Shown here: positions 1-64,000 of the stretch, piece after piece
How the letters are laid out: every line of letters begins with the position of its first letter
Numbering within the stretch: position 1 is the stretch's first letter
Assembly: GCF_009911795.1 (NCBI RefSeq)
Contig: NZ_CP047898.1
Span: 2,604,001 to 2,668,000 of the forward strand
Length of the DNA stretch: 64,000 nt
Direction of reading: 5' to 3'
Origin: Pseudarthrobacter psychrotolerans
Lineage (GTDB): Bacteria; Actinomycetota; Actinomycetes; Actinomycetales; Micrococcaceae
Notes under the pieces: generated by a model
Seen by the model: only the letters and a program-made list of their open reading frames with translations
Told to the model about the DNA's origin: nothing
Databases searched by the model: none
Made by a program: the position numbers and the translations under genes

Positions 1-840
1 CGCCGCCGGTGGTGGCGGCATCCACCGGTGCGTGGCGGTCGCGGCTGCCGGGCCAGGACAGGAAGGAAAACCCGCCGGCGACCGGGAGTGAGTCGGCCAG
101 CTGCTCGGGATCGATGCTTCCGCTCGCGTCGGACAGGTCGGGCCAGCGCAGCCCCGGCGCCTCTTCAGCTGCCAGCGCCAGTTCCAGGCCACCACCCCAG
201 GGGTCCCCGTCAACCAGCAATACCCGCACACCCAGCCCGGCCGCCGCCTGGGCGATCCAGATTGCCGCGGTGGTGGCGCCGGCACCGCCGCAGCCGCCTG
301 TTATCCCAAGGACGAGCCCTCCCGCTTCGGGCGACCGCGACCGGCTCAGGTACTCTGCCAGCCAGGCCGAGGCATCCGGAAGCACCGCCACCCGCTCCGC
401 CCCGAGGGCTGTAGCCAGGTGCCAGAGACTGTCCCCTCCCCGTTCAGGCCCACCAACACGGCAGGGGCCCGCCGCCGCGGCGGCAGCTCACTGACATCGC
501 TCCCCACCAACACTGCGGCCGCTGCGTCCCAGTACTTGGCGGCATCAGCCACGTCCGCCACCACTCGCAACTGGCCGCCAGCAGCAGCCACAATCCGTTC
601 CACTTCGCCTTGCAGAAAGTCGTAGCCGGTGACCAGGAGAACCTCGGCACCAGCGGGGTCCGGCAGCCAGGCTCCCGCGGCCCGTCTCGAGGCAGGCGCA
701 CGGGACGTGGAACCACCGGACCTGGAATCACGGGCCTGGGAACCACCGGAGTCAGATCCGTGGGGAGGGGAGGGCCGGGCGCGGGCCAACTGCGTGGAAG
801 GCCGCTCGGAAGGAGGTGGAGATAGCTGGTGCCTGCTCAT
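1..840 (-). CDS. ssd: septum site-determining protein Ssd (CpaE-like), 3' end outside window, frame broken
   Basis: A ParA/MinD-like protein of the Ssd/CpaE type, a family usually found just upstream of a TadA/Flp pilus (tad) operon that would lie off the left edge. The ATG at 840 has GGAGAG about 8 bases upstream. The N-terminus is Pro/Ser rich, followed by a receiver-like segment (VLLVTGYDFLQGEVERIV). The frame then stops near 346, but the next frame continues the family sequence: LWHLATALGAERVAVLPDA, then the deviant P-loop region GITGGCGGAGATT and VLLVDGDPWGGG. One extra base in the C runs at 433-441 restores a single frame. The stop codon is not in the window. The break may be a sequencing error; a true pseudogene is possible. 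Confidence 0.8.
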
Positions 841-920
841 GCAGCAACTCTCCACCGGACTCAACGGCGGGAAACAGTGGCATTCCACCGTATGTGGACA
901 ACTCCCCGGCCGGACCCCGG

Positions 921-1121
921 TTACTGCTTCCCGTATTTGCGGTGGACGGCCTGCTTGCTCACCCCAAGGCACAGGGCAATCGCTTCCCAAGACAGACCGG
1001 CCTGCCTCGCCTTTCGGACCAGCGACGCTTCGGTGCGGCCAACTTCCTTCTGCAGTTCCGCTACTGCGTACAGCGCTTCAGCAGGGCCTTTCCCGTCCAT
1101 TGACGCGACCAGTGTTTTCAT
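921..1121 (-). CDS. small helix-turn-helix protein
   Basis: A 66-residue protein that is almost entirely a DNA-binding domain. The C-terminal half (AGLSWEAIALCLGVSKQAVHRKYG) has the spacing of a sigma-factor-like or homeodomain-like helix-turn-helix. The ATG at 1121 is chosen over the upstream ATG at 1136 because GGAGGTGG lies directly before it, and because 1136 would abut the operator. The function is unknown. The two palindromes upstream suggest autoregulation, but that is inference. Confidence 0.75.
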   Translation of the reverse strand: MKTLVASMDGKGPAEALYAVAELQKEVGRTEASLVRKARQAGLSWEAIALCLGVSKQAVHRKYGKQ

Positions 1122-1138
1122 CCGCTCCACCTCCATTC

Positions 1139-1182
1139 GTCAACTTTAGTTGACGCCGGAGGGTCCGTCAACATAGGTTGAC
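1139..1182 (-). promoter_or_regulatory. double palindromic operator overlapping a promoter
   Basis: Two 16-bp palindromes of the form GTCAAC-N4-GTTGAC lie at 1139-1154 and 1167-1182, with starts 28 bp apart. On the minus strand TTGACG in the distal palindrome and TAAAGT in the proximal one are separated by exactly 17 bp. That makes a plausible -35/-10 promoter for the HTH gene, with both elements embedded in operator sequence. The polA-like gene starts 125 bp away on the other side, so the site could serve both directions. Confidence 0.6.
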
Positions 1183-1306
1183 AAGCCCCAAAACACCGGC
1201 GCTCACACCACGGCTCACACCAGAGCCCACGTCACAGCCCAGGCCGTGCCTCCCGCCCCCGCTGCCCGGTCCACACGCACCCCCGCCACAGGGCAGAATT
1301 GGACCT

Positions 1307-3019
1307 ATGTATCTGCTGCTCGCCGCCCACGCCCACGGCGCAGCCCTCCAGCAGGTCACCCAGGCCGGCGATCCGCACCCCGACCGCCCCGAACCGCGCC
1401 TCATCAGCGCAAGCGAGCTGGCCGGCGTCGTACGCCACCTGGAAAACCGGCCCCGCGAGGCGCCGCCCCGTTGGATCTGGCACCGGACCCAGGACTGGTA
1501 CCCCGCGCTGCTGGCGGCGGGCGTGGAAGTGGACCGCTGCTATGACCTCAGCCTGCGCGGCAATATCCTGGCGTATTCGCAGTTCGCCGCCCACACGGAG
1601 TACGCCCGGAACGCCGAAAAGGAACCGCTCGACGATCCCCAGGAGCTGCCCCGCACCCTCCAGCCGCCGCCCCCGCCAGCGGACCAGGGCGCGCTCTTTG
1701 ACGACGTCCGCCAACGGACACCGCGCCACACCCTGGCGGAGCTCCGCGCCGAATACGCCGCCCAGCAGGCTGCACTGGCCGATGCGGCTCCGGAGGAAAA
1801 CAAGCGGAAGCGGCTCCAGCTGCTGCTGGCCGCCGAATCCGCCGGCGCCATGATCGCCGCGGAGATGCAGCACACCGGTGTCCCGTGGCGCGAGGACCTG
1901 CATGAGCAGATCCTCGCCGACTACCTCGGGCCGCGCCCTCCGTCAGGCCACCGCCCCGCGAAGCTGGAGGCCCTGAACACCGAACTGCGGGGGCTGCTCA
2001 ACTCGCCCGGGCTGAACCCGGACTCGCCGCAGGAACTGATGCGCGCCCTGCACCGCAACGGCATCGAAGTGAAGAGCACGCGGCAGTGGGAGCTGATGGA
2101 GTCCAGCCATCCTGCCATTGAACCGCTCCTCGCCTACAAGAAACTGTCCCGGCTGCACACCGCCAACGGCTGGGCCTGGCTGGACGCCTGGGTAGCCAAC
2201 GGCCGCTTCCAGCCCGAGTACGTGGTGGGCGGCGTGGTGTCCGGCCGCTGGGCCTCCCGGGGCGGCGGTGCCCTGCAGATCCCGCGCCAGATCCGCGGCG
2301 CCGTCCACGCGGATCCCGGCCACAAGCTCATCGTCGCGGACGCCTCACAGCTGGAACCCCGGGTGCTGGTGGCGCTAGCGCAGGACTCCAAAATGGCTGA
2401 AGCGGCGCGCGACAAGGACCTGTACGCCGGCATCGCAGCCCAGGGTTTCGGCGGCGACCGCGCCAAGGCGAAGATCGCCCTCCTGGGCGCCATCTATGGT
2501 GCCACCACGGGCGAATCCGGGCGCCTGATGCCGCAGCTGGCACGGACGTACCCCCGCGCCGTCGGCTTTGTGGAGCAGGCGGCACGCGACGGCGAGGCCG
2601 GCGGCACCGTGACCACCCGGCTTGGCCGGAGCAGCCCGCCGCCATCGGAAGGGTGGTTCCGGAGCCAGCAGTCGGCCACCGCCGAAGAGCAGCGCCGCGC
2701 GGAATCCATTGCCCGTTCCCGCGGCCGCTTCACGCGCAATTTTGTGGTGCAGGGATCCGCCGCCGACTGGGCGGCGTGCTGGCTGGCGGAATTACGACGG
2801 CGGCTGCGGGCCTTGCGTGCCGACGGTTCCGTTGCGGCGGAGCTGGTGTTCTTCCTGCACGACGAGGTGATGGTCCATGCCCCCGAGGCCGGCGTCCAGG
2901 CCTGCGTCCGGGCCATCGAGGAAGCCGCCGCCGCCGCGAAGGAACTGCTGTTCGGTCCTATCCCGGTGGAATTCCCCGTCAGCGTGGCCGTGGTGGATTC
3001 CTACGACAACGCAAAGTAG
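1307..3019 (+). CDS. PolA-like bifunctional 3'-5' exonuclease/DNA polymerase
   Basis: A 570-residue family A DNA polymerase of the short actinobacterial type that lacks a 5'-3' exonuclease and exists beside the full PolA. Polymerase motif A is at about residue 345 (DASQLEPRVLVALAQD). The O-helix region reads RAKAKIALLGAIYGA. Motif C contains HDE at about residue 518 (FFLHDEVMVHAP). The N-terminal exonuclease-like domain is degenerate. The start at 1307 (MYLLLAAHA) is preferred; the upstream in-frame extension is only Pro/Thr-rich low complexity. Its role in repair or damage tolerance is inferred from family knowledge. Confidence 0.85.
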   Translation: MYLLLAAHAHGAALQQVTQAGDPHPDRPEPRLISASELAGVVRHLENRPREAPPRWIWHRTQDWYPALLAAGVEVDRCYDLSLRGNILAYSQFAAHTEYARNAEKEPLDDPQELPRTLQPPPPPADQGALFDDVRQRTPRHTLAELRAEYAAQQAALADAAPEENKRKRLQLLLAAESAGAMIAAEMQHTGVPWREDLHEQILADYLGPRPPSGHRPAKLEALNTELRGLLNSPGLNPDSPQELMRALHRNGIEVKSTRQWELMESSHPAIEPLLAYKKLSRLHTANGWAWLDAWVANGRFQPEYVVGGVVSGRWASRGGGALQIPRQIRGAVHADPGHKLIVADASQLEPRVLVALAQDSKMAEAARDKDLYAGIAAQGFGGDRAKAKIALLGAIYGATTGESGRLMPQLARTYPRAVGFVEQAARDGEAGGTVTTRLGRSSPPPSEGWFRSQQSATAEEQRRAESIARSRGRFTRNFVVQGSAADWAACWLAELRRRLRALRADGSVAAELVFFLHDEVMVHAPEAGVQACVRAIEEAAAAAKELLFGPIPVEFPVSVAVVDSYDNAK

Positions 3020-3161
3020 CAAAGGCCCCACGGGTCGCCCGAGGAAACCTACCCGGGAGTAGCTGGTCGGAACCTCTGTGACCATGATTACATCAGAGCA
3101 GCGGCTGAAGCAGACGGTCCGGCAATTCTTGCAAAGACGCATATCAGGGGAGGTCCGGCCT

Positions 3162-3362
3162 ATGGCGGGCAGGTTTGAAATTCATCGGGTAAGTGACGAG
3201 TGCTATCGGCTCAGGCTCACCGACTCAAACGGGAATACCGTGGCGGTTTCGCCCGACTTCAAGCATCTCGGTGCCTTGAAGGACGGCATCAATGCCCTGC
3301 GTGAAAACGCGGCCACGGGCGTTGTTGTTGATCTTCGGCAGCAGCCGCTCACCTCCGGCTAA
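3162..3362 (+). CDS. YegP-like (DUF1508) small protein
   Basis: A 66-residue protein with one YegP/DUF1508 repeat (MAGRFEIHR...YRLRLTDSNGNTVAVS). The start at 3162 is chosen because GGGGAGG sits 8 bases before it. A longer reading from the GTG at 3078 or ATG at 3084 has no ribosome-binding site. The exact function of the family is not established. A second paralogue lies at 41483-41773. Confidence 0.75.
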   Translation: MAGRFEIHRVSDECYRLRLTDSNGNTVAVSPDFKHLGALKDGINALRENAATGVVVDLRQQPLTSG

Positions 3363-3400
3363 GCCGGTGCGCTCCAGCTAAGCCGGCACACGCTGTGCAC

Positions 3401-3426
3401 GCCCGGCGGGCTCAGGCCTGCCGGGC
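3401..3426. terminator. hairpin between convergent genes
   Basis: GCCCGGC at 3401-3407 pairs with GCCGGGC at 3420-3426, and the inner bases GGGC/GCCT extend the stem with one wobble. It lies between the convergent YegP-like and NUDIX genes. There is no T tract, so intrinsic termination is uncertain. Confidence 0.45.
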
Positions 3427-3454
3427 CACACGTATTCTACGGACCACACCCACG

Positions 3455-4132
3455 CTAGAAGGCCACCTCGTGCAGCCGGGCGCGGTCCCACGGCACGGCC
3501 CAGCCCAGCTGCTCAAAGAGGCCATCCAGGATGATTCCTGTGAAGCCCCAGACCAGCACACCGCTGACCGCGAAGGCGGGGCTGCTGAAGGTCCTGCCAT
3601 CGCGGCTGACCGTCGCCGTCACCCGGTTGGCCGGATCCAGCAGGTCCCGGACCGGGATCCGGAAAACCTGGGCGGATTCGGCGTAGTCCACCACGTGAAC
3701 CGGCGACGGCGACGCCCACCACCCGAGCACCGGCGTCACCAGGAAGTTGCTGCGGGCCAGCCCAAGCTCCTGCAGCACGCCGAGGACCTCCACCCCGGCG
3801 GAGTCCAGCCCGGTTTCCTCTTCGGCTTCCCGGAGGGCTGCCGCAACCGGAGTTTCGTCGCCGTCGATGGAACCACCGGGAAAAGCGACCTGGCCGGGGT
3901 GGGAACCCAGGGTGTGCGCGCGTTCCAGCAGCAGGACGTCAAGGTCCGCCGCGGCCAGGGGTTTGCCGGAGACGGCCGGAACGTCGTCCAGCACACCAAA
4001 AAGCATCAGGACGGCCGCCTTGCGGGCAATGGATTCGTCCACGGTCAGGGCCGCCCAGGCAGTGTTCGGCGCCGTGACGTCGCCGCTGTCCGATCTGCGC
4101 ACCAGGTCGATCAGGTCCTGGCGTGCGCTCAC
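3455..4132 (-). CDS. NUDIX hydrolase, CoA pyrophosphatase type
   Basis: A 225-residue NUDIX protein. Residues 67-87 match the NuCoA signature that precedes the Nudix box ([21 protein letters not shown] without the spacing changed). The Nudix box follows at about 86-109 and includes the REAEEETG core. Members hydrolyse CoA and its derivatives to phosphopantetheine and 3',5'-ADP. It starts with GTG at 4132 in a GTGA overlap with the stop codon of nth, so the two are probably translationally coupled. Confidence 0.87.
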
Positions 4133-4953
4133 GGCAGCCGCCTCTGCGATTCCATCCGGATTTCAGCGGCGCGGTGCGTCTCGGCCAGCAACCGTTCCAG
4201 GAGAATCTCGCTCCCGGGCGCCAACTCGTATTTGAGGAGTGTGGCGGCTTTGGCGGGATCCGTCTCGCCCAACCCGTAGCTGGGGCACCAGTTGGCTACC
4301 GGACACGCACCGCAGGCAGGCTTCCGTGAGTGGCACACCCGCCGCCCGTGGAACACCACCCGGTGCGAGAGCATGGTCCAGTCCTTGGGCTCAAACAGCT
4401 CCGCGACGTCGAATTCGATCTGCACCGGATCCTCGGATGTGGTCCAGCCGAAGCGCCGTGCGAGCCGGCCGAAGTGCGTATCCACGGTTATCCCGGGGAC
4501 GCCGAAGGCATTGCCCAGCACCACGTTGGCGGTTTTGCGGCCCACTCCGGGCAGCGTGACCAGGTCCTCCAGCCGGCCGGGGACCACGCCGTCGTACTCG
4601 TCCACCAGGCGCGTGCTCAGCGCCATCACGTTCTTCGTTTTGGCCCGGAAAAAGCCGGTGGGCTGCAGGATCGCTTCGAGCTCGGCGGGATCGGCCTCTG
4701 ACATGGCCCGGGCGTCCGGGTAGCGCGCAAACAGGATCTTGGTGACCTGGTTGACCAGCACATCGGTGGTCTGGGCCGACAGGACCGTGGCCACCACCAG
4801 CTCGAACGGGTTCCGGAAATCCAGCTCCGCGTGGGCGTACGGATACTTGTCCGCGAGGGCCTTGTTGATCCGGCGCGCCCGGCGCTTCAACGCCAGCAAA
4901 GACTCCGGAGCTGCCGTGGCCGGGCCGGATCCGGGTCTGCGGGAGGTGGCCAC
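4129..4953 (-). CDS. nth: endonuclease III (DNA glycosylase/AP lyase)
   Basis: A base-excision-repair glycosylase/AP lyase for oxidised pyrimidines. The helix-hairpin-helix [12 protein letters not shown] carries the catalytic Lys, VDTHFGRLA carries the catalytic Asp, and the C-terminus has the 4Fe-4S cluster motif C-X6-C-X2-C-X5-C ([17 protein letters not shown]). The ORF is open far upstream, but the residues there are Pro/Arg-rich out-of-frame reading of the previous gene. The GTG at 4953, 7 bases after the previous stop, gives 274 residues, normal for the family. The start is not certain because the ribosome-binding site is weak. Confidence 0.9.
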
Positions 4954-4960
4954 GGGCCGG

Positions 4961-6241
4961 CTAGCCGCGCTCGATGTTGCTGAGGTCGCGCAGCACGCCC
5001 ACCCGTCCGTCGGTGTGCTGGACCAGGAATTCATGGCCGCGGTCTTCCAGGGCCAGCACCCAGCCGCCCGGTTCAATGACAAAGGCGGGGGCCCCGGTCT
5101 GGGCATCCACCGCGGTCCGGTGCTGGGCCACGGCAAACCAAAACGCCTCATGCGCCGGCTCTTCGTAGGATTCCTCCGGCCTGGACGCCGGATCCACGGT
5201 GGCGCCGATGGGCTCCGCGCTGCGCACCAGCTGATGCACTGCCGTCGCCGCAGGTTCCTGCGCAGACGGGCGCGCCGCGGCAGGGACTCCGGTGCCGGCG
5301 TCGTCTTTTGCCGCTTCAGGCTCAGCGGCGGACGCTGCCGCAACGGCAGCCGGAGCGGCAGCCGGAGTCGAGGCCGCCGTCGCGGTGTCACCCGTTGTGG
5401 TCTCCACAACGGCGGGCGCCGCCGAGGCGCCCGTTGCTGCAGGGGAAGGCACGACGTCGGCCGCCTGGGTTGCGGGGCTGGCGTCACCGGCAGCGGACCA
5501 CTCGCTGACCTCCGGGGCCGAGGAGACGGCAGCGGCGGCAGCCGGGGCAGAGGCAGCCGGTGCGGAAAAGGACCCGGCCGAAGCGGCGGGGGTGGCTGCA
5601 GGCGCCGAGGCTGCCGGGACGGGCGCGGCCGCGGGCTTGGGTTCCTTGGGCGTGTGCGGCTTGGGCAGCGGCACGGCCGAGTCGCGCGCCATCACGTGGG
5701 CCGGGGATACGTCGCGCCCCAGGAAGTCGCCGGCGAAGAACGGGATGAACCGGCTCAGCACGGTCCCCGCGAACAGCACGACGGAACCGGCCAGGCCCAC
5801 CAGCAGGCTGGGCACATAGGCTGCGGCAGCGGAAATGAAGAAGAACGCCAGGGCAAAGGAAGCCACAACCGAAGCGAACTGGTCAACGGACAGCGAGCCG
5901 ATCCGGACCTTCGTCGCGGGAGCGAGCCGGCGGGCAGCAAAGAGTGCCGTGACAATCAGCGGCAACACAATGCCGAGGCCCAGGAAGAACAGGCTGCCTG
6001 CATTCCAGAGATTGAACCGGCCGAAGAAGATGGGCAGCAGCGAGGCCACCAGCAGTATGAGGGTGGCGGCGAATACCGTCAGGTCCCGCAGTGTGAACGG
6101 ACCCAGCACGGCCTGGTTGGTGGTGCCCGGCTTGGCGCCGGCCGGCTTCTGCACGCCCTTGACTGAGCCCTCCCCCGGAGTGCTGCCAGGCCCTGCCTCG
6201 GTTGCACGGCCAAATTTCTGGCCGAAGCTTTGCTGGTTCAT
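4961..6241 (-). CDS. membrane protein with Ala/Pro-rich linker and conserved C-terminal domain
   Basis: A 426-residue protein of unknown function. A Gly/Lys-rich cytoplasmic N-terminus is followed by about four membrane segments (near 53-73, 82-103, 120-142 and 145-166). Then comes a linker of roughly 180 residues made mostly of Ala, Pro and Ser. A folded C-terminal segment of about 65 residues ([18 protein letters not shown] ... [15 protein letters not shown]) ends the protein. The ATG at 6241 has AAGGAG 6 bases upstream. It is the first gene of the run leading to nth and the NUDIX gene. Confidence 0.75.
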
Positions 6242-6629
6242 TCTGTACTCCTTAGCGTGGCGGCACCGGGACGGTTCCGTCCCAAAAACTGTGCCGTCCG
6301 GAACGGCGGCAACGGCCGGTCCCGGCAGCGATACGCCGGATCCGACAGCTCCGTAGAAAGTCACAATTCAATCTCAGCCTAGCCAACCGCATGGCCGATC
6401 ACTAGCTGATCCACCGCGCCGGGACGCCACCGAGCAGGGTCCGCTAACCATTCACCGCTAAATAAACGCCGTTCGCGGGCCCCTTTGTGACAGCGGACAC
6501 AGCAGGCCCCAGCACGTATTAGTCTTGATTCCGGAACAGCTCTTTGCGGAACGTCCGCGATCGGCCGCTGCCCAATGCCGCGCAAAGCGGTGGAGCACGG
6601 CCGGGCGACGGCAGCCGCTGAAAAGACCG
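6242..6629. other. 388-bp divergent intergenic region
   Basis: This region lies between the membrane-protein operon and acs. It contains a 16-bp palindrome GGGACGGTTCCGTCCC at 6268-6283 near the membrane-protein start, and a Crp-type site at 6486-6501. I see no convincing gene in it. The short open frames present have no ribosome-binding site and no domain-like sequence. Confidence 0.6.
6486..6501. promoter_or_regulatory. Crp/GlxR-type site upstream of acs
   Basis: TGTGACAGCGGACACA matches TGTGA-N6-TCACA at 9 of 10 positions. It lies about 150 bp upstream of the acs start region. Crp-family control of acetate activation is known in other bacteria. The window encodes a Crp protein at 23193-23870. 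Confidence 0.5.
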
Positions 6630-8657
<2,028 letters not shown>

Positions 8658-8689
8658 CAGCTGCCTCACGACCCAGTCCGGCCCTCTCA

Positions 8690-8732
8690 AGTGGCCCCGG
8701 TTATCCCGTCCCATGGGAAAATCGGGGCCACT
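8690..8732. terminator. long hairpin after acs
   Basis: AGTGGCCCCG at 8690-8699 pairs perfectly with CGGGGCCACT at 8723-8732. Further pairing TCCC/GGGA lies inside. It is 30 bases after the acs stop and before the next promoter. There is no long T tract, so it is called as a probable terminator. Confidence 0.55.
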
Positions 8733-8784
8733 CCCTGTTTGGGACGATTCAAAAAATCGACGCCAAAAATGTTATTTGCCGTTC

Positions 8785-8813
8785 TTCCATGTTCTGTTTT
8801 GACCGTTTATAGT
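8785..8813 (+). promoter_or_regulatory. possible promoter of the sugar ABC operon
   Basis: TATAGT at 8808-8813 is a good -10 element, with a weak -35 (TTCCAT, 8785-8790) exactly 17 bp upstream. Transcription would start near 8820, just before the Crp-type site at 8823-8838. Confidence 0.4.
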
Positions 8814-8822
8814 CAGATGCAA

Positions 8823-8838
8823 TGTGAGGTGTCTCACA
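8823..8838. promoter_or_regulatory. perfect Crp/GlxR-type site
   Basis: TGTGAGGTGTCTCACA is a perfect TGTGA-N6-TCACA site and part of an 18-bp palindrome (8822-8839). It lies 26 bp before the lipoprotein start and downstream of the predicted -10. A bound Crp protein there would be placed to repress; that is inference. Confidence 0.65.
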
Positions 8839-8864
8839 TGCGGCTATTTTTCAAGGGAGAGAAC

Positions 8865-10175
8865 ATGGCTTCACAGTTTGATGCGTCTGCAACTGCTTTT
8901 CCCAGCAGGCGGAGCATCCTCAAGACCGTTGGCGTAGGCGCGGCAGGCCTGGCCGGCATTCCATTCCTCGCGGCCTGCACGGGCGGAAGTGCGCCGTCCG
9001 CCACCGGTTCCGACTCCGCCGGCCTTACCTTCGGTTCCGGGTCCTCCGATGACGTCCCCAAGCGGGCGTACCAGGCTGTCACCGACGCCTTCACGGCCAA
9101 GTCCGGCAAGAAGGTCACCACGAACGTGGTCCCCCACAATGATTTCCAGATGAAGATTAGTTCGTACCTGCAGGGCTCTCCGGACGATACGTTCACCTGG
9201 TTCGCCGGATACCGCATGCAGTACTACGCAGGCAAAGGGCTCCTTGCACCCATCGATGACGTCTGGGAAACCATCGGTGGCAACTACTCCGATGCCCTGA
9301 AGAAAGCCTCCACCGGACCGGACGGCAAGATGTACTTCGTGCCCAACTACAACTACCCGTGGGGGTTCTTCTACCGGAAGAGCCTCTGGGCCGAAAAGGG
9401 GTACGAGGTGCCGGAGACCTTTGACGCCCTCAAGGCCCTCGCCACGAAGATGCAGGCAGATGGCATCATTCCCATCGGCTTCGCCGACAAGGACGGCTGG
9501 CCGGCCATGGGCACCTTCGACTACATGAACATGCGGCTCAACGGCTACCAGTTCCATGTGGACCTGTGCGCACACAAGGAATCCTGGGACCAGCAAAAGG
9601 TCAGCACGGTCTTTGACACCTGGGCGGCGCTCCTTCCCTTCCAGGATCCGGGAGCCCTCGGCCAGACCTGGCAGGACGCCGCCAAGGCGCTGGAAGCCAA
9701 GAAGACCGGCATGTACCTGCTGGGTTCCTTCGTCACCCAGCAATTCACCGACCCGGCGGTGCTGGCGGACATCGATTTCTTCGCCTTTCCGGAGATCGCC
9801 ATGGAAGGCCGCGACGCCGTCGAAGCCCCCATCGACGGCCTCCTGCTGTCAAAAAAGGGCGGGGAGAACAAGGCGGCGCGCGACTTTATGGCGTTCCTCG
9901 GCACCGCCGAGGCCCAGAACGCCTACGCCGCCGTGGATGCGTCCAACATCGCCACCGCCAAGGGCACGGACACGTCCAAGTTCAGCCCGCTCAACAAAAA
10001 GTGTGCGGACACCATCGCGGACGCGAAGTACATCAGCCAGTTCTTCGACCGCGATGCCCTGCCGGCCATGGCCAACAACGTGATGATCCCGGCCCTGCAG
10101 AGCTTCATCAAGGACGGCAAAATGGACGTCAAAAACCTTGAGGCCCAGGCTAAGACGCTCTACGCCGCGCAGTAG
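8865..10175 (+). CDS. sugar ABC transporter substrate-binding lipoprotein
   Basis: A 436-residue family 1-type extracellular solute-binding protein. The signal has twin arginines (SRRSILKTVGVGAAGLAG) and a lipobox ending in LAAC, so it is probably exported by Tat and lipid-anchored. The ATG at 8865 follows AAGGGAGAG. Two permeases and a DeoR regulator follow, but no ATPase, as usual for actinobacterial sugar importers that share an MsiK-like ATPase. The substrate is not clear from sequence. Confidence 0.85.
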   Translation: MASQFDASATAFPSRRSILKTVGVGAAGLAGIPFLAACTGGSAPSATGSDSAGLTFGSGSSDDVPKRAYQAVTDAFTAKSGKKVTTNVVPHNDFQMKISSYLQGSPDDTFTWFAGYRMQYYAGKGLLAPIDDVWETIGGNYSDALKKASTGPDGKMYFVPNYNYPWGFFYRKSLWAEKGYEVPETFDALKALATKMQADGIIPIGFADKDGWPAMGTFDYMNMRLNGYQFHVDLCAHKESWDQQKVSTVFDTWAALLPFQDPGALGQTWQDAAKALEAKKTGMYLLGSFVTQQFTDPAVLADIDFFAFPEIAMEGRDAVEAPIDGLLLSKKGGENKAARDFMAFLGTAEAQNAYAAVDASNIATAKGTDTSKFSPLNKKCADTIADAKYISQFFDRDALPAMANNVMIPALQSFIKDGKMDVKNLEAQAKTLYAAQ

Positions 10176-10237
10176 CCCAGGGCAGCACTTCCAGCCCTGT
10201 CAGCGCAGTTTCCAAGGCGACCAGCCAGAACGGAACG

Positions 10238-10269
10238 ACGACGGCGGCGTAGGCTCCCGCCGCCGTCGT
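10238..10269 (+). terminator. stem-loop between binding protein and permease genes
   Basis: ACGACGGCGGCG at 10238-10249 pairs perfectly with CGCCGCCGTCGT at 10258-10269 across an 8-base loop. There is no T tract. Such stem-loops after binding-protein genes often stabilise the upstream message or attenuate the downstream genes. Confidence 0.5.
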
Positions 10270-10307
10270 TCCCTTCCAGCGTCCCCACCAATAGAGGGAA
10301 GACTTCC

Positions 10308-11279
10308 ATGAGCAGCACCGCACAAGAACTGATACCGCCGGAAGCGCGGGAGCCCGGCGGCGGCCGTATCCGGAGGGCCAGAGGCGGGCGGGTCCGCCGC
10401 CTGACCGGGCGGGACAAAGTGGTCCTGTCGCTGATGGTGGGGATCCCCACCCTGATCGAACTGACCCTGGTCTGGCTGCCGACCCTGATGTCCGTGGGGC
10501 TCAGCTTCAGCCGGTGGAACGGCCTGGACCTGGCCGACATACGCCCCGCCGGTTCGTCAAACTACCAGTACATCACCCAGGACTACCCGCCCTTTTGGCC
10601 GGCCGTGCAGCACAACCTGCTGTGGCTCCTGTTCCTGGCCCTGATTGCCACACCGCTGGGCCTGCTGCTCGCCGTGCTGCTGGACCAGAACATCAGGGGC
10701 AGCAAGATTTACCAGAGCATCTTCTTCGCACCCGTGATGTTGTCGCTGGCCCTGATCGGCATCATCTGGCAGCTCTTTTACCAGCGCGACAACGGACTCT
10801 TGAACTTCCTTCTGGGCACCGCCGGGACGCCGCAGGCCGTTGACTGGTTCGGGGACTCCTCCGTGAACATCTGGGCCGCCATGATCGCAGCGACGTGGCG
10901 GCATGCCGGCTACGTCATGCTCCTGTACCTGGCCGGGCTGAAGGGCGTGGACCCGACCCTCAAGGAAGCCGCCGCCATCGACGGAGCCAGCGCCGGGCAG
11001 ACCTTCTTCCGCGTGGTGTTCCCGGCCATGCGCCCCATCAACATCGTCATCGTGGTGATCACCATCATCGAATCGTTGCGGGCGTTTGATGTCGTTTACG
11101 TCATCAACCGCGGAACCAACGGCTTGGAAATGCTCAGCGCCCTGGTGGTCCAGAACCTCGTGGGCGAAGGCCAGGTGATCGGCGTCGGCTCCGCCCTGGC
11201 AGTGGTGCTGCTGGTCATTTCCCTCGTCCCGATCGTCTTCTACCTCAGCCGGACCTTTGGCAAGGAGAACAAAGCATGA
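10308..11279 (+). CDS. sugar ABC transporter permease (MalF type)
   Basis: A 323-residue inner-membrane permease with about six membrane segments. The cytoplasmic EAA loop that contacts the ATPase reads EAAAIDGASAGQTFFRVVFP. It overlaps the next permease by ATGA at 11276-11279. It works with the lipoprotein upstream; the substrate is unknown. Confidence 0.87.
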   Translation: MSSTAQELIPPEAREPGGGRIRRARGGRVRRLTGRDKVVLSLMVGIPTLIELTLVWLPTLMSVGLSFSRWNGLDLADIRPAGSSNYQYITQDYPPFWPAVQHNLLWLLFLALIATPLGLLLAVLLDQNIRGSKIYQSIFFAPVMLSLALIGIIWQLFYQRDNGLLNFLLGTAGTPQAVDWFGDSSVNIWAAMIAATWRHAGYVMLLYLAGLKGVDPTLKEAAAIDGASAGQTFFRVVFPAMRPINIVIVVITIIESLRAFDVVYVINRGTNGLEMLSALVVQNLVGEGQVIGVGSALAVVLLVISLVPIVFYLSRTFGKENKA

Positions 11280-12190
11280 GCACCACCGCAGCCCGCACGG
11301 GCCGTACATCCGCCGCAGCGGCGCCCCGGTCTGGCAGCAGGCCCAAACGCCACTACGGAACACACATCTTCCTCACGGCCGTGGCCGTCATGTGGCTCAT
11401 CCCGCTGGGGTGGTCGCTTTTCACGGCCCTCCGTCCGGTGGCCTCGACGAACCAGTACGGCTATTTCAGCTTTGCCGGCGACTTCAACTTCGACAATTTC
11501 GCCCAGGCCTGGACCCAGGGCGGATTCGCCACATACTTCTGGAACTCGGTCATCATCACCGTCCCGGCTGTGCTGCTGACCCTGTTCCTTGCCTCCCTCA
11601 CGGCCTTCGCCGTCAGCCGGGTGAGCTGGAAGTTCAACATCACGCTGCTCATCATGTTCACCGCCGGCAACCTGCTTCCCCCGCAGGTCCTTGCCGCCCC
11701 GCTGTTCGAGATGGCAAAGCACTTCGAAGTGCCGTACTCGTTCAGCGACTCCGGAAACATGCTGAACACCTACATCATAGTGATCGCGGTCAATACCGCC
11801 TTCCAGATGGGTTTCTGCACCTTCGTGCTGTCCAACTACATGAAGGCCCTCTCCGCAGACCTGACCGAGGCCGCCCTGGTGGACGGGGCCGGCATCTGGC
11901 GGCAGTACCGGGAGATCATCATGCCGCTCTGCCGGCCGGCTTTCGCCGCCCTCGGCACCCTGCAGGTCATCTTCATCTACAACGACTACTTCTGGCCCCT
12001 TATCTTCATCCAGAGCGGCAGCCGGCTTCCGATCACCACGGCCATCAACAACCTGCAGGGCGAATTCCTGAGCAACTACAACCTCCTGGCGGCGGGTGCC
12101 GTCATCACTGTCATCCCCACACTGGTGATCTACCTGCTCCTGCAGCGGCAGTTTGTTGCGGGGCTGACTCTTGGTTCCAGCAAGGGGTAG
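11276..12190 (+). CDS. sugar ABC transporter permease (MalG type)
   Basis: A 304-residue permease and partner of the preceding gene. The EAA loop reads TEAALVDGAGIWRQYREIIMP. It has an N-terminal membrane anchor and about five further membrane segments. Translation is coupled to the first permease through the ATGA overlap. Confidence 0.87.
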   Translation: MSTTAARTGRTSAAAAPRSGSRPKRHYGTHIFLTAVAVMWLIPLGWSLFTALRPVASTNQYGYFSFAGDFNFDNFAQAWTQGGFATYFWNSVIITVPAVLLTLFLASLTAFAVSRVSWKFNITLLIMFTAGNLLPPQVLAAPLFEMAKHFEVPYSFSDSGNMLNTYIIVIAVNTAFQMGFCTFVLSNYMKALSADLTEAALVDGAGIWRQYREIIMPLCRPAFAALGTLQVIFIYNDYFWPLIFIQSGSRLPITTAINNLQGEFLSNYNLLAAGAVITVIPTLVIYLLLQRQFVAGLTLGSSKG

Positions 12191-12247
12191 ACCATCATGG
12201 AACGGGACGGGGATATTACTCCCCCGCCTCAGCACGAAAGGAACTCC

Positions 12248-13036
12248 ATGCTCCCCGCAGCACGCCACCAGGCAATCGTGGACGCCGTCCAGCGCGAACG
12301 GGTTGTCCGTGTCTCGGACCTCGCCCAACAACTAGGTGTTTCGCTGATGACTGTCCGCCGGGATATCGAGCTTCTGGAGGAGGGCGGCAAGCTGGAGCGT
12401 ATCCACGGCGGCGCCAAGCTCCCTGGCGATGTCAGTACGCACGAACCAGGCTTCGAGCTCAAGTCCACCCAGCTGACCGCGGAGAAAAGGGCCATCGCGC
12501 TGGAGGCTGCCGGCTTGGTGCATGAAGGCATGGCCGTCGGTCTGAGCGCCGGGACCACCACGTGGGCCCTTGCCAAGGAACTGGTCAACGGTCCGCGCAT
12601 CACAGTGGTGACCAATTCCGTGCGCATCGCCGACCTCTTCCACCACGCCCCGTCCAACGGCTCGGTCCGCTTCGCGTCAACCGTGATCCTGATCGGCGGC
12701 GAACGCACTCCATCAGACGCTTTGGTGGGACCCCTCGCGACGGCGGCACTCAAGCAGCTGCACCTGGACGTGCTGTTCCTGGGCGTGCACGGCATGGACG
12801 CCGACGCCGGCTTCACCACACCCAACCTGTTGGAGGCCGAGACGGACCGGGCGTTCGTCGCCGCCGCCCGGAAAACCGTGGTCCTCGCCGATCACACCAA
12901 ATGGGGGCTGCTGGGCATCAGCACCATCGCCGCGTTGGACGCGGCCGATGAGGTCATCAGCGACGCCGGGCTGGGCCCCGAGGCGCAACGTGTCCTGCGG
13001 GAGAAAGTTGGCAGGCTTCGGCTCGCCGCAGCCTAG
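12248..13036 (+). CDS. DeoR-family transcriptional regulator
   Basis: A 262-residue regulator. The N-terminal winged helix-turn-helix (VVRVSDLAQQLGVSLMTVRR) carries the DeoR-type DIELLEEGGKLERIHGGA segment, followed by a DeoR C-terminal sensor domain with a sugar-phosphate isomerase-like fold (GLSAGTTTWALAKEL). The ATG at 12248 follows AAGGA. It is the last gene of the ABC cluster and probably controls it. Its stop codon overlaps that of the convergent LacI gene by 4 bp. Confidence 0.87.
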   Translation: MLPAARHQAIVDAVQRERVVRVSDLAQQLGVSLMTVRRDIELLEEGGKLERIHGGAKLPGDVSTHEPGFELKSTQLTAEKRAIALEAAGLVHEGMAVGLSAGTTTWALAKELVNGPRITVVTNSVRIADLFHHAPSNGSVRFASTVILIGGERTPSDALVGPLATAALKQLHLDVLFLGVHGMDADAGFTTPNLLEAETDRAFVAAARKTVVLADHTKWGLLGISTIAALDAADEVISDAGLGPEAQRVLREKVGRLRLAAA

Positions 13037-14061
13037 GGGCAGCCGCAGGACTGCCGGATCTGCAACTCAGCAGGAAAGATGAGGTGTTCCGATTCGCGGC
13101 CGCGATGGGCGCCTATTAGGGCGCTGACAGCGGCGTCCGCCATTGCCTTTGCCGGCTGTTTCACTGTTGTGAGGGGAGGCCAGCTGTACTCAGCTTCGGC
13201 TGAACCGTCGAACGACGCCAGGGCAATGTCATTGGGGATCGACAGTCCCGCCTCGTGGAGTGCCCGGAGGATACCGACAGCCTGCAGGTCAGAGGTGGCA
13301 AAAATGGCCGTCGGACGGCTCGCGGAGGCCAGGAGTCGTTTCCCTGCGGCGTAGCCGCCTTCCCGGGTGAAGGCGGTACGGACAATGGGGCCTTCGGGCA
13401 GGCCCGCCCCGGCCAGAGCCTGCAGCCAGCCCTCTTCACGGCCGTCATAAGAGTTGCCGGTGTTTGTACCCATGGCGAGGGCGATACTGGTGTGTCCGTG
13501 GCCGATCAAGTGTTCAACGGCTGATTTTGCGCCCCCCACCAGATCCACGCCCACGCTTTTGAATCCGGGCGCATCGGCACTGTGGTTCAGGAGAACAACA
13601 GGTATCTCCGCCGATTCAAGGTCCGCCAGGCCCGGTTCCATCAAGACACTGGACAGTATGACGCCGTCCACCTGGCGTGCCGCAAGGTTGCGGACGTGCC
13701 GGAGTTCCTTCGCGAGGTCTCCATCCGAGTTGGTAAGCAGCAGGGCATAGCCCAGTTCGGCGGCAGCATCTTCCACTGCGTGTGCCAGCAACGAGAAGAA
13801 AGGGTTGCTGTTGTCCGGAATGACCAGCCCAATTGTTTCGCTGGATCCCAGTTTCAAGGCCCGCGCGGCAGCGTTTGGACGGTACCCCAGCCGGCGGATT
13901 GCATCCTGCACTTTCGCTTCCGTGGCCGGGGCCACTTTCTTGGGCCCGCCGTTCACTACATAGCTGACGACGGCGGTGCTAACGCCCGCGTACCGGGCAA
14001 CATCCTTGCGGGTTACCGGGCCGCGCGGGGCCTGCACTGCGGGAGTCGTCATGGTGTACAT
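13033..14061 (-). CDS. LacI-family regulator of the alpha-galactoside locus
   Basis: A 342-residue LacI/GalR repressor. The N-terminal helix-turn-helix is RKDVARYAGVSTAVVSYVVN, followed by the hinge RRLGYRPNAAARALK and a periplasmic-binding-protein-like sensor domain. It may start at ATG 14061 or ATG 14052; neither has a clear ribosome-binding site. It lies 8 bases after the oxidoreductase gene in the same operon. The likely operators are the two palindromes in the divergent promoter region at 15344 and 15421. Confidence 0.87.
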   Translation of the reverse strand: MYTMTTPAVQAPRGPVTRKDVARYAGVSTAVVSYVVNGGPKKVAPATEAKVQDAIRRLGYRPNAAARALKLGSSETIGLVIPDNSNPFFSLLAHAVEDAAAELGYALLLTNSDGDLAKELRHVRNLAARQVDGVILSSVLMEPGLADLESAEIPVVLLNHSADAPGFKSVGVDLVGGAKSAVEHLIGHGHTSIALAMGTNTGNSYDGREEGWLQALAGAGLPEGPIVRTAFTREGGYAAGKRLLASASRPTAIFATSDLQAVGILRALHEAGLSIPNDIALASFDGSAEAEYSWPPLTTVKQPAKAMADAAVSALIGAHRGRESEHLIFPAELQIRQSCGCP

Positions 14062-14069
14062 GCTAGCGA

Positions 14070-15269
14070 TCAGATCCCCGGGGCGTCGCCGAAGTCGCGG
14101 ATGGGCAACCGTTCCCCGCCGCGGAGGGCCGACTCGTGCGCCACGATGCCGGGCAGCGTGAACCGGGCGGCAACCCAAGCATTGACCGGCGGCAGCGTGC
14201 CGGCGTTGACCGCTGTTACGAAGTCATCCACCAGGAAGTGGTGGCTGCCTTCGTGGCCGTTCGGTGCGCCGCGGAACTCCTCCGGCAGCCGGTCAGCGTC
14301 ATGGACCGGCGAGAGCCCCGAGACGAAGGCGTCCCTCAGTTCCGGCGCAACGTTGGCCAGTGACGGGTCATCCAGGGACATGCTGGGCTGTGTTTCCAGC
14401 TGCTCGGAAATGTCGTGGACGTTTTCCTTGTCCTGCCAGACCGTGACATTTGCGAGCTGTTCAAAGCTGGCTTCCGTCCCGAAGAACCGGAACCGGGACT
14501 CCCTGATGTGTGAGGGGTAGCCCACGCGGCGCATCTCGTTGGTGCGCATGACGCCGCCGTCGTTGAGTTCAAAAAGGGCCGTGGCATTCGAGAAGTCATT
14601 GCCGAACATGCTGACTTCCTTGTCAAAGACGCCGTCGTTGCGGTCATCCTTGACTCCGACGCAGCTGACGCTGACGGCATGGGCGGGGACGGCACCCAAC
14701 ACTCCCCCGACAGCGTGCGTGGGGTACAGCATCGGCGGGTAGCTGGCGGTTTCCTTCCAGCGCTCACCGCCGCTGTACTGGTAAGCATCGTAGAAACCCA
14801 GGTCCATGTCGTGGACGTAGTCACCTTCGGTGTAGAAGATCCGCCCGAAGCGGCCGGCGGCATGCTGCTTGCGTGCGTAGACGGTGGCAGGGTTGTAATA
14901 GCTGGTTTCCCCCATCATGTAGACCTTTCCGGTCTCGCGCACGGCATTGATGATGCGGGCGATCTCTTCCTCGGAAATAGCCATGGGGACGGCTGAGTAG
15001 ACGTGCTTGCCTGCGCGGAGCGCCTGCTCCACCAGCGGACCGTGCGTCCAGCGCTGGGTGAAGATGGCGACGGCGTCGACGTCGGATTCCAATAGTTCAT
15101 TAAAACTCGCCTTCACACCGGCGAGGTGCAGGCGGTCCGCCGCTTCGGCTGCACGCAGTGAAACTTCATCCACGACATACACGGAGCTAACGCCGGGGTG
15201 GAGATTGAAAAGGTGCGCGAACTGGCCGCCGAACTGGCCAACTCCTACTACGCCGATTGAAAACGTCAT
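14070..15269 (-). CDS. Gfo/Idh/MocA-family oxidoreductase
   Basis: A 399-residue NAD(P)-dependent sugar dehydrogenase-like protein. The Rossmann motif GVVGVGQFGGQFAHL is at the N-terminus, followed by the family pattern AGKHVYSAVPMAI, where the usual EKP is replaced. The ATG at 15269 follows GGAAGG. It is transcribed away from the ABC transporter and GH36 genes and shares their regulatory region, so it may act on a sugar released from alpha-galactosides. The substrate cannot be named. Confidence 0.8.
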   Translation of the reverse strand: MTFSIGVVGVGQFGGQFAHLFNLHPGVSSVYVVDEVSLRAAEAADRLHLAGVKASFNELLESDVDAVAIFTQRWTHGPLVEQALRAGKHVYSAVPMAISEEEIARIINAVRETGKVYMMGETSYYNPATVYARKQHAAGRFGRIFYTEGDYVHDMDLGFYDAYQYSGGERWKETASYPPMLYPTHAVGGVLGAVPAHAVSVSCVGVKDDRNDGVFDKEVSMFGNDFSNATALFELNDGGVMRTNEMRRVGYPSHIRESRFRFFGTEASFEQLANVTVWQDKENVHDISEQLETQPSMSLDDPSLANVAPELRDAFVSGLSPVHDADRLPEEFRGAPNGHEGSHHFLVDDFVTAVNAGTLPPVNAWVAARFTLPGIVAHESALRGGERLPIRDFGDAPGI

Positions 15270-15343
15270 TGTTTGCCTTCCTAGATGCTGTGCGGGAGCG
15301 CCGGGCAAGCGCTGTCCATCAGGATTCCCAGTCTTTCACTCCA

Positions 15344-15359
15344 ATCTACTCGAGTCAAT
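15344..15359. promoter_or_regulatory. candidate LacI operator 1
   Basis: ATCTACTCGAGTCAAT is an imperfect palindrome that shares ATCTACTCG with the second site at 15421. It lies in the region between the divergent oxidoreductase and ABC permease genes. Confidence 0.5.
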
Positions 15360-15420
15360 GGCCTAGCGACTGGATAAATCCCTTCAAATGCAACATGAAA
15401 TCTAACACTTGCCAGCTTCG

Positions 15421-15436
15421 ATCTACTCGTGTAGAT
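15421..15436. promoter_or_regulatory. candidate LacI operator 2
   Basis: ATCTACTCGTGTAGAT has perfect 6-bp arms (ATCTAC/GTAGAT) around a CG-centred core, as LacI-family operators do. It lies 46 bp before the first ABC permease start. Confidence 0.6.
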
Positions 15437-15447
15437 TTCTCATCAGT

Positions 15448-15463
15448 TGTTACCCACATCACA
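15448..15463. promoter_or_regulatory. Crp/GlxR-type site before the alpha-galactoside ABC genes
   Basis: TGTTACCCACATCACA matches TGTGA-N6-TCACA at 9 of 10 positions. It lies 18 bp before the permease start and next to the LacI-type operator, which suggests combined catabolite and substrate control. Confidence 0.5.
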
Positions 15464-15481
15464 GTCAGGAAAGGGTCGAAG

Positions 15482-16447
15482 ATGACCACCCTTACCAAGC
15501 AGCAACGGGACCCGGCAGGCCGGACGGCACGGTCCAAGGCAGGAAAGACCGGTAGTACCCGGAAGAAGAGCCTCACGCACCGGATGGGCGATCTGAGGAT
15601 CGCGATGGTGTTTATCTTCCCGGCGATGATCGGCTTCGTGGCGTTTTTCCTGATCCCCACGATCCGGGGTGTTTACCTCAGCTTCACCGAGTACAGCATC
15701 CTGGGTGATCCGACCTGGATCGGGATCAAGAACTACACCGCGATTTTCGCTGATGAACTGTTCTGGAACGCCATGAGCGTGACCCTGCAGTACGTGGCAC
15801 TGAACATCGGTTTCCAGACCGTCATTGCCCTGGGCCTGGCGCTGCTGATGCACCGGGTCGCGAAATCCACGTTCATCCGGGGCGCCCTGCTGCTGCCGTT
15901 CCTGGTGGCCAACGTGATCGTCGCCCTCCTGTGGTTCTGGATGCTCGACTACCAGCTGGGCATCGTCAACGAAATCATCAGCTGGCTGGGCGGGCCCCGC
16001 ATCGCGTTCTTCGGCAGCGAGCAATGGGCCATTCCCACCATCGCCTTCGTGAACGTCTGGCGCCACATGGGCTACACCGCCCTGCTGATCTTCGCCGGAC
16101 TGCAGTCGATCCCCAGCCACGTCTACGAGGTCGCCTCCCTGGACGGGGCATCGCCGACAAGGACGTTCTGGTCCATCACCATGCCGCTGCTGCGCCCGGT
16201 CCTGGTACTCGTCCTGGTGGTCACCGTCATCGGTTCGTTCCAGGTCTTCGACACCGTGGCCGTCACCACCGCCGGTGGGCCCATCAACGCCTCCCGCGTC
16301 ATCCAGATGTACATCTACCAGAAAGCCTTCACCGAGTCGGACTTCGGGTACGCCTCCGCACTCTCTGTCATTCTCTTCGTCATCCTCGCCCTGGTCGCCT
16401 TCGTTCAAATGAAGTTCCTCAAGGGCAACGAATCGGACCTGGACTAA
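15482..16447 (+). CDS. alpha-galactoside ABC transporter permease 1
   Basis: A 321-residue MalF-type permease. The N-terminus is Lys/Arg-rich and cytoplasmic; about six membrane segments follow. The EAA-type loop reads YEVASLDGASPTRTFWSITMP. The ATG at 15482 follows GGAAAGGGTCG. It is the first gene of a run with a second permease, a binding protein and an alpha-galactosidase, which gives the predicted substrate. Confidence 0.85.
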   Translation: MTTLTKQQRDPAGRTARSKAGKTGSTRKKSLTHRMGDLRIAMVFIFPAMIGFVAFFLIPTIRGVYLSFTEYSILGDPTWIGIKNYTAIFADELFWNAMSVTLQYVALNIGFQTVIALGLALLMHRVAKSTFIRGALLLPFLVANVIVALLWFWMLDYQLGIVNEIISWLGGPRIAFFGSEQWAIPTIAFVNVWRHMGYTALLIFAGLQSIPSHVYEVASLDGASPTRTFWSITMPLLRPVLVLVLVVTVIGSFQVFDTVAVTTAGGPINASRVIQMYIYQKAFTESDFGYASALSVILFVILALVAFVQMKFLKGNESDLD

Positions 16448-16458
16448 GGACCCCCGCC

Positions 16459-17405
16459 ATGACCACTTCGACTCCGTCCCGCCACGACCCGGCCGCCCCC
16501 GCCCTCACCGCCATCATCATCAAGCCCCGCAAGCCGTTCAACTGGCGACGCGCCGGGGCCTGGACCCTGGTAGCCATCGCCCTGGTCGTCACCATCGCCC
16601 CGTTCCTGTGGATGCTCCGCACCGCCCTCTCCAGCAACCATTCCCTCGCCGCGAACGCCGGCAACCTCCTGCCGGCCGACTTCAGCTGGGGCGCCTTCAA
16701 ACGCGTCCTGGGCCTGCAAACCCCTGAAGAAGCTATCGCCGAAGGCGGCTCCGGAGCTGCCATCAACTTCTGGTGGTACCTGCGCAGCTCCATCATCGTC
16801 TCCACCCTGGTCACCGCCGGACAGGTGTTCTTCAGCTCCATGGCCGCCTACGCCTTCTCAAGGCTGCGCTGGCCCGGCCGGGAGAAAGTCTTCGCCCTGT
16901 TCCTGGCCACCATGATGGTCCCGCCGATCTTCACCGCCCTCCCCAACTTCCTGATGATCAAGAACCTCGGACTCCTGAACACCTACGCCGGCATCATCCT
17001 GCCCTTCCTGTTCATGACCCCCTTCGCGATCTTCTTCCTGCGCCAGTTCTTCCTCTCCATGTCCCGGGAAGTCGAGGAAGCCGCCATGCTCGACGGCGCC
17101 AGCAAGTTCCGCATCTTCTTCAGGATCGTGCTGCCCAACGCCGGCGCCCCCATGGCCACCCTGGCGCTGCTGACCTTCATCGGCACCTGGAACGAATACT
17201 TCTGGCCACTGCTCGTAGGCCAGGACGAATCCGTCCGGGTCCTCACCGTCGGCCTGGGCGTCTTCAAATCCCAGTCCCCCAAGGCGCCCCCGACTGGTCC
17301 GGCCTGATGGCCGCCACCCTCATCGCCGCCCTGCCCGTCCTGATCCTCTTCATCGCCTTCGGCAAAAAGGTAGTGAACTCCATCGGCTTCTCCGGCATCA
17401 AATAA
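16459..17405 (+). CDS. alpha-galactoside ABC transporter permease 2, frame broken
   Basis: A MalG-type permease with the EAA loop EEAAMLDGASKFRIFFRIVLP. The first frame stops at 17307, but the C-terminal membrane segment (DWSGLMAATLIAALPVLILF ...) continues in the next frame to 17405. One extra C in the C5 run at 17276-17280 gives an uninterrupted 315-residue protein of normal length. It is annotated across the break as a probable sequencing error. ATG 16459 starts 12 bases after the first permease. Confidence 0.82.
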
Positions 17406-17451
17406 CCCCCTCGCTTCATTCCTCCCCCGTAACACCCTCGAAAGGTCCACC

Positions 17452-18791
17452 ATGAAAAAAACCCTTGGCATCGCCGCTGCTGCTGCTGCCATCGCGCTGT
17501 CCCTCTCCGCCTGCGGCGCACCCGCCCCGACCTCCACCGAGGCCAAAGGCGAGATCAACTACTGGCTCTGGGACGCCAACCAGCTCCCCGCCTACCAGCA
17601 GTGCGCCGACGACTTCACCAAGGCCAACCCGGACATCAAGGTCAAAGTCACCCAGCGCGGCTGGGACGACTACTGGACCACCCTGACCAACGGCTTCGTC
17701 GCCGGCACCGCCCCCGATGTCTTCACCGACCACCTGGCCAAATACCCCGAGTTCGCCTCCAAGAAGCAGCTCCTCGCCCTGGACGACGCCGTCAAGACCG
17801 ACAAACTCGACCTGGACATCTACAACAAGGGCCTAACCGATCTCTGGGTCACCGAAGATGGCAAACGCTACGGTCTGCCCAAGGACTGGGACACCGTCGC
17901 GATGTTCTACAACAAGAAGCTCGTCGCTGATGCCGGCTACACGGAAGAGCAGCTCAAGGGCCTCGACTGGAACCCGCAGGACGGCGGCAGCTACGAAAAG
18001 GCCATCGCGCACCTGACCGTGGACAAGAACGGTGTCCGCGGCGACGAGTCCGGCTTCGACAAGAACAACGTCGCGGTCTATGGATTGGGCCTGGAAAACT
18101 CCGGCGCCGGCACCGGACAGACCCAGTGGAGCTTCCTCAGCGCCACCATGGGCTGGACCCACACCGACAAGAACCCGTGGGGCAAGGACTTCAACTACGA
18201 CGACCCCAAGTTCCAGGAAACGATTGCCTGGTGGACCGGACTCGTGGACAAGGGCTACATGCCCAAGCTCGAAACCACCGTGGGTGCCAGCGTGACTGAT
18301 AACTTCGGTGCCGGCAAGGCCGCCATCAACACTAACGGCTCCTGGATGATCGGCCAGTACACCAGCTACAAGGGAGTGGAAACAGGCATCGCCCCACACC
18401 CAAGGGACCCGACGGCAAGCGCGCGTCCATGTTCAACGGCCTGGCCGACTCCATCTGGGCCGGAACCAAAAACCCGGCAGCCTCCATCAAATGGGTCGAA
18501 TACCTCGCCTCGGCAAAATGCCAGGACGTAGTGGCGTCCAAAGCAGTCGTGTTCCCCGCCATCACCTCCTCCTCCGAGCTCGCGGCCAAGGCGTTCGAGG
18601 CCAAGGGCGTTGACGTCAGCGCCTTCACCACCCACGTCAAGGACGACACCACGTTCCTCCTCCCGATCGCGGACAAAGCAGCCAAGGTCGAGGGCATCAT
18701 GAAGCCGGCCATGGACGCAGTCCTCTCCGGCAAGAAGCCGGTCAGCTCCCTCAGCGATGCCAACGAACAGGTCAACGCCCTCTTCAAGTAG
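17452..18791 (+). CDS. alpha-galactoside substrate-binding lipoprotein, frame broken
   Basis: A family 1 solute-binding lipoprotein. The signal peptide starts MKKTLGIAAAA and ends in the lipobox LSAC at residues 17-20. The body has typical features (YWLWDANQLPAYQQCADDF, TNGSWMIGQY). The frame is lost near 18399-18401; one extra C there joins GIAPHPKGPDGKRASMFNGL and gives 446 residues ending at 18791. The ATG at 17452 follows GAAAGG. Together with the permeases it feeds the GH36 enzyme downstream. Confidence 0.85.
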
Positions 18792-18806
18792 GCCACCAGC
18801 TTGACC

Positions 18807-18856
18807 GGCTGTGCGCCGCGGGCATTGTGTTCCCGCGGCGCACAGCCTAGTTTTTT
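18807..18856 (+). terminator. strong intrinsic terminator between binding protein and alpha-galactosidase
   Basis: GGCTGTGCGCCGCGGG at 18807-18822 pairs perfectly with 18832-18847 (16 bp, 9-base loop), followed by a T6 tract at 18851-18856. It is the clearest rho-independent terminator in the window and lies inside the apparent operon. Confidence 0.85.
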
Positions 18857-18887
18857 CTTACTCCTCCCCTTTAGAAGGACAGTATTT

Positions 18888-21092
18888 ATGGACCCCCTGC
18901 ATCTCCGTTCCGCCGGCACCAGTCTGGTGATGAGCTTCGACAGCGGGGAGGCCGAGGTCATCCACTGGGGCGCGGATCTTGGCAGCACCCTGCCGGACCT
19001 CGCCATTTTGGGCGAACCGATCCCCCACTCCGCCATCGACGCCAACGTGCCCGCCGGCCTCCTGCCGCAGGCATCGTCCAGCTGGCGCGGCCGTCCCGCC
19101 CTCCGCGGCCACCGCATCGCCGACGGCGTATCCGGCCTTGACTTCTCGGCCCGCCTCCGCACGGTGACAGCGAGCGCCGAGGGCAACTCCGCCGTTATCG
19201 TCCAGACCGATTCCGACGCCGGCCTCACCGTCTCGTCCGCACTGACACTGCACGACGGCGGCCTGCTGGAACTGCGCCACACCCTCACCAACGACGGCGC
19301 CACGCCCTACCAGCTCGACGAACTGGGCACCGTCCTCCCGGTGGCGCCCGACGCCGTCGAACTCCTGGACCTGACCGGCCGCTGGTGCCGCGAACGCCAC
19401 CCGCAGCGCCGCCCCATCCAACAGGGCACCTGGGTCCGCACCGGCCGGCACGGCCGCACCGGCCACGACTCCTCGCTGCTCTTCGCCGCCGGCACCGCCG
19501 GATTCGGCAACCGCCACGGGAAGGTCTGGGCCACGCACCTGGCCTGGAGTGGCAACCACGAGCAGTTCGCGGACAGCATCGGCGACGGCCGCACCATGAT
19601 CGGCGGCTCCGAACTCCTGGGCCCGGCCGAAGTCATCCTCGCACCCGGCGCCAGCTACACCACGCCGGCCCTGTTCGCCGCGTACTCGGACCGCGGCCTG
19701 GACGGCATCAGCGAGGCGTTCTACAGCTGGTTCCGGTCCCGCCCCCACCATGTGCTCCCCGCAACCGGTACGGCAACCACCCCCGGAAAGCCGCGCCCCG
19801 TGGTCCTGAACACCTGGGAAGCGGTCTATTTCGACCACAACCTGGCCACCCTGATCGAGCTGGCCGACTCCGCCGCGGATCTCGGCGTGGAACGTTTTGT
19901 GCTCGACGACGGCTGGTTCCGCGGCCGCCGCGACGACCACGCCGGCCTGGGCGATTGGTACGTCGACGAATCCCTGTGGCCTGACGGGCTCACGCCCCTG
20001 ATCGACGCCGTGACCTCCCTCGGGATGGAATTCGGGCTCTGGGTGGAACCGGAAATGGTCAATCTGGACTCCGATATTGTCCGCGCGCACCCCGAGTGGA
20101 TTGTTGGTCCTTCGGTCCAGAGCTACAAGGAAGGCGGCCGCCTGCCGATCGAGTGGCGGAACCAGCATGTGATCGACCTCGTGAACCCCGACGCGTGGCA
20201 GTACATTTTCGAGCGCGTGGACTCCCTACTGCGCGAGAACAACATCAGCTACCTCAAGTGGGACCAGAACCGGGACCAGCTGGAGCACGGCCACGCCGGC
20301 CGCTCCTCGGTCCACGAACAGACCCTGGCCGCCTACCGGCTCTTTGACGAACTCAAGAAGTCCCACCCCGGCGTCGAAATTGAAAGCTGCTCCTCCGGCG
20401 GCGCCAGGGTTGACCTGGGCATCCTGGAACGCACCGACCGCATCTGGGCCTCAGACTGCAACGACGCCCTCGAACGGCAGACCATCCAGCGCTGGACCGG
20501 GCTGGTGGTCCCGCCGGAGCTCGTGGGCGGTCACGTCGGCCCCACCACCTCGCACACCACAGCCCGCACGCACGATCTGTCCTTCCGCGCCATCACAGCG
20601 CTGTTCGGCCACTTCGGCATGGAATGGGATGTCCGCGGGGTCCAGGGCGCCGAGCGTGAGGAACTCAAACGCTTCATCGCCCTCTACAAGGAGCACCGCG
20701 GCCTGATCCACTCCGGGCGCATGGTCCGCGCGGACATGTCCGACGATTCCCTGATGCTGCACGGCGTGGTGGCTTCCGGCGTCGGTCCGGCAGGCTCTGC
20801 ACCAGGCACGACGGCGGCGCTGTTCGCCCTGGTCAGCACCGGCACCGCGTTTGCGGAGCAGACCGGCCGGATCACCATTCCGGGCCTGGACGCGGACCGG
20901 GACTACCGGGTGGAAGCCGTCTTCCCGACGCCCGGAGACGCCGACTACGCCCACACGTTCACCCAGGTCCAGCCCCCGGCCTGGCTGGCGGACGGGGCGG
21001 TGGCCGGCGGCCGCTTCCTGGCCGAAGTGGGCCTGCCCATGCCCATCCTCAACCCGGAACACGCCCTCGTCCTGAGGTTCACGGCCCTGTAG
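18888..21092 (+). CDS. alpha-galactosidase, GH36
   Basis: A 734-residue cytoplasmic glycoside hydrolase that removes terminal alpha-galactose from melibiose, raffinose and similar sugars. The nucleophile Asp is at residue 459 (YLKWDQNR) and the acid/base Asp at 523 (WASDCND). FVLDDGWF and ESCSSGGARVDLG are GH36 hallmarks. No signal peptide is seen. The ATG at 18888 has its own AGAAGGAC, which matters because a strong terminator separates it from the transporter genes. Confidence 0.93.
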   Translation: MDPLHLRSAGTSLVMSFDSGEAEVIHWGADLGSTLPDLAILGEPIPHSAIDANVPAGLLPQASSSWRGRPALRGHRIADGVSGLDFSARLRTVTASAEGNSAVIVQTDSDAGLTVSSALTLHDGGLLELRHTLTNDGATPYQLDELGTVLPVAPDAVELLDLTGRWCRERHPQRRPIQQGTWVRTGRHGRTGHDSSLLFAAGTAGFGNRHGKVWATHLAWSGNHEQFADSIGDGRTMIGGSELLGPAEVILAPGASYTTPALFAAYSDRGLDGISEAFYSWFRSRPHHVLPATGTATTPGKPRPVVLNTWEAVYFDHNLATLIELADSAADLGVERFVLDDGWFRGRRDDHAGLGDWYVDESLWPDGLTPLIDAVTSLGMEFGLWVEPEMVNLDSDIVRAHPEWIVGPSVQSYKEGGRLPIEWRNQHVIDLVNPDAWQYIFERVDSLLRENNISYLKWDQNRDQLEHGHAGRSSVHEQTLAAYRLFDELKKSHPGVEIESCSSGGARVDLGILERTDRIWASDCNDALERQTIQRWTGLVVPPELVGGHVGPTTSHTTARTHDLSFRAITALFGHFGMEWDVRGVQGAEREELKRFIALYKEHRGLIHSGRMVRADMSDDSLMLHGVVASGVGPAGSAPGTTAALFALVSTGTAFAEQTGRITIPGLDADRDYRVEAVFPTPGDADYAHTFTQVQPPAWLADGAVAGGRFLAEVGLPMPILNPEHALVLRFTAL

Positions 21093-21104
21093 GGCCCCTT
21101 GCGA

Positions 21105-21198
21105 CGGATTCTGCACCATCATTCACCTGCCGCAGTCCACGGCCCCCGGAAATCCGGCCAAGTGGAATCGCCCGGGCCGAATGATGGTGCAGAATCCG
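21105..21198. repeat. perfect 20-bp inverted repeat with 54-bp loop
   Basis: CGGATTCTGCACCATCATTC at 21105-21124 is repeated perfectly in inverted orientation at 21179-21198. It fills the gap between the alpha-galactosidase and aroQ. It may be a terminator or a dispersed intergenic repeat. No T tract follows. Confidence 0.75.
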
Positions 21199-21215
21199 GC
21201 AGGTAGATTGGATCC

Positions 21216-21695
21216 ATGACTGACGTTTCCTCCAATGACTCCGCATCTGCCTCCGCTGCCGGCCGCGGCACCATTCTCGTGATCAACGGCCCCAACCTCA
21301 ATCTGTTGGGCACCCGTGAGCCGGAGAAGTACGGTACCTCCACCCTCGCGGACGTGGAGCAGCTGGCAGCCACCACGGCGCAGGCCCACGGTTTCAACGT
21401 GGAATGCGTCCAGTCCAACCATGAGGGCGTGCTCCTGGACGTCATCCACGCAGCCCGTGGCACCGCCGTCGGGATTGTGCTGAACGCCGGCGCCTTCACC
21501 CACACTTCCGTGGCCCTGCGCGACGCCCTGGCAGCGGTGCAGCTCCCCGCCGTCGAGGTCCACATCACCAACGTGCACCAGCGTGAGGAATTCAGGCACC
21601 ACTCGTTCCTGTCCCCGGTCTGCGCCGCGGTGATCGTGGGCGCCGGGGTCTTCGGCTACAAGCTGGCCATCGACTACCTCGCCGAAACGCTGTAG
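21216..21695 (+). CDS. aroQ: 3-dehydroquinate dehydratase, type II
   Basis: A 159-residue shikimate-pathway enzyme that converts 3-dehydroquinate to 3-dehydroshikimate. [18 protein letters not shown] carries the catalytic Tyr and the flexible loop Arg. [17 protein letters not shown] and [18 protein letters not shown] carry the remaining active-site residues, including the general-acid His. It stands alone here, not beside other aro genes. Confidence 0.95.
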
Positions 21696-21744
21696 CCGGG
21701 CGCCGAGTGGCTCTGGGCTGTCCCGGCGGCTCAGGCCGCCCTGG

Positions 21745-22929
21745 CTACTTCTGGATGCACTGACCAGAAGAGACGGGAGCGCTGAGGCTTGCGGCCTGGG
21801 ACGCGACCGGGAACAGGTCACCCATGGTGATGCCGAAGCCCATTTCGGCGTCCGAGGTTGCCTTGGCGAAAATGACGCCGGCCACCTGGCCCTCCATGGT
21901 CAGCAGCGGCCCGCCCGAGTTTCCGGGCTGGACATCGCCGGCCAGCCGGTAGATCTCCTCGGGGGCCGGGTTTTGGCCATAGATATCGGGGACCAGAACT
22001 GACGTAATGTCCTGGACCGTGGCGGGTTTGGACTTGAACGGCCCGCCGTGCGGATACCCCGCGAAGGCGGCCGGGCTGCCGTTCGGAAGGTCGGACGTCA
22101 GTGTGAGCGGCTCCGAAGGCAACCCGTCCACGGCCAGGACGGCGAGGTCGTGCCTGGTGTCGAAGTACACCACCCGTCCGGGCAGCGCACCGCCGTCGGG
22201 AATTTCAACCACCGGCTGCGACACGCCCGCCACAACATGGGCATTGGTCACAACCCGGCCCGGGGAAACCACAAAGCCGGTGCCGGTCTGGTTCTGGCCG
22301 CATTGGTAGGCCGTGCCGGCTATTTTCAGGACTGACTGCGCGGCCCGGTTCAGCGCAGGCGTATCGGTGCTGGCATTGGGCACCGCCACTGGCTGCCCCT
22401 GGTCCAGGCCTTCAAGCAGCGTGGGGATTCCGTTGCCGATCACCGTGGACCGCAGCTGCGCCATGGTGGTCTTCAACGGGACAGGAGTCAGCCCATCGAT
22501 GTACCGGATGACTTTGGACTCGGCCAGTTGCTGGGACACAAACGGAACGCCCAGGGCGCTGACGCTGAAAGCGAGCATGGACATCACCAAGGCCGAGACC
22601 ACCACGTTGACGGCCCCGCCCACCAGCCGATCTACGGCACGCAGCGGTTTGATCCGCACGACACCGCGGATTTTGCGCCCGATCATGGTTCCGGTGCCAT
22701 GGCCCAGTGCCATAAGTACGACGGCGGCGGCCACGATGGCGGTCAGCCGCCAGCCGGAGTCATCCACGAAGCCGCTGACCAGTGGAACGGCGAAGAATGC
22801 AGCCACGGCGCCCGCCGCAAAGCCGGCGATACCGCCGAGGGTGACCAGGAAGCCGTTGCGCAGGCCATAGATCAGGTAAGACAGCAGGGCCAGGATCAGC
22901 GCCAGGTCCAGAACAGTCAAGCCAATCAC
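21745..22929 (-). CDS. marP: MarP-family membrane serine protease
   Basis: A 394-residue protease. The N-terminus is a CvpA-like four-helix membrane domain (to about residue 150). The extracytoplasmic chymotrypsin-like domain has His in VVTNAHVVAG, Asp in DTRHDLAVL and Ser in GDVQPGNSGGP. In mycobacteria the family protects against acid and oxidative stress. The GTG at 22929 is chosen for its GAGGAG; the longer reading from TTG 22959 lacks a site. It is divergent from crp. Confidence 0.87.
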   Translation of the reverse strand: MIGLTVLDLALILALLSYLIYGLRNGFLVTLGGIAGFAAGAVAAFFAVPLVSGFVDDSGWRLTAIVAAAVVLMALGHGTGTMIGRKIRGVVRIKPLRAVDRLVGGAVNVVVSALVMSMLAFSVSALGVPFVSQQLAESKVIRYIDGLTPVPLKTTMAQLRSTVIGNGIPTLLEGLDQGQPVAVPNASTDTPALNRAAQSVLKIAGTAYQCGQNQTGTGFVVSPGRVVTNAHVVAGVSQPVVEIPDGGALPGRVVYFDTRHDLAVLAVDGLPSEPLTLTSDLPNGSPAAFAGYPHGGPFKSKPATVQDITSVLVPDIYGQNPAPEEIYRLAGDVQPGNSGGPLLTMEGQVAGVIFAKATSDAEMGFGITMGDLFPVASQAASLSAPVSSGQCIQK

Positions 22930-23192
22930 TGACGCTCCTCTAATACGGTTGAGAGCCAATTCTAGTGGCGCAGGCTGACATTGTTCTGTGTGCCCCGGTC
23001 CCCCGCCCGTTCGTGCCGGTCCGCATCACGTTCGGTCACCAAAATCACACCCCGGGCGCGGCCGGACACCGGATCGTGCCCGCATTACACACTGTCAGCG
23101 GCGTTTCCGCTGCCAAGTACGTCACAGAACCTTGAAAATTCTGAAACAATGGCAAAAGCGCCACAGCCGACACTTTTTATTCAGGAGATTTC

Positions 23193-23870
23193 ATGGACAT
23201 CGAGGTACTGCGCCGAGCACCCCTATTTGCGACGCTCGACGACGAAGCATTCCGACTGCTGACGGACGAGCTGACCGAGGTGGACCTCTCCCGTGGTGCA
23301 TCGGTATTCCGTGAAGGCGACCAGGGCGACCAGCTCTACTTCATCGTCTCCGGCAAGGTGAAGCTGGGCCGGACGTCCCCCGATGGCAGGGAGTCCCTGC
23401 TCGCCATCCTGGGCCCGGGTGAACTGTTCGGCGAAATGGCGCTCTTTGACCCCAGCCCCCGCACGGCCACGGCCACGGCCGTTTCCGAAACCCGTCTGGC
23501 GGGCCTGAAGAACGAGAGCCTCAACGCCCTGCTGCGGACGCGCCCCGAGGTTTCGTCACAGCTGCTGCAGGCCCTGGCCCGTCGCCTGCGCCGCACCAAC
23601 GATTCGCTTTCGGACCTGGTGTTCTCCGACGTCCCCGGCCGCGTGGCGAAGGCCCTGCTCGACCTGGCCGACCGCTTCGGCCGCCCGGCAACGGATGGCG
23701 TCCTGGTAGCCCACGAGCTCACCCAGGAAGAGCTGGCCCAGCTGGTAGGCGCCTCCCGCGAGACGGTCAACAAGGCCCTGGCAGAGTTCGTCCAGCGCGG
23801 CTGGCTCCGCCTCGAAGCCCGTGCCGTAGTGATCCTGGACATGCAGCGCCTCCGCCAGCGCTCCCGCTAG
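23193..23870 (+). CDS. crp: Crp/FNR-family regulator (GlxR-like)
   Basis: A 225-residue regulator. The cyclic-nucleotide-binding domain (about 1-115) has GELFGEMALFDPSPRTATATA, the phosphate-binding cassette. A C-terminal winged helix has recognition segment TQEELAQLVGASRETVNKAL. It is very like actinobacterial GlxR/Crp proteins that bind TGTGA-N6-TCACA. Three such sites lie upstream of acs, the DeoR-linked ABC operon and the alpha-galactoside operon. Confidence 0.93.
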   Translation: MDIEVLRRAPLFATLDDEAFRLLTDELTEVDLSRGASVFREGDQGDQLYFIVSGKVKLGRTSPDGRESLLAILGPGELFGEMALFDPSPRTATATAVSETRLAGLKNESLNALLRTRPEVSSQLLQALARRLRRTNDSLSDLVFSDVPGRVAKALLDLADRFGRPATDGVLVAHELTQEELAQLVGASRETVNKALAEFVQRGWLRLEARAVVILDMQRLRQRSR

Positions 23871-23964
23871 TCCTTTCACGGTTGAGGCCCTAAGGCTGAC
23901 ATCCTCCCCACCGCCACCCCACCCTCGCAAGCTCGGCCGGGGACCCCTGACGGCGTGGGCCCGC

Positions 23965-24397
23965 GCGTGCTGCTCCTTCGTGGCTTTGACGCACGCTTCC
24001 GGATGCCACCCTTGGGGCCTTTTGCGTTACCCCTGCCGACGCTCTCTCACTTGATGCAGGTTTTTCGTAAACGCTCTCTCACATCCTGCGGGTTTTTCGT
24101 AAACGCTCTCTCAGCCCCTGGCCATCGGGAGGCTTCAACGACCGTCATCCAGTCTGGAAAGGGCACCGCGATCCGGCAGTCCGGACGACAGTATCTGCAA
24201 GAGCGTTCCCCAAAAACCTGCATCAAATGCAAGAGCGTTCCCCAAAAACCCGCATCAAGTGAGAGAGCGTTCGAGCTGGGCGGCGGTCTTTCGCGTAGGA
24301 GCGCATCGCGATCGCACCCAACCGCACCGGACGTCACCGAGCGGATCGGAAATGGGGATCCGGCAGCGTGCGTCAGAGCGACGAAGGAGCAGCACGC
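23965..24397. repeat. nested inverted-repeat element, outer arms
   Basis: The outer arms 23965-24004 and 24358-24397 are 40 bp each and match in inverted orientation at 37 of 40 positions (both contain GCGTGCTGCTCCTTCGT in one orientation). They enclose 353 bp containing inverted tandem arrays. No coding sequence is seen inside. The size and symmetry suggest a non-autonomous mobile element or a large structured RNA/DNA element. Confidence 0.8.
24039..24273. repeat. inverted pair of 32-bp tandem arrays
   Basis: The left array has two 32-bp units (24039-24070, 24071-24102) plus an 11-bp partial unit, each starting ACGCTCTCTCAC and containing GGTTTTTCGTAA. The right array has two 32-bp units in inverted orientation (24197-24228, 24229-24260) plus a partial unit, containing GAGCGTTCCCCAAAAAC. 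About 83 bp of unrelated sequence separates them. Confidence 0.85.
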
Positions 24398-24425
24398 AGA
24401 GGATTTCCGTTTTCGGTCCGCGGAG

Positions 24426-25337
24426 CTAGCGCTCGCGCTGGGGGTCTCCGGCTACGGTTTTGGCGGCCTCGACTTCGAGCATCAGCGCGCCTTCTTCTTC
24501 GACGAGCCGCGCCTGATACACGTGGGGTTTGCGCTTGTAGCTGAGGTAGGCGATGCAGCCGTTGGCGGCCGCCATCTTCTCCAGCATGATCTCCGAGCCC
24601 GGCACCAGGAGCTGGCCAAGGGTGAAGCCCACGGTGTTCTCCTGGCCCACTTCATCGCCCAGGGCGGTGGTGTTGCGTCCGGCGATGGCCCGGGTGGCGC
24701 ACACCCAGCGGCCCCAGACGCCTTTGCCCTCCAGCAGGCTGGGCTGCTGGTTCATGGGGACGGTGGCGGCGAAATAACGGGTGTCGAACCGGCGGTGCGC
24801 GAAGTCCGGGCTGCGCCAGTTGACGAGGGGCTTCAGCAGGTCGGTCCGCAGCGAGAGTCCGCGCTTGGCCAGCAACTCAGTGAAGGTCTTCTCCTGGTCA
24901 GCGACGGCCACGCGGGCCCGCATCCAATCGTGCGTTGACGTGTTTTCCACGGTGGTGGACATGTCCGGCCCGGCCAGGAGTATGCCGGCTTCCTCAAACA
25001 GCTCGCGGATGGCGCCCACCACGTGGCGGCGCGCCAGCCCCACGTCGTCCGTCCCCATCTGCTCAGCCCAATGCTGGGGTGAGGGGCCCAGCCAGCCGAC
25101 GGCGTCGTCGTCGGACGCCTCCAGGGAACCCCCGGGATAGGCGAGGACGCCCAACGGCGAGGAGCCGGGCCGGTAACCCAGCCACGTCTCCAGGCCGGTG
25201 GGAGAGTCGCGCAGAAGCACAACGGACGATGCGTAGCGGGCGGCACGCGGGGTCCGCTCGCCGTGTTCGAGCCAGCTTTGGGCAGCTCCTTCAAGTTCCG
25301 GTGGAAGGGCAAACAAGCGTCGGGCGAGGTGAGGCAA
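24426..25337 (-). CDS. NUDIX hydrolase (NUDT19-like)
   Basis: A 303-residue NUDIX protein of the longer NUDT19/RP2-like type. LAYPGGSLEASDDD precedes a large insertion, and the Nudix core is completed by GAIRELFEEAGILLAG, so the box is split as in NUDT19. Homologues act on CoA derivatives, but the substrate is not certain here. The start is uncertain: the only nearby choice is TTG 25337 with AAGGA about 13 bases away, 17 bases after the RidA-like gene. Confidence 0.75.
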   Translation of the reverse strand: MPHLARRLFALPPELEGAAQSWLEHGERTPRAARYASSVVLLRDSPTGLETWLGYRPGSSPLGVLAYPGGSLEASDDDAVGWLGPSPQHWAEQMGTDDVGLARRHVVGAIRELFEEAGILLAGPDMSTTVENTSTHDWMRARVAVADQEKTFTELLAKRGLSLRTDLLKPLVNWRSPDFAHRRFDTRYFAATVPMNQQPSLLEGKGVWGRWVCATRAIAGRNTTALGDEVGQENTVGFTLGQLLVPGSEIMLEKMAAANGCIAYLSYKRKPHVYQARLVEEEGALMLEVEAAKTVAGDPQRER

Positions 25338-25354
25338 TTGAGTGAACCGGGTCC

Positions 25355-25912
25355 TTAGCTGAATTCAGCGATCAGTTCGACCTCTACGGGAGAATCGAGC
25401 GGAAGAACAGACACGCCGACGGCGGAGCGGGCGTGCTGACCGGCGTCACCAAAGACCCGGCCGAGGAGCTCGGACGCACCGTTGATGACGCCCGGCTGTC
25501 CGGTGAAGGCCGGATCGGAGGACACGAAGCCCACCACCTTGACGATGCGGGTGATGCGGTCCAGATCGCCGATGACGCTCTTGATGGCCGCCAGCGCGTT
25601 GATGGCGCAGACAGCGGCGTAGGCCTTGGCGTCCTCCGGGGACACGGTGGGCTCGTCGGAGGCCCCTTCTGTGCCGGTGGAGACCTTGCCGGTTGCTTCG
25701 AGTTTGCCGTTAATAAACGGCAGCTGGCCCGAGGTGTAAACATGGCTGCCGGTGATAACGGCCGGCACGTAGGCGGCGACGGGAGCCGCCACCTCGGGAA
25801 GGGTCAGTCCCAGCTCGGCGAGGCGCTGCTCAACGGCGGAAACCGGCGCTGACTCAGACGCGTTTTCCGGCGTCGATACAGGGCCGGACGTGGTCTCTGC
25901 GGGGGTGCTCAT
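25355..25912 (-). CDS. RidA/YjgF-like protein
   Basis: A 185-residue protein of the RidA superfamily, which hydrolyses reactive enamines/imines from amino-acid metabolism. The core follows an extended Ser/Pro-rich N-terminus: VYTSGQLPFINGK, then AAIKSVIGDLDRI and LPLDSPVEVELIAEF. The catalytic Arg of true RidA in the usual C-terminal position is replaced by the SAVGVSVLPLDSP context, so enzymatic deaminase activity is unproven. Confidence 0.8.
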   Translation of the reverse strand: MSTPAETTSGPVSTPENASESAPVSAVEQRLAELGLTLPEVAAPVAAYVPAVITGSHVYTSGQLPFINGKLEATGKVSTGTEGASDEPTVSPEDAKAYAAVCAINALAAIKSVIGDLDRITRIVKVVGFVSSDPAFTGQPGVINGASELLGRVFGDAGQHARSAVGVSVLPLDSPVEVELIAEFS

Positions 25913-25914
25913 TG

Positions 25915-26070
25915 CTACTGCTTCTCCCTCTTGAGGTAGGCAACCAGGCCGTTGCCGTCAGGTCCGGTGATGACCTGGACGAGCTCCCAGCCGTCCTCTC
26001 CCCACTGATCCAGGATCTGCTTGGTGGCGTGAATAATGAGCGGAATCGTGGCGTACTCCCATTTGGTCAT
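25915..26070 (-). CDS. DUF4177-like small protein
   Basis: A 51-residue protein, MTKWEYATIPLI at the N-terminus, with GEDGWELVQVITG, the DUF4177-type core. The start is ATG 26070; a longer frame upstream runs over the divergent PBP gene start. The RidA-like gene follows 2 bases after its stop, so the two form an operon. The function is unknown. Confidence 0.8.
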   Translation of the reverse strand: MTKWEYATIPLIIHATKQILDQWGEDGWELVQVITGPDGNGLVAYLKREKQ

Positions 26071-26107
26071 GAGAGAAAGACTAGTCGTTGCCGGTAAAGT
26101 GGAAAAC

Positions 26108-28378
26108 ATGGCGACTCGTAAGAACCCCATTTTCGACACGGCCACTACCCTCGGAAAGATTTTTGGTTTCCTTGGTGTGAGCGCGATTTGTGGTGTCCTG
26201 GTGGCGGGCCTGCTTGTCCCGGCCGCCGCCGTTTCGGGCAGCGCGGCAAGCGGTTCTATCGAGTTCTTCGATACCCTCCCGGCAGAGCTGCAGGTGGACC
26301 CGCCCAGCCAGTCCACCCGGATCCTCGCCGCGGACGGCAGCCTGATCGCGAACCTCTACGAGGAAAACCGGACCAAGGTTGCCCTCGACCAGATCTCGCC
26401 GTTCATGAAGGAAGCCATCATCGCTGTCGAGGACAGCCGGTTCTACGAGCATGGCGGTGTGGACACCACCGGCATCCTCCGCGCCATGGTCAGCACGGCC
26501 CGCGGCAACAAACAGGGCGCCTCCACCATCACCCAGCAGTACGTGAACAACGTGCTCAACGCGAACCTCGCTGCCGAGGGAAACACTGGCGACATCAAGC
26601 TCAACGGTGTTAACAAGGGCGTCGGAGACAAGCTCCGCGAAATGAAGCTCGCGATCGCCCTGGAGAAGGAATTCTCCAAGGAACAGATCCTTGAGGGATA
26701 CCTCAACATCGTCTTCTTCAACCGCGATGCCTACGGCATCGAGGCCGCGTCCAAATTCTTCTTCAGCAGCACGGCCAAGGATCTGACCCTCCCGCAAGCA
26801 GCACTCCTCGCGGGGCTCGTCAACAGCCCATCAGCGTTTGACCCCATCACCAATCCGGAGAACGCCAAACAGCGCCGCGACCTGGTGCTGGGCCTCATGC
26901 TGGACCAGCGAAAGATCACGCAGGCCGATCACGACGCCGCCGTGGCCACACCGGTGGAGCCGAAGGTCACGCCATCACGCCAGGGCTGCGCGTACTCCAC
27001 CACGGCACCCTACTTCTGCGACTACGTGCTGCACCTGCTGCTCAACAACCCGGCCTACGGTGCGGACGCAAAAGAGCGCGAACAGAAGATCTTCCGCGGC
27101 GGCCTGACCATCACCACCACGCTGGACCTCAACGCGCAAAAGGTTGCCCAAGCTGAGTCAGACGCGGCCGCCGGCGCCAACCCGGACAACTGGGGCGCGT
27201 CCATCGTCTCCGTGCAGCCCAACACCGGCAAGATCCTGAACATGGCGCAGAACACGTCGTTCCTGCCCACCGAAGGCAAGTTCAACCAGACGCAGAACTT
27301 CAACGTGGACAAGTCGGACAAGGACGGCAACGACCTCAACGGCCTGGGCGGATTCCAGCCCGGTTCGACCATGAAGCCTTTCACGTTCGCGGAATGGCTG
27401 AATGAGGGCAAGTCCATGAACACCAACATCAACGCCGCCACCCGCAAGTACCCACAGAACTTCCCCTGGAAGAACACCTGCCCAAACCCCACCGTGGGCT
27501 GGTATGACGCCAGGATTCCCGGCAGCTTCGACCTGCAGAACTCCGACGACGGCTACTACCGGAACATGACGGTCCTGTACGGCCTGCAGAACTCGATCAA
27601 CACGGCCACGTTCGCCTCGGCGGCGCAGGTTGATCTTTGCGGCATCCAGAAGATCGTGGATGCTGTCGGAATCCACGGTGGCCTGCCGTCGGGTGACGAT
27701 CCCAACCCGCCGGTCAAGATGACCACTTTGGCCAACCTGATCGGCTCCACGCAGACCGCCCCGCTGACCATGGCCTCCGCGTTTGCCACGTTCGCCAACG
27801 ACGGCAAGTACTGCGAGCCCATTGCCATCACATCTGTCACGGACCAGACCGGCGCACAGCTCCCGGCCCAGGCCACCACTTGCCGTGATGCCGTCAAACC
27901 GGAGGTCGCCCGGGGCGTTGTATATGCCATGCAGAAGGTCCTGGATGAGGGTTCGGGATCGCTCATCCAGCCGCGGCTCTCCACGAAGACCAACTTCCCG
28001 GTGGCTGCCAAGACCGGCACCAACGACACCAACGGCTCCACCTGGGTGGTCGGTTACACCACCGGGGTGGCCACCGCGGCCTGGTTCGGTGACCCGCTGG
28101 GTAACCAGAGCCGTGAAGGCCGGAACCTGACCGTCAACGGAAAGTTCTACAAGGCGATCGACGGTTACATGATCGCCGGTCCCATGTTCTCCAAGTACAT
28201 GGCCCAGGTCGCGCCGGCGTACGGCACCAATGCGTTCACGGCGCCGCCCACCAACATGGTGAACGGAACGCCGGCCCGGACCACTCCCTCAACGCAGGCC
28301 ACAGCACCTGCGACGGCGCCTTCTACGGCCCCGTCCACCCCGCCGAGCAACAACGGCAACGGCGAGAAGAAGGACTAG
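26108..28378 (+). CDS. ponA: class A penicillin-binding protein (transglycosylase/transpeptidase)
   Basis: A 756-residue bifunctional peptidoglycan synthase. One N-terminal membrane anchor (about 16-44) precedes the GT51 domain with catalytic Glu108 (EDSRFYEHGG) and GASTITQQYVNN. The transpeptidase domain has Ser420 in STMK, the SIN motif in LQNSINTATF and the KTG motif in AAKTGTND. The C-terminal tail is Thr/Pro/Ala rich. It is followed 6 bases later by the metallophosphoesterase gene. Confidence 0.93.
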   Translation: MATRKNPIFDTATTLGKIFGFLGVSAICGVLVAGLLVPAAAVSGSAASGSIEFFDTLPAELQVDPPSQSTRILAADGSLIANLYEENRTKVALDQISPFMKEAIIAVEDSRFYEHGGVDTTGILRAMVSTARGNKQGASTITQQYVNNVLNANLAAEGNTGDIKLNGVNKGVGDKLREMKLAIALEKEFSKEQILEGYLNIVFFNRDAYGIEAASKFFFSSTAKDLTLPQAALLAGLVNSPSAFDPITNPENAKQRRDLVLGLMLDQRKITQADHDAAVATPVEPKVTPSRQGCAYSTTAPYFCDYVLHLLLNNPAYGADAKEREQKIFRGGLTITTTLDLNAQKVAQAESDAAAGANPDNWGASIVSVQPNTGKILNMAQNTSFLPTEGKFNQTQNFNVDKSDKDGNDLNGLGGFQPGSTMKPFTFAEWLNEGKSMNTNINAATRKYPQNFPWKNTCPNPTVGWYDARIPGSFDLQNSDDGYYRNMTVLYGLQNSINTATFASAAQVDLCGIQKIVDAVGIHGGLPSGDDPNPPVKMTTLANLIGSTQTAPLTMASAFATFANDGKYCEPIAITSVTDQTGAQLPAQATTCRDAVKPEVARGVVYAMQKVLDEGSGSLIQPRLSTKTNFPVAAKTGTNDTNGSTWVVGYTTGVATAAWFGDPLGNQSREGRNLTVNGKFYKAIDGYMIAGPMFSKYMAQVAPAYGTNAFTAPPTNMVNGTPARTTPSTQATAPATAPSTAPSTPPSNNGNGEKKD

Positions 28379-28384
28379 CCTCCC

Positions 28385-29332
28385 ATGGCCGTCAGCCCAG
28401 CATTGGCCAGCCGCGTCCGGAACATCGGGCGCGGCTTTGCCGTCACCGCCGGCGCGGGCACCGCAGCGGGTCTCGCAGCCTTCGGATACGGGCTGTGGGA
28501 GAAGAACCAGTTTGTCCTGCGCGAGGAGACACTGCCCATCCTGCCCGCAGGGCACGCACCCTTCCGCGTCCTGCACCTGAGCGACATCCACTTCGTACCG
28601 GGCCAGGACACCAAGGCCCGCTGGCTCGAGTCGCTGGCGTCGCTGGAGCCGGACCTGGTGGTCAACACCGGGGACAACCTCAGCCACGTCAAGGCCGTGG
28701 AACCCCTGCTCAAGGCGCTGCGCCCGCTCCTGGAATTTCCGGGCGTTTTTGTCCCGGGGTCCAACGACTACTTCGGTCCGAGCTTCAAAAACCCCGCGTC
28801 CTACCTGCTGGGCCCGTCCAAGGCCAAGCCCAAACAAACCGAATTGGACTGGCCGCGGCTGCGGTCGGGCTTCGGCATGGGCGGCTGGGTGGACCTCACG
28901 AACCGGCACCAGTCGGTGGTGTTGAGGGGGATCCGGTTCGACTTCTCCGGTGTGGATGATCCGCATTTGGGCCGGGAGCGCTACGCGGGCTGGCCCCGCG
29001 GCACCCGTGACCAGGACAAGAACGCGCATCTCCGGGTTGCGGTCATCCACGCCCCCTACCAGCGGGTCCTGGACCACTTCACGCAGGACGGCGCGGATCT
29101 GCTGCTGGCGGGCCACACCCATGGTGGCCAGCTTTGCCTCCCCGGCTACGGGGCCCTCGTAGCCAACTGCGACCTCCCCACCTGGCGGGCCAAGGGACTC
29201 AACAACTGGGAAAGCAACGGAAGTACGACGCCGGTCAACGTCTCGGGCGGCATCGGCACCTCCCGTTTCGCTCCCATCCGCATCGCCTGCAAACCCGAGG
29301 CTGTCCTGCTGACGCTGACCTCCTCCGAATAG
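28385..29332 (+). CDS. metallophosphoesterase (calcineurin-like)
   Basis: A 315-residue protein with one N-terminal hydrophobic segment. The binuclear metal-binding motifs are in order: LSDIHF, NTGDNLSH, GSNDYF, VIHAPY and AGHTHGGQL. It is similar to YkuE/YaeI-type phosphodiesterases. It follows the PBP gene by 6 bases with AAGGA upstream; a link to cell-envelope work is inferred from this pairing. Confidence 0.87.
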   Translation: MAVSPALASRVRNIGRGFAVTAGAGTAAGLAAFGYGLWEKNQFVLREETLPILPAGHAPFRVLHLSDIHFVPGQDTKARWLESLASLEPDLVVNTGDNLSHVKAVEPLLKALRPLLEFPGVFVPGSNDYFGPSFKNPASYLLGPSKAKPKQTELDWPRLRSGFGMGGWVDLTNRHQSVVLRGIRFDFSGVDDPHLGRERYAGWPRGTRDQDKNAHLRVAVIHAPYQRVLDHFTQDGADLLLAGHTHGGQLCLPGYGALVANCDLPTWRAKGLNNWESNGSTTPVNVSGGIGTSRFAPIRIACKPEAVLLTLTSSE

Positions 29333-29402
29333 CCCCGTTGCTCTATCACTTCGAGTCGCTAACAGGCTCGGATGGCAACCGGAAGTGATAGAGCAACCGG
29401 GG
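29333..29402. repeat. 16-bp inverted repeat, terminator-like
   Basis: GTTGCTCTATCACTTC (29337-29352) is perfectly inverted at 29382-29397 across a 29-base loop. The flanking CCCC/GGGG extends the stem with a one-base bulge. The core GCTCTATCACTT differs by one base from GCTCTCTCACTT in the 24039 arrays, so the two may belong to one repeat family. Confidence 0.7.
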
Positions 29403-29438
29403 ACGGTAGGTGTGAACCGGCTCACGCCATGGCATAGG

Positions 29439-29459
29439 GTAGTTGCTAAGGGAAACTAC
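29439..29459. promoter_or_regulatory. small dyad upstream of ABC exporter genes
   Basis: GTAGTT at 29439-29444 and AACTAC at 29454-29459 form a 6-bp dyad 28 bp before the exporter start. It could be an operator; no regulator gene is adjacent. Confidence 0.3.
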
Positions 29460-29486
29460 ATTCGATTTAGAGCTTGAGAAGCGGGC

Positions 29487-31295
29487 ATGGCCAAGCAGAC
29501 CTCATTTTTCAGATCCATCAGCCGTCTTTATCCTCACGTGAGGCCGATCATCCCCCGGCTGGTGATGGGGCTACTCTGCGCACTCCTGGCCAGCCTCGTG
29601 GCGCTGACCATTCCGCAGGTGCTGCGGGTCCTCGTGAATGAGTCCCTCAAACCCGGTGGCGTGTCGGACGCCGTCTGGACTGCCGCCGTCGTAATCCTGG
29701 TCCTGGGCATCGCCGAGGCGGGACTCGTGGCCCTCCGCCGGCAGTTTGTGATCAACCCGGCCACCACTGTGGAAACCCGGATGCGGGTCTCGCTGTACGG
29801 GCACCTGCAGGACCTGACCGTTTCCTTCCACGACCGCTGGGGCTCCGGCCAACTGCTGTCACGCGCCATGACGGACCTGAACTTCCTCCGCCGCTGGATG
29901 GCTTTCGGTGCCATCATGCTGGTGGTCACCACGCTCACGGTGGTCATTGGCATTGCGGTCATGTTCTCCATGAGCTGGCAGCTGGCCCTGATCTTCCTGG
30001 CCGCGGCGGTGCCCATCATGGCGTACGGTTTCCGGTTCCGGACCCGCTTCAGCAAGGTGGCGCGGCGGAGCCAGGACCAGGCCGGCGACCTCGCCACCAC
30101 TGTGGAGGAATCCGTCCACGGCATCCGCGTCCTGAAGGCCTTCGGCCGCAGCCGCGAGGCCCTGGAGAACTTCAACGAGCAGGCCGAGGAACTCCGCCAG
30201 ACGGAGATTGTGAAGGCAAAGCACCAGGCGACTTTCACCATGGTGGTCACCCTGCTGCCGGAACTCGCGCTCGGCGCCGGGCTGGTGGTGGGCGTGATGC
30301 TCTGCGCCAGCGGCCAGCTGAGCATCGGCGCCCTGGTGGCCTTCTTCGCCACAGCTGCGGTCATCGCGACGCCGGTGGAATTCTCCGGCATGCTACTGGC
30401 TATGGCACTCACTGCCAAGTCCGCCGTCGACCGCCACTTCGAGGTCATGGATTCGGTCAACACCATCACCAGTCCCCCGGAGCCGCGCACCCCCTCGCAG
30501 CTGAAGGGCGCGCTCAGCTTCAACAACGCCACGTTCGCGTTCGAGGACGCACCGGACAAACCCATCCTCAAAGAGATCAACCTGGACGTCCGGCCGGGTG
30601 AAACCATGGCACTGGTGGGCATCACGGGCAGCGGGAAGAGCGCGCTGATCCAGCTGGTCCCGCGCCTGTACGACGTCACCGACGGCTCCATCACCATCGA
30701 CGGCGTGGACCTGCGCGAGTTCGACGTCGACGGGCTCCGGCGGGTGGTGGGCGTCGCTTTTGAGGACACCACACTGTTCTCCAATTCGGTCCGCGACAAT
30801 GTGCTTCTCGGGGCGCCGGACCGCAGTGAGGAAGCCCTGGACGAAGCCCTGGATGTGGCGCAGGCGCACTTCGCGTACTCGCTGCCGGAAGGCGTGGATA
30901 CGCTCATCGGCGAGGAGGGCCTGAGCCTGTCCGGCGGGCAGCGGCAGCGGATTGCCCTGGCCCGGGCCATCGCGGCGCGGCCCCGGGTCCTGGTGCTGGA
31001 CGATCCGCTCTCGGCCCTGGACGTACACACCGAGGAGCTCGTGGAAACCAGGCTCCGCGCGGTCCTGAAGGACACCACCACCCTGATCGTCGCGCACCGC
31101 CCGTCCACCGTGGCGCTGGCCGACCGGGTGGCGCTGCTCGAAGAAGGCCGGATCGCCGCCGTCGGAACCCACACCGAACTTCTGGCGCACAACCCCCATT
31201 ACCGCTACGTCATCGCCAGCCTGGACCAGGAACCACGGGACCTGGATTCGGAGCTGTCCGAGCTTGAGGACGAGTCAAAGGACAGCATCCGATGA
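29487..31295 (+). CDS. ABC exporter subunit 1 (degenerate catalytic Glu)
   Basis: A 602-residue half-transporter: six membrane helices then an ATPase domain. Walker A is GITGSGKSA, the signature is LSGGQRQR, and Walker B reads [12 protein letters not shown]. Asp stands where the catalytic Glu should be, as in the degenerate site of heterodimeric exporters such as TM287/288. The stop overlaps the next gene by ATGA. The substrate (lipid, drug or peptide) is unknown. Confidence 0.9.
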
Positions 31296-33232
31296 GCAGC
31301 GCAACCTTCGGCACCGCCAATGAGGACAACACGCACCTCAGCAAGGCGGACAGCAAAACCGTACGACGGCGGTCACTCGCCCTTTTGGCCACGCTGATCC
31401 GTCCCGTGCGGCTCAGGTTCTGGCTGACCATCGCCACCGTGGTCCTGTCCCAGGCCGCGCGGGTCGCCGGGCCGGCGCTGATCGCGTTCGGCATCGACCA
31501 CGCGCTTCCCGCGCTGCAGGCGGGCGACAACCTCCCGCTGGTCCTCACCGGCGTCGCCTACCTGCTCGCGGCGATCGCGACGGCGGGGCTCACCGCCCTG
31601 TACGTCACCTCCACCGCGCGGCTCAGCCAGGCGATGCTGCTGGACCTGCGCGTCCGGGTCTTCCGGCACACGCAGCGCCTGAGCCTGGAGTTCCACGAGA
31701 AGTACACGTCCGGCCGGATCATTGCCCGGCAGACTTCGGACCTGGAGGCGCTGCGCGAACTCCTCGATTCCGGTGTCAGCTCCCTGGCCTCTGGGCTGCT
31801 GTTTATGGTCTTCACGGCCGTCACGGTGTTTGCCCTGGACTGGCGCAGCGGCCTGATCGTGCTGGCCGCGGGCGTCCCCATGTACTTCCTGTCGCGCTGG
31901 TACCAGAAGCACTCCCAGATCGTGTTCCGTGAGTCCCGCGTGGTCTCCGCCCGGCTGATTGTGCACTTTGTGGAAACCATGACCGGGATCCGCGCGGTGA
32001 AGGCCTTCCGCAAGGAAACCGAGAACGCCGGGAAGTACGGCCAGCTGTCCGAGGACTACCGGCTGGTCACCGTGCGCTCCATCAACCTCAACGGCATATT
32101 CCAGCCCGGCCTGGTGCTGATCGGCAACGTCTGCGTGGCCGTGGTGCTCCTGTTCGGCGGGTTCCGGGTCCTGGGCGGGGACCTCGCCGTGGGCGTGCTG
32201 CTGGCGCTGATGCTTTCCACCAAGCGCTTTTTCCAGCCGGTGGACCAGATGGCCATGTTCTACAACTCCTTCCAGAGTGCCCAGGCGGCCCTGGAGAAGG
32301 TCTCCGGCCTGCTGGAGGAGGTTCCCACGGTCCGCCCGCCCAAGAACCCCGTGGCGCTCCGCGATGCCCGGGGAACCATCGACTTCAAGGGTGTGGAGTT
32401 CGGCTACGGCGACGGCCCGGTCATCATTCCCGTCATGGACCTGCACATCCCTGCCGGCCAGACCGTGGCCCTGGTGGGGCAAACGGGCGCCGGCAAGTCG
32501 ACCCTGGCCAAGCTGATCGCCCGCTTCTACGACGTCTCCTCAGGCTCCCTGACCCTTGACGGAGTGGACCTGCGCAGCCTGACCACCACGGACCTGCGCC
32601 GGAACATCGTGATGGTCACCCAGGAGGCGTTCCTGTTCAGCGGCTCCGTGGCGGACAACATTGCCCTGGGCCGGCCCGAAGCAACCCGTTCGGAAATCGA
32701 GGATGCCGCCCGGGCCGTGGGCGCCCACGAATTCATTACCGAACTCCCCCAGGGCTATGACACGGATGTCAACAAACGCGGCGGCCGGGTGTCCTCCGGG
32801 CAACGGCAGCTGATCAGCTTCGCCCGGGCGTTCCTGGCCCGGCCTGCCGTGCTGATCCTGGACGAGGCCACCTCGTCCCTGGACATCCCCTCCGAGCGGC
32901 TCGTCCAGAGCGGGCTGGCGCGCCTTCTGCGGGCAACGTCCGACGCCGGCAGTCCGGCAGGCGCGCCGGACGCTGCTGAGGCGGGTTCGACTGCGGGGTC
33001 CGCCGCGGCCGGGTCTGCGGCGCCGGGCTCTGCGGCTGCCGGCTCTGCTGCTGCGGGAGGCGGCCGGACGGCGCTGATCATCGCGCACCGCCTCTCCACT
33101 GTCGAAACTGCCGACCGCGTCCTGGTGGTCCACGACGGCCGTGTGGTCGAGGACGGCACCCCCGCAGAGCTCATCGGCGGCGGCGGACGCTTCGCAGACC
33201 TCCATGGCGCCTGGAAGGACTCCCTGGTCTAG
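31292..33232 (+). CDS. ABC exporter subunit 2
   Basis: A 646-residue partner of the preceding subunit. Walker A is GQTGAGKST and Walker B ([12 protein letters not shown]) keeps the catalytic Glu, while the signature is the variant VSSGQRQ. A low-complexity insertion of about 40 Ala/Gly/Ser/Pro residues (near codons for [16 protein letters not shown]) interrupts the ATPase between the D-loop and the H-loop ([10 protein letters not shown]). Most relatives lack it. Confidence 0.9.
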
Positions 33233-33401
33233 GAATCTGGTGCCGTGTTGCCGCTGGGTTTCCCCAGCTTTGGGCAGCGACGACGGCGTGTTGAGCGGGA
33301 CACTCGGCAAACCTGAGCAAACCTGGGGGATCCCCGCGGCCGCCGATTTCGCATCCGGGCCTGGCGTCGGCTATTCTTGTAAAGTTGCTTTTGCAGCGGA
33401 T

Positions 33402-33478
33402 CGGGATGTGGCGCAGCTTGGTAGCGCGCGTCGTTCGGGACGACGAGGTCGCAGGTTCAAATCCTGTCATCCCGACCA
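33402..33478 (+). tRNA. tRNA-Pro (anticodon CGG)
   Basis: The acceptor stem CGGGATG pairs with CATCCCG. The anticodon arm CGTCG-TTCGGGA-CGACG shows anticodon CGG (codon CCG). The T arm has GGTTCAAATCC and CCA is encoded at 33476-33478. Confidence 0.95.
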
Positions 33479-33484
33479 ATTGAA

Positions 33485-33514
33485 AGAGGGTCTCCCCCAG
33501 GGGAGGCCCTCTTT
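33485..33514 (+). terminator. terminator of tRNA-Pro
   Basis: AAGAGGGTCTCC pairs with GGAGGCCCTCTT (one wobble) and is followed by TTTT-type sequence, 6 bases after the tRNA. Confidence 0.8.
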
Positions 33515-33575
33515 TGCATCTCCCGGCCGTCACGGAACCGGCCGGAGAACAGTCACGTATCCGGACAAAGAAATA

Positions 33576-33606
33576 GCCCCGGGGCATGATGACCATGCCC
33601 CGGGGC
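33576..33606 (-). terminator. terminator of the peptide gene
   Basis: GCCCCGGGGCAT at 33576-33587 pairs perfectly with 33595-33606 across a 7-base loop. On the minus strand it is followed by TATTTCTTTG. It lies 21 bases after the stop of the small secreted peptide gene. Confidence 0.75.
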
Positions 33607-33627
33607 CGCGCCCCCTAAGAGGATTCC

Positions 33628-33840
33628 TTACATCGGGTCGGGCCAGTTGCCCACGTATGTGGTGTAGGTCGTGCCGGTCTTGTCCTTGACGGGCTTGGAC
33701 ATGGGATCAGGCCAGTTGCCAACGGCTACGGATACGCCGGTGGTGTCGGCGATGGAACCTGCCGACAGGACAGCCGGGGCCGCCGCAGAAAATGCCAAGG
33801 CAGCAGCGAGTACGCCAGCGGCCGCAATCTTCTTCAACAT
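33628..33840 (-). CDS. small secreted peptide precursor with duplicated VGNWPDPM (putative pheromone)
   Basis: A 70-residue protein. A Sec-type signal peptide (MLKKIAAAGVLAAALAFSA, cleavage probably after the APAVLSA segment) is followed by about 40 residues holding VGNWPDPM twice, at 40-47 and 63-70. The second copy ends the protein. The two copies are encoded by different codons (GTT/GTG, CCT/CCC, GAT/GAC, CCC/CCG) without any residue change. ATG 33840 follows GAGGA. The gene has its own terminator and diverges from an HTH-TPR regulator. I infer a signalling peptide released from the C-terminal repeats; activity is unproven. Confidence 0.75.
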   Translation of the reverse strand: MLKKIAAAGVLAAALAFSAAAPAVLSAGSIADTTGVSVAVGNWPDPMSKPVKDKTGTTYTTYVGNWPDPM

Positions 33841-33972
33841 ATAAGTTCCTCAATACGAGTCGGATTCGTTACAAAGTCAGCACTGTCCTTGTTGACATAC
33901 ATTGTAAAATGTTTTCCACAGGGACTGTCAAGCATTGAGTACAAAGACTGTCCAGAATTAGGAGGAAAACCC
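33841..33972. promoter_or_regulatory. shared divergent regulatory region of peptide and HTH-TPR genes
   Basis: This 132-bp, relatively AT-rich region contains ACTGTC three times in direct orientation (33882-33887, 33924-33929, 33947-33952). Two of these lie in related longer repeats beginning ACAAAG (33871, 33941). A 14-bp dyad ACATT-GTAA-AATGT lies at 33899-33912. Minus-strand TTGACA with TACAAT 19 bp downstream is a possible promoter for the peptide gene. These are candidate binding sites for the adjacent regulator. Confidence 0.5.
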
Positions 33973-35247
33973 GTGGGCAACGGATTCGGGGAGAAGCTCC
34001 GTGCGGAGCGTCTCGAACGTGGGCTGACACAGGCTGAACTGGGCAGGGACCTGTATTCCCCCAGTTATATCTCCCTCCTCGAAACCGGCCGCCGCGAGCC
34101 GACGGCCGAAGTGATCGAGGAGCTTGCCCGCAGGCTGGAGCTGGCGCCCAAGGCGCTGGAAGCCTGGAGCCAGCCCATCACAGTCAGCGACGCCGAGTAC
34201 GTCCTGGCCGGCCTCTACGCACGCCAGGCCTGGGACCTCAGGGACTATCCGCTGGCTGCCACGCACGCAGCCAACGCAGCCCAGATAGCCCTGGAGGGCA
34301 AGAACACCAGCGCGTGGTGGAACATGACCTACATGCAGGCCGAATGCCTGATCAAACAGGGCAACTGGCAGGAATGCCAAAAGATCATGCAGCACCTCCT
34401 GGAGCACCCGATGGCCACCGAGTCTGCCGGCCTGGCCGTCCGTGCCCGCCAGATGCTAGCCGCTATCTGCCAGGGACAGGGCCAGCTGAGCACTGCCGTG
34501 GAGCATGCCCTGGCGGCCGTCCAACTTTGCGGCCAGCTGCCCAACGGTTCCACCCTGATCATCGGCGCCTACCGTGCGCTGATCGGCGCGCTGGCGGAGA
34601 GCGGCCGCCTGGACGAAGCCTGGAAATACTGCCAGGCCATGAATGACCAGATGGACGAGCACTCCATGTCCCAGCTCGCCGGTGAGGTTGCCTGGGTGAT
34701 CGGCAACGTGGCCTTTATGCGGCACGATTACCCCGAGGGCATCAACTACCACGAGCGCGCCGCCCGGATGCTGTCTCCAGCCAACGACATCGATCTGTGG
34801 GCCCGTTTCAACAAGGCCTCGGCCGCCGTCCGGCTGTCCTCCGGAATCGTTGAACCGGAAACGCTCTCCAGCATCGAGCGCGCCGAACTGGCGCTGTCCA
34901 TTGTGGGCGGCAACAAGAGCGACGAGCTGGAAGTTGCGTTCATCCGGGCGCGCTGGCTGTATCTCACCGGCGACATCGTGGCTGCCATCAACAAGCTCCG
35001 CGAGATCCACTCGGAACTGGGGGCTCTGGCCAAGCACACGGCAGGGGAGGTCTCACTCCTGCTGGGCAAATCGCTGAAGGCTGCCGGCGAGTCCGACGAA
35101 GCCCTGGTCTACCTCGAAGAAGCGCAGAAGGCCTTCAGCGCCGCGGGAGCCTCGGACCGCGTCCAGCAGGCGCTGGACGCGGTCCTTGAGATCAGGCTTG
35201 CCCAGCAGCGGGCCGCCGCAGCAGCGAAGGACTCCAAGGCAAGCTAG
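33973..35247 (+). CDS. HTH-TPR transcriptional regulator (RRNPP-like architecture)
   Basis: A 424-residue protein. An N-terminal XRE-type helix-turn-helix (LRAERLERGLTQAELGRDLY ... ISLLETGRREPT) is followed by about 350 residues of helical repeats of TPR type (for example ALIGALAESGRLDEAWKYCQ and LGKSLKAAGESDEALVYLEE). This is the architecture of peptide-sensing Rgg/PlcR/AimR-type receptors. GTG 33973 is chosen because AGGAGG lies 7 bases upstream; the 28-residue upstream extension overlaps the operator region. It is divergent from the peptide precursor, its likely ligand. Confidence 0.85.
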   Translation: MGNGFGEKLRAERLERGLTQAELGRDLYSPSYISLLETGRREPTAEVIEELARRLELAPKALEAWSQPITVSDAEYVLAGLYARQAWDLRDYPLAATHAANAAQIALEGKNTSAWWNMTYMQAECLIKQGNWQECQKIMQHLLEHPMATESAGLAVRARQMLAAICQGQGQLSTAVEHALAAVQLCGQLPNGSTLIIGAYRALIGALAESGRLDEAWKYCQAMNDQMDEHSMSQLAGEVAWVIGNVAFMRHDYPEGINYHERAARMLSPANDIDLWARFNKASAAVRLSSGIVEPETLSSIERAELALSIVGGNKSDELEVAFIRARWLYLTGDIVAAINKLREIHSELGALAKHTAGEVSLLLGKSLKAAGESDEALVYLEEAQKAFSAAGASDRVQQALDAVLEIRLAQQRAAAAAKDSKAS

Positions 35248-35250
35248 GAC

Positions 35251-35275
35251 CGGGCCCGGCGCGAAGCCGGGCCCG
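35251..35275. terminator. hairpin between convergent regulator and purC
   Basis: CGGGCCCGGC and GCCGGGCCCG form a perfect 10-bp stem with a GCGAA loop between the regulator stop and the purC stop. There is no T tract. Confidence 0.6.
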
Positions 35276-35286
35276 TCAATGGCCGT

Positions 35287-36240
35287 CTAGGCGAACGTCC
35301 TGCCCGTGATTTTCTCGTAGGCCTCGACGTAGCGGCTGCGGGTCCGGGCCACCACGTCTGCCGGCAGGGCGGGCGGTGCCACATCGGAGGACCGGTCCCA
35401 GCCTGATTCGGCCGACGTCAGCCAGTCGCGCACATACTGTTTGTCGTAAGAGGGCTGCGCCTTGCCCGGCTCATACGTGGCTGCATCCCAGAAACGGGAG
35501 GAATCCGGCGTCAGGACCTCGTCGCCCAGGGTGATGGCCCCGGACCCGGCGTCGTAGCCGAACTCCACCTTGGTGTCGGCCAGGATGATGCCGCGTTCGC
35601 GGGCGATCTGCTCGGCGCCCGTGTAGATCTTGAGCGTCAGCTCGCTGAGGCGTGCGGCGATGTCGTCCCCCACCATGGCCACAACATCGTTGTAGGAGAT
35701 GTTCTCGTCGTGCTCGCCCACCTCGGCCTTGGCAGACGGCGTGAAGATCGCCTGTTCCAGCCGGGATCCGTCCACCAGGCCCGGCGCGAGCGGAATCTCG
35801 CAGACTGTCCCCCTGGCCTGGTACTCCAGCAGTCCGGAGCCGGTGAGGTAGCCGCGGGCGATGCATTCCACGGGGAACATGTCCAGCTTCCGGCAGATCA
35901 TCGCGCGGCCTTCCACGGCCGCGGGCACGCCGTCTTCCACGGTGGATGCCAGCACGTGGTGGACCACGTCAAGCTGGTCGAACCACCACAGGCTCAGCTG
36001 CGTGAGGATGCGGCCCTTGTCCGGGATTTCGCTGGCCAGCACGTGGTCGTAGGCGCTGATGCGGTCGCTGGCCACCACCAGGACACAGTCCTGGCCCACC
36101 TGCTGGCGGACGGCTTCGTCCGCCGGTTCGTAGAGGTCGCGGACCTTGCCGGAGTATACGTGCGTCCAGCCCGGCAGGTCCAGGGTTTCGGTGCTGAAGC
36201 CGCGGGGCTGCTGTGGTTCCGGAGCGGAGTTCTCAGTCAT
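35287..36240 (-). CDS. purC: SAICAR synthase (phosphoribosylaminoimidazole-succinocarboxamide synthase)
   Basis: A 317-residue purine-biosynthesis enzyme that joins CAIR with aspartate. It has YSGKVRDLYE near the N-terminus, VVASDRISAYDHVL, ARGYLTGSGLLEYQ and the C-terminal signature LADTKVEFGYD. The ATG at 36240 is one base after the purD stop, so the two are co-transcribed. Confidence 0.95.
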   Translation of the reverse strand: MTENSAPEPQQPRGFSTETLDLPGWTHVYSGKVRDLYEPADEAVRQQVGQDCVLVVASDRISAYDHVLASEIPDKGRILTQLSLWWFDQLDVVHHVLASTVEDGVPAAVEGRAMICRKLDMFPVECIARGYLTGSGLLEYQARGTVCEIPLAPGLVDGSRLEQAIFTPSAKAEVGEHDENISYNDVVAMVGDDIAARLSELTLKIYTGAEQIARERGIILADTKVEFGYDAGSGAITLGDEVLTPDSSRFWDAATYEPGKAQPSYDKQYVRDWLTSAESGWDRSSDVAPPALPADVVARTRSRYVEAYEKITGRTFA

Positions 36241-36241
36241 G

Positions 36242-37558
36242 TTATGCCTTCGCCTTCGTGACAGGGAGCGCTCCGGTTGCATTGGAGGCAACCTTGATCT
36301 CGCCGCGGGCGGCCTTGCGGCCGATGTCCGTCCGGAACTGGGAGCCTTCCAGCTGAACCAGCTCCACGCCGTCGTACGCCCGTTCCCGGGCCTCCACGAG
36401 GTCGCTGCCGAGGGCAACAACGGCGAGTACGCGGCCGCCGGCCGAGATCACCTTGCCGTCGTCGTCGAGCGCGGTGCCCGCGTGGATCACGTGCACGCCG
36501 TCGAGCTCATCCACCTTCTTGAGTCCGCGGATGCGGTCACCGGTCCGCGGGGAGTCCGGGTAGTTTTCGGACGCGACGACGACGGCGACGGCCGTCTCCT
36601 TGGACCAGCGCAGCTCGTCTGCCTTGTCCAGTTCGCCCTTTGCGGCTGCCAGCAGCAGCGCACCGAGGGGGGTTTTGAGCCGGGCCAGCACGGCCTGGGT
36701 CTCGGGGTCGCCGAAGCGGACGTTGAATTCGATGACGCGGGTGCCGCGGGTGGTCAGGGCCAGGCCAACAAACAGCACACCCACAAACGGGGTGCCGCGG
36801 TTCGCCATCTCGTTGACCGTGGGCTGGGCCACCCGGTCGATGACTTCCTGGACCAGTCCGGCGGGGGCCCATTCCAGCGGGGTGTACGCACCCATGCCGC
36901 CGGTGTTGGGGCCTTCGTCGTTGTCGAAGATGCGCTTGAAATCCTGCGCCGGGGACAGCGCCACGGTGTTGCGGCCGTCGCACAGGACAAAAACGGAGAC
37001 CTCGGGGCCATCGAGGAATTCCTCTATCACCACGGTGCCGGCGGCGTCGAAGCACGTCTGCGCGTGGGCCAGGGCTTCGTCGCGGTTGTTGGTGACCACA
37101 ACGCCCTTGCCGGCCGCGAGGCCGTCGTCCTTCACCACGTAGGGTGCGCCGAAGGTGTCCAGGGCCGCGGCCGCTTCCTCGGCGTTTGTGGCCACCATCG
37201 CCATGGCCGTGGGGACTCCAGCTTCCGCCATGACTTCCTTGGCGAACGCTTTGGAGGCTTCCAGCTGGGCCGCTGCCTTGCTGGGGCCAAAGACCGGAAT
37301 ACCGGCGTCGCGGACGGTGTCGGACACTCCGGCAGCAAGGGGAGCCTCGGGGCCCACCACCACCAGGTCCACGCCGAGCTTGGTGGCAAGCGCCGCGACG
37401 GCCGCAGGATCATTCCCGTCAATATTGTGGGTGGGGACCAGCTTGCTGATGCCGGCGTTGCCGGGAGCTGCATGGACCTCGGAAACGTTGGGGTCGGCGA
37501 GCAGGGAGCGGACAATGGCGTGTTCGCGGCCTCCGGGGCCAATGACGAGTACCTTCAC
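36242..37558 (-). CDS. purD: phosphoribosylamine-glycine ligase
   Basis: A 438-residue ATP-grasp enzyme of purine synthesis. It has VLVIGPGGREHAIVRSLL at the N-terminus, VVKDDGLAAGKGVVV in the ATP-grasp fold and FNVRFGDPETQ near the metal site. The frame is open far upstream over the divergent gene, but GTG 37558 with TTGGAG just before it gives the standard N-terminus and length. Confidence 0.95.
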   Translation of the reverse strand: MKVLVIGPGGREHAIVRSLLADPNVSEVHAAPGNAGISKLVPTHNIDGNDPAAVAALATKLGVDLVVVGPEAPLAAGVSDTVRDAGIPVFGPSKAAAQLEASKAFAKEVMAEAGVPTAMAMVATNAEEAAAALDTFGAPYVVKDDGLAAGKGVVVTNNRDEALAHAQTCFDAAGTVVIEEFLDGPEVSVFVLCDGRNTVALSPAQDFKRIFDNDEGPNTGGMGAYTPLEWAPAGLVQEVIDRVAQPTVNEMANRGTPFVGVLFVGLALTTRGTRVIEFNVRFGDPETQAVLARLKTPLGALLLAAAKGELDKADELRWSKETAVAVVVASENYPDSPRTGDRIRGLKKVDELDGVHVIHAGTALDDDGKVISAGGRVLAVVALGSDLVEARERAYDGVELVQLEGSQFRTDIGRKAARGEIKVASNATGALPVTKAKA

Positions 37559-37663
37559 AGTCTCCAAGGGTACTTTGTGCACCCTGCCCTTTCCTAAGGG
37601 GGGTGTTCCTAAGCTGTGTCCTCGCCCGGCCATCCCTGCGGCCCGCCGCAACGAATCCAAGGC

Positions 37664-39241
37664 ATGAAGAAGCTTCTGAACTGGCTCAAGAGTCCCGCCG
37701 CAATGGCCGCGCTGGCAGGCGTGGCGGCTGCCGCCGTCGTACTTTCCGTTGCAGAACTGATCGGAGCGTTCTTTACCGCCCGGGCTACCCCGGTGATCGC
37801 GCTGGGGTCCACCTTCATCGACTTCACCCCGCTGTGGATGAAGAACTTTGCCGTCGAAACGTTCGGCACCAATGACAAAGCAGCCCTGTTCGCGGGGATG
37901 GGCCTGACCATCTTCCTGCTGGCCTGCGTGCTGGGTGTGGTGGCCTACCGCAAGTGGGCGCTGGGCGTGGCCGGCGTGCTGCTGATGGGCGCGGTGATCG
38001 TGATCAGTGTGGTGACACGGGCCAGCGTGAAACCGTTGGATGCCATCCCCACCGTGCTGGGAACAGTGGCCGGGCTGGTGGTGCTGCGGCTGCTGATCGC
38101 CCCGCTCTGGCGGCTGAAGTCCTGGCCCGAGGCACCCGCCGACACGGGTGCCGAGGAACCTGACCGGCCCGCCACCAGCCGCCGCCGCTTCTTCGCCGCC
38201 GCCGGAATCACAGTGATCGGCGCCGGCATCGCGGCCACAGGCGGACGCCTGCTCAGTGCCGCGCGCAGCAACATCTCCAAGGCCCGCGAGGCCCTGCAGC
38301 TGCCCACCCCGGCAAAGGCCGCCGCGGCTGTGCCCGCCGGTGTCCAGTCGCCCGCTGCCGGCGTCGGCCCGTGGCTGACCCCGAACGGTGACTTCTACCG
38401 GATCGACACCGCCCTGAGCGTTCCGGAAATCAACGCCGATGACTGGGAGCTCCGGGTGCACGGGCTGGTGGAGCAGGAGGTCCGCCTCACGTTCCAGGAC
38501 CTGCTCGACGCCGACCTCATCGAATCGCACGTGACCCTCACCTGTGTCTCCAATCCCGTGGGCGGCAACCTCGCCGGTAATGCGCGCTGGCTCGGCCTGC
38601 CCATCCGCGAGGTCCTCAAGCGGGCACGTCCCAAGGACGGCGCGGACATGGTGCTGTCGACCTCGATCGATGGCTTCAGTGCCTCCACGCCGCTGGAAGT
38701 CCTGCAGGATGACCGCGACGCCATGCTGGCGATCGGCATGAACGGCGAGCCCCTGCCGCTGGAGCACGGCTACCCGGTGCGCATGGTGGTCCCCGGGCTG
38801 TACGGCTTTGTCTCCGCCACCAAGTGGGTGGTGGACCTGGAAGTGACACGGTTCGCGGACAGCAAGGCCTACTGGACCCAGCGCGGCTGGTCCGAGCGCG
38901 GCCCCATCAAGACCATGGCACGGGTGGAAGTCCCGAAGTCCTTCGCCAAGGTGCCGGCCGGCCGGGTGGCGATCGGCGGCACTGCGTGGGCACAGACCCG
39001 GGGCATCACCAAGGTGGAAGTCCAGATCGACAACAACCCCTGGGCCGAGGCCGTCCTGTCCACCGAGGCGTCCCTCATCACGTGGCGCCAGTGGTCCTTC
39101 GACTGGGAAGCCACGCCCGGACCGCACTACATCAAGGTGCGCGCCACTGACGGAACAGGCGAGGTCCAGACCGATCAGCGGGCCGATCCGGTACCCGACG
39201 GAGCCTCCGGCTGGCAGTCCGTCATGGTCACCGTGGAGTAG
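37664..39241 (+). CDS. membrane-anchored molybdopterin-dependent oxidoreductase
   Basis: A 525-residue protein of the sulfite-oxidase fold. Four to five N-terminal membrane helices (to about residue 150) precede a TSRRRFF twin-arginine-like segment. The catalytic domain has the molybdenum-ligating Cys in HVTLTCVSNPVGGNLAG, and a C-terminal dimerisation domain follows. It probably faces outside the membrane. The electron acceptor and substrate are not evident. The ATG at 37664 follows AAGG. Confidence 0.87.
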   Translation: MKKLLNWLKSPAAMAALAGVAAAAVVLSVAELIGAFFTARATPVIALGSTFIDFTPLWMKNFAVETFGTNDKAALFAGMGLTIFLLACVLGVVAYRKWALGVAGVLLMGAVIVISVVTRASVKPLDAIPTVLGTVAGLVVLRLLIAPLWRLKSWPEAPADTGAEEPDRPATSRRRFFAAAGITVIGAGIAATGGRLLSAARSNISKAREALQLPTPAKAAAAVPAGVQSPAAGVGPWLTPNGDFYRIDTALSVPEINADDWELRVHGLVEQEVRLTFQDLLDADLIESHVTLTCVSNPVGGNLAGNARWLGLPIREVLKRARPKDGADMVLSTSIDGFSASTPLEVLQDDRDAMLAIGMNGEPLPLEHGYPVRMVVPGLYGFVSATKWVVDLEVTRFADSKAYWTQRGWSERGPIKTMARVEVPKSFAKVPAGRVAIGGTAWAQTRGITKVEVQIDNNPWAEAVLSTEASLITWRQWSFDWEATPGPHYIKVRATDGTGEVQTDQRADPVPDGASGWQSVMVTVE

Positions 39242-39277
39242 CCCGGCATTCGGCGATTCCGCCCATAGACTGGCAAC

Positions 39278-40294
39278 ATGCCGCACAACCCGCATGCCAC
39301 GTTCACCGTGGACTCCGCCGTCGAACTCGCTGTTGTTGAACGAAGCGGTTTTGTGGAGTCCCGGCACATTGGCTCCGCCGTCGTCCTGTCCGCCGACGGG
39401 TCCGTTGTCACCGAACTGGGCGACATCAGGACTCCCCTGTACGCACGGTCCGCGCTCAAACCGCTGCAGGCATTGGCATCCATGCAGTCCGGAGTCCCCC
39501 TGCGCGGCGCGCAGGTGGCGCTGGCCTGCGGCAGCCACGTCGGTTCCCTGGACCATATGGATGTGGTGGAGGGGATGCTCAAGGCCGCCGGCGTGCGGGA
39601 AGACCAGCTGCAGTGCCCCGCCGCCTGGCCCAAAGACGAGACGGCCCGCAACTGGCTGGTGCGTTCCGAACGCGGCAGGTCCAAGCTCGCGTTCAACTGC
39701 TCAGGAAAACACGCCGCCTTCCTGTGGGCCTGCACGGAAAACGGCTGGGACACCCACAGCTACCTCGAGCCGAACCATCCGCTGCAGCAGCGCGTCCGCA
39801 GCGTGATCGAGGAATACGCCGGCGAACGGATCGCGCACCTGGGCATTGACGGGTGCGGCGCCCCCGTTGCCGCCATTTCGCTGACCGGGCTGGCCCGCGC
39901 GTTCTCGCTGCTGGCCAAGGCTCCGGGCGACAAGAACTCCAACGCCCGCGCCGCCACCATCGCCACGTCCATGCTCGACTACCCGTGGGCCGTCCAGGGC
40001 CGCGGCGAGGCCAACACCATCGTGATGGACGAGCTGGGCATCATCGCCAAGATCGGGGCCGAGGGGGTCCTGGCCATGGCCACACCCCAGGGCGTCTCGG
40101 TGGCCATCAAGATGCTGGACGGGAACCTGCGCGCCACGTCGCTGGTGGGCCTGACCCTCCTGGCCGCGGTTGGCGCCGTGGATATCCCGGGCGTCTCCAG
40201 CGTCCTGGAGAAAGTGGTTGCCCCGGTGATGGGCGGCAGCCACGAGGTGGGCAAGATCCGCCTGGGTCCGGCCGTGTCCGCTCTTCTGGCCTGA
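39278..40294 (+). CDS. asparaginase (thermolabile, Rhizobium etli type)
   Basis: A 338-residue protein of the PF06089-type asparaginase family, unrelated to E. coli AnsA/B. Family features are RSALKPLQALA, ACGSHVGSLDHMDVV, KLAFNCSGKHAAFLWAC and GIDGCGAPV. The hydrolysis of asparagine to aspartate and ammonia is inferred from family. One base separates its stop from the sterol-carrier-like gene. Confidence 0.87.
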   Translation: MPHNPHATFTVDSAVELAVVERSGFVESRHIGSAVVLSADGSVVTELGDIRTPLYARSALKPLQALASMQSGVPLRGAQVALACGSHVGSLDHMDVVEGMLKAAGVREDQLQCPAAWPKDETARNWLVRSERGRSKLAFNCSGKHAAFLWACTENGWDTHSYLEPNHPLQQRVRSVIEEYAGERIAHLGIDGCGAPVAAISLTGLARAFSLLAKAPGDKNSNARAATIATSMLDYPWAVQGRGEANTIVMDELGIIAKIGAEGVLAMATPQGVSVAIKMLDGNLRATSLVGLTLLAAVGAVDIPGVSSVLEKVVAPVMGGSHEVGKIRLGPAVSALLA

Positions 40295-40295
40295 C

Positions 40296-40672
40296 ATGGC
40301 TGTAGCACGCCGTCGGATCGGCATTGAAGAAGGTACTGCGGCACTGGCCGTGTGGCAGGAAGCCGCCGCGTCGCCGTCGGACGTTCCACTCCCCACAACG
40401 TCACGGCCACGGCCGTGCGGTACACGCTGGAGGAGGTGACCGCGCGGGCGCCGGGGAATTCGGTGGAGGTGCGGGTGCCGCCGTTCGGCGTCACCCAGTG
40501 CGTGGAGGGGCCCCGGCACACCCGCGGGACCCCGCCCAACGTGATCGAGTGCGACGCCGCCACCTGGCTGGGCATGGTGACCGGAAAGTTGAGCTGGGCG
40601 GACGCTGTCGCGGCGAACAGGGTGGCTGCCTCCGGACTGCGCGCGGACCTCTCAGCCCTGCTGCCCCTTTAG
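40296..40672 (+). CDS. sterol-carrier-family protein, frame broken
   Basis: The first frame starts MAVARRRIGIEEGTAALAVW and stops after 46 codons. The next frame continues with AVRYTLEEVTARAPGNSVEV and TWLGMVTGKLSWADAVAANR, a conserved actinobacterial sterol-carrier-like domain. One extra C in the C4 run at 40391-40394 gives a normal 125-residue protein. It is probably a sequencing error. No ligand or partner can be named. Confidence 0.75.
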
Positions 40673-40760
40673 CCCCGCCACCGGCCCAACCGGCCCCGGA
40701 ACGGGCGCGAACGGACAGTTAAGGCCCCGCGCCGAGTGCCACAAGTGTCCCCTCGCGCTA

Positions 40761-41486
40761 CTAGGCACCGGCGGGGTTCGATTCCAGCGCCAGCAGCTTG
40801 CCGATGGCGCTTGCCTGCAGGTTGTCCAGGATGTCCCGGGGCCCGGCATAGACCTCGGCCGCACCGGCCTCGCGGAGTTCAGCGGCGCTGGTCCCGCCGC
40901 AGGTAACGCCGATAGCGGGGATGCCCAGCGCCGCAGCGGCCTGCATGTCCCACACTGCATCGCCCACGTACACGGCGCCGGCCGCGGCAACACCAACAGC
41001 TTCCAGCGCTGCCACCAGGATGTCCGGCGCAGGCTTGCTTGCCTTCGCATCGTTGGCGCTGGTGGCGGCATGGATGAACGAGTCGGCACCGAGGGCCCTG
41101 CGGGTGGCCGCCAGATCCTGCGTTCGCGCGGATGATGCCAGGGCGACGGCGAGGCCACCGGCGTGGCACTGGGCAAGCAGCTCCTTGGCGCCGTCGAACG
41201 GGCGCAGCGATGGCCAGCTCTGTGCGAAGACCGCCGCGTGGCTGGCCAGGATTTCGGCGTCGGCGTCCCGGTTCCGGTCAGCAGGAAGGAGGGTGTCAAC
41301 CAAGCGGGCTCCGCCCATCCCGACGCAGCGGTGGATGGAGGCCATGGGGACATCATGCTGGTGCTGGCGGAACGCCTGCCACCACGCCACGGTGTGGATA
41401 TAGGCGGAGTCCACCAGGGTCCCGTCAACATCAAAGAGCACGCCCCGCCGCCGGCCGCGGACCAGGGCATGGCTTTGGGTGATCAC
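40761..41486 (-). CDS. HAD-superfamily phosphatase
   Basis: A 241-residue HAD hydrolase of the phosphoglycolate/beta-phosphoglucomutase subgroup. Motif I is VLFDVDGTLVDS, motif II lies in ALASSARTQD, and motif III/IV in KPAPDILVAAL and YVGDAVWDMQAA. It starts at GTG 41486 in a GTGA overlap with the stop of the YegP-like gene. The substrate is not predictable. Confidence 0.85.
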   Translation of the reverse strand: MITQSHALVRGRRRGVLFDVDGTLVDSAYIHTVAWWQAFRQHQHDVPMASIHRCVGMGGARLVDTLLPADRNRDADAEILASHAAVFAQSWPSLRPFDGAKELLAQCHAGGLAVALASSARTQDLAATRRALGADSFIHAATSANDAKASKPAPDILVAALEAVGVAAAGAVYVGDAVWDMQAAAALGIPAIGVTCGGTSAAELREAGAAEVYAGPRDILDNLQASAIGKLLALESNPAGA

Positions 41487-41773
41487 CCTGCTACAGCGCG
41501 GGCGGCCCCGGACATCTTCTTGCCGCGGGCGCCACTTTCCTTCGCGGAGGACACGGAGCCAATCCGGTCCCGGATGACTGCTCCGGCACCCTTACTGCTG
41601 CGGTCCCTGATCAGTCCTGTGCCGGCAATCTCGCGGGCCATCACAATGCCGGCCACCGCGGCGCGCTTGGTGGGAAAGGTGACGGAGATAGCCATCAGGC
41701 TCCCCGAACCATCCAGCATCCGCACCCTGTAGCCGCCGTCAGGCGCATCCACCAGCTCAAAATGTCCGGCCAT
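41483..41773 (-). CDS. YegP-like (DUF1508) protein
   Basis: A 96-residue protein, MAGHFELVDAPDGGYRVRML at the start, with one YegP-type repeat and a basic C-terminal tail (AKESGARGKKMSGAARA). The ATG at 41773 is preferred over GTG 41797 because GGGGTGG precedes it. It is translationally coupled to the HAD gene and has a 14-bp palindrome 60 bp upstream. Confidence 0.75.
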   Translation of the reverse strand: MAGHFELVDAPDGGYRVRMLDGSGSLMAISVTFPTKRAAVAGIVMAREIAGTGLIRDRSSKGAGAVIRDRIGSVSSAKESGARGKKMSGAARAVAG

Positions 41774-41832
41774 TACAACCACCCCTCGTTCAGTCACGGC
41801 GCTGTGCCTTTTGGGAGCGCTCCGCGAGTCTA

Positions 41833-41846
41833 GTAAGTATACTTAC
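41833..41846. promoter_or_regulatory. perfect 14-bp palindrome
   Basis: GTAAGTATACTTAC is a perfect palindrome between the YegP-like and GH15 genes, both on the minus strand. It is AT-rich in a GC-rich setting and looks like an operator for a dimeric regulator. Confidence 0.5.
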
Positions 41847-41886
41847 CTTCCTCCCGGAGGTGAAGAGCGGGCCGGCCGTCAGGCCG

Positions 41887-43704
41887 TCATTGCCCTACCC
41901 TTTCGGTCTCCGGGGGAATAGGTGTGTCACTTCGGCGAACTGTATCCTGATGAAGCTCAAGAGCGCTTGTCACAAGCGCGAAGTGGCTGAAAGCCTGGGG
42001 CGTATTGCCCAGCTGCCGCCCCGCCCCGACGGCCCATTCCTCACTGAGCAGACCCACATCGTTGCGCAGTTCCAGGAGTCGCTCGAAGAGTACGGTGGAT
42101 TCCTCGTTGCGCCCTGCGCCCAGCAGAGCCTCCACCAACCAGAAGGAACACGCCAGGAAAACGCCTTCGCCTCCCGGGAGGCCGTCGTCGCTGTCGGCGG
42201 GACGGTATCGCAGCACAAAACCGTCGTCGGTCAGCTCCCGCTGGATGGCGTCAATGGTCCCCAACACGCGGGGATCGTCGGGCGGCAGGAAGCCCACCCG
42301 CGGAATCAGCAGCAGGCTGGCATCCAGTTCGGGCCGCCCGTACGACTGCACAAAGGTGTTGCGGGCAGGGTCGAAGCCGTTGGCCATGACGTCCCGGTGG
42401 ATGGTGTCGCGAAGGGCCTCCCAGCGTTCGGCGGGGCCGGGCAGGCCAAAATCGCGGACGCCCTTGACCATCCGGTCCGCGGCCACCCAGGCCATCACCT
42501 TTGAATGTGTGAAATGGCGCCGTGGCCCGCGCATCTCCCAGAGGCCGTTATCCGGCTGGTCCCAGATGGTCTCCAGGTGCTGCATCAGGGCAACCTGGAC
42601 ATCCCAGGACTCATCGGTGTGTTTCAGCAGCGAGTTCCTGGTCAGCGCGAGGCAGTCCAGCACCTCGCCCCAGACGTCCAGCTGAAGCTGCTCGGCAGCG
42701 CCGTTCCCGGTCCGTACCGGTTTCGAGTTCTCGTACCCGGCAAGCCAGGGCAGTTCCATCTCCGGAAGCCTGCGTTCGCCATGGATTCCGTACATGATCT
42801 GCAGGTCGGCCGGATCCCCTGCCACGGCGCGGAGCAGCCAGTCACGCCAAGCGGCAGCCTCGGTGGTGTAGCCGGCGGCCAGCAGCGCCTGCAGCGTCAT
42901 GGTGGCGTCCCGCAACCAGCAGTAGCGGTAGTCCCAGTTGCGGGGGCCTCCAAGCTGTTCCGGCAGGGACGTGGTGACCGCGGCCACGATGCCGCCCGTG
43001 GGGGCGTAGGTCAACGCCTTCAGGGTCACCAGCGAACGGACCACGGCATCCTGGTACTTGCCCTGCACGGTGCACTGGGACGCCCACCCGCGCCAGAAGG
43101 CCTCGGTGGTGCCCAGCACCACCTCTGCGTCAACTGTGTGCGGGCGGGGAACGTGGCTGGGTGCCCACGTCAGGACAAAGGGAATGCGCTCCCCCGGCTG
43201 GACTGTGAAGTCGCTGACGGAGTGCATGTTCTCGCCGTGAAGGGGCGCCTTGGTGACAAAGTAGACGGAGTCGGGGCCGGCCACGGCATGGAGGCCGTGC
43301 TTGTCCCGACGCACCCAGGGAATGATGTGCCCGTAATCGAACCTCAGCGCCAGTTCGCCATGCATCCTGACGCTTCCGCTCAAGCCCTCCACGATCCGCA
43401 CGATATCCGCCACCTCGTCACGTGGCGGCATGAAGTCAATAACCCTGACAGTGCCCTCCGGGGTCTCCCATTCTGTTTCCAGGATCAGGGTCCCGTCCCG
43501 GTAGCCGCGCCTGGTGCAGGTGCCGCCGCCCGCCGGCGCAAGCAACCAGCGGCCGGCCTCCGGCGTGTCCAGGAGGGCGTTGAAACATGCCGGGGAGTCG
43601 AAACGCGGCAGGCAAAGCCAGTCGATGGAACCCTCGGTACTGACCAGGGCGCCGGTGTGGAGGTCGCCAACAACTGCATAGTCTTCGATGCGCGCCATTC
43701 CCAT
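41887..43704 (-). CDS. GH15-family glucoamylase/trehalase-like enzyme
   Basis: A 605-residue cytoplasmic enzyme. The N-terminus IEDYAVVGDLHTGALVSTEG with DWLCLPRFDSPACFN is the typical GH15 start. RNWDYRYCWLRDATMTLQAL is the (alpha/alpha)6-barrel core and SEEWAVGAGRQLGNTPQAFSH, whose Glu would be the catalytic base, lies near the C-terminus. Mycobacterial members act as trehalases. ATG 43704 and ATG 43698 are both possible starts with weak ribosome-binding sites. Confidence 0.87.
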   Translation of the reverse strand: MGMARIEDYAVVGDLHTGALVSTEGSIDWLCLPRFDSPACFNALLDTPEAGRWLLAPAGGGTCTRRGYRDGTLILETEWETPEGTVRVIDFMPPRDEVADIVRIVEGLSGSVRMHGELALRFDYGHIIPWVRRDKHGLHAVAGPDSVYFVTKAPLHGENMHSVSDFTVQPGERIPFVLTWAPSHVPRPHTVDAEVVLGTTEAFWRGWASQCTVQGKYQDAVVRSLVTLKALTYAPTGGIVAAVTTSLPEQLGGPRNWDYRYCWLRDATMTLQALLAAGYTTEAAAWRDWLLRAVAGDPADLQIMYGIHGERRLPEMELPWLAGYENSKPVRTGNGAAEQLQLDVWGEVLDCLALTRNSLLKHTDESWDVQVALMQHLETIWDQPDNGLWEMRGPRRHFTHSKVMAWVAADRMVKGVRDFGLPGPAERWEALRDTIHRDVMANGFDPARNTFVQSYGRPELDASLLLIPRVGFLPPDDPRVLGTIDAIQRELTDDGFVLRYRPADSDDGLPGGEGVFLACSFWLVEALLGAGRNEESTVLFERLLELRNDVGLLSEEWAVGAGRQLGNTPQAFSHFALVTSALELHQDTVRRSDTPIPPETERVGQ

Positions 43705-43835
43705 ACACTGCCACACGGACGGGGGGAAGGGGTTGGGTGGGCACTCCGGGTACCTGGTTGAGGGCTGACGTCACGTACGACGGCGGGACCGCCGGAGGTG
43801 CCGGGCGAGCGGCTGCGCTGTGGCAGAGTGGAGAC

Positions 43836-44917
43836 ATGGACAGGGCTCCTCAGAATTCACCGCAGAACACTCCGCACCCAGCACCTCTGTCCGGCACCCA
43901 GCTTTTACGCCTGGCGCACCGGATCTCCGCCGTCGTCAACGCCGTCCGCATCCAGCTCGCCAAGGGCTGGAATTTCGCACCGCAGACCATCGCGTACCAG
44001 GGCTACGGGTCAACCGGCTGGGTACGCGTGCTCGGCCGCGTCCTGTTAACCAAGAATCCGGCCCCGGGCAGCCGGGCCGAGCAGGCGGCCCGCAACGGCA
44101 CGCAAAACATCCGCGGCTGGCGGGCCTTCACCAGCGTTCCGGTGCAGTTCATCGAAGTGGAAATCACCATCGGCGGCGTCACCACCCGGGTCCGGGCGGA
44201 CCGGGGCGGGCTCATCGACACCGTGGTGGACGTGCAGCTCCCGCCCGGCTGGCACACCGCCGTCCTGCGGGCCGACGGGACCGAACCCGTGGAGACGCTG
44301 ATCCAGGTGATCAGCGCCGACGCGAAGTTCGGCATCGTGTCCGACATCGACGACACCGTGATGGTCACCGCCCTGCCCAGGCCGTTCCTGGCCCTGTGGA
44401 ACACGTTTGTCCTCAGCGAACGGGCACGGATGGCCACGCCAGGGATGGCGGTCCTGATGGAAAGGCTCACCATTGAACACTCGGACGCGCCCGTCATCTA
44501 TCTGTCCACGGGTCCATGGAATGCCGCCCCACCCTGGCGCGGTTCCTGGGCCGGAACATGTATCCCTCCGGCGCCCTCCTGCTCACCGACTGGGGCCTGA
44601 CCCAGGACCGCTGGTTCCGCAGCGGGCAGGAGCACAAGCACCGGAACCTTGAGCGCCTCGCCATGGAGTTCCCGGACATGCGGTGGCTCCTGATCGGCGA
44701 CAACGGCCAGCACGACGAACAAATCTACTCAGGCTTTGCCCGGGAAAACGCCGATAAAGTGGCCGCCATCGCCATCCGGCAACTGTCGGTCAGCGAGTCC
44801 GTCTTCGCAGGCGGGCACTCCGAAGACGGCGATCACACCACCTCTGTGGTGCCATGGATCTATTCGCCCGACGGCGCGGGGATGGCCAAACAGCTCAAGG
44901 TCCTGGACCTCCTCTAG
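43836..44917 (+). CDS. App1-type (DUF2183) phosphatase-like protein, frame broken
   Basis: The N-terminal part is followed by FGIVSDIDDTVMVTALPRP, a HAD-like DxDxT motif typical of the App1/DUF2183 phosphatidate-phosphatase family, and YLSTGPWN. The frame is then lost; the next frame continues with TLARFLGRNMYPSGALLLTD and MRWLLIGDNGQHDEQIY to 44917. One extra C in the C4 run at 44527-44530 restores a 360-residue protein. It is probably a sequencing error. Confidence 0.82.
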
Positions 44918-46428
44918 TCTCCGGCTTCCCGCTCAGCGTCAGGTTCCATGGCCTGCGCGACGGCGGCACCCGCCGCCACCGTAAGGTTCCGCTCCTCGAT
45001 GAGTTCCTGAAGCCAAAAGTAGGACGCCTTCGGCGTGCGCTCCAGGGTCTCGAAATCAACATGGAGCAACCCGAACGGTTGGTTGTAGCCCGCCGACCAT
45101 TCGAAATTGTCCATGAGCGACCACACGTAGTAGCCGCGCAGGTCAATGCCCTCGGCACCACCGCCCGGGGCCGTGGCCTTGAGTGCGGCCTCGAGGTGGT
45201 CCGACAGGTACTTCAGCCGCCGCTCGTCCGGGATGAAGGTGGTGTTGGTGGACTTGTCCCGGACAATGATGTCCTCGAAACTGGCCCCGCCCTCGGTGAT
45301 GATCACCGGCGGCAGATGCGGGTACCGGTCCGCCATCTCCTTCAGTGCCACCGCCATGTACTCGGGCTTCACCGGCCAACCGTAGGCGGTGACGTCCGCT
45401 TCGGGCCAGGCCTCCACGTGGAACGCCGTGGAGCCGTTGCCGGCTGCACTCAGGTCATTGCCCATGGCCTCCGCCATACTCGCCGGGACCGCCCCTTCAC
45501 CGGGGCCGACGGCTACCTTCGTGGGCATGTAGTAATTCAGCCCGTAGAAATCCAGCGGCTGGGAGATGATTTCCATGTCCTCGTCCGGATGGTCGAAGGA
45601 GCCGAAGAACTTAGCGGCGCGAATGAGATCCGGATACTTGCCCGTGAGGACGGGGTCCGCGTACAGCCGGTTCTGAGCGATGTCCATCAGGCCAGCACTC
45701 ATCCAGTCCAGGGGGTTGATGGAGTTCGGGACCATGGGCGAGTACACGTTGGTCATCCCGATCTCGCCGGGGACCCCCGCCGCCCGCAATGCCTGCATCG
45801 CGAGCCCGTGGCCCAGGAGCTGGTGGTGCACGGTGGGCAACGCGTTGAGCATCAGCGCTTCGCCCGGTGAGTGCAGGCCCATGGTGTAGCCGTTGGTGCT
45901 GACCGTGGCGGGCTCGTTGACGGTGACCCAGCGGGCAACGCGGTCGCCATACGCAGCGGCGGCGATCGCGGCGAACTCCCCCAGGCGGTAGGCGGTATCG
46001 CGATTCATCCAGCCGCCGGCGTCGTCCAATGCCAGCGGAGTGTCCCAGTGATAGAGGGTGACCATGGGCGAAATGCCGTTGGCCAGGAGCTCGTCCAGGA
46101 GCCGGTCGTAGAAGGCCAGCCCGGCAGGATTGACCGGCCCGCTGCCGTTGGGCTGGATCCGGGGCCAGGACAGCGAGAACCGGTACGAGTCGACGCCCAG
46201 CTGCTTCATGAGTGCCACGTCGCCGGGCATGCGGTGATAGTGGTCGCAGGCCACGGCGGGGCTGTGGCCGTCCACGATGGCGCCCTCCTTGGCCGAAAAC
46301 ACATCCCAGCCCGCAGTGCCCCTGCCGTCCTCGGTGAGCGCGCCCTCGATCTGGAAGGCCGCGGTGGCCACCCCCAACGTGAAGTCGGTAGGGATGAGGG
46401 CGGCCAGGTCCTTGGCGGAAATGTGCAT
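44914..46428 (-). CDS. beta-glucosidase, GH1
   Basis: A 504-residue cytoplasmic beta-glycosidase. The acid/base Glu lies in WVTVNEPAT and the nucleophile Glu in VIITEGGASF, where the more usual ITENG reads ITEGG. GVATAAFQIEGA and YYVWSLMDNFEWSAGY are GH1 hallmarks. It is the last gene of the GH32-like/ABC/LacI operon and would cleave the imported beta-glycoside. Confidence 0.93.
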   Translation of the reverse strand: MHISAKDLAALIPTDFTLGVATAAFQIEGALTEDGRGTAGWDVFSAKEGAIVDGHSPAVACDHYHRMPGDVALMKQLGVDSYRFSLSWPRIQPNGSGPVNPAGLAFYDRLLDELLANGISPMVTLYHWDTPLALDDAGGWMNRDTAYRLGEFAAIAAAAYGDRVARWVTVNEPATVSTNGYTMGLHSPGEALMLNALPTVHHQLLGHGLAMQALRAAGVPGEIGMTNVYSPMVPNSINPLDWMSAGLMDIAQNRLYADPVLTGKYPDLIRAAKFFGSFDHPDEDMEIISQPLDFYGLNYYMPTKVAVGPGEGAVPASMAEAMGNDLSAAGNGSTAFHVEAWPEADVTAYGWPVKPEYMAVALKEMADRYPHLPPVIITEGGASFEDIIVRDKSTNTTFIPDERRLKYLSDHLEAALKATAPGGGAEGIDLRGYYVWSLMDNFEWSAGYNQPFGLLHVDFETLERTPKASYFWLQELIEERNLTVAAGAAVAQAMEPDAEREAGD

Positions 46429-46534
46429 GGAGTCAGCCCTTTATCAAGGAGAAAGCGTGGAACGGGTACGTCCCAGAATGGCACACGGCCGGGCTGCTGA
46501 CGAGATGCCAAACCGGCCAAGTATGTGCGGGTGG

Positions 46535-47613
46535 CTAGGCCGGCGCCAATGCCTGTACCGAGGTTCGTTCCACACTGGGACAGTATATTTTTGCGGCGGC
46601 ATTGGCGGGCGCTTCATCGAGGCCCAGCAGCATCCGCACGCCGGCCGCACCAAGTTCGTAGTGGGGCAGGGACACCGTCGAAAGCGGGGCCGGAGGTGGG
46701 CGGCGATGACTTCCTGGTTGTCGAATCCCACCACCGCCATGTCGTCCGGGATGGACATGCCGTGCTCGCGCAGGCCGTCGTAAAGTCCCATCGCCATTCG
46801 GTCGTTGTAGCAGTACACGGCCGTGACGTCGCGCTTGAGGAGTTCTTCGGTGGCCCCGTACCCTCCTTCCTGGTCCGGGTAGGCTTCCAGGACCAGGCCT
46901 GCGTCGAACGGGATGCCTTCCGCTGCCAGCGCCTCCTTGTAGCCCTGGAGCCGTCCGTCCCTGGCCGGGGCCGGGATGGTGGCGTTGATGAAGGCGATCC
47001 GGCGGTGGCCGTGCTTCAGCAGGATCTCTGTGGCCGAACGGCCGCCCTGTACTTCATCCGGGACCACGGCCCGGGAGCCGGGTTCCGTGGAAAAGCAGTT
47101 GACGAGGACGAAGTCCGACTCCCTAAGGGACGCCGGTATGTCCGTGGCCCGGTGGAACCAGGTGGAGTAGAGGATTCCTCGCACCTTGTATTCGAGCATC
47201 ATCGCGATCGCGTCCGTCTCCAGCTCGCGGTTGCCTTCGGTGTTGGCGATGAGAAGGGCATAGCCGTGCTTCCAGGCCTCGTCCTGGGCGCCGTGGATGA
47301 TCTGGCCGGCAAAAGGGGTGGTGGCAATGGCGTCGGCGACGAGCCCGATGAACCGCGAACTCCCGCTGACCAGGGTTTGCGCCATGGCATTGGGCCGGTA
47401 GCCCAGATCCCGGATCGCGTCCCGCACGCGTTGGCGGGTCTCGTCGGAAATCCGTGCAGTCTTTTTCTTGTTCACCACCAGCGAGACGGTGGCAGTGGAG
47501 ACGCCCGCGGCCTCGGCTACTTGCCGGAGCGTGACGGGTTGGGGGCGCCCGGGACGTTTGAGGGGTGCGGCCGCACCCACTGGCGTGACCGAACTGTTCT
47601 CCTGCGAAATCAT
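46535..47613 (-). CDS. LacI-family regulator of the beta-glycoside operon, frame broken
   Basis: The helix-turn-helix is TLRQVAEAAGVSTATVSLVVN and the hinge is DLGYRPNAMAQTLV; a sensor domain follows. After MAVVGFDNQEVIAAHLRP the frame is lost; the next frame gives LSTVSLPHYELGAAGVRMLL, the normal LacI C-terminus, and a stop at 46535. One extra base in the G4 run at 46686-46689 restores 359 residues. ATG 47613 follows GAGGAGG. It probably binds the two operators at 52318-52375. Confidence 0.85.
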
Positions 47614-47651
47614 GTGCCCTCCTCGAGGAGTATATCCGTCTGTTCCTGCTG

Positions 47652-48557
47652 TCATCCCTTGGTCGCCCCGCTCTCCAGGCCTTGGATCATGGCTTTGTTC
47701 AGCACAAGGAACACCAGCAGCAGGGGCGTGATGGTGACGCAGACGGCGGCAAACGTGGCTGTCCAGTCGGTCTTTCCCATGGCGCCGATGTAATTCTGCA
47801 GGCCCAGCGGAATGGTCTTCAGTTCTTCGGAGAGGACGAAGGTGTTGGCGAAGATGAAATCGTTCCAGATGAAGATGCTGTTGACCAGGACGACTGTCAC
47901 GACCGTATTTACCGACAGGGGAAGCGTGATGAGTCCGAAGATGCGGTACGGTCCTGCTCCGTCAAGAGAGGCGGCCTCGTACGTTTCCCGGGGGATGTAT
48001 TCAAAGAACGAGGAGAACAGGTAGATCGACATCGGAAGGGCGAAGCCGGCCAGGGGAATGATCATCGACGGGTACGTGTCGAGCAGGTTGATGCTCGAGT
48101 AGTCGATGAAGAGCGGCACGAGGGCGATCTGGACCGGCACGATGATGCCGATCAGGAAGAGGCTGCGGACGAACTTGCTGAACCGGAAGCCGAGGACCTG
48201 CAACGCATAGGCTGCCATCATTCCCAGGAGCACAATCAGAATATTGGCTCCCATGGTGACGATGAAGCTGTTGAGGATGTTCAACCAGAGGTTGCCCGTC
48301 TCGAACGCGCGGGCGTAGTTCTCCCACGTCAGGGACTTCGGCAGTGCGAAGGGGTCGCCGGTGGCGAAGTCGTGTTCGGTGCGGAGACTGGTGATGAAAA
48401 GCCAGGCGAGGGGGTAAACCTGCACGATGACGATGAGGGCTATGAGCACTCTTGACAGGGTGCTGTGGAGGCTGGGCGGCCGGCGCCTGCGGAGCGGCGG
48501 CCGGCTGTCGGACGGGACTGCCCTGGGCCTGGTGATCGGAGCTGCCGGCGCGCTCAT
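47652..48557 (-). CDS. beta-glycoside ABC transporter permease 2
   Basis: A 301-residue MalG-type permease with a basic cytoplasmic N-terminus. The EAA loop reads YEAASLDGAGPYRIFGLITLP. It starts at ATG 48557 in an ATGA overlap with the first permease. The run of an importer, LacI and GH1 predicts a beta-glycoside or fructoside substrate. Confidence 0.87.
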   Translation of the reverse strand: MSAPAAPITRPRAVPSDSRPPLRRRRPPSLHSTLSRVLIALIVIVQVYPLAWLFITSLRTEHDFATGDPFALPKSLTWENYARAFETGNLWLNILNSFIVTMGANILIVLLGMMAAYALQVLGFRFSKFVRSLFLIGIIVPVQIALVPLFIDYSSINLLDTYPSMIIPLAGFALPMSIYLFSSFFEYIPRETYEAASLDGAGPYRIFGLITLPLSVNTVVTVVLVNSIFIWNDFIFANTFVLSEELKTIPLGLQNYIGAMGKTDWTATFAAVCVTITPLLLVFLVLNKAMIQGLESGATKG

Positions 48558-49435
48558 GCGTCCGCCTTTCGTTTGAGCAGGAAGAGGATGAGCCCTACGG
48601 CGACCAGGCACTCGACGACGATGAAGACGGCGATGGTGCTGGCGTAGCCGAAGTCGGTGCTCGAGAAGGCCGTCTTGTACATGTAGGTGGTCAGCAGCTC
48701 CGAGGACTGTCCGGGGCCGCCGTTCGTCATGAGGTATGGGATGTCGAATCCGCGCAGGCCGTAGGTTGTTGCCATGATCGTGGTGGTGATCCAGACGGGC
48801 ATGATGTGCGGGAAGCGGATCTTGGTGAACAGTTGCCACCGGGACGCGCCGTCGAGGCGGGCGGCTTCTTCAAGTTCCTGCGGGACGGACAGCAGCGCGG
48901 CGTAGATGATGAGCATGTACAGGCCGGTGAACCGCCATCCTTCCGGCGCCGATACTGCCGCGAGGACAGTGTTGATGTCCGAGAGCCAGGGCCGCTCAAG
49001 GGCGCCGAGGCCGATCCAGTGGAGAAGCTGGTTGAGCAGGCCCATCGGTTCGATCGAGTAGATGCGCACGAAGAGGAACGCGATGGCCACCGTGGAAATC
49101 ACCGCCGGCAGCAGGTAGAGGGTTTTGATGAGCTCGCGGCCGCGCCGCATTGAGGTGAGGAGGCTGGCGACGAGCAGAGCGCCGCCGAGCTGCAGCACCA
49201 GGCAGATGGCGAGATATCCGAGGGCGTTGAAGAAGGAGCGCCAGAAGATGTCGTCGCCGGTGAGCATCCGCACGTAGTTGGCGAGCCCTACGAACTCCAT
49301 GTCGCTGATGCCGTTCCAGGAGAAGAAGCTGAGGAACAGCGACTGCACGATGGGGAACAGCACGGCGACGCAGTAAAGGAGCAAGGGCGGGAGCAGGAAC
49401 ACCAGGACAGAAAGTCGTGACCTGTTGGGGAGCAT
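48554..49435 (-). CDS. beta-glycoside ABC transporter permease 1
   Basis: A 293-residue MalF-type permease. The EAA loop reads EEAARLDGASRWQLFTKIRFP and NGGPGQSSELLTTYMYK is a family feature. ATG 49435 with AAAGG is chosen; the longer open frame upstream is a shadow of the binding-protein gene. Confidence 0.87.
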   Translation of the reverse strand: MLPNRSRLSVLVFLLPPLLLYCVAVLFPIVQSLFLSFFSWNGISDMEFVGLANYVRMLTGDDIFWRSFFNALGYLAICLVLQLGGALLVASLLTSMRRGRELIKTLYLLPAVISTVAIAFLFVRIYSIEPMGLLNQLLHWIGLGALERPWLSDINTVLAAVSAPEGWRFTGLYMLIIYAALLSVPQELEEAARLDGASRWQLFTKIRFPHIMPVWITTTIMATTYGLRGFDIPYLMTNGGPGQSSELLTTYMYKTAFSSTDFGYASTIAVFIVVECLVAVGLILFLLKRKADA

Positions 49436-49478
49436 GGCTAGGCCTTTCGGGTGGGGGCCGCAGCCCCCACCGCTGTGA

Positions 49479-50813
49479 TTACTTGAAGAACTTCGGGGCG
49501 TTCTGCGCGATGGTGCTGTCCATCGTGCTGGTGAACTGTTCGGGCGTGATGTTGCCCTGGACCAGGAGCACGAGCTCCTGCTGCAGCCGGCCGTTGGTTG
49601 TCGGGTCAAGCTGGGTGTCCCACGGCATGGCCTGTTTGTCCCCAAGGTCGTTGGCCTTCTCCAGGGCCTTCTTGTACAAGGGCGTGGCGTTGGCCGGTAG
49701 TGCGGTCTCCACATTGGTGGTCGGCGAGAGCGCACCGGTGGCCGCGTATTCGGCCGGGTACTTCTTCAGGGCGAACTTCAGGAAGTCGCTGACGAGCGGG
49801 TCGTAGGTCTTGGAATTGACGGCCATGCCGATACCGGACGGGGAGACGAACTCATTGGCCGCGGTGACGGATCCTGCAGTGGTGGGCAGGGTGAAGAAGT
49901 CGATGTCATCGCGCACGTCAGGACTCAGCTTGTCCGTGGCCAGGCTTGGCAGTTCCCACGTGCCGATGTTGTACATCGCTGCCTGGCCGGAGGTGAACTG
50001 GTTCTGGGCGTCGGAATAGCCCTGCGATGAGAAGCCATCCTGGAAGCACTTGGCCTTGCCGAGCGACGCCAGCCATTCGACGGTCTTCTGGCCTGCGGGG
50101 TCCGAGAACTTCGCTTCGCCCTTCTTGAGCTTCTGGATGAAATCCGGCCCGGCTTCCCGGAACGGCTGGTAAGCCACGTACCGCTCAAGAGGCCATTGGT
50201 CCTGGCCGTCGATGGCGATGGGGGTGATGCCGGCAGCGCGCAGGGCGGTGCACATGGCGGGCATGTCATCGAGGGACGTCGGAACGGCAACCCCGGCCTT
50301 CTGCAGCAGGGCCTTGTTGTACCAGACGAACTCCAGCTCGAACTGGAACGGGATCATGTTCAGGGACCCGTCGTCGAACCGTTGGTAGTCCAGCGCGCTG
50401 GGCCGGTAGTCGTCGTAGACGTCCAGGGATTTCAGCAGCTTTTCGGCGTCAACCATTTTGCTTTGCTTAGCCAGCTGGTGGGCGAAAGGCGTGGCGTCGG
50501 TGTCGAAAAGCTCGGGGAGTTTGTTGGCCGCGGCCAGCGTCTCAAGCTTTTGGATGTAGGAGGGCCGGTCGGGTGTGGTGATGAGGTTCAGTTCGAAGCC
50601 CGGGTGGTCTTTGGCGTACTCGCCGGCGAGCTTCTTCATGATGTTGATGACGGCCCCGTCGGCCGGCCGGGAAAGCAGCCACGAGATTTCACGGGCCTTG
50701 ATCTCCCCGGTAGGGCTGACATTGGAAGGGTCACTGGAGCCTCCGCCGCCGCAGGCCGTCAAAGCCAGGGCGGTGACGGCTGCGACAGCGGCAGCACGGA
50801 ACAGTTTTTTCAT
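49479..50813 (-). CDS. substrate-binding lipoprotein of the GH32/GH1 operon
   Basis: A 444-residue family 1 solute-binding protein. The signal peptide starts MKKLFRAAAVAAV and ends in the lipobox LTAC at 18-21, followed by a Gly/Ser linker. The body has FTSGQAAMYNIGTWELPSLA, typical of these proteins. It is preceded by the GH32-like gene and followed by two permeases. Confidence 0.87.
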   Translation of the reverse strand: MKKLFRAAAVAAVTALALTACGGGGSSDPSNVSPTGEIKAREISWLLSRPADGAVINIMKKLAGEYAKDHPGFELNLITTPDRPSYIQKLETLAAANKLPELFDTDATPFAHQLAKQSKMVDAEKLLKSLDVYDDYRPSALDYQRFDDGSLNMIPFQFELEFVWYNKALLQKAGVAVPTSLDDMPAMCTALRAAGITPIAIDGQDQWPLERYVAYQPFREAGPDFIQKLKKGEAKFSDPAGQKTVEWLASLGKAKCFQDGFSSQGYSDAQNQFTSGQAAMYNIGTWELPSLATDKLSPDVRDDIDFFTLPTTAGSVTAANEFVSPSGIGMAVNSKTYDPLVSDFLKFALKKYPAEYAATGALSPTTNVETALPANATPLYKKALEKANDLGDKQAMPWDTQLDPTTNGRLQQELVLLVQGNITPEQFTSTMDSTIAQNAPKFFK

Positions 50814-50860
50814 GAGGGCAATCTCCCTTGATTGGAACAGAGGATGAGGGCGGTGCGTAT

Positions 50861-52303
50861 TTAGTTGTCGGTGCGCTGACGTATTTCAAGTTCGGTGACG
50901 GTGACGGATCCTTCGCCGGCAAAAACGCCGATCCGCCCCGCGGGCAAGTCGTAGATCCTGGTGCTGAGAGCCACCTGCCGGTCCAGGACAGCAACGCAGA
51001 TGTCGCCGTCGGTGATGACTTCCAGGGTGTGTTCGCCGGGGGCAAGATGGCACGGGCGTTCCAGTTCGATGTTGAACGGAACGTCACCGGAGACATTCCA
51101 TTGCGCGTCACCGGTGCTGGTCCGTGGCCATCGGTCGAAGACGAGCCTGCCGCGCTTCGGTTCCAGGCGCAGGACGTAGGACCGGTCACCGTCCGGGCCT
51201 GAGCGCAGCAGAAGACCGCATTCCGTGGTCCCGGGCTCAATGTCCAGCACTGCCTTCGCGTAAAACTGGCCGAGCAGCTCTTCCGTCGAGACGACGGCGG
51301 TGTAGCCGTCCGGGACGTGAAGCCGGGTGGGCAGTTCGTGCGCCAGGGACACCGGAACGTCATCCCAGAAGCTGTCCACGAGTTCGTCGGCGAAGGCGAA
51401 GCCAAGCGTTCCGTCTGGGTTTTGCCGTGCCTCCAGCACGGACATCGTGCCTGCCCACTGCCAGGGTCCGTCGTCGCTGTTGCCTTCCTTGCTGGCGATC
51501 CAGCCGAAAAAGAAGCGGCGCCCGTCACGCTCTGCGGTCTTTGAGGCGTAGTAGCCGCGCCCGTCGACGCTGTCCAGGTCCGGTACCGTCCACGGGCCGT
51601 CGGGGCTCTTGGCCATGCGGTACCGGGTGGTGAACGATTCCGAGAACTCCGAGTAGACCATGTACCACCAGTCACCCCACGCGAAGACATCCGGGCATTC
51701 ATGCGTGATGTAGCGGCGCGGATCCCAAAACGGTTCGGTGTGCCGCCAGGTCATCAGGTCACTGGACACGCACTGCGCGATTACGCCGCGGCGGCGTTCC
51801 GGTCCGGCGGAGTGCCGTGCCGCCAACAGCATCCGCCACTGGCCTGCGGCTTCATCCCGGAAGACGAACGGATCCCGCCAGTCCCCGGATTCATAGCCGT
51901 CCGGGGCGCCGAAAGTAAGCTCCGGGTGCTTCACCCAGGTCTGCATACCATCGGTGCTCGTTGCTTGCATAACGAGTTGCAGTGGCGCGCCGTCCGGTCC
52001 GAGGTTCCGTGGGTTCTGTCCCGTATAGAACAGGTGGTGAATGCCGGCTTCATCGACAACTACGCTGCCCGTGTAGGCATTGAAATCCAGATCGGTTGCG
52101 CTTCCGTGCTGGAGCGAAACGCCCCGGTCTTCAAACTGCGTGAGGTCTTTGGTGGTGACGAGGTTCCATGAGGTTCCCGGTTTCGGGTCCGAGCGGACCT
52201 CGTGAAGGTAGAAGAGCCAGAACTCCCCGTCCTTCTCGAAGGGGATGAGGTCGCCAACCCAGCCGTCGGCGGGCTGGAAGAAAACTGAGCGTTTCATCGG
52301 CAC
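50861..52303 (-). CDS. GH32-like glycoside hydrolase
   Basis: A 480-residue two-domain enzyme: a five-bladed beta-propeller then a beta-sandwich. RDP (DWRDPFVF) and ECPD (HECPDVFAWGDWW) are the GH32 transition-state and acid/base motifs. The first motif is not the usual NDPNG but QPADGWVGDLIPF, whose Asp in VGD probably replaces the nucleophile. No signal peptide is seen, so it acts inside the cell. It may start at GTG 52303 or ATG 52297. It heads the operon, so its activity defines the substrate (fructoside-type, inferred). Confidence 0.8.
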   Translation of the reverse strand: MPMKRSVFFQPADGWVGDLIPFEKDGEFWLFYLHEVRSDPKPGTSWNLVTTKDLTQFEDRGVSLQHGSATDLDFNAYTGSVVVDEAGIHHLFYTGQNPRNLGPDGAPLQLVMQATSTDGMQTWVKHPELTFGAPDGYESGDWRDPFVFRDEAAGQWRMLLAARHSAGPERRRGVIAQCVSSDLMTWRHTEPFWDPRRYITHECPDVFAWGDWWYMVYSEFSESFTTRYRMAKSPDGPWTVPDLDSVDGRGYYASKTAERDGRRFFFGWIASKEGNSDDGPWQWAGTMSVLEARQNPDGTLGFAFADELVDSFWDDVPVSLAHELPTRLHVPDGYTAVVSTEELLGQFYAKAVLDIEPGTTECGLLLRSGPDGDRSYVLRLEPKRGRLVFDRWPRTSTGDAQWNVSGDVPFNIELERPCHLAPGEHTLEVITDGDICVAVLDRQVALSTRIYDLPAGRIGVFAGEGSVTVTELEIRQRTDN

Positions 52304-52317
52304 TGATGTCCATTCTG

Positions 52318-52375
52318 CTAAAGCGTTTGATCACCCAACGGTAGCGCCGGGATTGAGTTTGATCAAGCGTTTTAG
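52318..52375. promoter_or_regulatory. two LacI-type operators in inverted orientation
   Basis: CTAAAGCGTTTGATCA at 52318-52333 and TGATCAAGCGTTTTAG at 52360-52375 are inverted copies of each other with 14 of 16 positions matching. Each is a CG-centred imperfect palindrome of LacI type. They flank the likely promoter between the GH32-like gene and the divergent AAA+ gene, with centres 42 bp apart, about four helical turns. Confidence 0.7.
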
Positions 52376-52432
52376 CAATATTGATTTTGTGCATTCGCTG
52401 GTCTTATTCGGGCGCCCTGCTAGGGTCTGTGC

Positions 52433-53908
52433 ATGGATGAAAAACTGGGGAAGTTCATCGACGATTTTTCCGCGCTGGTTGAGCTGGCGCAGGCCGGAAG
52501 CCACCGGCAGCAGGCGGGCAAACAGCTGCTGGAGGCGCTGACCGACCACCTGGCTGAGCCGGCTGAAGGCCTCTCCGTGGTGGTGGAAAATATCCCGCCC
52601 CACCGGTTTGTGGACGCGGACATCCTGATGGCGGAGTTTGCCGGCCAGGATCCGGACAGCCGGCTGGTGGGCATCGGCGGCGCCCAGCGGCACCACCAGA
52701 CACTCAGCGACATGATTCAGCAGTCGCAGCTGTTTCCCCAGTTTCCGCTGTCCCAGCCCGACTACACCAACCTCGCTGTGGGACCCGAGACGCAGCGCCA
52801 GGCGGTGGCCATGGGGCTCTGGCTCTTCAGTTTCGAAGGCCACCGGCTGGCTGTCTTTCAGCGCGACGGGGACCCGCGGACCGGGCGTCAAACGGCCACC
52901 TTGGAAGTGCTGGCAACCGGGCAGGGAACAGCCAACGAGTTCCTGGCCGAGTTCCGTCTCCGGATGGACAACAACAGCGTCCTCAAGGGCCAGGTCATCT
53001 CCCTGGTGATGTCCGAGTATGGGCCGAGCACGGCGGGGGTGACGTTCCACCGCCGCCCCGGCCTCCCGGCGTCGGACGTTATCCTGCCCGACGGCCTCCT
53101 GCAGAAGGTCGCAGACCACACCGTGGGCATCGCCACGCATCGGGCGTCCTTGGAGCAGCACGGCCAGCACCTCAAACGCGGCATCCTGCTGTACGGCCGG
53201 CCGGGGACCGGCAAAACGCACACCGTGCGGCACTTGCTGAGCCAGAGTGAAGGCTCGACGGCGATCCTCCTCTCGGGCGGTTCACTCGCCAGGATCTCCG
53301 AGGCCGCGCGCATGGCCCGCGCGCTGCAGCCCTCGATTGTGGTGCTGGAGGACTGCGACCTGATCGCTGAGGACCGGAGTTTCGGGCACGGGCCGCAGCC
53401 GCTGCTTTTTGAGGTGCTGGACGCCATGGATGGCCTGGACAACGACGCCGACGTCGCGTTTGTGCTCACCACCAACCGGCCGGACATGCTGGAGCGGGCG
53501 CTGGCGCAGCGCCCTGGCCGGGTGGACCTTGCGGTGGAGATCCCGCTGCCGGCCCATGTCGAGCGGGTCCGGCTGCTGGAACTCTACGGCCGCCTCGTGG
53601 CGTTCAGCCCGGCGGCGCTGGATGCCGCCGCGGAACGGACGGCGGGAACCACCGCATCCTTTGCCCGGGAACTGGTCCGGCGGGCAGTGGTGGCGGCGGC
53701 ACTGGATGACGCGCCGGTGTCTGATGCCCATCTGGCGGCCGCCGTGGAGGACCTGATGGCCGACGCAGAAACCCTCACCCGCAGCCTGCTGGGCAGCGGC
53801 ACGGACGCGGCCGGCGCGCCGGGAATTCCGGGTTTCCCGGGGCCAGGCATGCCTGGGCCGGGGATCCCCGGGCCGGGATTTCCAGGGCCAGGCCGCTCAG
53901 GACCCTAG
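52433..53908 (+). CDS. AAA+ ATPase with Pro/Gly-rich tail
   Basis: A 491-residue protein. The N-terminal half is unassigned; the C-terminal half is a single AAA+ module. Walker A is LYGRPGTGKTHT, Walker B is IVVLEDCDLI, sensor 1 is VLTTNRPDML and the arginine-finger region is ALAQRPGRVDLAVEIP. The last 33 residues are a Pro/Gly-rich repeat (GIPGFPGPGMPGPGIPGPGF). The partner or substrate is unknown. Its 3' end overlaps the convergent MmcQ-like gene by 12 bp. Confidence 0.85.
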   Translation: MDEKLGKFIDDFSALVELAQAGSHRQQAGKQLLEALTDHLAEPAEGLSVVVENIPPHRFVDADILMAEFAGQDPDSRLVGIGGAQRHHQTLSDMIQQSQLFPQFPLSQPDYTNLAVGPETQRQAVAMGLWLFSFEGHRLAVFQRDGDPRTGRQTATLEVLATGQGTANEFLAEFRLRMDNNSVLKGQVISLVMSEYGPSTAGVTFHRRPGLPASDVILPDGLLQKVADHTVGIATHRASLEQHGQHLKRGILLYGRPGTGKTHTVRHLLSQSEGSTAILLSGGSLARISEAARMARALQPSIVVLEDCDLIAEDRSFGHGPQPLLFEVLDAMDGLDNDADVAFVLTTNRPDMLERALAQRPGRVDLAVEIPLPAHVERVRLLELYGRLVAFSPAALDAAAERTAGTTASFARELVRRAVVAAALDDAPVSDAHLAAAVEDLMADAETLTRSLLGSGTDAAGAPGIPGFPGPGMPGPGIPGPGFPGPGRSGP

Positions 53909-54205
53909 GCCGCCCGCCAGCCGGTAGGACTCCTCGAGCAGTTCGCCGAGTTCCTCGGTGCCGATGCGGGGCAGCCGGACCAGCACCAGCTGCGGCGATC
54001 GCTCGTGGTGCGGCGTCCAGAAATACGTTTCGGGTTCCGTGCCGGCCAGGGCCTCCCGCTCCGTGGTCTTCACCGTCATCACGCCGTCCTCCCACATGCG
54101 TGCCATCAGCGTCTTCGCGAACCAGGCGGGCTGGTCCCAGCTGCTGCGTTCGGTGACACCGGGCAGTGCCAGGCACATCCTGCGTACATCGTCCTCGGTT
54201 GCCAT
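53897..54205 (-). CDS. MmcQ/YjbR-family protein
   Basis: A 102-residue protein of the MmcQ/YjbR (double-wing, CyaY-like fold) family: DVRRMCLALPGVTERSSWDQ at the start, then MTVKTTEREALAG and PQLVLVRLPRIGTEELGELL. ATG 54205 is chosen; the longer frame is a shadow. It lies 5 bases after the PAP2 gene. Its function is unknown. Confidence 0.82.
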   Translation of the reverse strand: MATEDDVRRMCLALPGVTERSSWDQPAWFAKTLMARMWEDGVMTVKTTEREALAGTEPETYFWTPHHERSPQLVLVRLPRIGTEELGELLEESYRLAGGLGS

Positions 54206-54210
54206 CGCGG

Positions 54211-54989
54211 CTAGTCGCCTGGCGCGTCGGCCTTGGAGAGTTCGCCCGTGATCCGTTCGCCGGGGATCCGGGCGGTCCGCCACGTGTCCAAGGCGATGAC
54301 GGCACCGAGGATCAGCAGCGAGAGCGTAATCGAGGCCAGCGCGTCGCTGAGCCAGTGGTAGCCGAGGTACAGGCGGCTCAGCGAGGCCAGGAACATACCG
54401 ATGCCCGCACCCACGAAGCCCAAGACGGCTGACCTCGGGTTTTCCCGTCGCGAGAAAACCAGGAAAGTGGTCACCAGCAGGAAGTCGCAGGCACCCAGGA
54501 CGTGACCGGACGGGAACGAGAAGGTGTGGTCGGCGCCGAACAGCATCAGTTCCACGGGCGGCCGCGAGCGCTGGATGATCGCCAGGATGATCTGGGATAT
54601 CACGACGCCGGTGAGCATGGCGGCGGCGAGCACGATGGGCCGCCAGGCGTGCTTCGCCGCGAATCCCCAGACCACCGTCACCACCAGCACGATAATGGGC
54701 AGGGCGACGGGACCGAAGACAATCGCGAGGAAGATCATCACGGCAGTGAGGGTGTCTGACCGGAGCGAGAGCAGCCAGTCGCGGATTGGTTCGTCGGGAC
54801 CCCACGGGCCTGTGTTGCTCTGAAGGACGCCCACCAGCATCGCGACAAACAGCAAAGTCCCCACGCTCATCAGCACCACCGCCGTCCGGTACAGCCCCTC
54901 CGCGCGGCCGGTTCCATGAAGCGTTCCTCCACCACGAACTTGTCATGGAAGGTCCGCCAACGACTGTTCTTGCCTGCCTGCTCTGCCAC
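54211..54989 (-). CDS. PAP2-family phosphatase, frame broken near N-terminus
   Basis: A membrane lipid phosphatase with six helices. The motifs are IIQRSRPPVELML (K/R-X6-RP type), HTFSFPSGHVLG and SRLYLGYHWLSD with the catalytic His. The conventional ORF starts at GTG 54879, but upstream frame GTG 54989 reads ...RTFHDKFVVEERFMEPAARR and runs into the enzyme if one base is added in the C4 run at 54895-54898. That gives 259 residues with a cytoplasmic N-terminal extension. It is probably a sequencing error. Confidence 0.78.
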
Positions 54990-55121
54990 TTGTTTTTCCG
55001 TCCCGCGCCGTAATGGAGTCTGCCTAAGGTGAAGATTATCCCTTCTGCCCGGTGTTGGCCCTGCTCTTTACTACGGCGGCTCCCCACCGGGCACGTCAGC
55101 CCGCCGGGGTAGCCTGACTTG

Positions 55122-56230
55122 ATGGGCGCGATGAATGAGCTGATCAACCGGCAGGGAGTGGATACACTCGCCGGAATCCTTGCTGAGGCCGCTCCAGGAA
55201 CGCACTGGCCGCACGTCGCTGCTGCCGCCGCAAACTTGGACGAGTTGAGCCTGCGCGGCCGGACGGATGCTGTGAGCAGTGCGCTGCTGGCGGACGTGCG
55301 GCAGCTTCCGGATCCGGGATATCCGACGGCGGCACGCATCTTCCGGAGCGCCCTTTCCGGCGCCGGTTTCACGGGGTGGGTCCTCTGGCCGGTATCCGAA
55401 ACGGCCGTCACGCTTACCCTCGACTCACGCACAGCACCTGACTTTGACGACTGCCTGTCCCTCCTGGCCGAACTGACCCCGAGGCTCACCGGCGAGTTCG
55501 CTATCCGCCGACTGCTGGCCGCGGAACTGGAGCGTTCCCTACAGATCATCCAGGGCTGGACCGGACATCATGACCAGCACGTCAGGCGGCTGGCCAGCGA
55601 GGGGACGCGGCCGTACCTCCCCTGGGCGGTGCGTGTACCCGCCGTCGTGCTTCATCCGGAGGCCACCCTCCCCATCCTGGACGCCCTCTACCGGGACCCT
55701 TCGGAGTACGTGCGGCGCTCGGTGGCGAACCATCTCAACGATCTGGCCCGGCACGCACCCGCCCTGGTAGTGGCGACGGCGGGTCGCTGGCTGGCCGCCC
55801 CGGACGCCAACACCGCATGGGTGGTCAGGCATGGCCTGCGGACGCTGATCAAGAAGGCCCACCCCGGTGCACTCGCGCTGCAGGGGTTCACGCCGGCGTC
55901 GGTGGCTGTCACCGGGCCCAGGCTGGACAGGAACTCGGTGGCCATGCCGGGTGAACTGGCTTTCGACTTCGCGATCGCCAACACCGGAAACGGCGATGCC
56001 CAGCTCGCCGTGGACTACGTGGTCCACTACGCCAAAGCCAACGGCACGCAATCGGCCAAGGTCTTCAAGATCGCGGCGCTCACCCTGGCGGCCGGTGAGA
56101 CCCGCACACTCTCGAAGCGTCATGCCTTCCGGCAGATGACCACCCGGGTGCACCACCCGGGGTCCACGCCTTGGAACTGCAAATCAACGGGATCCGGCAC
56201 GGGCACACGGAGTTTGAGCTGCATCTATGA
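55122..56230 (+). CDS. HEAT-repeat protein (DNA alkylation repair-like), frame broken
   Basis: A protein of the AlkD-like HEAT-repeat type, for example DPSEYVRRSVANHLNDLARH and WVVRHGLRTLIKKAHPGALA. The frame is lost after KRHAFRQMTTRVHHPG; the next frame continues VHALELQINGIRHGHTEFEL and stops at 56230. One extra G in the G4 run at 56159-56162 restores 369 residues. Glycosylase activity on alkylated bases is inferred only from family. ATG 55122 or ATG 55131 may start it. Confidence 0.8.
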
Positions 56231-56364
56231 GCTATCCCCATCGGTTGGTGGGGGGCACTGCGGGTACCTGTATCGACAGCCACTCCCACTCATCCGGAAT
56301 GTGCGGTTGGCTATTAGAGGAACACCCGGGCTTCTGCCCCTGACGAAGTGATGAGGAAACGAAA

Positions 56365-57402
56365 ATGCGAGCAACCATCATGTATGGCGCCGGTGACGTG
56401 CGCGTGGAGAACGTGCCCGATCCCGTCATCCAGAATCCGACCGACGCCATCGTGCGGATCGTCAATTCCTGCATCTGCGGCTCCGACCTGCACCCCTACC
56501 ACGGCATGCCCCCCTCCCGGCAGGGCAGCCCCATGGGCCACGAGTTCATCGGCGTCGTCGAGGAAACGGGCAAGGACGTGTCCACCCTGAAGAAGGGGGA
56601 CTTCGTCATCGCCCCGTTTGCCTGGTCCGACGGGACCTGCGATTTCTGCCGCGAAGGCCTGCAGACGTCCTGCCGCCACGGCGGGTTCTGGGCCTCCGGC
56701 GGGATTGGCGGCGCCCAGGCCGAGGCCGTCCGCGTCCCGTTCGCCGATGGCACCCTGGTCAAGGCCCCGGTGGGTGAGGACAGCGGGCTGCTGCCCTCGC
56801 TCCTGACGCTCTCCGATGTCTACGGCACCGGCTACCACGCCGCCATCAAGGCAGGCGTCAACGCACGAACCACTGTCACGGTCATCGGTGACGGCGCGGT
56901 CGGATTGATGGCGGTGCTGTCCGCCAAGCAGCTGGGTGCCGAACAGATCATCCTGATGGGCCGGCACAAGGCCCGCACCGACCTGGGCATCGAATACGGC
57001 GCCACCGACGTCGTCGCCGAGCGCGGTGAGGCCGGGATCGAGAAGGTCCGCGAGCTCAGCGGCGGCGACGGAACACACACCGTCCTCGAGTGCGTGGGGC
57101 ACCGCCCGGCGTACGACCAGGCCCTCGGCGTGATCCGCCCGGGCGGCGTCATCAGCCGCGTGGGCGTGCCGCAGTACGAGGACGCGCCGATCGGTTTCGG
57201 CTCCATGTTCGGCCCCAACATCACACTCACCGGCGGCCCGGCCCCCGTCCGCGCCTACATCGAGACGCTGCTGCCCGGCGTCCTTGACGGCACCGTGAAC
57301 CCGGGCAAGGTGTTCGACCGCACCATCAGCCTGAACGAGGTGCCCGACGGCTACCGCGCCATGGATTCCCGCGAGGCCCTGAAGGTCCTCGTCCGTCCAT
57401 AG
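56365..57402 (+). CDS. zinc-dependent alcohol dehydrogenase
   Basis: A 345-residue MDR-family oxidoreductase. Catalytic zinc ligands are Cys in SCICGSDLHPYHG and His/Glu in GHEFIGVVEE. The cofactor-binding TVIGDGAVGLMAVLSAKQLG follows. The structural zinc site has the partial set GTCDFCREGLQTSCRHG. It is the first gene of a three-gene operon with an SDR and a cupin. The alcohol or aldehyde substrate is not known. Confidence 0.88.
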   Translation: MRATIMYGAGDVRVENVPDPVIQNPTDAIVRIVNSCICGSDLHPYHGMPPSRQGSPMGHEFIGVVEETGKDVSTLKKGDFVIAPFAWSDGTCDFCREGLQTSCRHGGFWASGGIGGAQAEAVRVPFADGTLVKAPVGEDSGLLPSLLTLSDVYGTGYHAAIKAGVNARTTVTVIGDGAVGLMAVLSAKQLGAEQIILMGRHKARTDLGIEYGATDVVAERGEAGIEKVRELSGGDGTHTVLECVGHRPAYDQALGVIRPGGVISRVGVPQYEDAPIGFGSMFGPNITLTGGPAPVRAYIETLLPGVLDGTVNPGKVFDRTISLNEVPDGYRAMDSREALKVLVRP

Positions 57403-57426
57403 CGTCACTCTCGAAAGGAAACAACC

Positions 57427-58266
57427 ATGGCTACCTGGCTCATCACAGGGTGCTCGACCGGACTCGGCCGCGCACTCGCCCAAACCGTGCTTGCGCACGG
57501 CCACAACGCCGTCGTCACCGCACGGAGCGTCACCACTGTGGAAGACATAGCGGCCGCTTATCCGGACACCGCCCTGCCCCTTCCGCTTGACGTCACCAAC
57601 AGCGGAGAGATCGACTCGGCGGTACAGCAGGCCCGGGCACGCTTCGGCGGCATCGACGTGCTGGTCAACAACGCCGGCTACGGCTACCGCTCCGCAGTTG
57701 AAGAAGCGGACGACGCCGACATCCGGCAATTGTTCGACACGAACGTCTTCGGCGCAGTGGACATGATCAAAGCGGTCCTCCCGGGAATGCGCGCGAACCG
57801 TTCAGGATCCATCCTGAACATTTCCTCCATCGGAGCGCGGATCTCACCGCCCGGATCCGGCTACTACTCCGCAAGCAAGGCAGCCCTGGAGGGCCTGTCC
57901 GGATCCCTCCACAACGAACTGCAGCCACTCGGGATCAACGTCACCGTTATCGAGCCCGGCGCGTTCCGCACCGACTTCGCGGGCCGCTCGCTGACCCAGT
58001 CAGCCACGCCAATTGAGGACTACGCGGAGACAGCCGGGAAACGCCGCAAGGAAAACGATAAGATGCACGGCACCCAGCAGGGCGACCCCGTCAAGGCAGC
58101 GGAAGCCATCCTGGCGGTTGCCGCAAGCCCGAACCCGCCGTCCCTGCTGGTGCTCGGCAGTGACGCCTTCAACGCATTTGCCGCCGTCGCCCAGGCACAG
58201 CGCACCGAACTGGACCAATGGCGGGACCTCAGCCTCAGCACGGACATCGAAAGAGAACAACCATGA
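57427..58266 (+). CDS. short-chain dehydrogenase/reductase
   Basis: A 279-residue SDR. The cofactor site is LITGCSTGLGRALA and the catalytic set is Ser in ILNISSIGARISP plus YYSASKAALEGLS. It is preceded by GAAAGGA and overlaps the cupin gene by ATGA. It acts with the ADH upstream on an unidentified pathway. Confidence 0.9.
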   Translation: MATWLITGCSTGLGRALAQTVLAHGHNAVVTARSVTTVEDIAAAYPDTALPLPLDVTNSGEIDSAVQQARARFGGIDVLVNNAGYGYRSAVEEADDADIRQLFDTNVFGAVDMIKAVLPGMRANRSGSILNISSIGARISPPGSGYYSASKAALEGLSGSLHNELQPLGINVTVIEPGAFRTDFAGRSLTQSATPIEDYAETAGKRRKENDKMHGTQQGDPVKAAEAILAVAASPNPPSLLVLGSDAFNAFAAVAQAQRTELDQWRDLSLSTDIEREQP

Positions 58267-58673
58267 GCACAAAGAAGCAACCGAAGACCCCCACCGTCAA
58301 GGGACCCGAGGACTGGTTTACCGGCGACGTTTACTTCAACGCGTACTACTCCGGCCAGCAACCGTCCCGCGCCCGGCTGAATCTGGTGCGCTTCACCCCC
58401 GGCGCGCACACCGCCTGGCACAAGCACGCCGTCGGGCAGACCCTGCATGTCACGGAAGGCATCGGGTACGTGCAGTCGAGGGGGGAAGGGCTGATCGAGC
58501 TGCACCCCGGCGATACCGTCTACACACCCGCGGACGAGTGGCACTGGCACGGCGCAACGGAAGGCAACTTCATGTGCCACCTCGCCCTGTGGGAAGCTCC
58601 CGTGGACGGCGACGAGCCCGAAACAGTCTGGGGTGCCAAGCTCACGGCCGACGAATACCCCTCCACGACGTAG
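58263..58673 (+). CDS. cupin-domain protein
   Basis: A 136-residue single cupin domain. Metal-binding His residues lie in GAHTAWHKHAVGQTLHVTEG, and the second cupin motif in GDTVYTPADEWHWHGA. Similar proteins are often annotated as quercetin dioxygenase-like or YhhW-like. The ATG overlaps the stop codon of the SDR gene. Confidence 0.88.
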   Translation: MSTKKQPKTPTVKGPEDWFTGDVYFNAYYSGQQPSRARLNLVRFTPGAHTAWHKHAVGQTLHVTEGIGYVQSRGEGLIELHPGDTVYTPADEWHWHGATEGNFMCHLALWEAPVDGDEPETVWGAKLTADEYPSTT

Positions 58674-58684
58674 GAAGACGACAG

Positions 58685-58725
58685 GCACCCGCAGTAAGGC
58701 CGCAGCGCGGCGTTACTGCGGGTGC
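58685..58725. terminator. bidirectional terminator between cupin and XRE genes
   Basis: GCACCCGCAGTAA (58685-58697) pairs perfectly with 58713-58725, and the inner GCCGC/GCGGC extends the stem almost to a three-base loop; TTT follows. The right arm covers the stop codon of the convergent regulator gene. Confidence 0.8.
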
Positions 58726-59603
58726 TTTGCAGTTTGTCCCGGTTCGGCAAAGGCCTCTTCGTGGGTGGCAGCCCAGGAGGCCAACAGCTGCAACGCATCG
58801 GCTGTCGGCGAGCCCGCCGGTGCGGTGTAGACGTTCAACACCAGGCCCGGCTCACTGGGCAGCTCCATGGACTGGTAGTTCAGGTCGAGGTCACCCACCA
58901 CCGGGTGATGCAGCCGCTTGAGCCCGCTGCGGTGGAAGACCACGTCCCGGGAAGCCCACCGGTCCCTGAACAGCTCGCTCTGCGTAGACAGTTCTCCGAC
59001 GAGCCGGATCAGCTCGGGATCGTGCGGATGGCGGCCTGCTTCAAGCCGCAGCATGGCGGCGGCATCGTTGACGATCTGATCGTAGTCACGCCAGAACTCC
59101 CGGGCCGCCGGGTCAAGGTAGGTAAACCGGGTGGTGTTCACCGGCCGGTGCGCGCTTTGGAACACGGGCGAGTAAAGGGCCCGCCCCATCCGGTTGGCAG
59201 CCAGGATGTCATGGCGGCCGTTGCGGACCCACGCCGGTGCATCAGCCATCGCATCGAGTACCTGCTGGACTTCAGGGTGGACGGTCCCGGATGGCTTGCT
59301 GCGGCTCTTGCGGGCCGGGCCGGCGGCGCGGGCGAGGTCAAAAAGATGTTCCCGTTCGGCTTCGTCCAGCTTCAGCGTGCGTGCGAGGGCGTCCAGTACG
59401 CTTTCGGACGCCCCGGCGAGGTTGCCGCGCTCCAGGCGCACGTAGTAGTCCACGGACATACCGGCCAGCATGGCCACTTCCTCACGCCGGAGGCCGGCGA
59501 CGCGCCGGTTCCCGCCGTAGGCAGGCAATCCGGCCTCCTCGGGCGAAATCCGCGCCCGCCTGGAACTTAGAAATTCTTTTATGTCCGCGCGCACATCTCC
59601 CAT
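58713..59603 (-). CDS. XRE-family regulator with MmyB-like ligand domain
   Basis: A 296-residue regulator. The N-terminal helix-turn-helix is GLRREEVAMLAGMSVDYYVR with ERGNLAGASESVLDALA; a PAS-like MmyB ligand-binding domain follows (WVRNGRHDILAANRMGRALY, HRPVNTTRFTYLDP). Members often regulate adjacent SDR/ADH genes, and here it converges on the ADH-SDR-cupin operon. ATG 59603 is chosen over upstream starts in low-complexity sequence. Confidence 0.88.
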   Translation of the reverse strand: MGDVRADIKEFLSSRRARISPEEAGLPAYGGNRRVAGLRREEVAMLAGMSVDYYVRLERGNLAGASESVLDALARTLKLDEAEREHLFDLARAAGPARKSRSKPSGTVHPEVQQVLDAMADAPAWVRNGRHDILAANRMGRALYSPVFQSAHRPVNTTRFTYLDPAAREFWRDYDQIVNDAAAMLRLEAGRHPHDPELIRLVGELSTQSELFRDRWASRDVVFHRSGLKRLHHPVVGDLDLNYQSMELPSEPGLVLNVYTAPAGSPTADALQLLASWAATHEEAFAEPGQTAKHPQ

Positions 59604-59730
59604 ACCCCCTACGGTAAGCGCCTGCGGTCCCGGGCGGCAGGCACTGTCAGTACCTGCCTTCTCCGCGCCCAAGGAAGGGAAGCCCAGACAGACAGGCCCA
59701 GCCACGACCCGCCCAGGCAAGACCCGGCTG

Positions 59731-60719
59731 CTACCGCTGGGTGGTTCCGCTGGCGGTGGTGCCCAGCATGGCGAGCTCGGCCCGGCTGGGCAGGCCCTCC
59801 CAATCGCCGGCAGTGCTGACGGCGAAAGCCCCCATGACGGCGCCGCGTTGCAGGCGGCCGGCAACGTCCTCGCCGTCGAGCAGGGCGGAGAGGTAGCCGG
59901 CGGTGAAGGCATCCCCCGCGCCCACGGTATCGATGCTGGTCACCGCGACGGCGGGCGCCTCGAACCGCCCGGAAGCTGTATGGACGCCGGCGCCGGCGAC
60001 GCCCCGCTTGACCACGACTTCCCCGACCCCCTGCTCCAGCAACGAGGCTGCGAGCGCGGCTTCGGCGTCGTCGTTCCCCCGAGGTCCGGAACTGTCATCG
60101 CTCAAGGCGGCGGAGGCAACCAGGTCCAGTTCGTCGTCGGAGGCTATCAGGATGCTGGCGTACCGCGCGATGGGGCGCAGCACGGCGCGCGCCTCGTCCC
60201 GGGTCCAGAGCCGGCTGCGGTAGTTGACGTCGAGGGAGACCACCACACCGTCCGCTGCGGCACGCTCGGCGGCGTATTCAAACGCCTTCCGGGCTTCGGG
60301 GCTGAGGGCGGGGTGATGCCGGTCAGGTGCAGGACGCGCGGGCCAGCGGACAGGGCCCTGTCCACGTCGTCCCGGCTGACGGTGGATCCGGCCGAACCGG
60401 CGCGGTAGTAGAAGGCCCGGGTGACGTCGGCGGTCCGCTGTTCGAGGAACATCACGCCCGTGCTGCGGGACGGATCCACCCGGCACTGCGTCCCGATGCC
60501 CTCGGAGCGCAGCTGCCGCAGGATGTATTCGCCGTGCGGATCGGCGCCAACTGCACCGGCCCACGTGACGCTGTGCCCCAGCCGGGCGACGCCCACGGCG
60601 ACGTTGGATTCGGCGCCGGCCACGTGCATGGCCAGGCTGCCGCCGGCGGACAGCGGCCCGGTGGACCGCAGCGACACCATGGTTTCACCAAAGGTCAGAA
60701 GGTCGACGGCGGCGCTCAC
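59731..60719 (-). CDS. 2-keto-3-deoxygalactonate kinase (PfkB family), frame broken
   Basis: A PfkB/ribokinase-family sugar kinase. The N-terminal part has DLLTFGETMVSLRSTGPL and LAMHVAGAESNVAVG; the frame breaks after LHLTGIT. The next frame continues ALSPEARKAFEYAAERA and includes the C-terminal PfkB signature DTVGAGDAFTAGYLSALL. One extra base in the G4 run at 60310-60313 restores 329 residues. GTG 60719 overlaps the aldolase stop by GTGA. It would phosphorylate KDGal in the galactonate pathway. Confidence 0.85.
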
Positions 60720-61450
60720 CGCACGCCCGCGGCGGCAGTCACTGCCTCGGTCGCTGCGGCCGTCCGGCGGGCAAAGGAGTCCGCCAGGTCCACAAAGGCT
60801 CGGGCCCGCCCGCGCATCGGGGCGAGGTCACCGCCGGAGCCGGCATCACCGAACAGCGGCCCGCCGAGCCCGACGGCGATCGCGCCAGCTTCCCAGTAGC
60901 CCGCCGCCTCGTCCAGGCCCACGCCGCCGACGGCGATGAACGGGATCCCGGGGAAGGGATCGCGCAGCGCGTTGAGGTAGCCGGGGCCGCCGATGGAGGC
61001 GGGGAACAGCTTGATGGCGGTGGCCCCGCGGTTCATCGCTTCGTACGCCTCGCTCGGTGTGAGCGCCCCGGCCAGGACAGGGATTCCCTGCCGCGCCGAT
61101 TCCTGGATGGATGCGGCCAGGGACGGCGTGACCATAAACTGGCCGCCGGCCTCGGCAACGTTGTCCACGTCCTGCACCGTCAGGACGGTTCCGCCGCCGA
61201 CGTAGCAGCCCGCCGGCGCCGCAGCGCGGACCTCGCGGATAGCTTCCAGCGCGCCCGGCGTGGTCAGGGCGATCTCGACGAAACGGAACCCTTCCGCCAT
61301 CGCGGCGAGGGCGGCCTGCGCCGCGGCCGGACCGTCCGTGCCGCGCACGATTCCCACGAGCCGCGACTCCCGGATTCCGGCCAGCAGGCCTTCGGGCGTG
61401 ACGTCAGGGCTATCAGAAATGTCAGGGCTGTCAGTCATGTTGTTTACCAT
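60716..61450 (-). CDS. dgoA: KDPG/KDPGal aldolase
   Basis: A 244-residue class I aldolase that splits 2-keto-3-deoxy-6-phosphogalactonate to pyruvate and glyceraldehyde 3-phosphate. It has LVGIVRGTDGPAAAQAALAA, RFVEIALTTPGALEAI, CYVGGGTVLTVQDVDNVAEA and ATAIKLFPASIGGPGYLNAL, whose Lys forms the Schiff base. The start at ATG 61450 overlaps the dgoD stop; ATG 61438 is also possible. Confidence 0.88.
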   Translation of the reverse strand: MVNNMTDSPDISDSPDVTPEGLLAGIRESRLVGIVRGTDGPAAAQAALAAMAEGFRFVEIALTTPGALEAIREVRAAAPAGCYVGGGTVLTVQDVDNVAEAGGQFMVTPSLAASIQESARQGIPVLAGALTPSEAYEAMNRGATAIKLFPASIGGPGYLNALRDPFPGIPFIAVGGVGLDEAAGYWEAGAIAVGLGGPLFGDAGSGGDLAPMRGRARAFVDLADSFARRTAAATEAVTAAAGVR

Positions 61451-62592
61451 TCTGCAAATGCTCCGTCCGCGTGGCGCCAGACCGGCCCGCGCCAGGCGTG
61501 GCCGCGTTTGTCCGCAGCGCGGACCACGGCCTCGTCGATTTCAATGCCGAGGCCGGGACCGGTCAGCCGTTCGATATGGCCGTCCACGAACTTCAGCGGG
61601 GACTTGTCTACCACGTAGTCCAGGACTTCGGCGCCCTTGTTGTAGTGGATTCCGATGCTCTGTTCCTGGATCAGGAAGTTGGGCGTCGCGAAGCCCACCT
61701 GCAGGCACGCCGCCAGTGCGAGCGGCCCGAGCGGGCAGTGCGGGGCCAGCTGGACGTCGTAGATTTCGGCGAGCGAGGCGATCTTGCGGACCTCGGTGAT
61801 GCCGCCGGCGTGCGACAGGTCCGGCTGGGCCACGGCGATGCCGGCCTGCAGGGCGGGCAGGAATTCCTGCCGGCTGTAGAGCCGTTCACCGGTGGAAACC
61901 GGCGTCGTGGTTGAGGACGTGAATTCGCGCAGCAGGTGCGTGTTTTCCGGAACCACGGGTTCTTCGAGGAAGAACGGCCGGTACGGTTCCAGCAGCGGCG
62001 CCACCCGGCGGGCGTTGGCCAGGCTGAAGCGGCCATGGAAGTCCACCGCGACATCGCGGTGGTCCCCCAGCACCTCGCGTGCCGCGGCAACACGGCGGAC
62101 GACGCCGTCGAGCTCTGCCATCGAGGCGACGGGGCTCATCCGGCCGCTGGCGTTCATCTTGACGGCGGTCAGGCCCACTTCCAGCTGGGCGCTGATCTGG
62201 TCCGCTACCTCGTTGGGTTCGTCCCCGCCCACCCAGCCGTACATCCGGATCCTGTCGCGGACGTGGCCGCCCAGGAGCTGGTGCACGGGGGTGTTGAAGT
62301 GCTTGCCGGCGATGTCCCAAAGGGCCTGGTCCAGCCCGGAGACGGCACTGGCCAGGATGGGTCCGCCGCGGTAGAAGGAGCCTTTGGACATGACCTGCCA
62401 GTGGTCTTCGATCCGGAGGGCGTCGTTGCCGATCAGCAGCTCCGAGAGCTGCCCGACCGCGGTGCGGACCGTTTCGCTGCGCCCCTCGCAGGTTGCCTCG
62501 CCCCAGCCGACAATCCCGCTCTCGGTCTCGATCCGGACAAACAGCCACCGCGGCGCGACGAGGAAGGTTTCTATTCTGCTGATGAGTGTCAT
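61444..62592 (-). CDS. dgoD: D-galactonate dehydratase
   Basis: A 382-residue enolase-superfamily enzyme that converts D-galactonate to 2-keto-3-deoxygalactonate. The sequence follows E. coli DgoD closely in the active site: VAVDFHGRFSLANARRVAPL, YRPFFLEEPVVPENTHLL, DLSHAGGITEVRKIASLAE, LAPHCPLGPLALAACLQ and EQSIGIHYNKGAE. It is in one operon with the aldolase, kinase and transporter genes. Confidence 0.94.
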   Translation of the reverse strand: MTLISRIETFLVAPRWLFVRIETESGIVGWGEATCEGRSETVRTAVGQLSELLIGNDALRIEDHWQVMSKGSFYRGGPILASAVSGLDQALWDIAGKHFNTPVHQLLGGHVRDRIRMYGWVGGDEPNEVADQISAQLEVGLTAVKMNASGRMSPVASMAELDGVVRRVAAAREVLGDHRDVAVDFHGRFSLANARRVAPLLEPYRPFFLEEPVVPENTHLLREFTSSTTTPVSTGERLYSRQEFLPALQAGIAVAQPDLSHAGGITEVRKIASLAEIYDVQLAPHCPLGPLALAACLQVGFATPNFLIQEQSIGIHYNKGAEVLDYVVDKSPLKFVDGHIERLTGPGLGIEIDEAVVRAADKRGHAWRGPVWRHADGAFAEW

Positions 62593-62599
62593 GCCGGAC

Positions 62600-63493
62600 C
62601 TAGCCCTTGGTAGCTCCGGCGGTCATGCCGGAGACGATGTACTTCTGCGTGAAGAGCGCAATGATCATGATGGGGATGGTCACCACGGTGGCGGCGGCCA
62701 TCAGCCCACCCCAGTCGATGCTGGCGTACGAGACGAAATCGAAGATGGCCACAGGCAGCGTCTTGGTCTTGGACCCGGAAAGCACCAGGGCGAACATGAA
62801 GTTGTTCCACGAGAAGATGAAGGACAGGATGCCGGCGGTGGCCATGCCGGCCACGGACAGCGGCAGGGTGATGCGCTGGAACGCGCCAATCGGGGTCAGT
62901 CCGTCCACCTGCGCCGATTCTTCCAGTTCCAGCGGGAGCGAATCGAAGTAGCTCATCATGATGTAGACGATCAGCGGCAGGGCAACGAACATGTGGCTGA
63001 GGATCAGCACCTCGAACCCGCCCACCATTTTCAGGTTGGAGAACACGTAGTACCAGGGCACCAGCAGCGAGACACCCGGGATGACGCGGGCCATCAGGAC
63101 CACCAGGGCAGAGCGGTGCATGGTGAACCGGCTCATGGCGTACGCGGCCGGGACGCCCAGCACCAGCGACAGGGCCGTGGAGACGAAGGCCACCCAGAAG
63201 CTGTTGAAGATGAAGACGAAGTAGTTGTTGCGCTGCAGCACGTTCGCGTAGTTCTCGAACGTGGGGCTGAAGATGAACGATTTGGCGGTGTCGTAGATGT
63301 CCACGTTGGTCTTCAGCGACGCCAGCAGCATCCAGAACAGCGGCGCCACCAGGAACAGCACCACGGCGATCAGGGCTGCGACGCGGAAGACCTTGTAGGC
63401 ACGGGTGCCGAGGGGCTTCTTCGGGCGGCGGACCGGCCGGGGCTGCCCGGCATGCGTTTTGATGTTTTCGGTGTTTTCGTTCACTACGGTCAT
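62600..63493 (-). CDS. galactonate-operon ABC transporter permease 2
   Basis: A 297-residue MalG-type permease. The EAA loop reads EESAQVDGLTPIGAFQRITLP. ATG 63493 is 7 codons before the basic cytoplasmic stretch and overlaps the stop of the first permease (ATGA). The neighbours predict uptake of galactonate, a galactoside or a related sugar acid. Confidence 0.87.
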   Translation of the reverse strand: MTVVNENTENIKTHAGQPRPVRRPKKPLGTRAYKVFRVAALIAVVLFLVAPLFWMLLASLKTNVDIYDTAKSFIFSPTFENYANVLQRNNYFVFIFNSFWVAFVSTALSLVLGVPAAYAMSRFTMHRSALVVLMARVIPGVSLLVPWYYVFSNLKMVGGFEVLILSHMFVALPLIVYIMMSYFDSLPLELEESAQVDGLTPIGAFQRITLPLSVAGMATAGILSFIFSWNNFMFALVLSGSKTKTLPVAIFDFVSYASIDWGGLMAAATVVTIPIMIIALFTQKYIVSGMTAGATKG

Positions 63494-64000
63494 TTGCTTA
63501 CCGCTTTCTTGCGCATGGTCAGCAGCCACATGGAGCCGATGATGATCATGAAGAACAGGATCAGCACCGCGGAGGACAGCCCGTACTGGTTGTAGTCGAA
63601 GCTCAGCCCGTAGGCGTAGACGTTCAGGGTCTCCACTTCGTGGAAGGACCCGCCGCCCTTGCCCTTGGTGGCGTACAGGATGTCGAAGGTCTTCAGGGCG
63701 TCGATGCCCCGGAGCAGGATGGCCACGATCACGGTGGGCATCATCAGGGGCAGGGTGATGAAGAAGAAGCGCTGGAACGCGTTGGCGCCGTCCATGCGGG
63801 CTGCTTCGTCGGGTTCCTCGGAGAGGGAGGTCAGGCCGGCGAGCAGGATCAGGACCACCATGGGGGTCCACTGCCACACATCCATAAAGATCGTGGTGCC
63901 GAGCGCGGTGTCCTGGCCGGAGAGCCAGGGCTGGGCGGGGATGCCCACAGCGGCGAGCAGCTGGTTCGCGAACCCGATGTTGGGGTCGAAGATCAGCCGC
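63490..64000 (-). CDS. galactonate-operon ABC transporter permease 1, 5' end outside window
   Basis: The C-terminal 169 residues of a MalF-type permease; the frame is open through the window edge (RLIFDPNIGFANQLLAAVG at the edge). The EAA loop reads DEAARMDGANAFQRFFFITLP. The binding protein and any regulator should lie further right, outside the window. Confidence 0.87.
   Translation of the reverse strand, partial: RLIFDPNIGFANQLLAAVGIPAQPWLSGQDTALGTTIFMDVWQWTPMVVLILLAGLTSLSEEPDEAARMDGANAFQRFFFITLPLMMPTVIVAILLRGIDALKTFDILYATKGKGGGSFHEVETLNVYAYGLSFDYNQYGLSSAVLILFFMIIIGSMWLLTMRKKAVSK

Follow-up and report, generated by a model that had tools for sequence, protein, structure and literature searches.

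A putative multi-copy peptide pheromone precursor and its proposed divergent HTH-TPR receptor in Pseudarthrobacter psychrotolerans, with related pairs across the Actinomycetes

A small ORF divergent from an HTH-TPR gene

The window, by which we mean the whole stretch of 64,000 nucleotides from Pseudarthrobacter psychrotolerans that was analysed, carries the following features at the locus:

33575..33607, minus strand: intrinsic terminator of the precursor gene (15-pair stem, T-rich tail)
33628..33840, minus strand: precursor ORF, 70 aa, ATG start, predicted Sec-type leader, two VGNWPDPM copies
33631..33654, minus strand: VGNWPDPM copy at the C-terminus, residues 63-70 (translation and motif conservation)
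33700..33723, minus strand: inner VGNWPDPM copy, residues 40-47 (translation and motif conservation)
33892..33932, no strand assigned: operator-like block TTGACA-N3-ATTGTAAAATG ... TGTCAAG (intergenic alignment of 80 loci and the window)
33973..35247, plus strand: XRE-HTH and TPR regulator, the proposed receptor, 424 aa (Pfam, PlcR profile, fold model)

An earlier note on this DNA had described a Sec-type pre-peptide of 70 residues with its own terminator, carrying VGNWPDPM at residues 40-47 and at its C-terminal end and diverging across 132 bp from a 424-residue XRE-HTH/TPR protein. Translation confirmed the ORF and both copies of the motif, and the gap was located at 33841-33972. The N-terminus of the precursor is charged and is followed by a hydrophobic stretch, and inspection and a purpose-made hydropathy score agreed on a leader-like start, predicted to be of the Sec type. 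The terminator was found as well, with a strong stem (-38.1 kcal/mol, z -3.2) and a T-rich tail. The two VGNWPDPM copies are written with different codons, and because they differ in DNA spelling the repeat did not arise by chance. Searching the 5.17-Mb assembly for the motif detected two extra DNA-level matches elsewhere in the genome, which were rejected as chance, lying antisense or out of frame within other genes. We noticed that tRNA-Pro (33402-33478) lies beside the locus, and that, towards the end of the ATPase part, an ABC transporter ORF of the window (31292-33232) carries a low-complexity insert of Ala, Gly and Ser.

The start codon of the regulator is a GTG at 33973, preceded by AGGAGG, and Pfam detected an XRE-type HTH and, above cut-off, TPR_12 along with further TPR families. 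Its predicted structure is all-helical (pLDDT 94.5). A PlcR profile match covers residues 4-206 (E 9.8e-11), with designed PPR proteins scoring higher in sequence, and the predicted fold is similar to those of Rap (including Rap-Phi3T), NprR and AimR, with other TPR proteins scoring equally or higher. PlcR, Rgg and PrgX were not among the 50 matches listed in the VIA-align fold comparison of the regulator.

Conservation of the precursor and of the intergenic block

We compared the locus with 80 named loci whose regulators are 83-98% identical to that of the window, the nearest named ones being from Arthrobacter and Pseudarthrobacter. The divergent small ORF is present in 80/80, at a start-to-start distance of 124-144 bp. 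Counted loosely, with at least four of the seven residues of GNWPDPM required, the 80 loci hold 219 motif copies, of which 197 match perfectly. All 219 retain G, W and D; both prolines are kept in 213/219, N in 216/219 and the final M in 200/219, while the decayed copies (6/219) read GNWADQL. A strict pattern that fixes G, W, P, D and P gives 213 copies in 111 DNA spellings of 24 bases, with two copies per precursor in 36 loci, three in 23, four in 17 and one in 4. The linkers between copies are variable (93 distinct among 125, 2-25 residues long), and the precursor ends exactly at the motif in 77/80 loci, L068, L069 and L072 keeping the inner copy alone. The earlier note had expected the repeat to be kept where the regulator is kept; at least one copy is indeed retained in all 80 relatives, but 4/80 have a single one.

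The relatives of the small ORF are labelled hypothetical or low-complexity proteins in databases, as might be expected of a chance or non-coding repeat that is no gene. We regard this as extremely improbable, given the conservation at the protein level across 71 DNA spellings of 21 bases for the 219 loosely counted copies, and a control scan of 733,361 bp around the 80 loci, which gave no hit outside the precursor ORF. The control rule, devised after the precursors were known, asked for a Sec-like start together with either repeated xWP or a WP close to the C-terminus; among 6390 small ORFs, 224 of them Sec-like, it gave 77 hits, and 77/77 were the divergent precursor ORF, single-copy precursors being missed by the rule. 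Judged from sequence, the small ORF is a gene selected for its peptide at the protein level.

Within the family of the window (f1, taken as Micrococcaceae from the names of the regulator's relatives) a regulator match was found in 130/245 genomes. Precursor search matches lay beside the regulator in 18/18 genomes of the same genus and, for the next genus, in the 12 genomes with loci listed, some of these matches being weak (E up to 0.09).

In the intergenic block, a spacer of 14 bp separates the ATTGTAAAATG part from TGTCAAG. Allowing up to two mismatches, the pattern gave one site per genome in 41/41 congeneric genomes, and in 30/30 loci checked among the 41 the site had an HTH gene on one side and a GNWPDP precursor on the other; at three mismatches 5 extra sites appeared in these genomes, as against 4 hits of a reversed control pattern. 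A regulon search of the window's own genome at up to three mismatches detected one operator-like site and no further one, and a search for strict sigma-70 promoters found none. A core of TTGTAAA or CAGTAAAAT accompanies 18/34 distant HTH receptors with a precursor versus 1/33 without one, and the one core-bearing receptor counted as lacking a precursor (L229) has a candidate on inspection. We infer that the conserved block is an operator and, because it lies between the HTH gene and the precursor as one strong site per genome, that the regulator's likely target is its own promoter region. A block essentially unique in each genome is also what one would expect if the regulator served this pair only, as the local expression regulator of a secreted repeat peptide that is itself the effector, for example envelope-active or antimicrobial; secreted effectors too can have tandem repeats. 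We consider this explanation unlikely in view of the more distant receptors described below.

Putative precursors beside more distant receptors

Upstream DNA was examined for a family-level set of 100 regulator match rows following the first 30. A neighbouring precursor was found for 66/100 of these receptors, namely 35/67 with an HTH and 31/33 of the TPR-only type. These counts include L170, L171, L175 and L229, positive by inspection and missed by the automatic classifier, and treat L162 (truncated start) and L238 (partial) as TPR-only without peptide. Under a narrower rule, a strand control over the 100 loci gave 54 positives on the divergent strand versus 4 on the other. The signals vary in these precursors and include VGNWPDPS, GIWPNS, FVGNWPDA, WIWPDS, GEWPHS, GDWPHS, IGWWPN, VNNWPY, VGSWPF and IDNWPN.

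In twelve of the 35 HTH positives the ORF is short and has no Sec leader (L183, L188, L190, L194, L197, L199, L202, L210, L212, L221, L226 and L230), these twelve each being weaker evidence of a precursor. In one clade beside HTH receptors the leaderless precursors have only 19-23 residues and end in VGDWPD or VGNWPD; these are the ones from L194 to L230 in the above list. Such precursors would suit a peptide that is no secreted signal but stays in the cell that makes it, serving the regulator as cofactor or anti-activator. Sec-type leaders are, however, found in the TPR-only branch, in the family f24 described below and in the clade of the window itself, and SHP propeptides are exported by PptAB and not by Sec (PMC10075063), so that we hold an intracellular role to be very unlikely.

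Scanning 28 TPR-only receptors gave matches to 30 Pfam families, with no HTH family among the 25 listed and the remaining ones matching at most one member, and these receptors would need a protein partner, not DNA. Those within L192-L246 (e.g. L195, L204, L207) mostly have a single-copy C-terminal signal, WPN, WPY or WPF. A quick tree of 84 receptors, with HTH presence judged from length and match start, shows a single change of state. The signal classes track the receptor tree better than 500/500 shuffles, a result that linkage alone could produce. Receptors with and without a precursor hardly differ in their conserved residues; N245, being nearly alike in the two groups (45/45 vs 16/19), gives the pairing little support.

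The earlier note had also asked whether a small secreted ORF is always next to the regulator, which holds for 80/80 close relatives but fails for 32/67 distant HTH receptors, where no neighbouring peptide was recognisable; many of these are paralogues or belong to one sub-clade. Downstream peptide genes were sought for 20 receptors without an upstream precursor, and nothing convincing was found: the few WP ends (L247, L259, L263) look like chance, and the hydrophobic ORFs lack WP. In thirteen HTH receptors 43-48% identical to the window's regulator (L163, L165, L168, L173, L174, L177, L178, L181, L184, L185, L187, L189 and L213), no upstream peptide was recognisable and the operator core is degenerate or missing; these are perhaps orphans or have their precursor elsewhere.

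A class-wide profile search detected a receptor at E <= 1e-20 in 39/394 genomes. The scan outside the family covered 26 loci, from 26 of 45 match rows, oriented by the receptor. In 10/26 the divergent position holds a Sec-like ORF in which WP is repeated or C-terminal, and the other three neighbourhoods of the same loci gave 1, 0 and 0 positives. The signals comprise GGSWP in three copies (L312), repeats of DIEWP, DIGWP and DISWP (L314, L316, L320), and forms with Cys-Cys ends, ALNWPKCC (L318) and APDWPVMCC (L330). L323, L327 and L329 have Trp-containing C-termini that fall outside the rule, and the other outside-family loci were negative or doubtful. Of the 14 loci scanned in family f26, 5 combine a Sec-like leader with IDWP, IEWP or DIEWP; the ORF is divergent in L341 and L353 and runs in the same direction as the receptor in L347, L348 and L349. 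L342 of this family is the locus that was positive as L316 in the outside-family scan, L344 and L345 end in WP with a leader that is not clear, and the loci not named here were negative or doubtful.

The receptor was present in 45/80 genomes of the actinomycete family f24. All 30 loci examined (L363-L392, the rows with loci among the 45) have a divergent Sec-like ORF, the control positions giving 3 and 0 for ORFs co-directional with the receptor, upstream and downstream respectively, and 4 for convergent ones. Mean identity between these precursors is 37% in the leaders and 8% in the C-termini; the C-terminal hexamers are distinct in 30/30, and 24/30 have a Cys-Cys end. An effector peptide served by a local regulator does not readily account for C-termini that are hypervariable behind conserved leaders, nor would a mere repressor role explain why TPR-only receptors keep a neighbouring peptide in 31/33 cases, and the HTH-TPR architecture of the regulator matches PlcR.

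Plasmid loci of Streptomyces, Kitasatospora and Embleya were examined for 13 of 40 records, and 3/13 have repeat precursors, all annotated as hypothetical proteins: IGWP in four copies in Streptomyces sp. NBC_00342 and in six in Kitasatospora sp. NBC_01266, both convergent downstream, and IDWP in three copies in Streptomyces sp. NBC_00158, divergent. The remaining 10/13 plasmid loci had no repeat precursor. L270, a Streptomyces relative with a repeat precursor, adjoins SARP regulator genes, and the Streptomyces loci L357, L358 and L360, with no recognised precursor, adjoin ketosynthase, NRPS, condensation-domain or SARP genes. These neighbours suggest that such peptides might control natural-product clusters. 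As far as genome comparison tells, the peptide/receptor pairing is wider than the earlier note proposed.

Comparison with RRNPP systems and a proposed mechanism

An RRNPP system is recognised by a receptor of 250-500 aa with TPRs, a directly adjacent propeptide gene of 10-100 aa, and export of the propeptide by Sec, or by PptAB for SHP and PrgQ (PMC10075063). The locus studied here has a receptor of 424 aa with TPR families and an all-helical model, and the 70-aa ORF lies 132 bp off, divergent, as it does beside the receptor in 80/80 named relatives.

PlcR/PapR of the Bacillus cereus group has a small secreted propeptide gene beside the receptor, and many PlcR boxes per genome. The XRE-HTH and TPR receptor of the window likewise adjoins a predicted secreted propeptide, but it belongs to another phylum, the putative signal is a tandemly repeated Trp-Pro peptide, the genes are divergent, and there is one strong operator-like site per genome. 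Rgg/SHP resembles the present system in having an HTH-TPR receptor, and a sub-clade here has short leaderless precursors, whereas most precursors here have a Sec-type leader; to our knowledge the Rgg/SHP signal sequences are unrelated to those described here. In NprR/NprX and AimR/AimP the precursor gene neighbours the receptor, as here, and the predicted TPR superhelix is similar; the window's pair differs in being actinobacterial and chromosomal and in its signal motif. Duplicated propeptides of the Rap/Phr systems of phages Phi3T and Phi105 are described as giving several mature pheromones with differing binding affinity (PMC11343458). More than one pheromone per propeptide, a receptor fold similar to Rap-Phi3T and, in the TPR-only branch, the lack of a DNA-binding domain are shared with Rap. 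Unlike Rap, the window's receptor carries an HTH, and the copies are near-identical, ranging from one to four per precursor in the window's clade, with larger numbers in distant clades.

No phage-borne relative of the pair was found in the collections searched, a further difference from the phage Rap/Phr systems. Phage records gave no match to the locus and viral contigs none that was confirmed; a Foldseek comparison of viral models with the receptor gave mainly TPR, Sel1 and other repeat proteins, and the matches in PHROGs and PADLOC involve the HTH part of the regulator only. Phage carriage of the arbitrium type was rejected, the locus lying in a 4.96-Mb chromosomal contig beside tRNA-Pro. 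The system likely works like RRNPP systems and is likely a member by descent.

What can be read from the DNA is a leader-like ORF, a repeated motif, protein-level conservation, a divergent arrangement and a conserved block. We consider it highly probable that the product of the small ORF is a multi-copy pheromone precursor exported by Sec, and that its cytoplasmic receptor is the protein of the divergent XRE-HTH/TPR gene, in an RRNPP-like pair; the presence of the ORF in all close relatives and the wider pairing support the RRNPP-type reading first put forward in the earlier note. The mature form, we infer, would be GNWPDPM or VGNWPDPM, and the neighbouring regulator would bind it. In the mechanism we propose, whose steps of export, cleavage, import, binding and HTH switching are modelled on what is known of RRNPP systems, the precursor would be exported by Sec and processed extracellularly to (V/I)GNWPDPM or GNWPDPM, and the peptide would be re-imported by an oligopeptide permease; the genome encodes 13 SBP_bac_5 proteins, which makes import possible. 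The peptide would then be bound in the concave TPR surface of the regulator and shift the seating of the HTH on the intergenic block, thereby controlling the precursor and receptor genes. Several motif copies per precursor may raise the signal dose, receptors of the TPR-only branch would work without DNA binding of their own, and relatives across the class, with the same architecture and other Trp-Pro or Cys-Cys signals, may form separate private channels.

Signals of actinobacteria are typically enzyme-made small molecules, encoded peptide signals being placed in Firmicutes, and RRNPP detection was applied to Firmicutes and viruses, as stated in PMC10075063. In a paper on RRNPPA evolution the string 'actino' occurs nowhere (PMC9765709), and the accessible part of a review on actinobacterial quorum sensing treats cyclic or modified peptides and butyrolactones in general and names no propeptide/TPR-receptor pair (PMC4748050). 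Searches of open-licence PMC papers (preprints not included) turned up neither this pair nor any account of RRNPP signalling in actinobacteria.

We think it fairly probable that the Actinomycetes share a class-wide peptide language, in which RRNPP-like receptors, HTH-TPR or TPR-only, would each have their own secreted precursor, with Trp-Pro signals (GNWPDPM, GWWPN, IDWP, IGWP and others) or hypervariable signals ending in Cys-Cys, and would together make up dozens of private channels, of which some lie next to Streptomyces biosynthetic genes. The f24 set, with a conserved leader and 30/30 different C-termini, makes signal-receptor coevolution directly testable. If the reading is true, candidate signals can be read from the genome, each testable with a cheap synthetic peptide, and actinobacteria would own a large peptide language of private channels.
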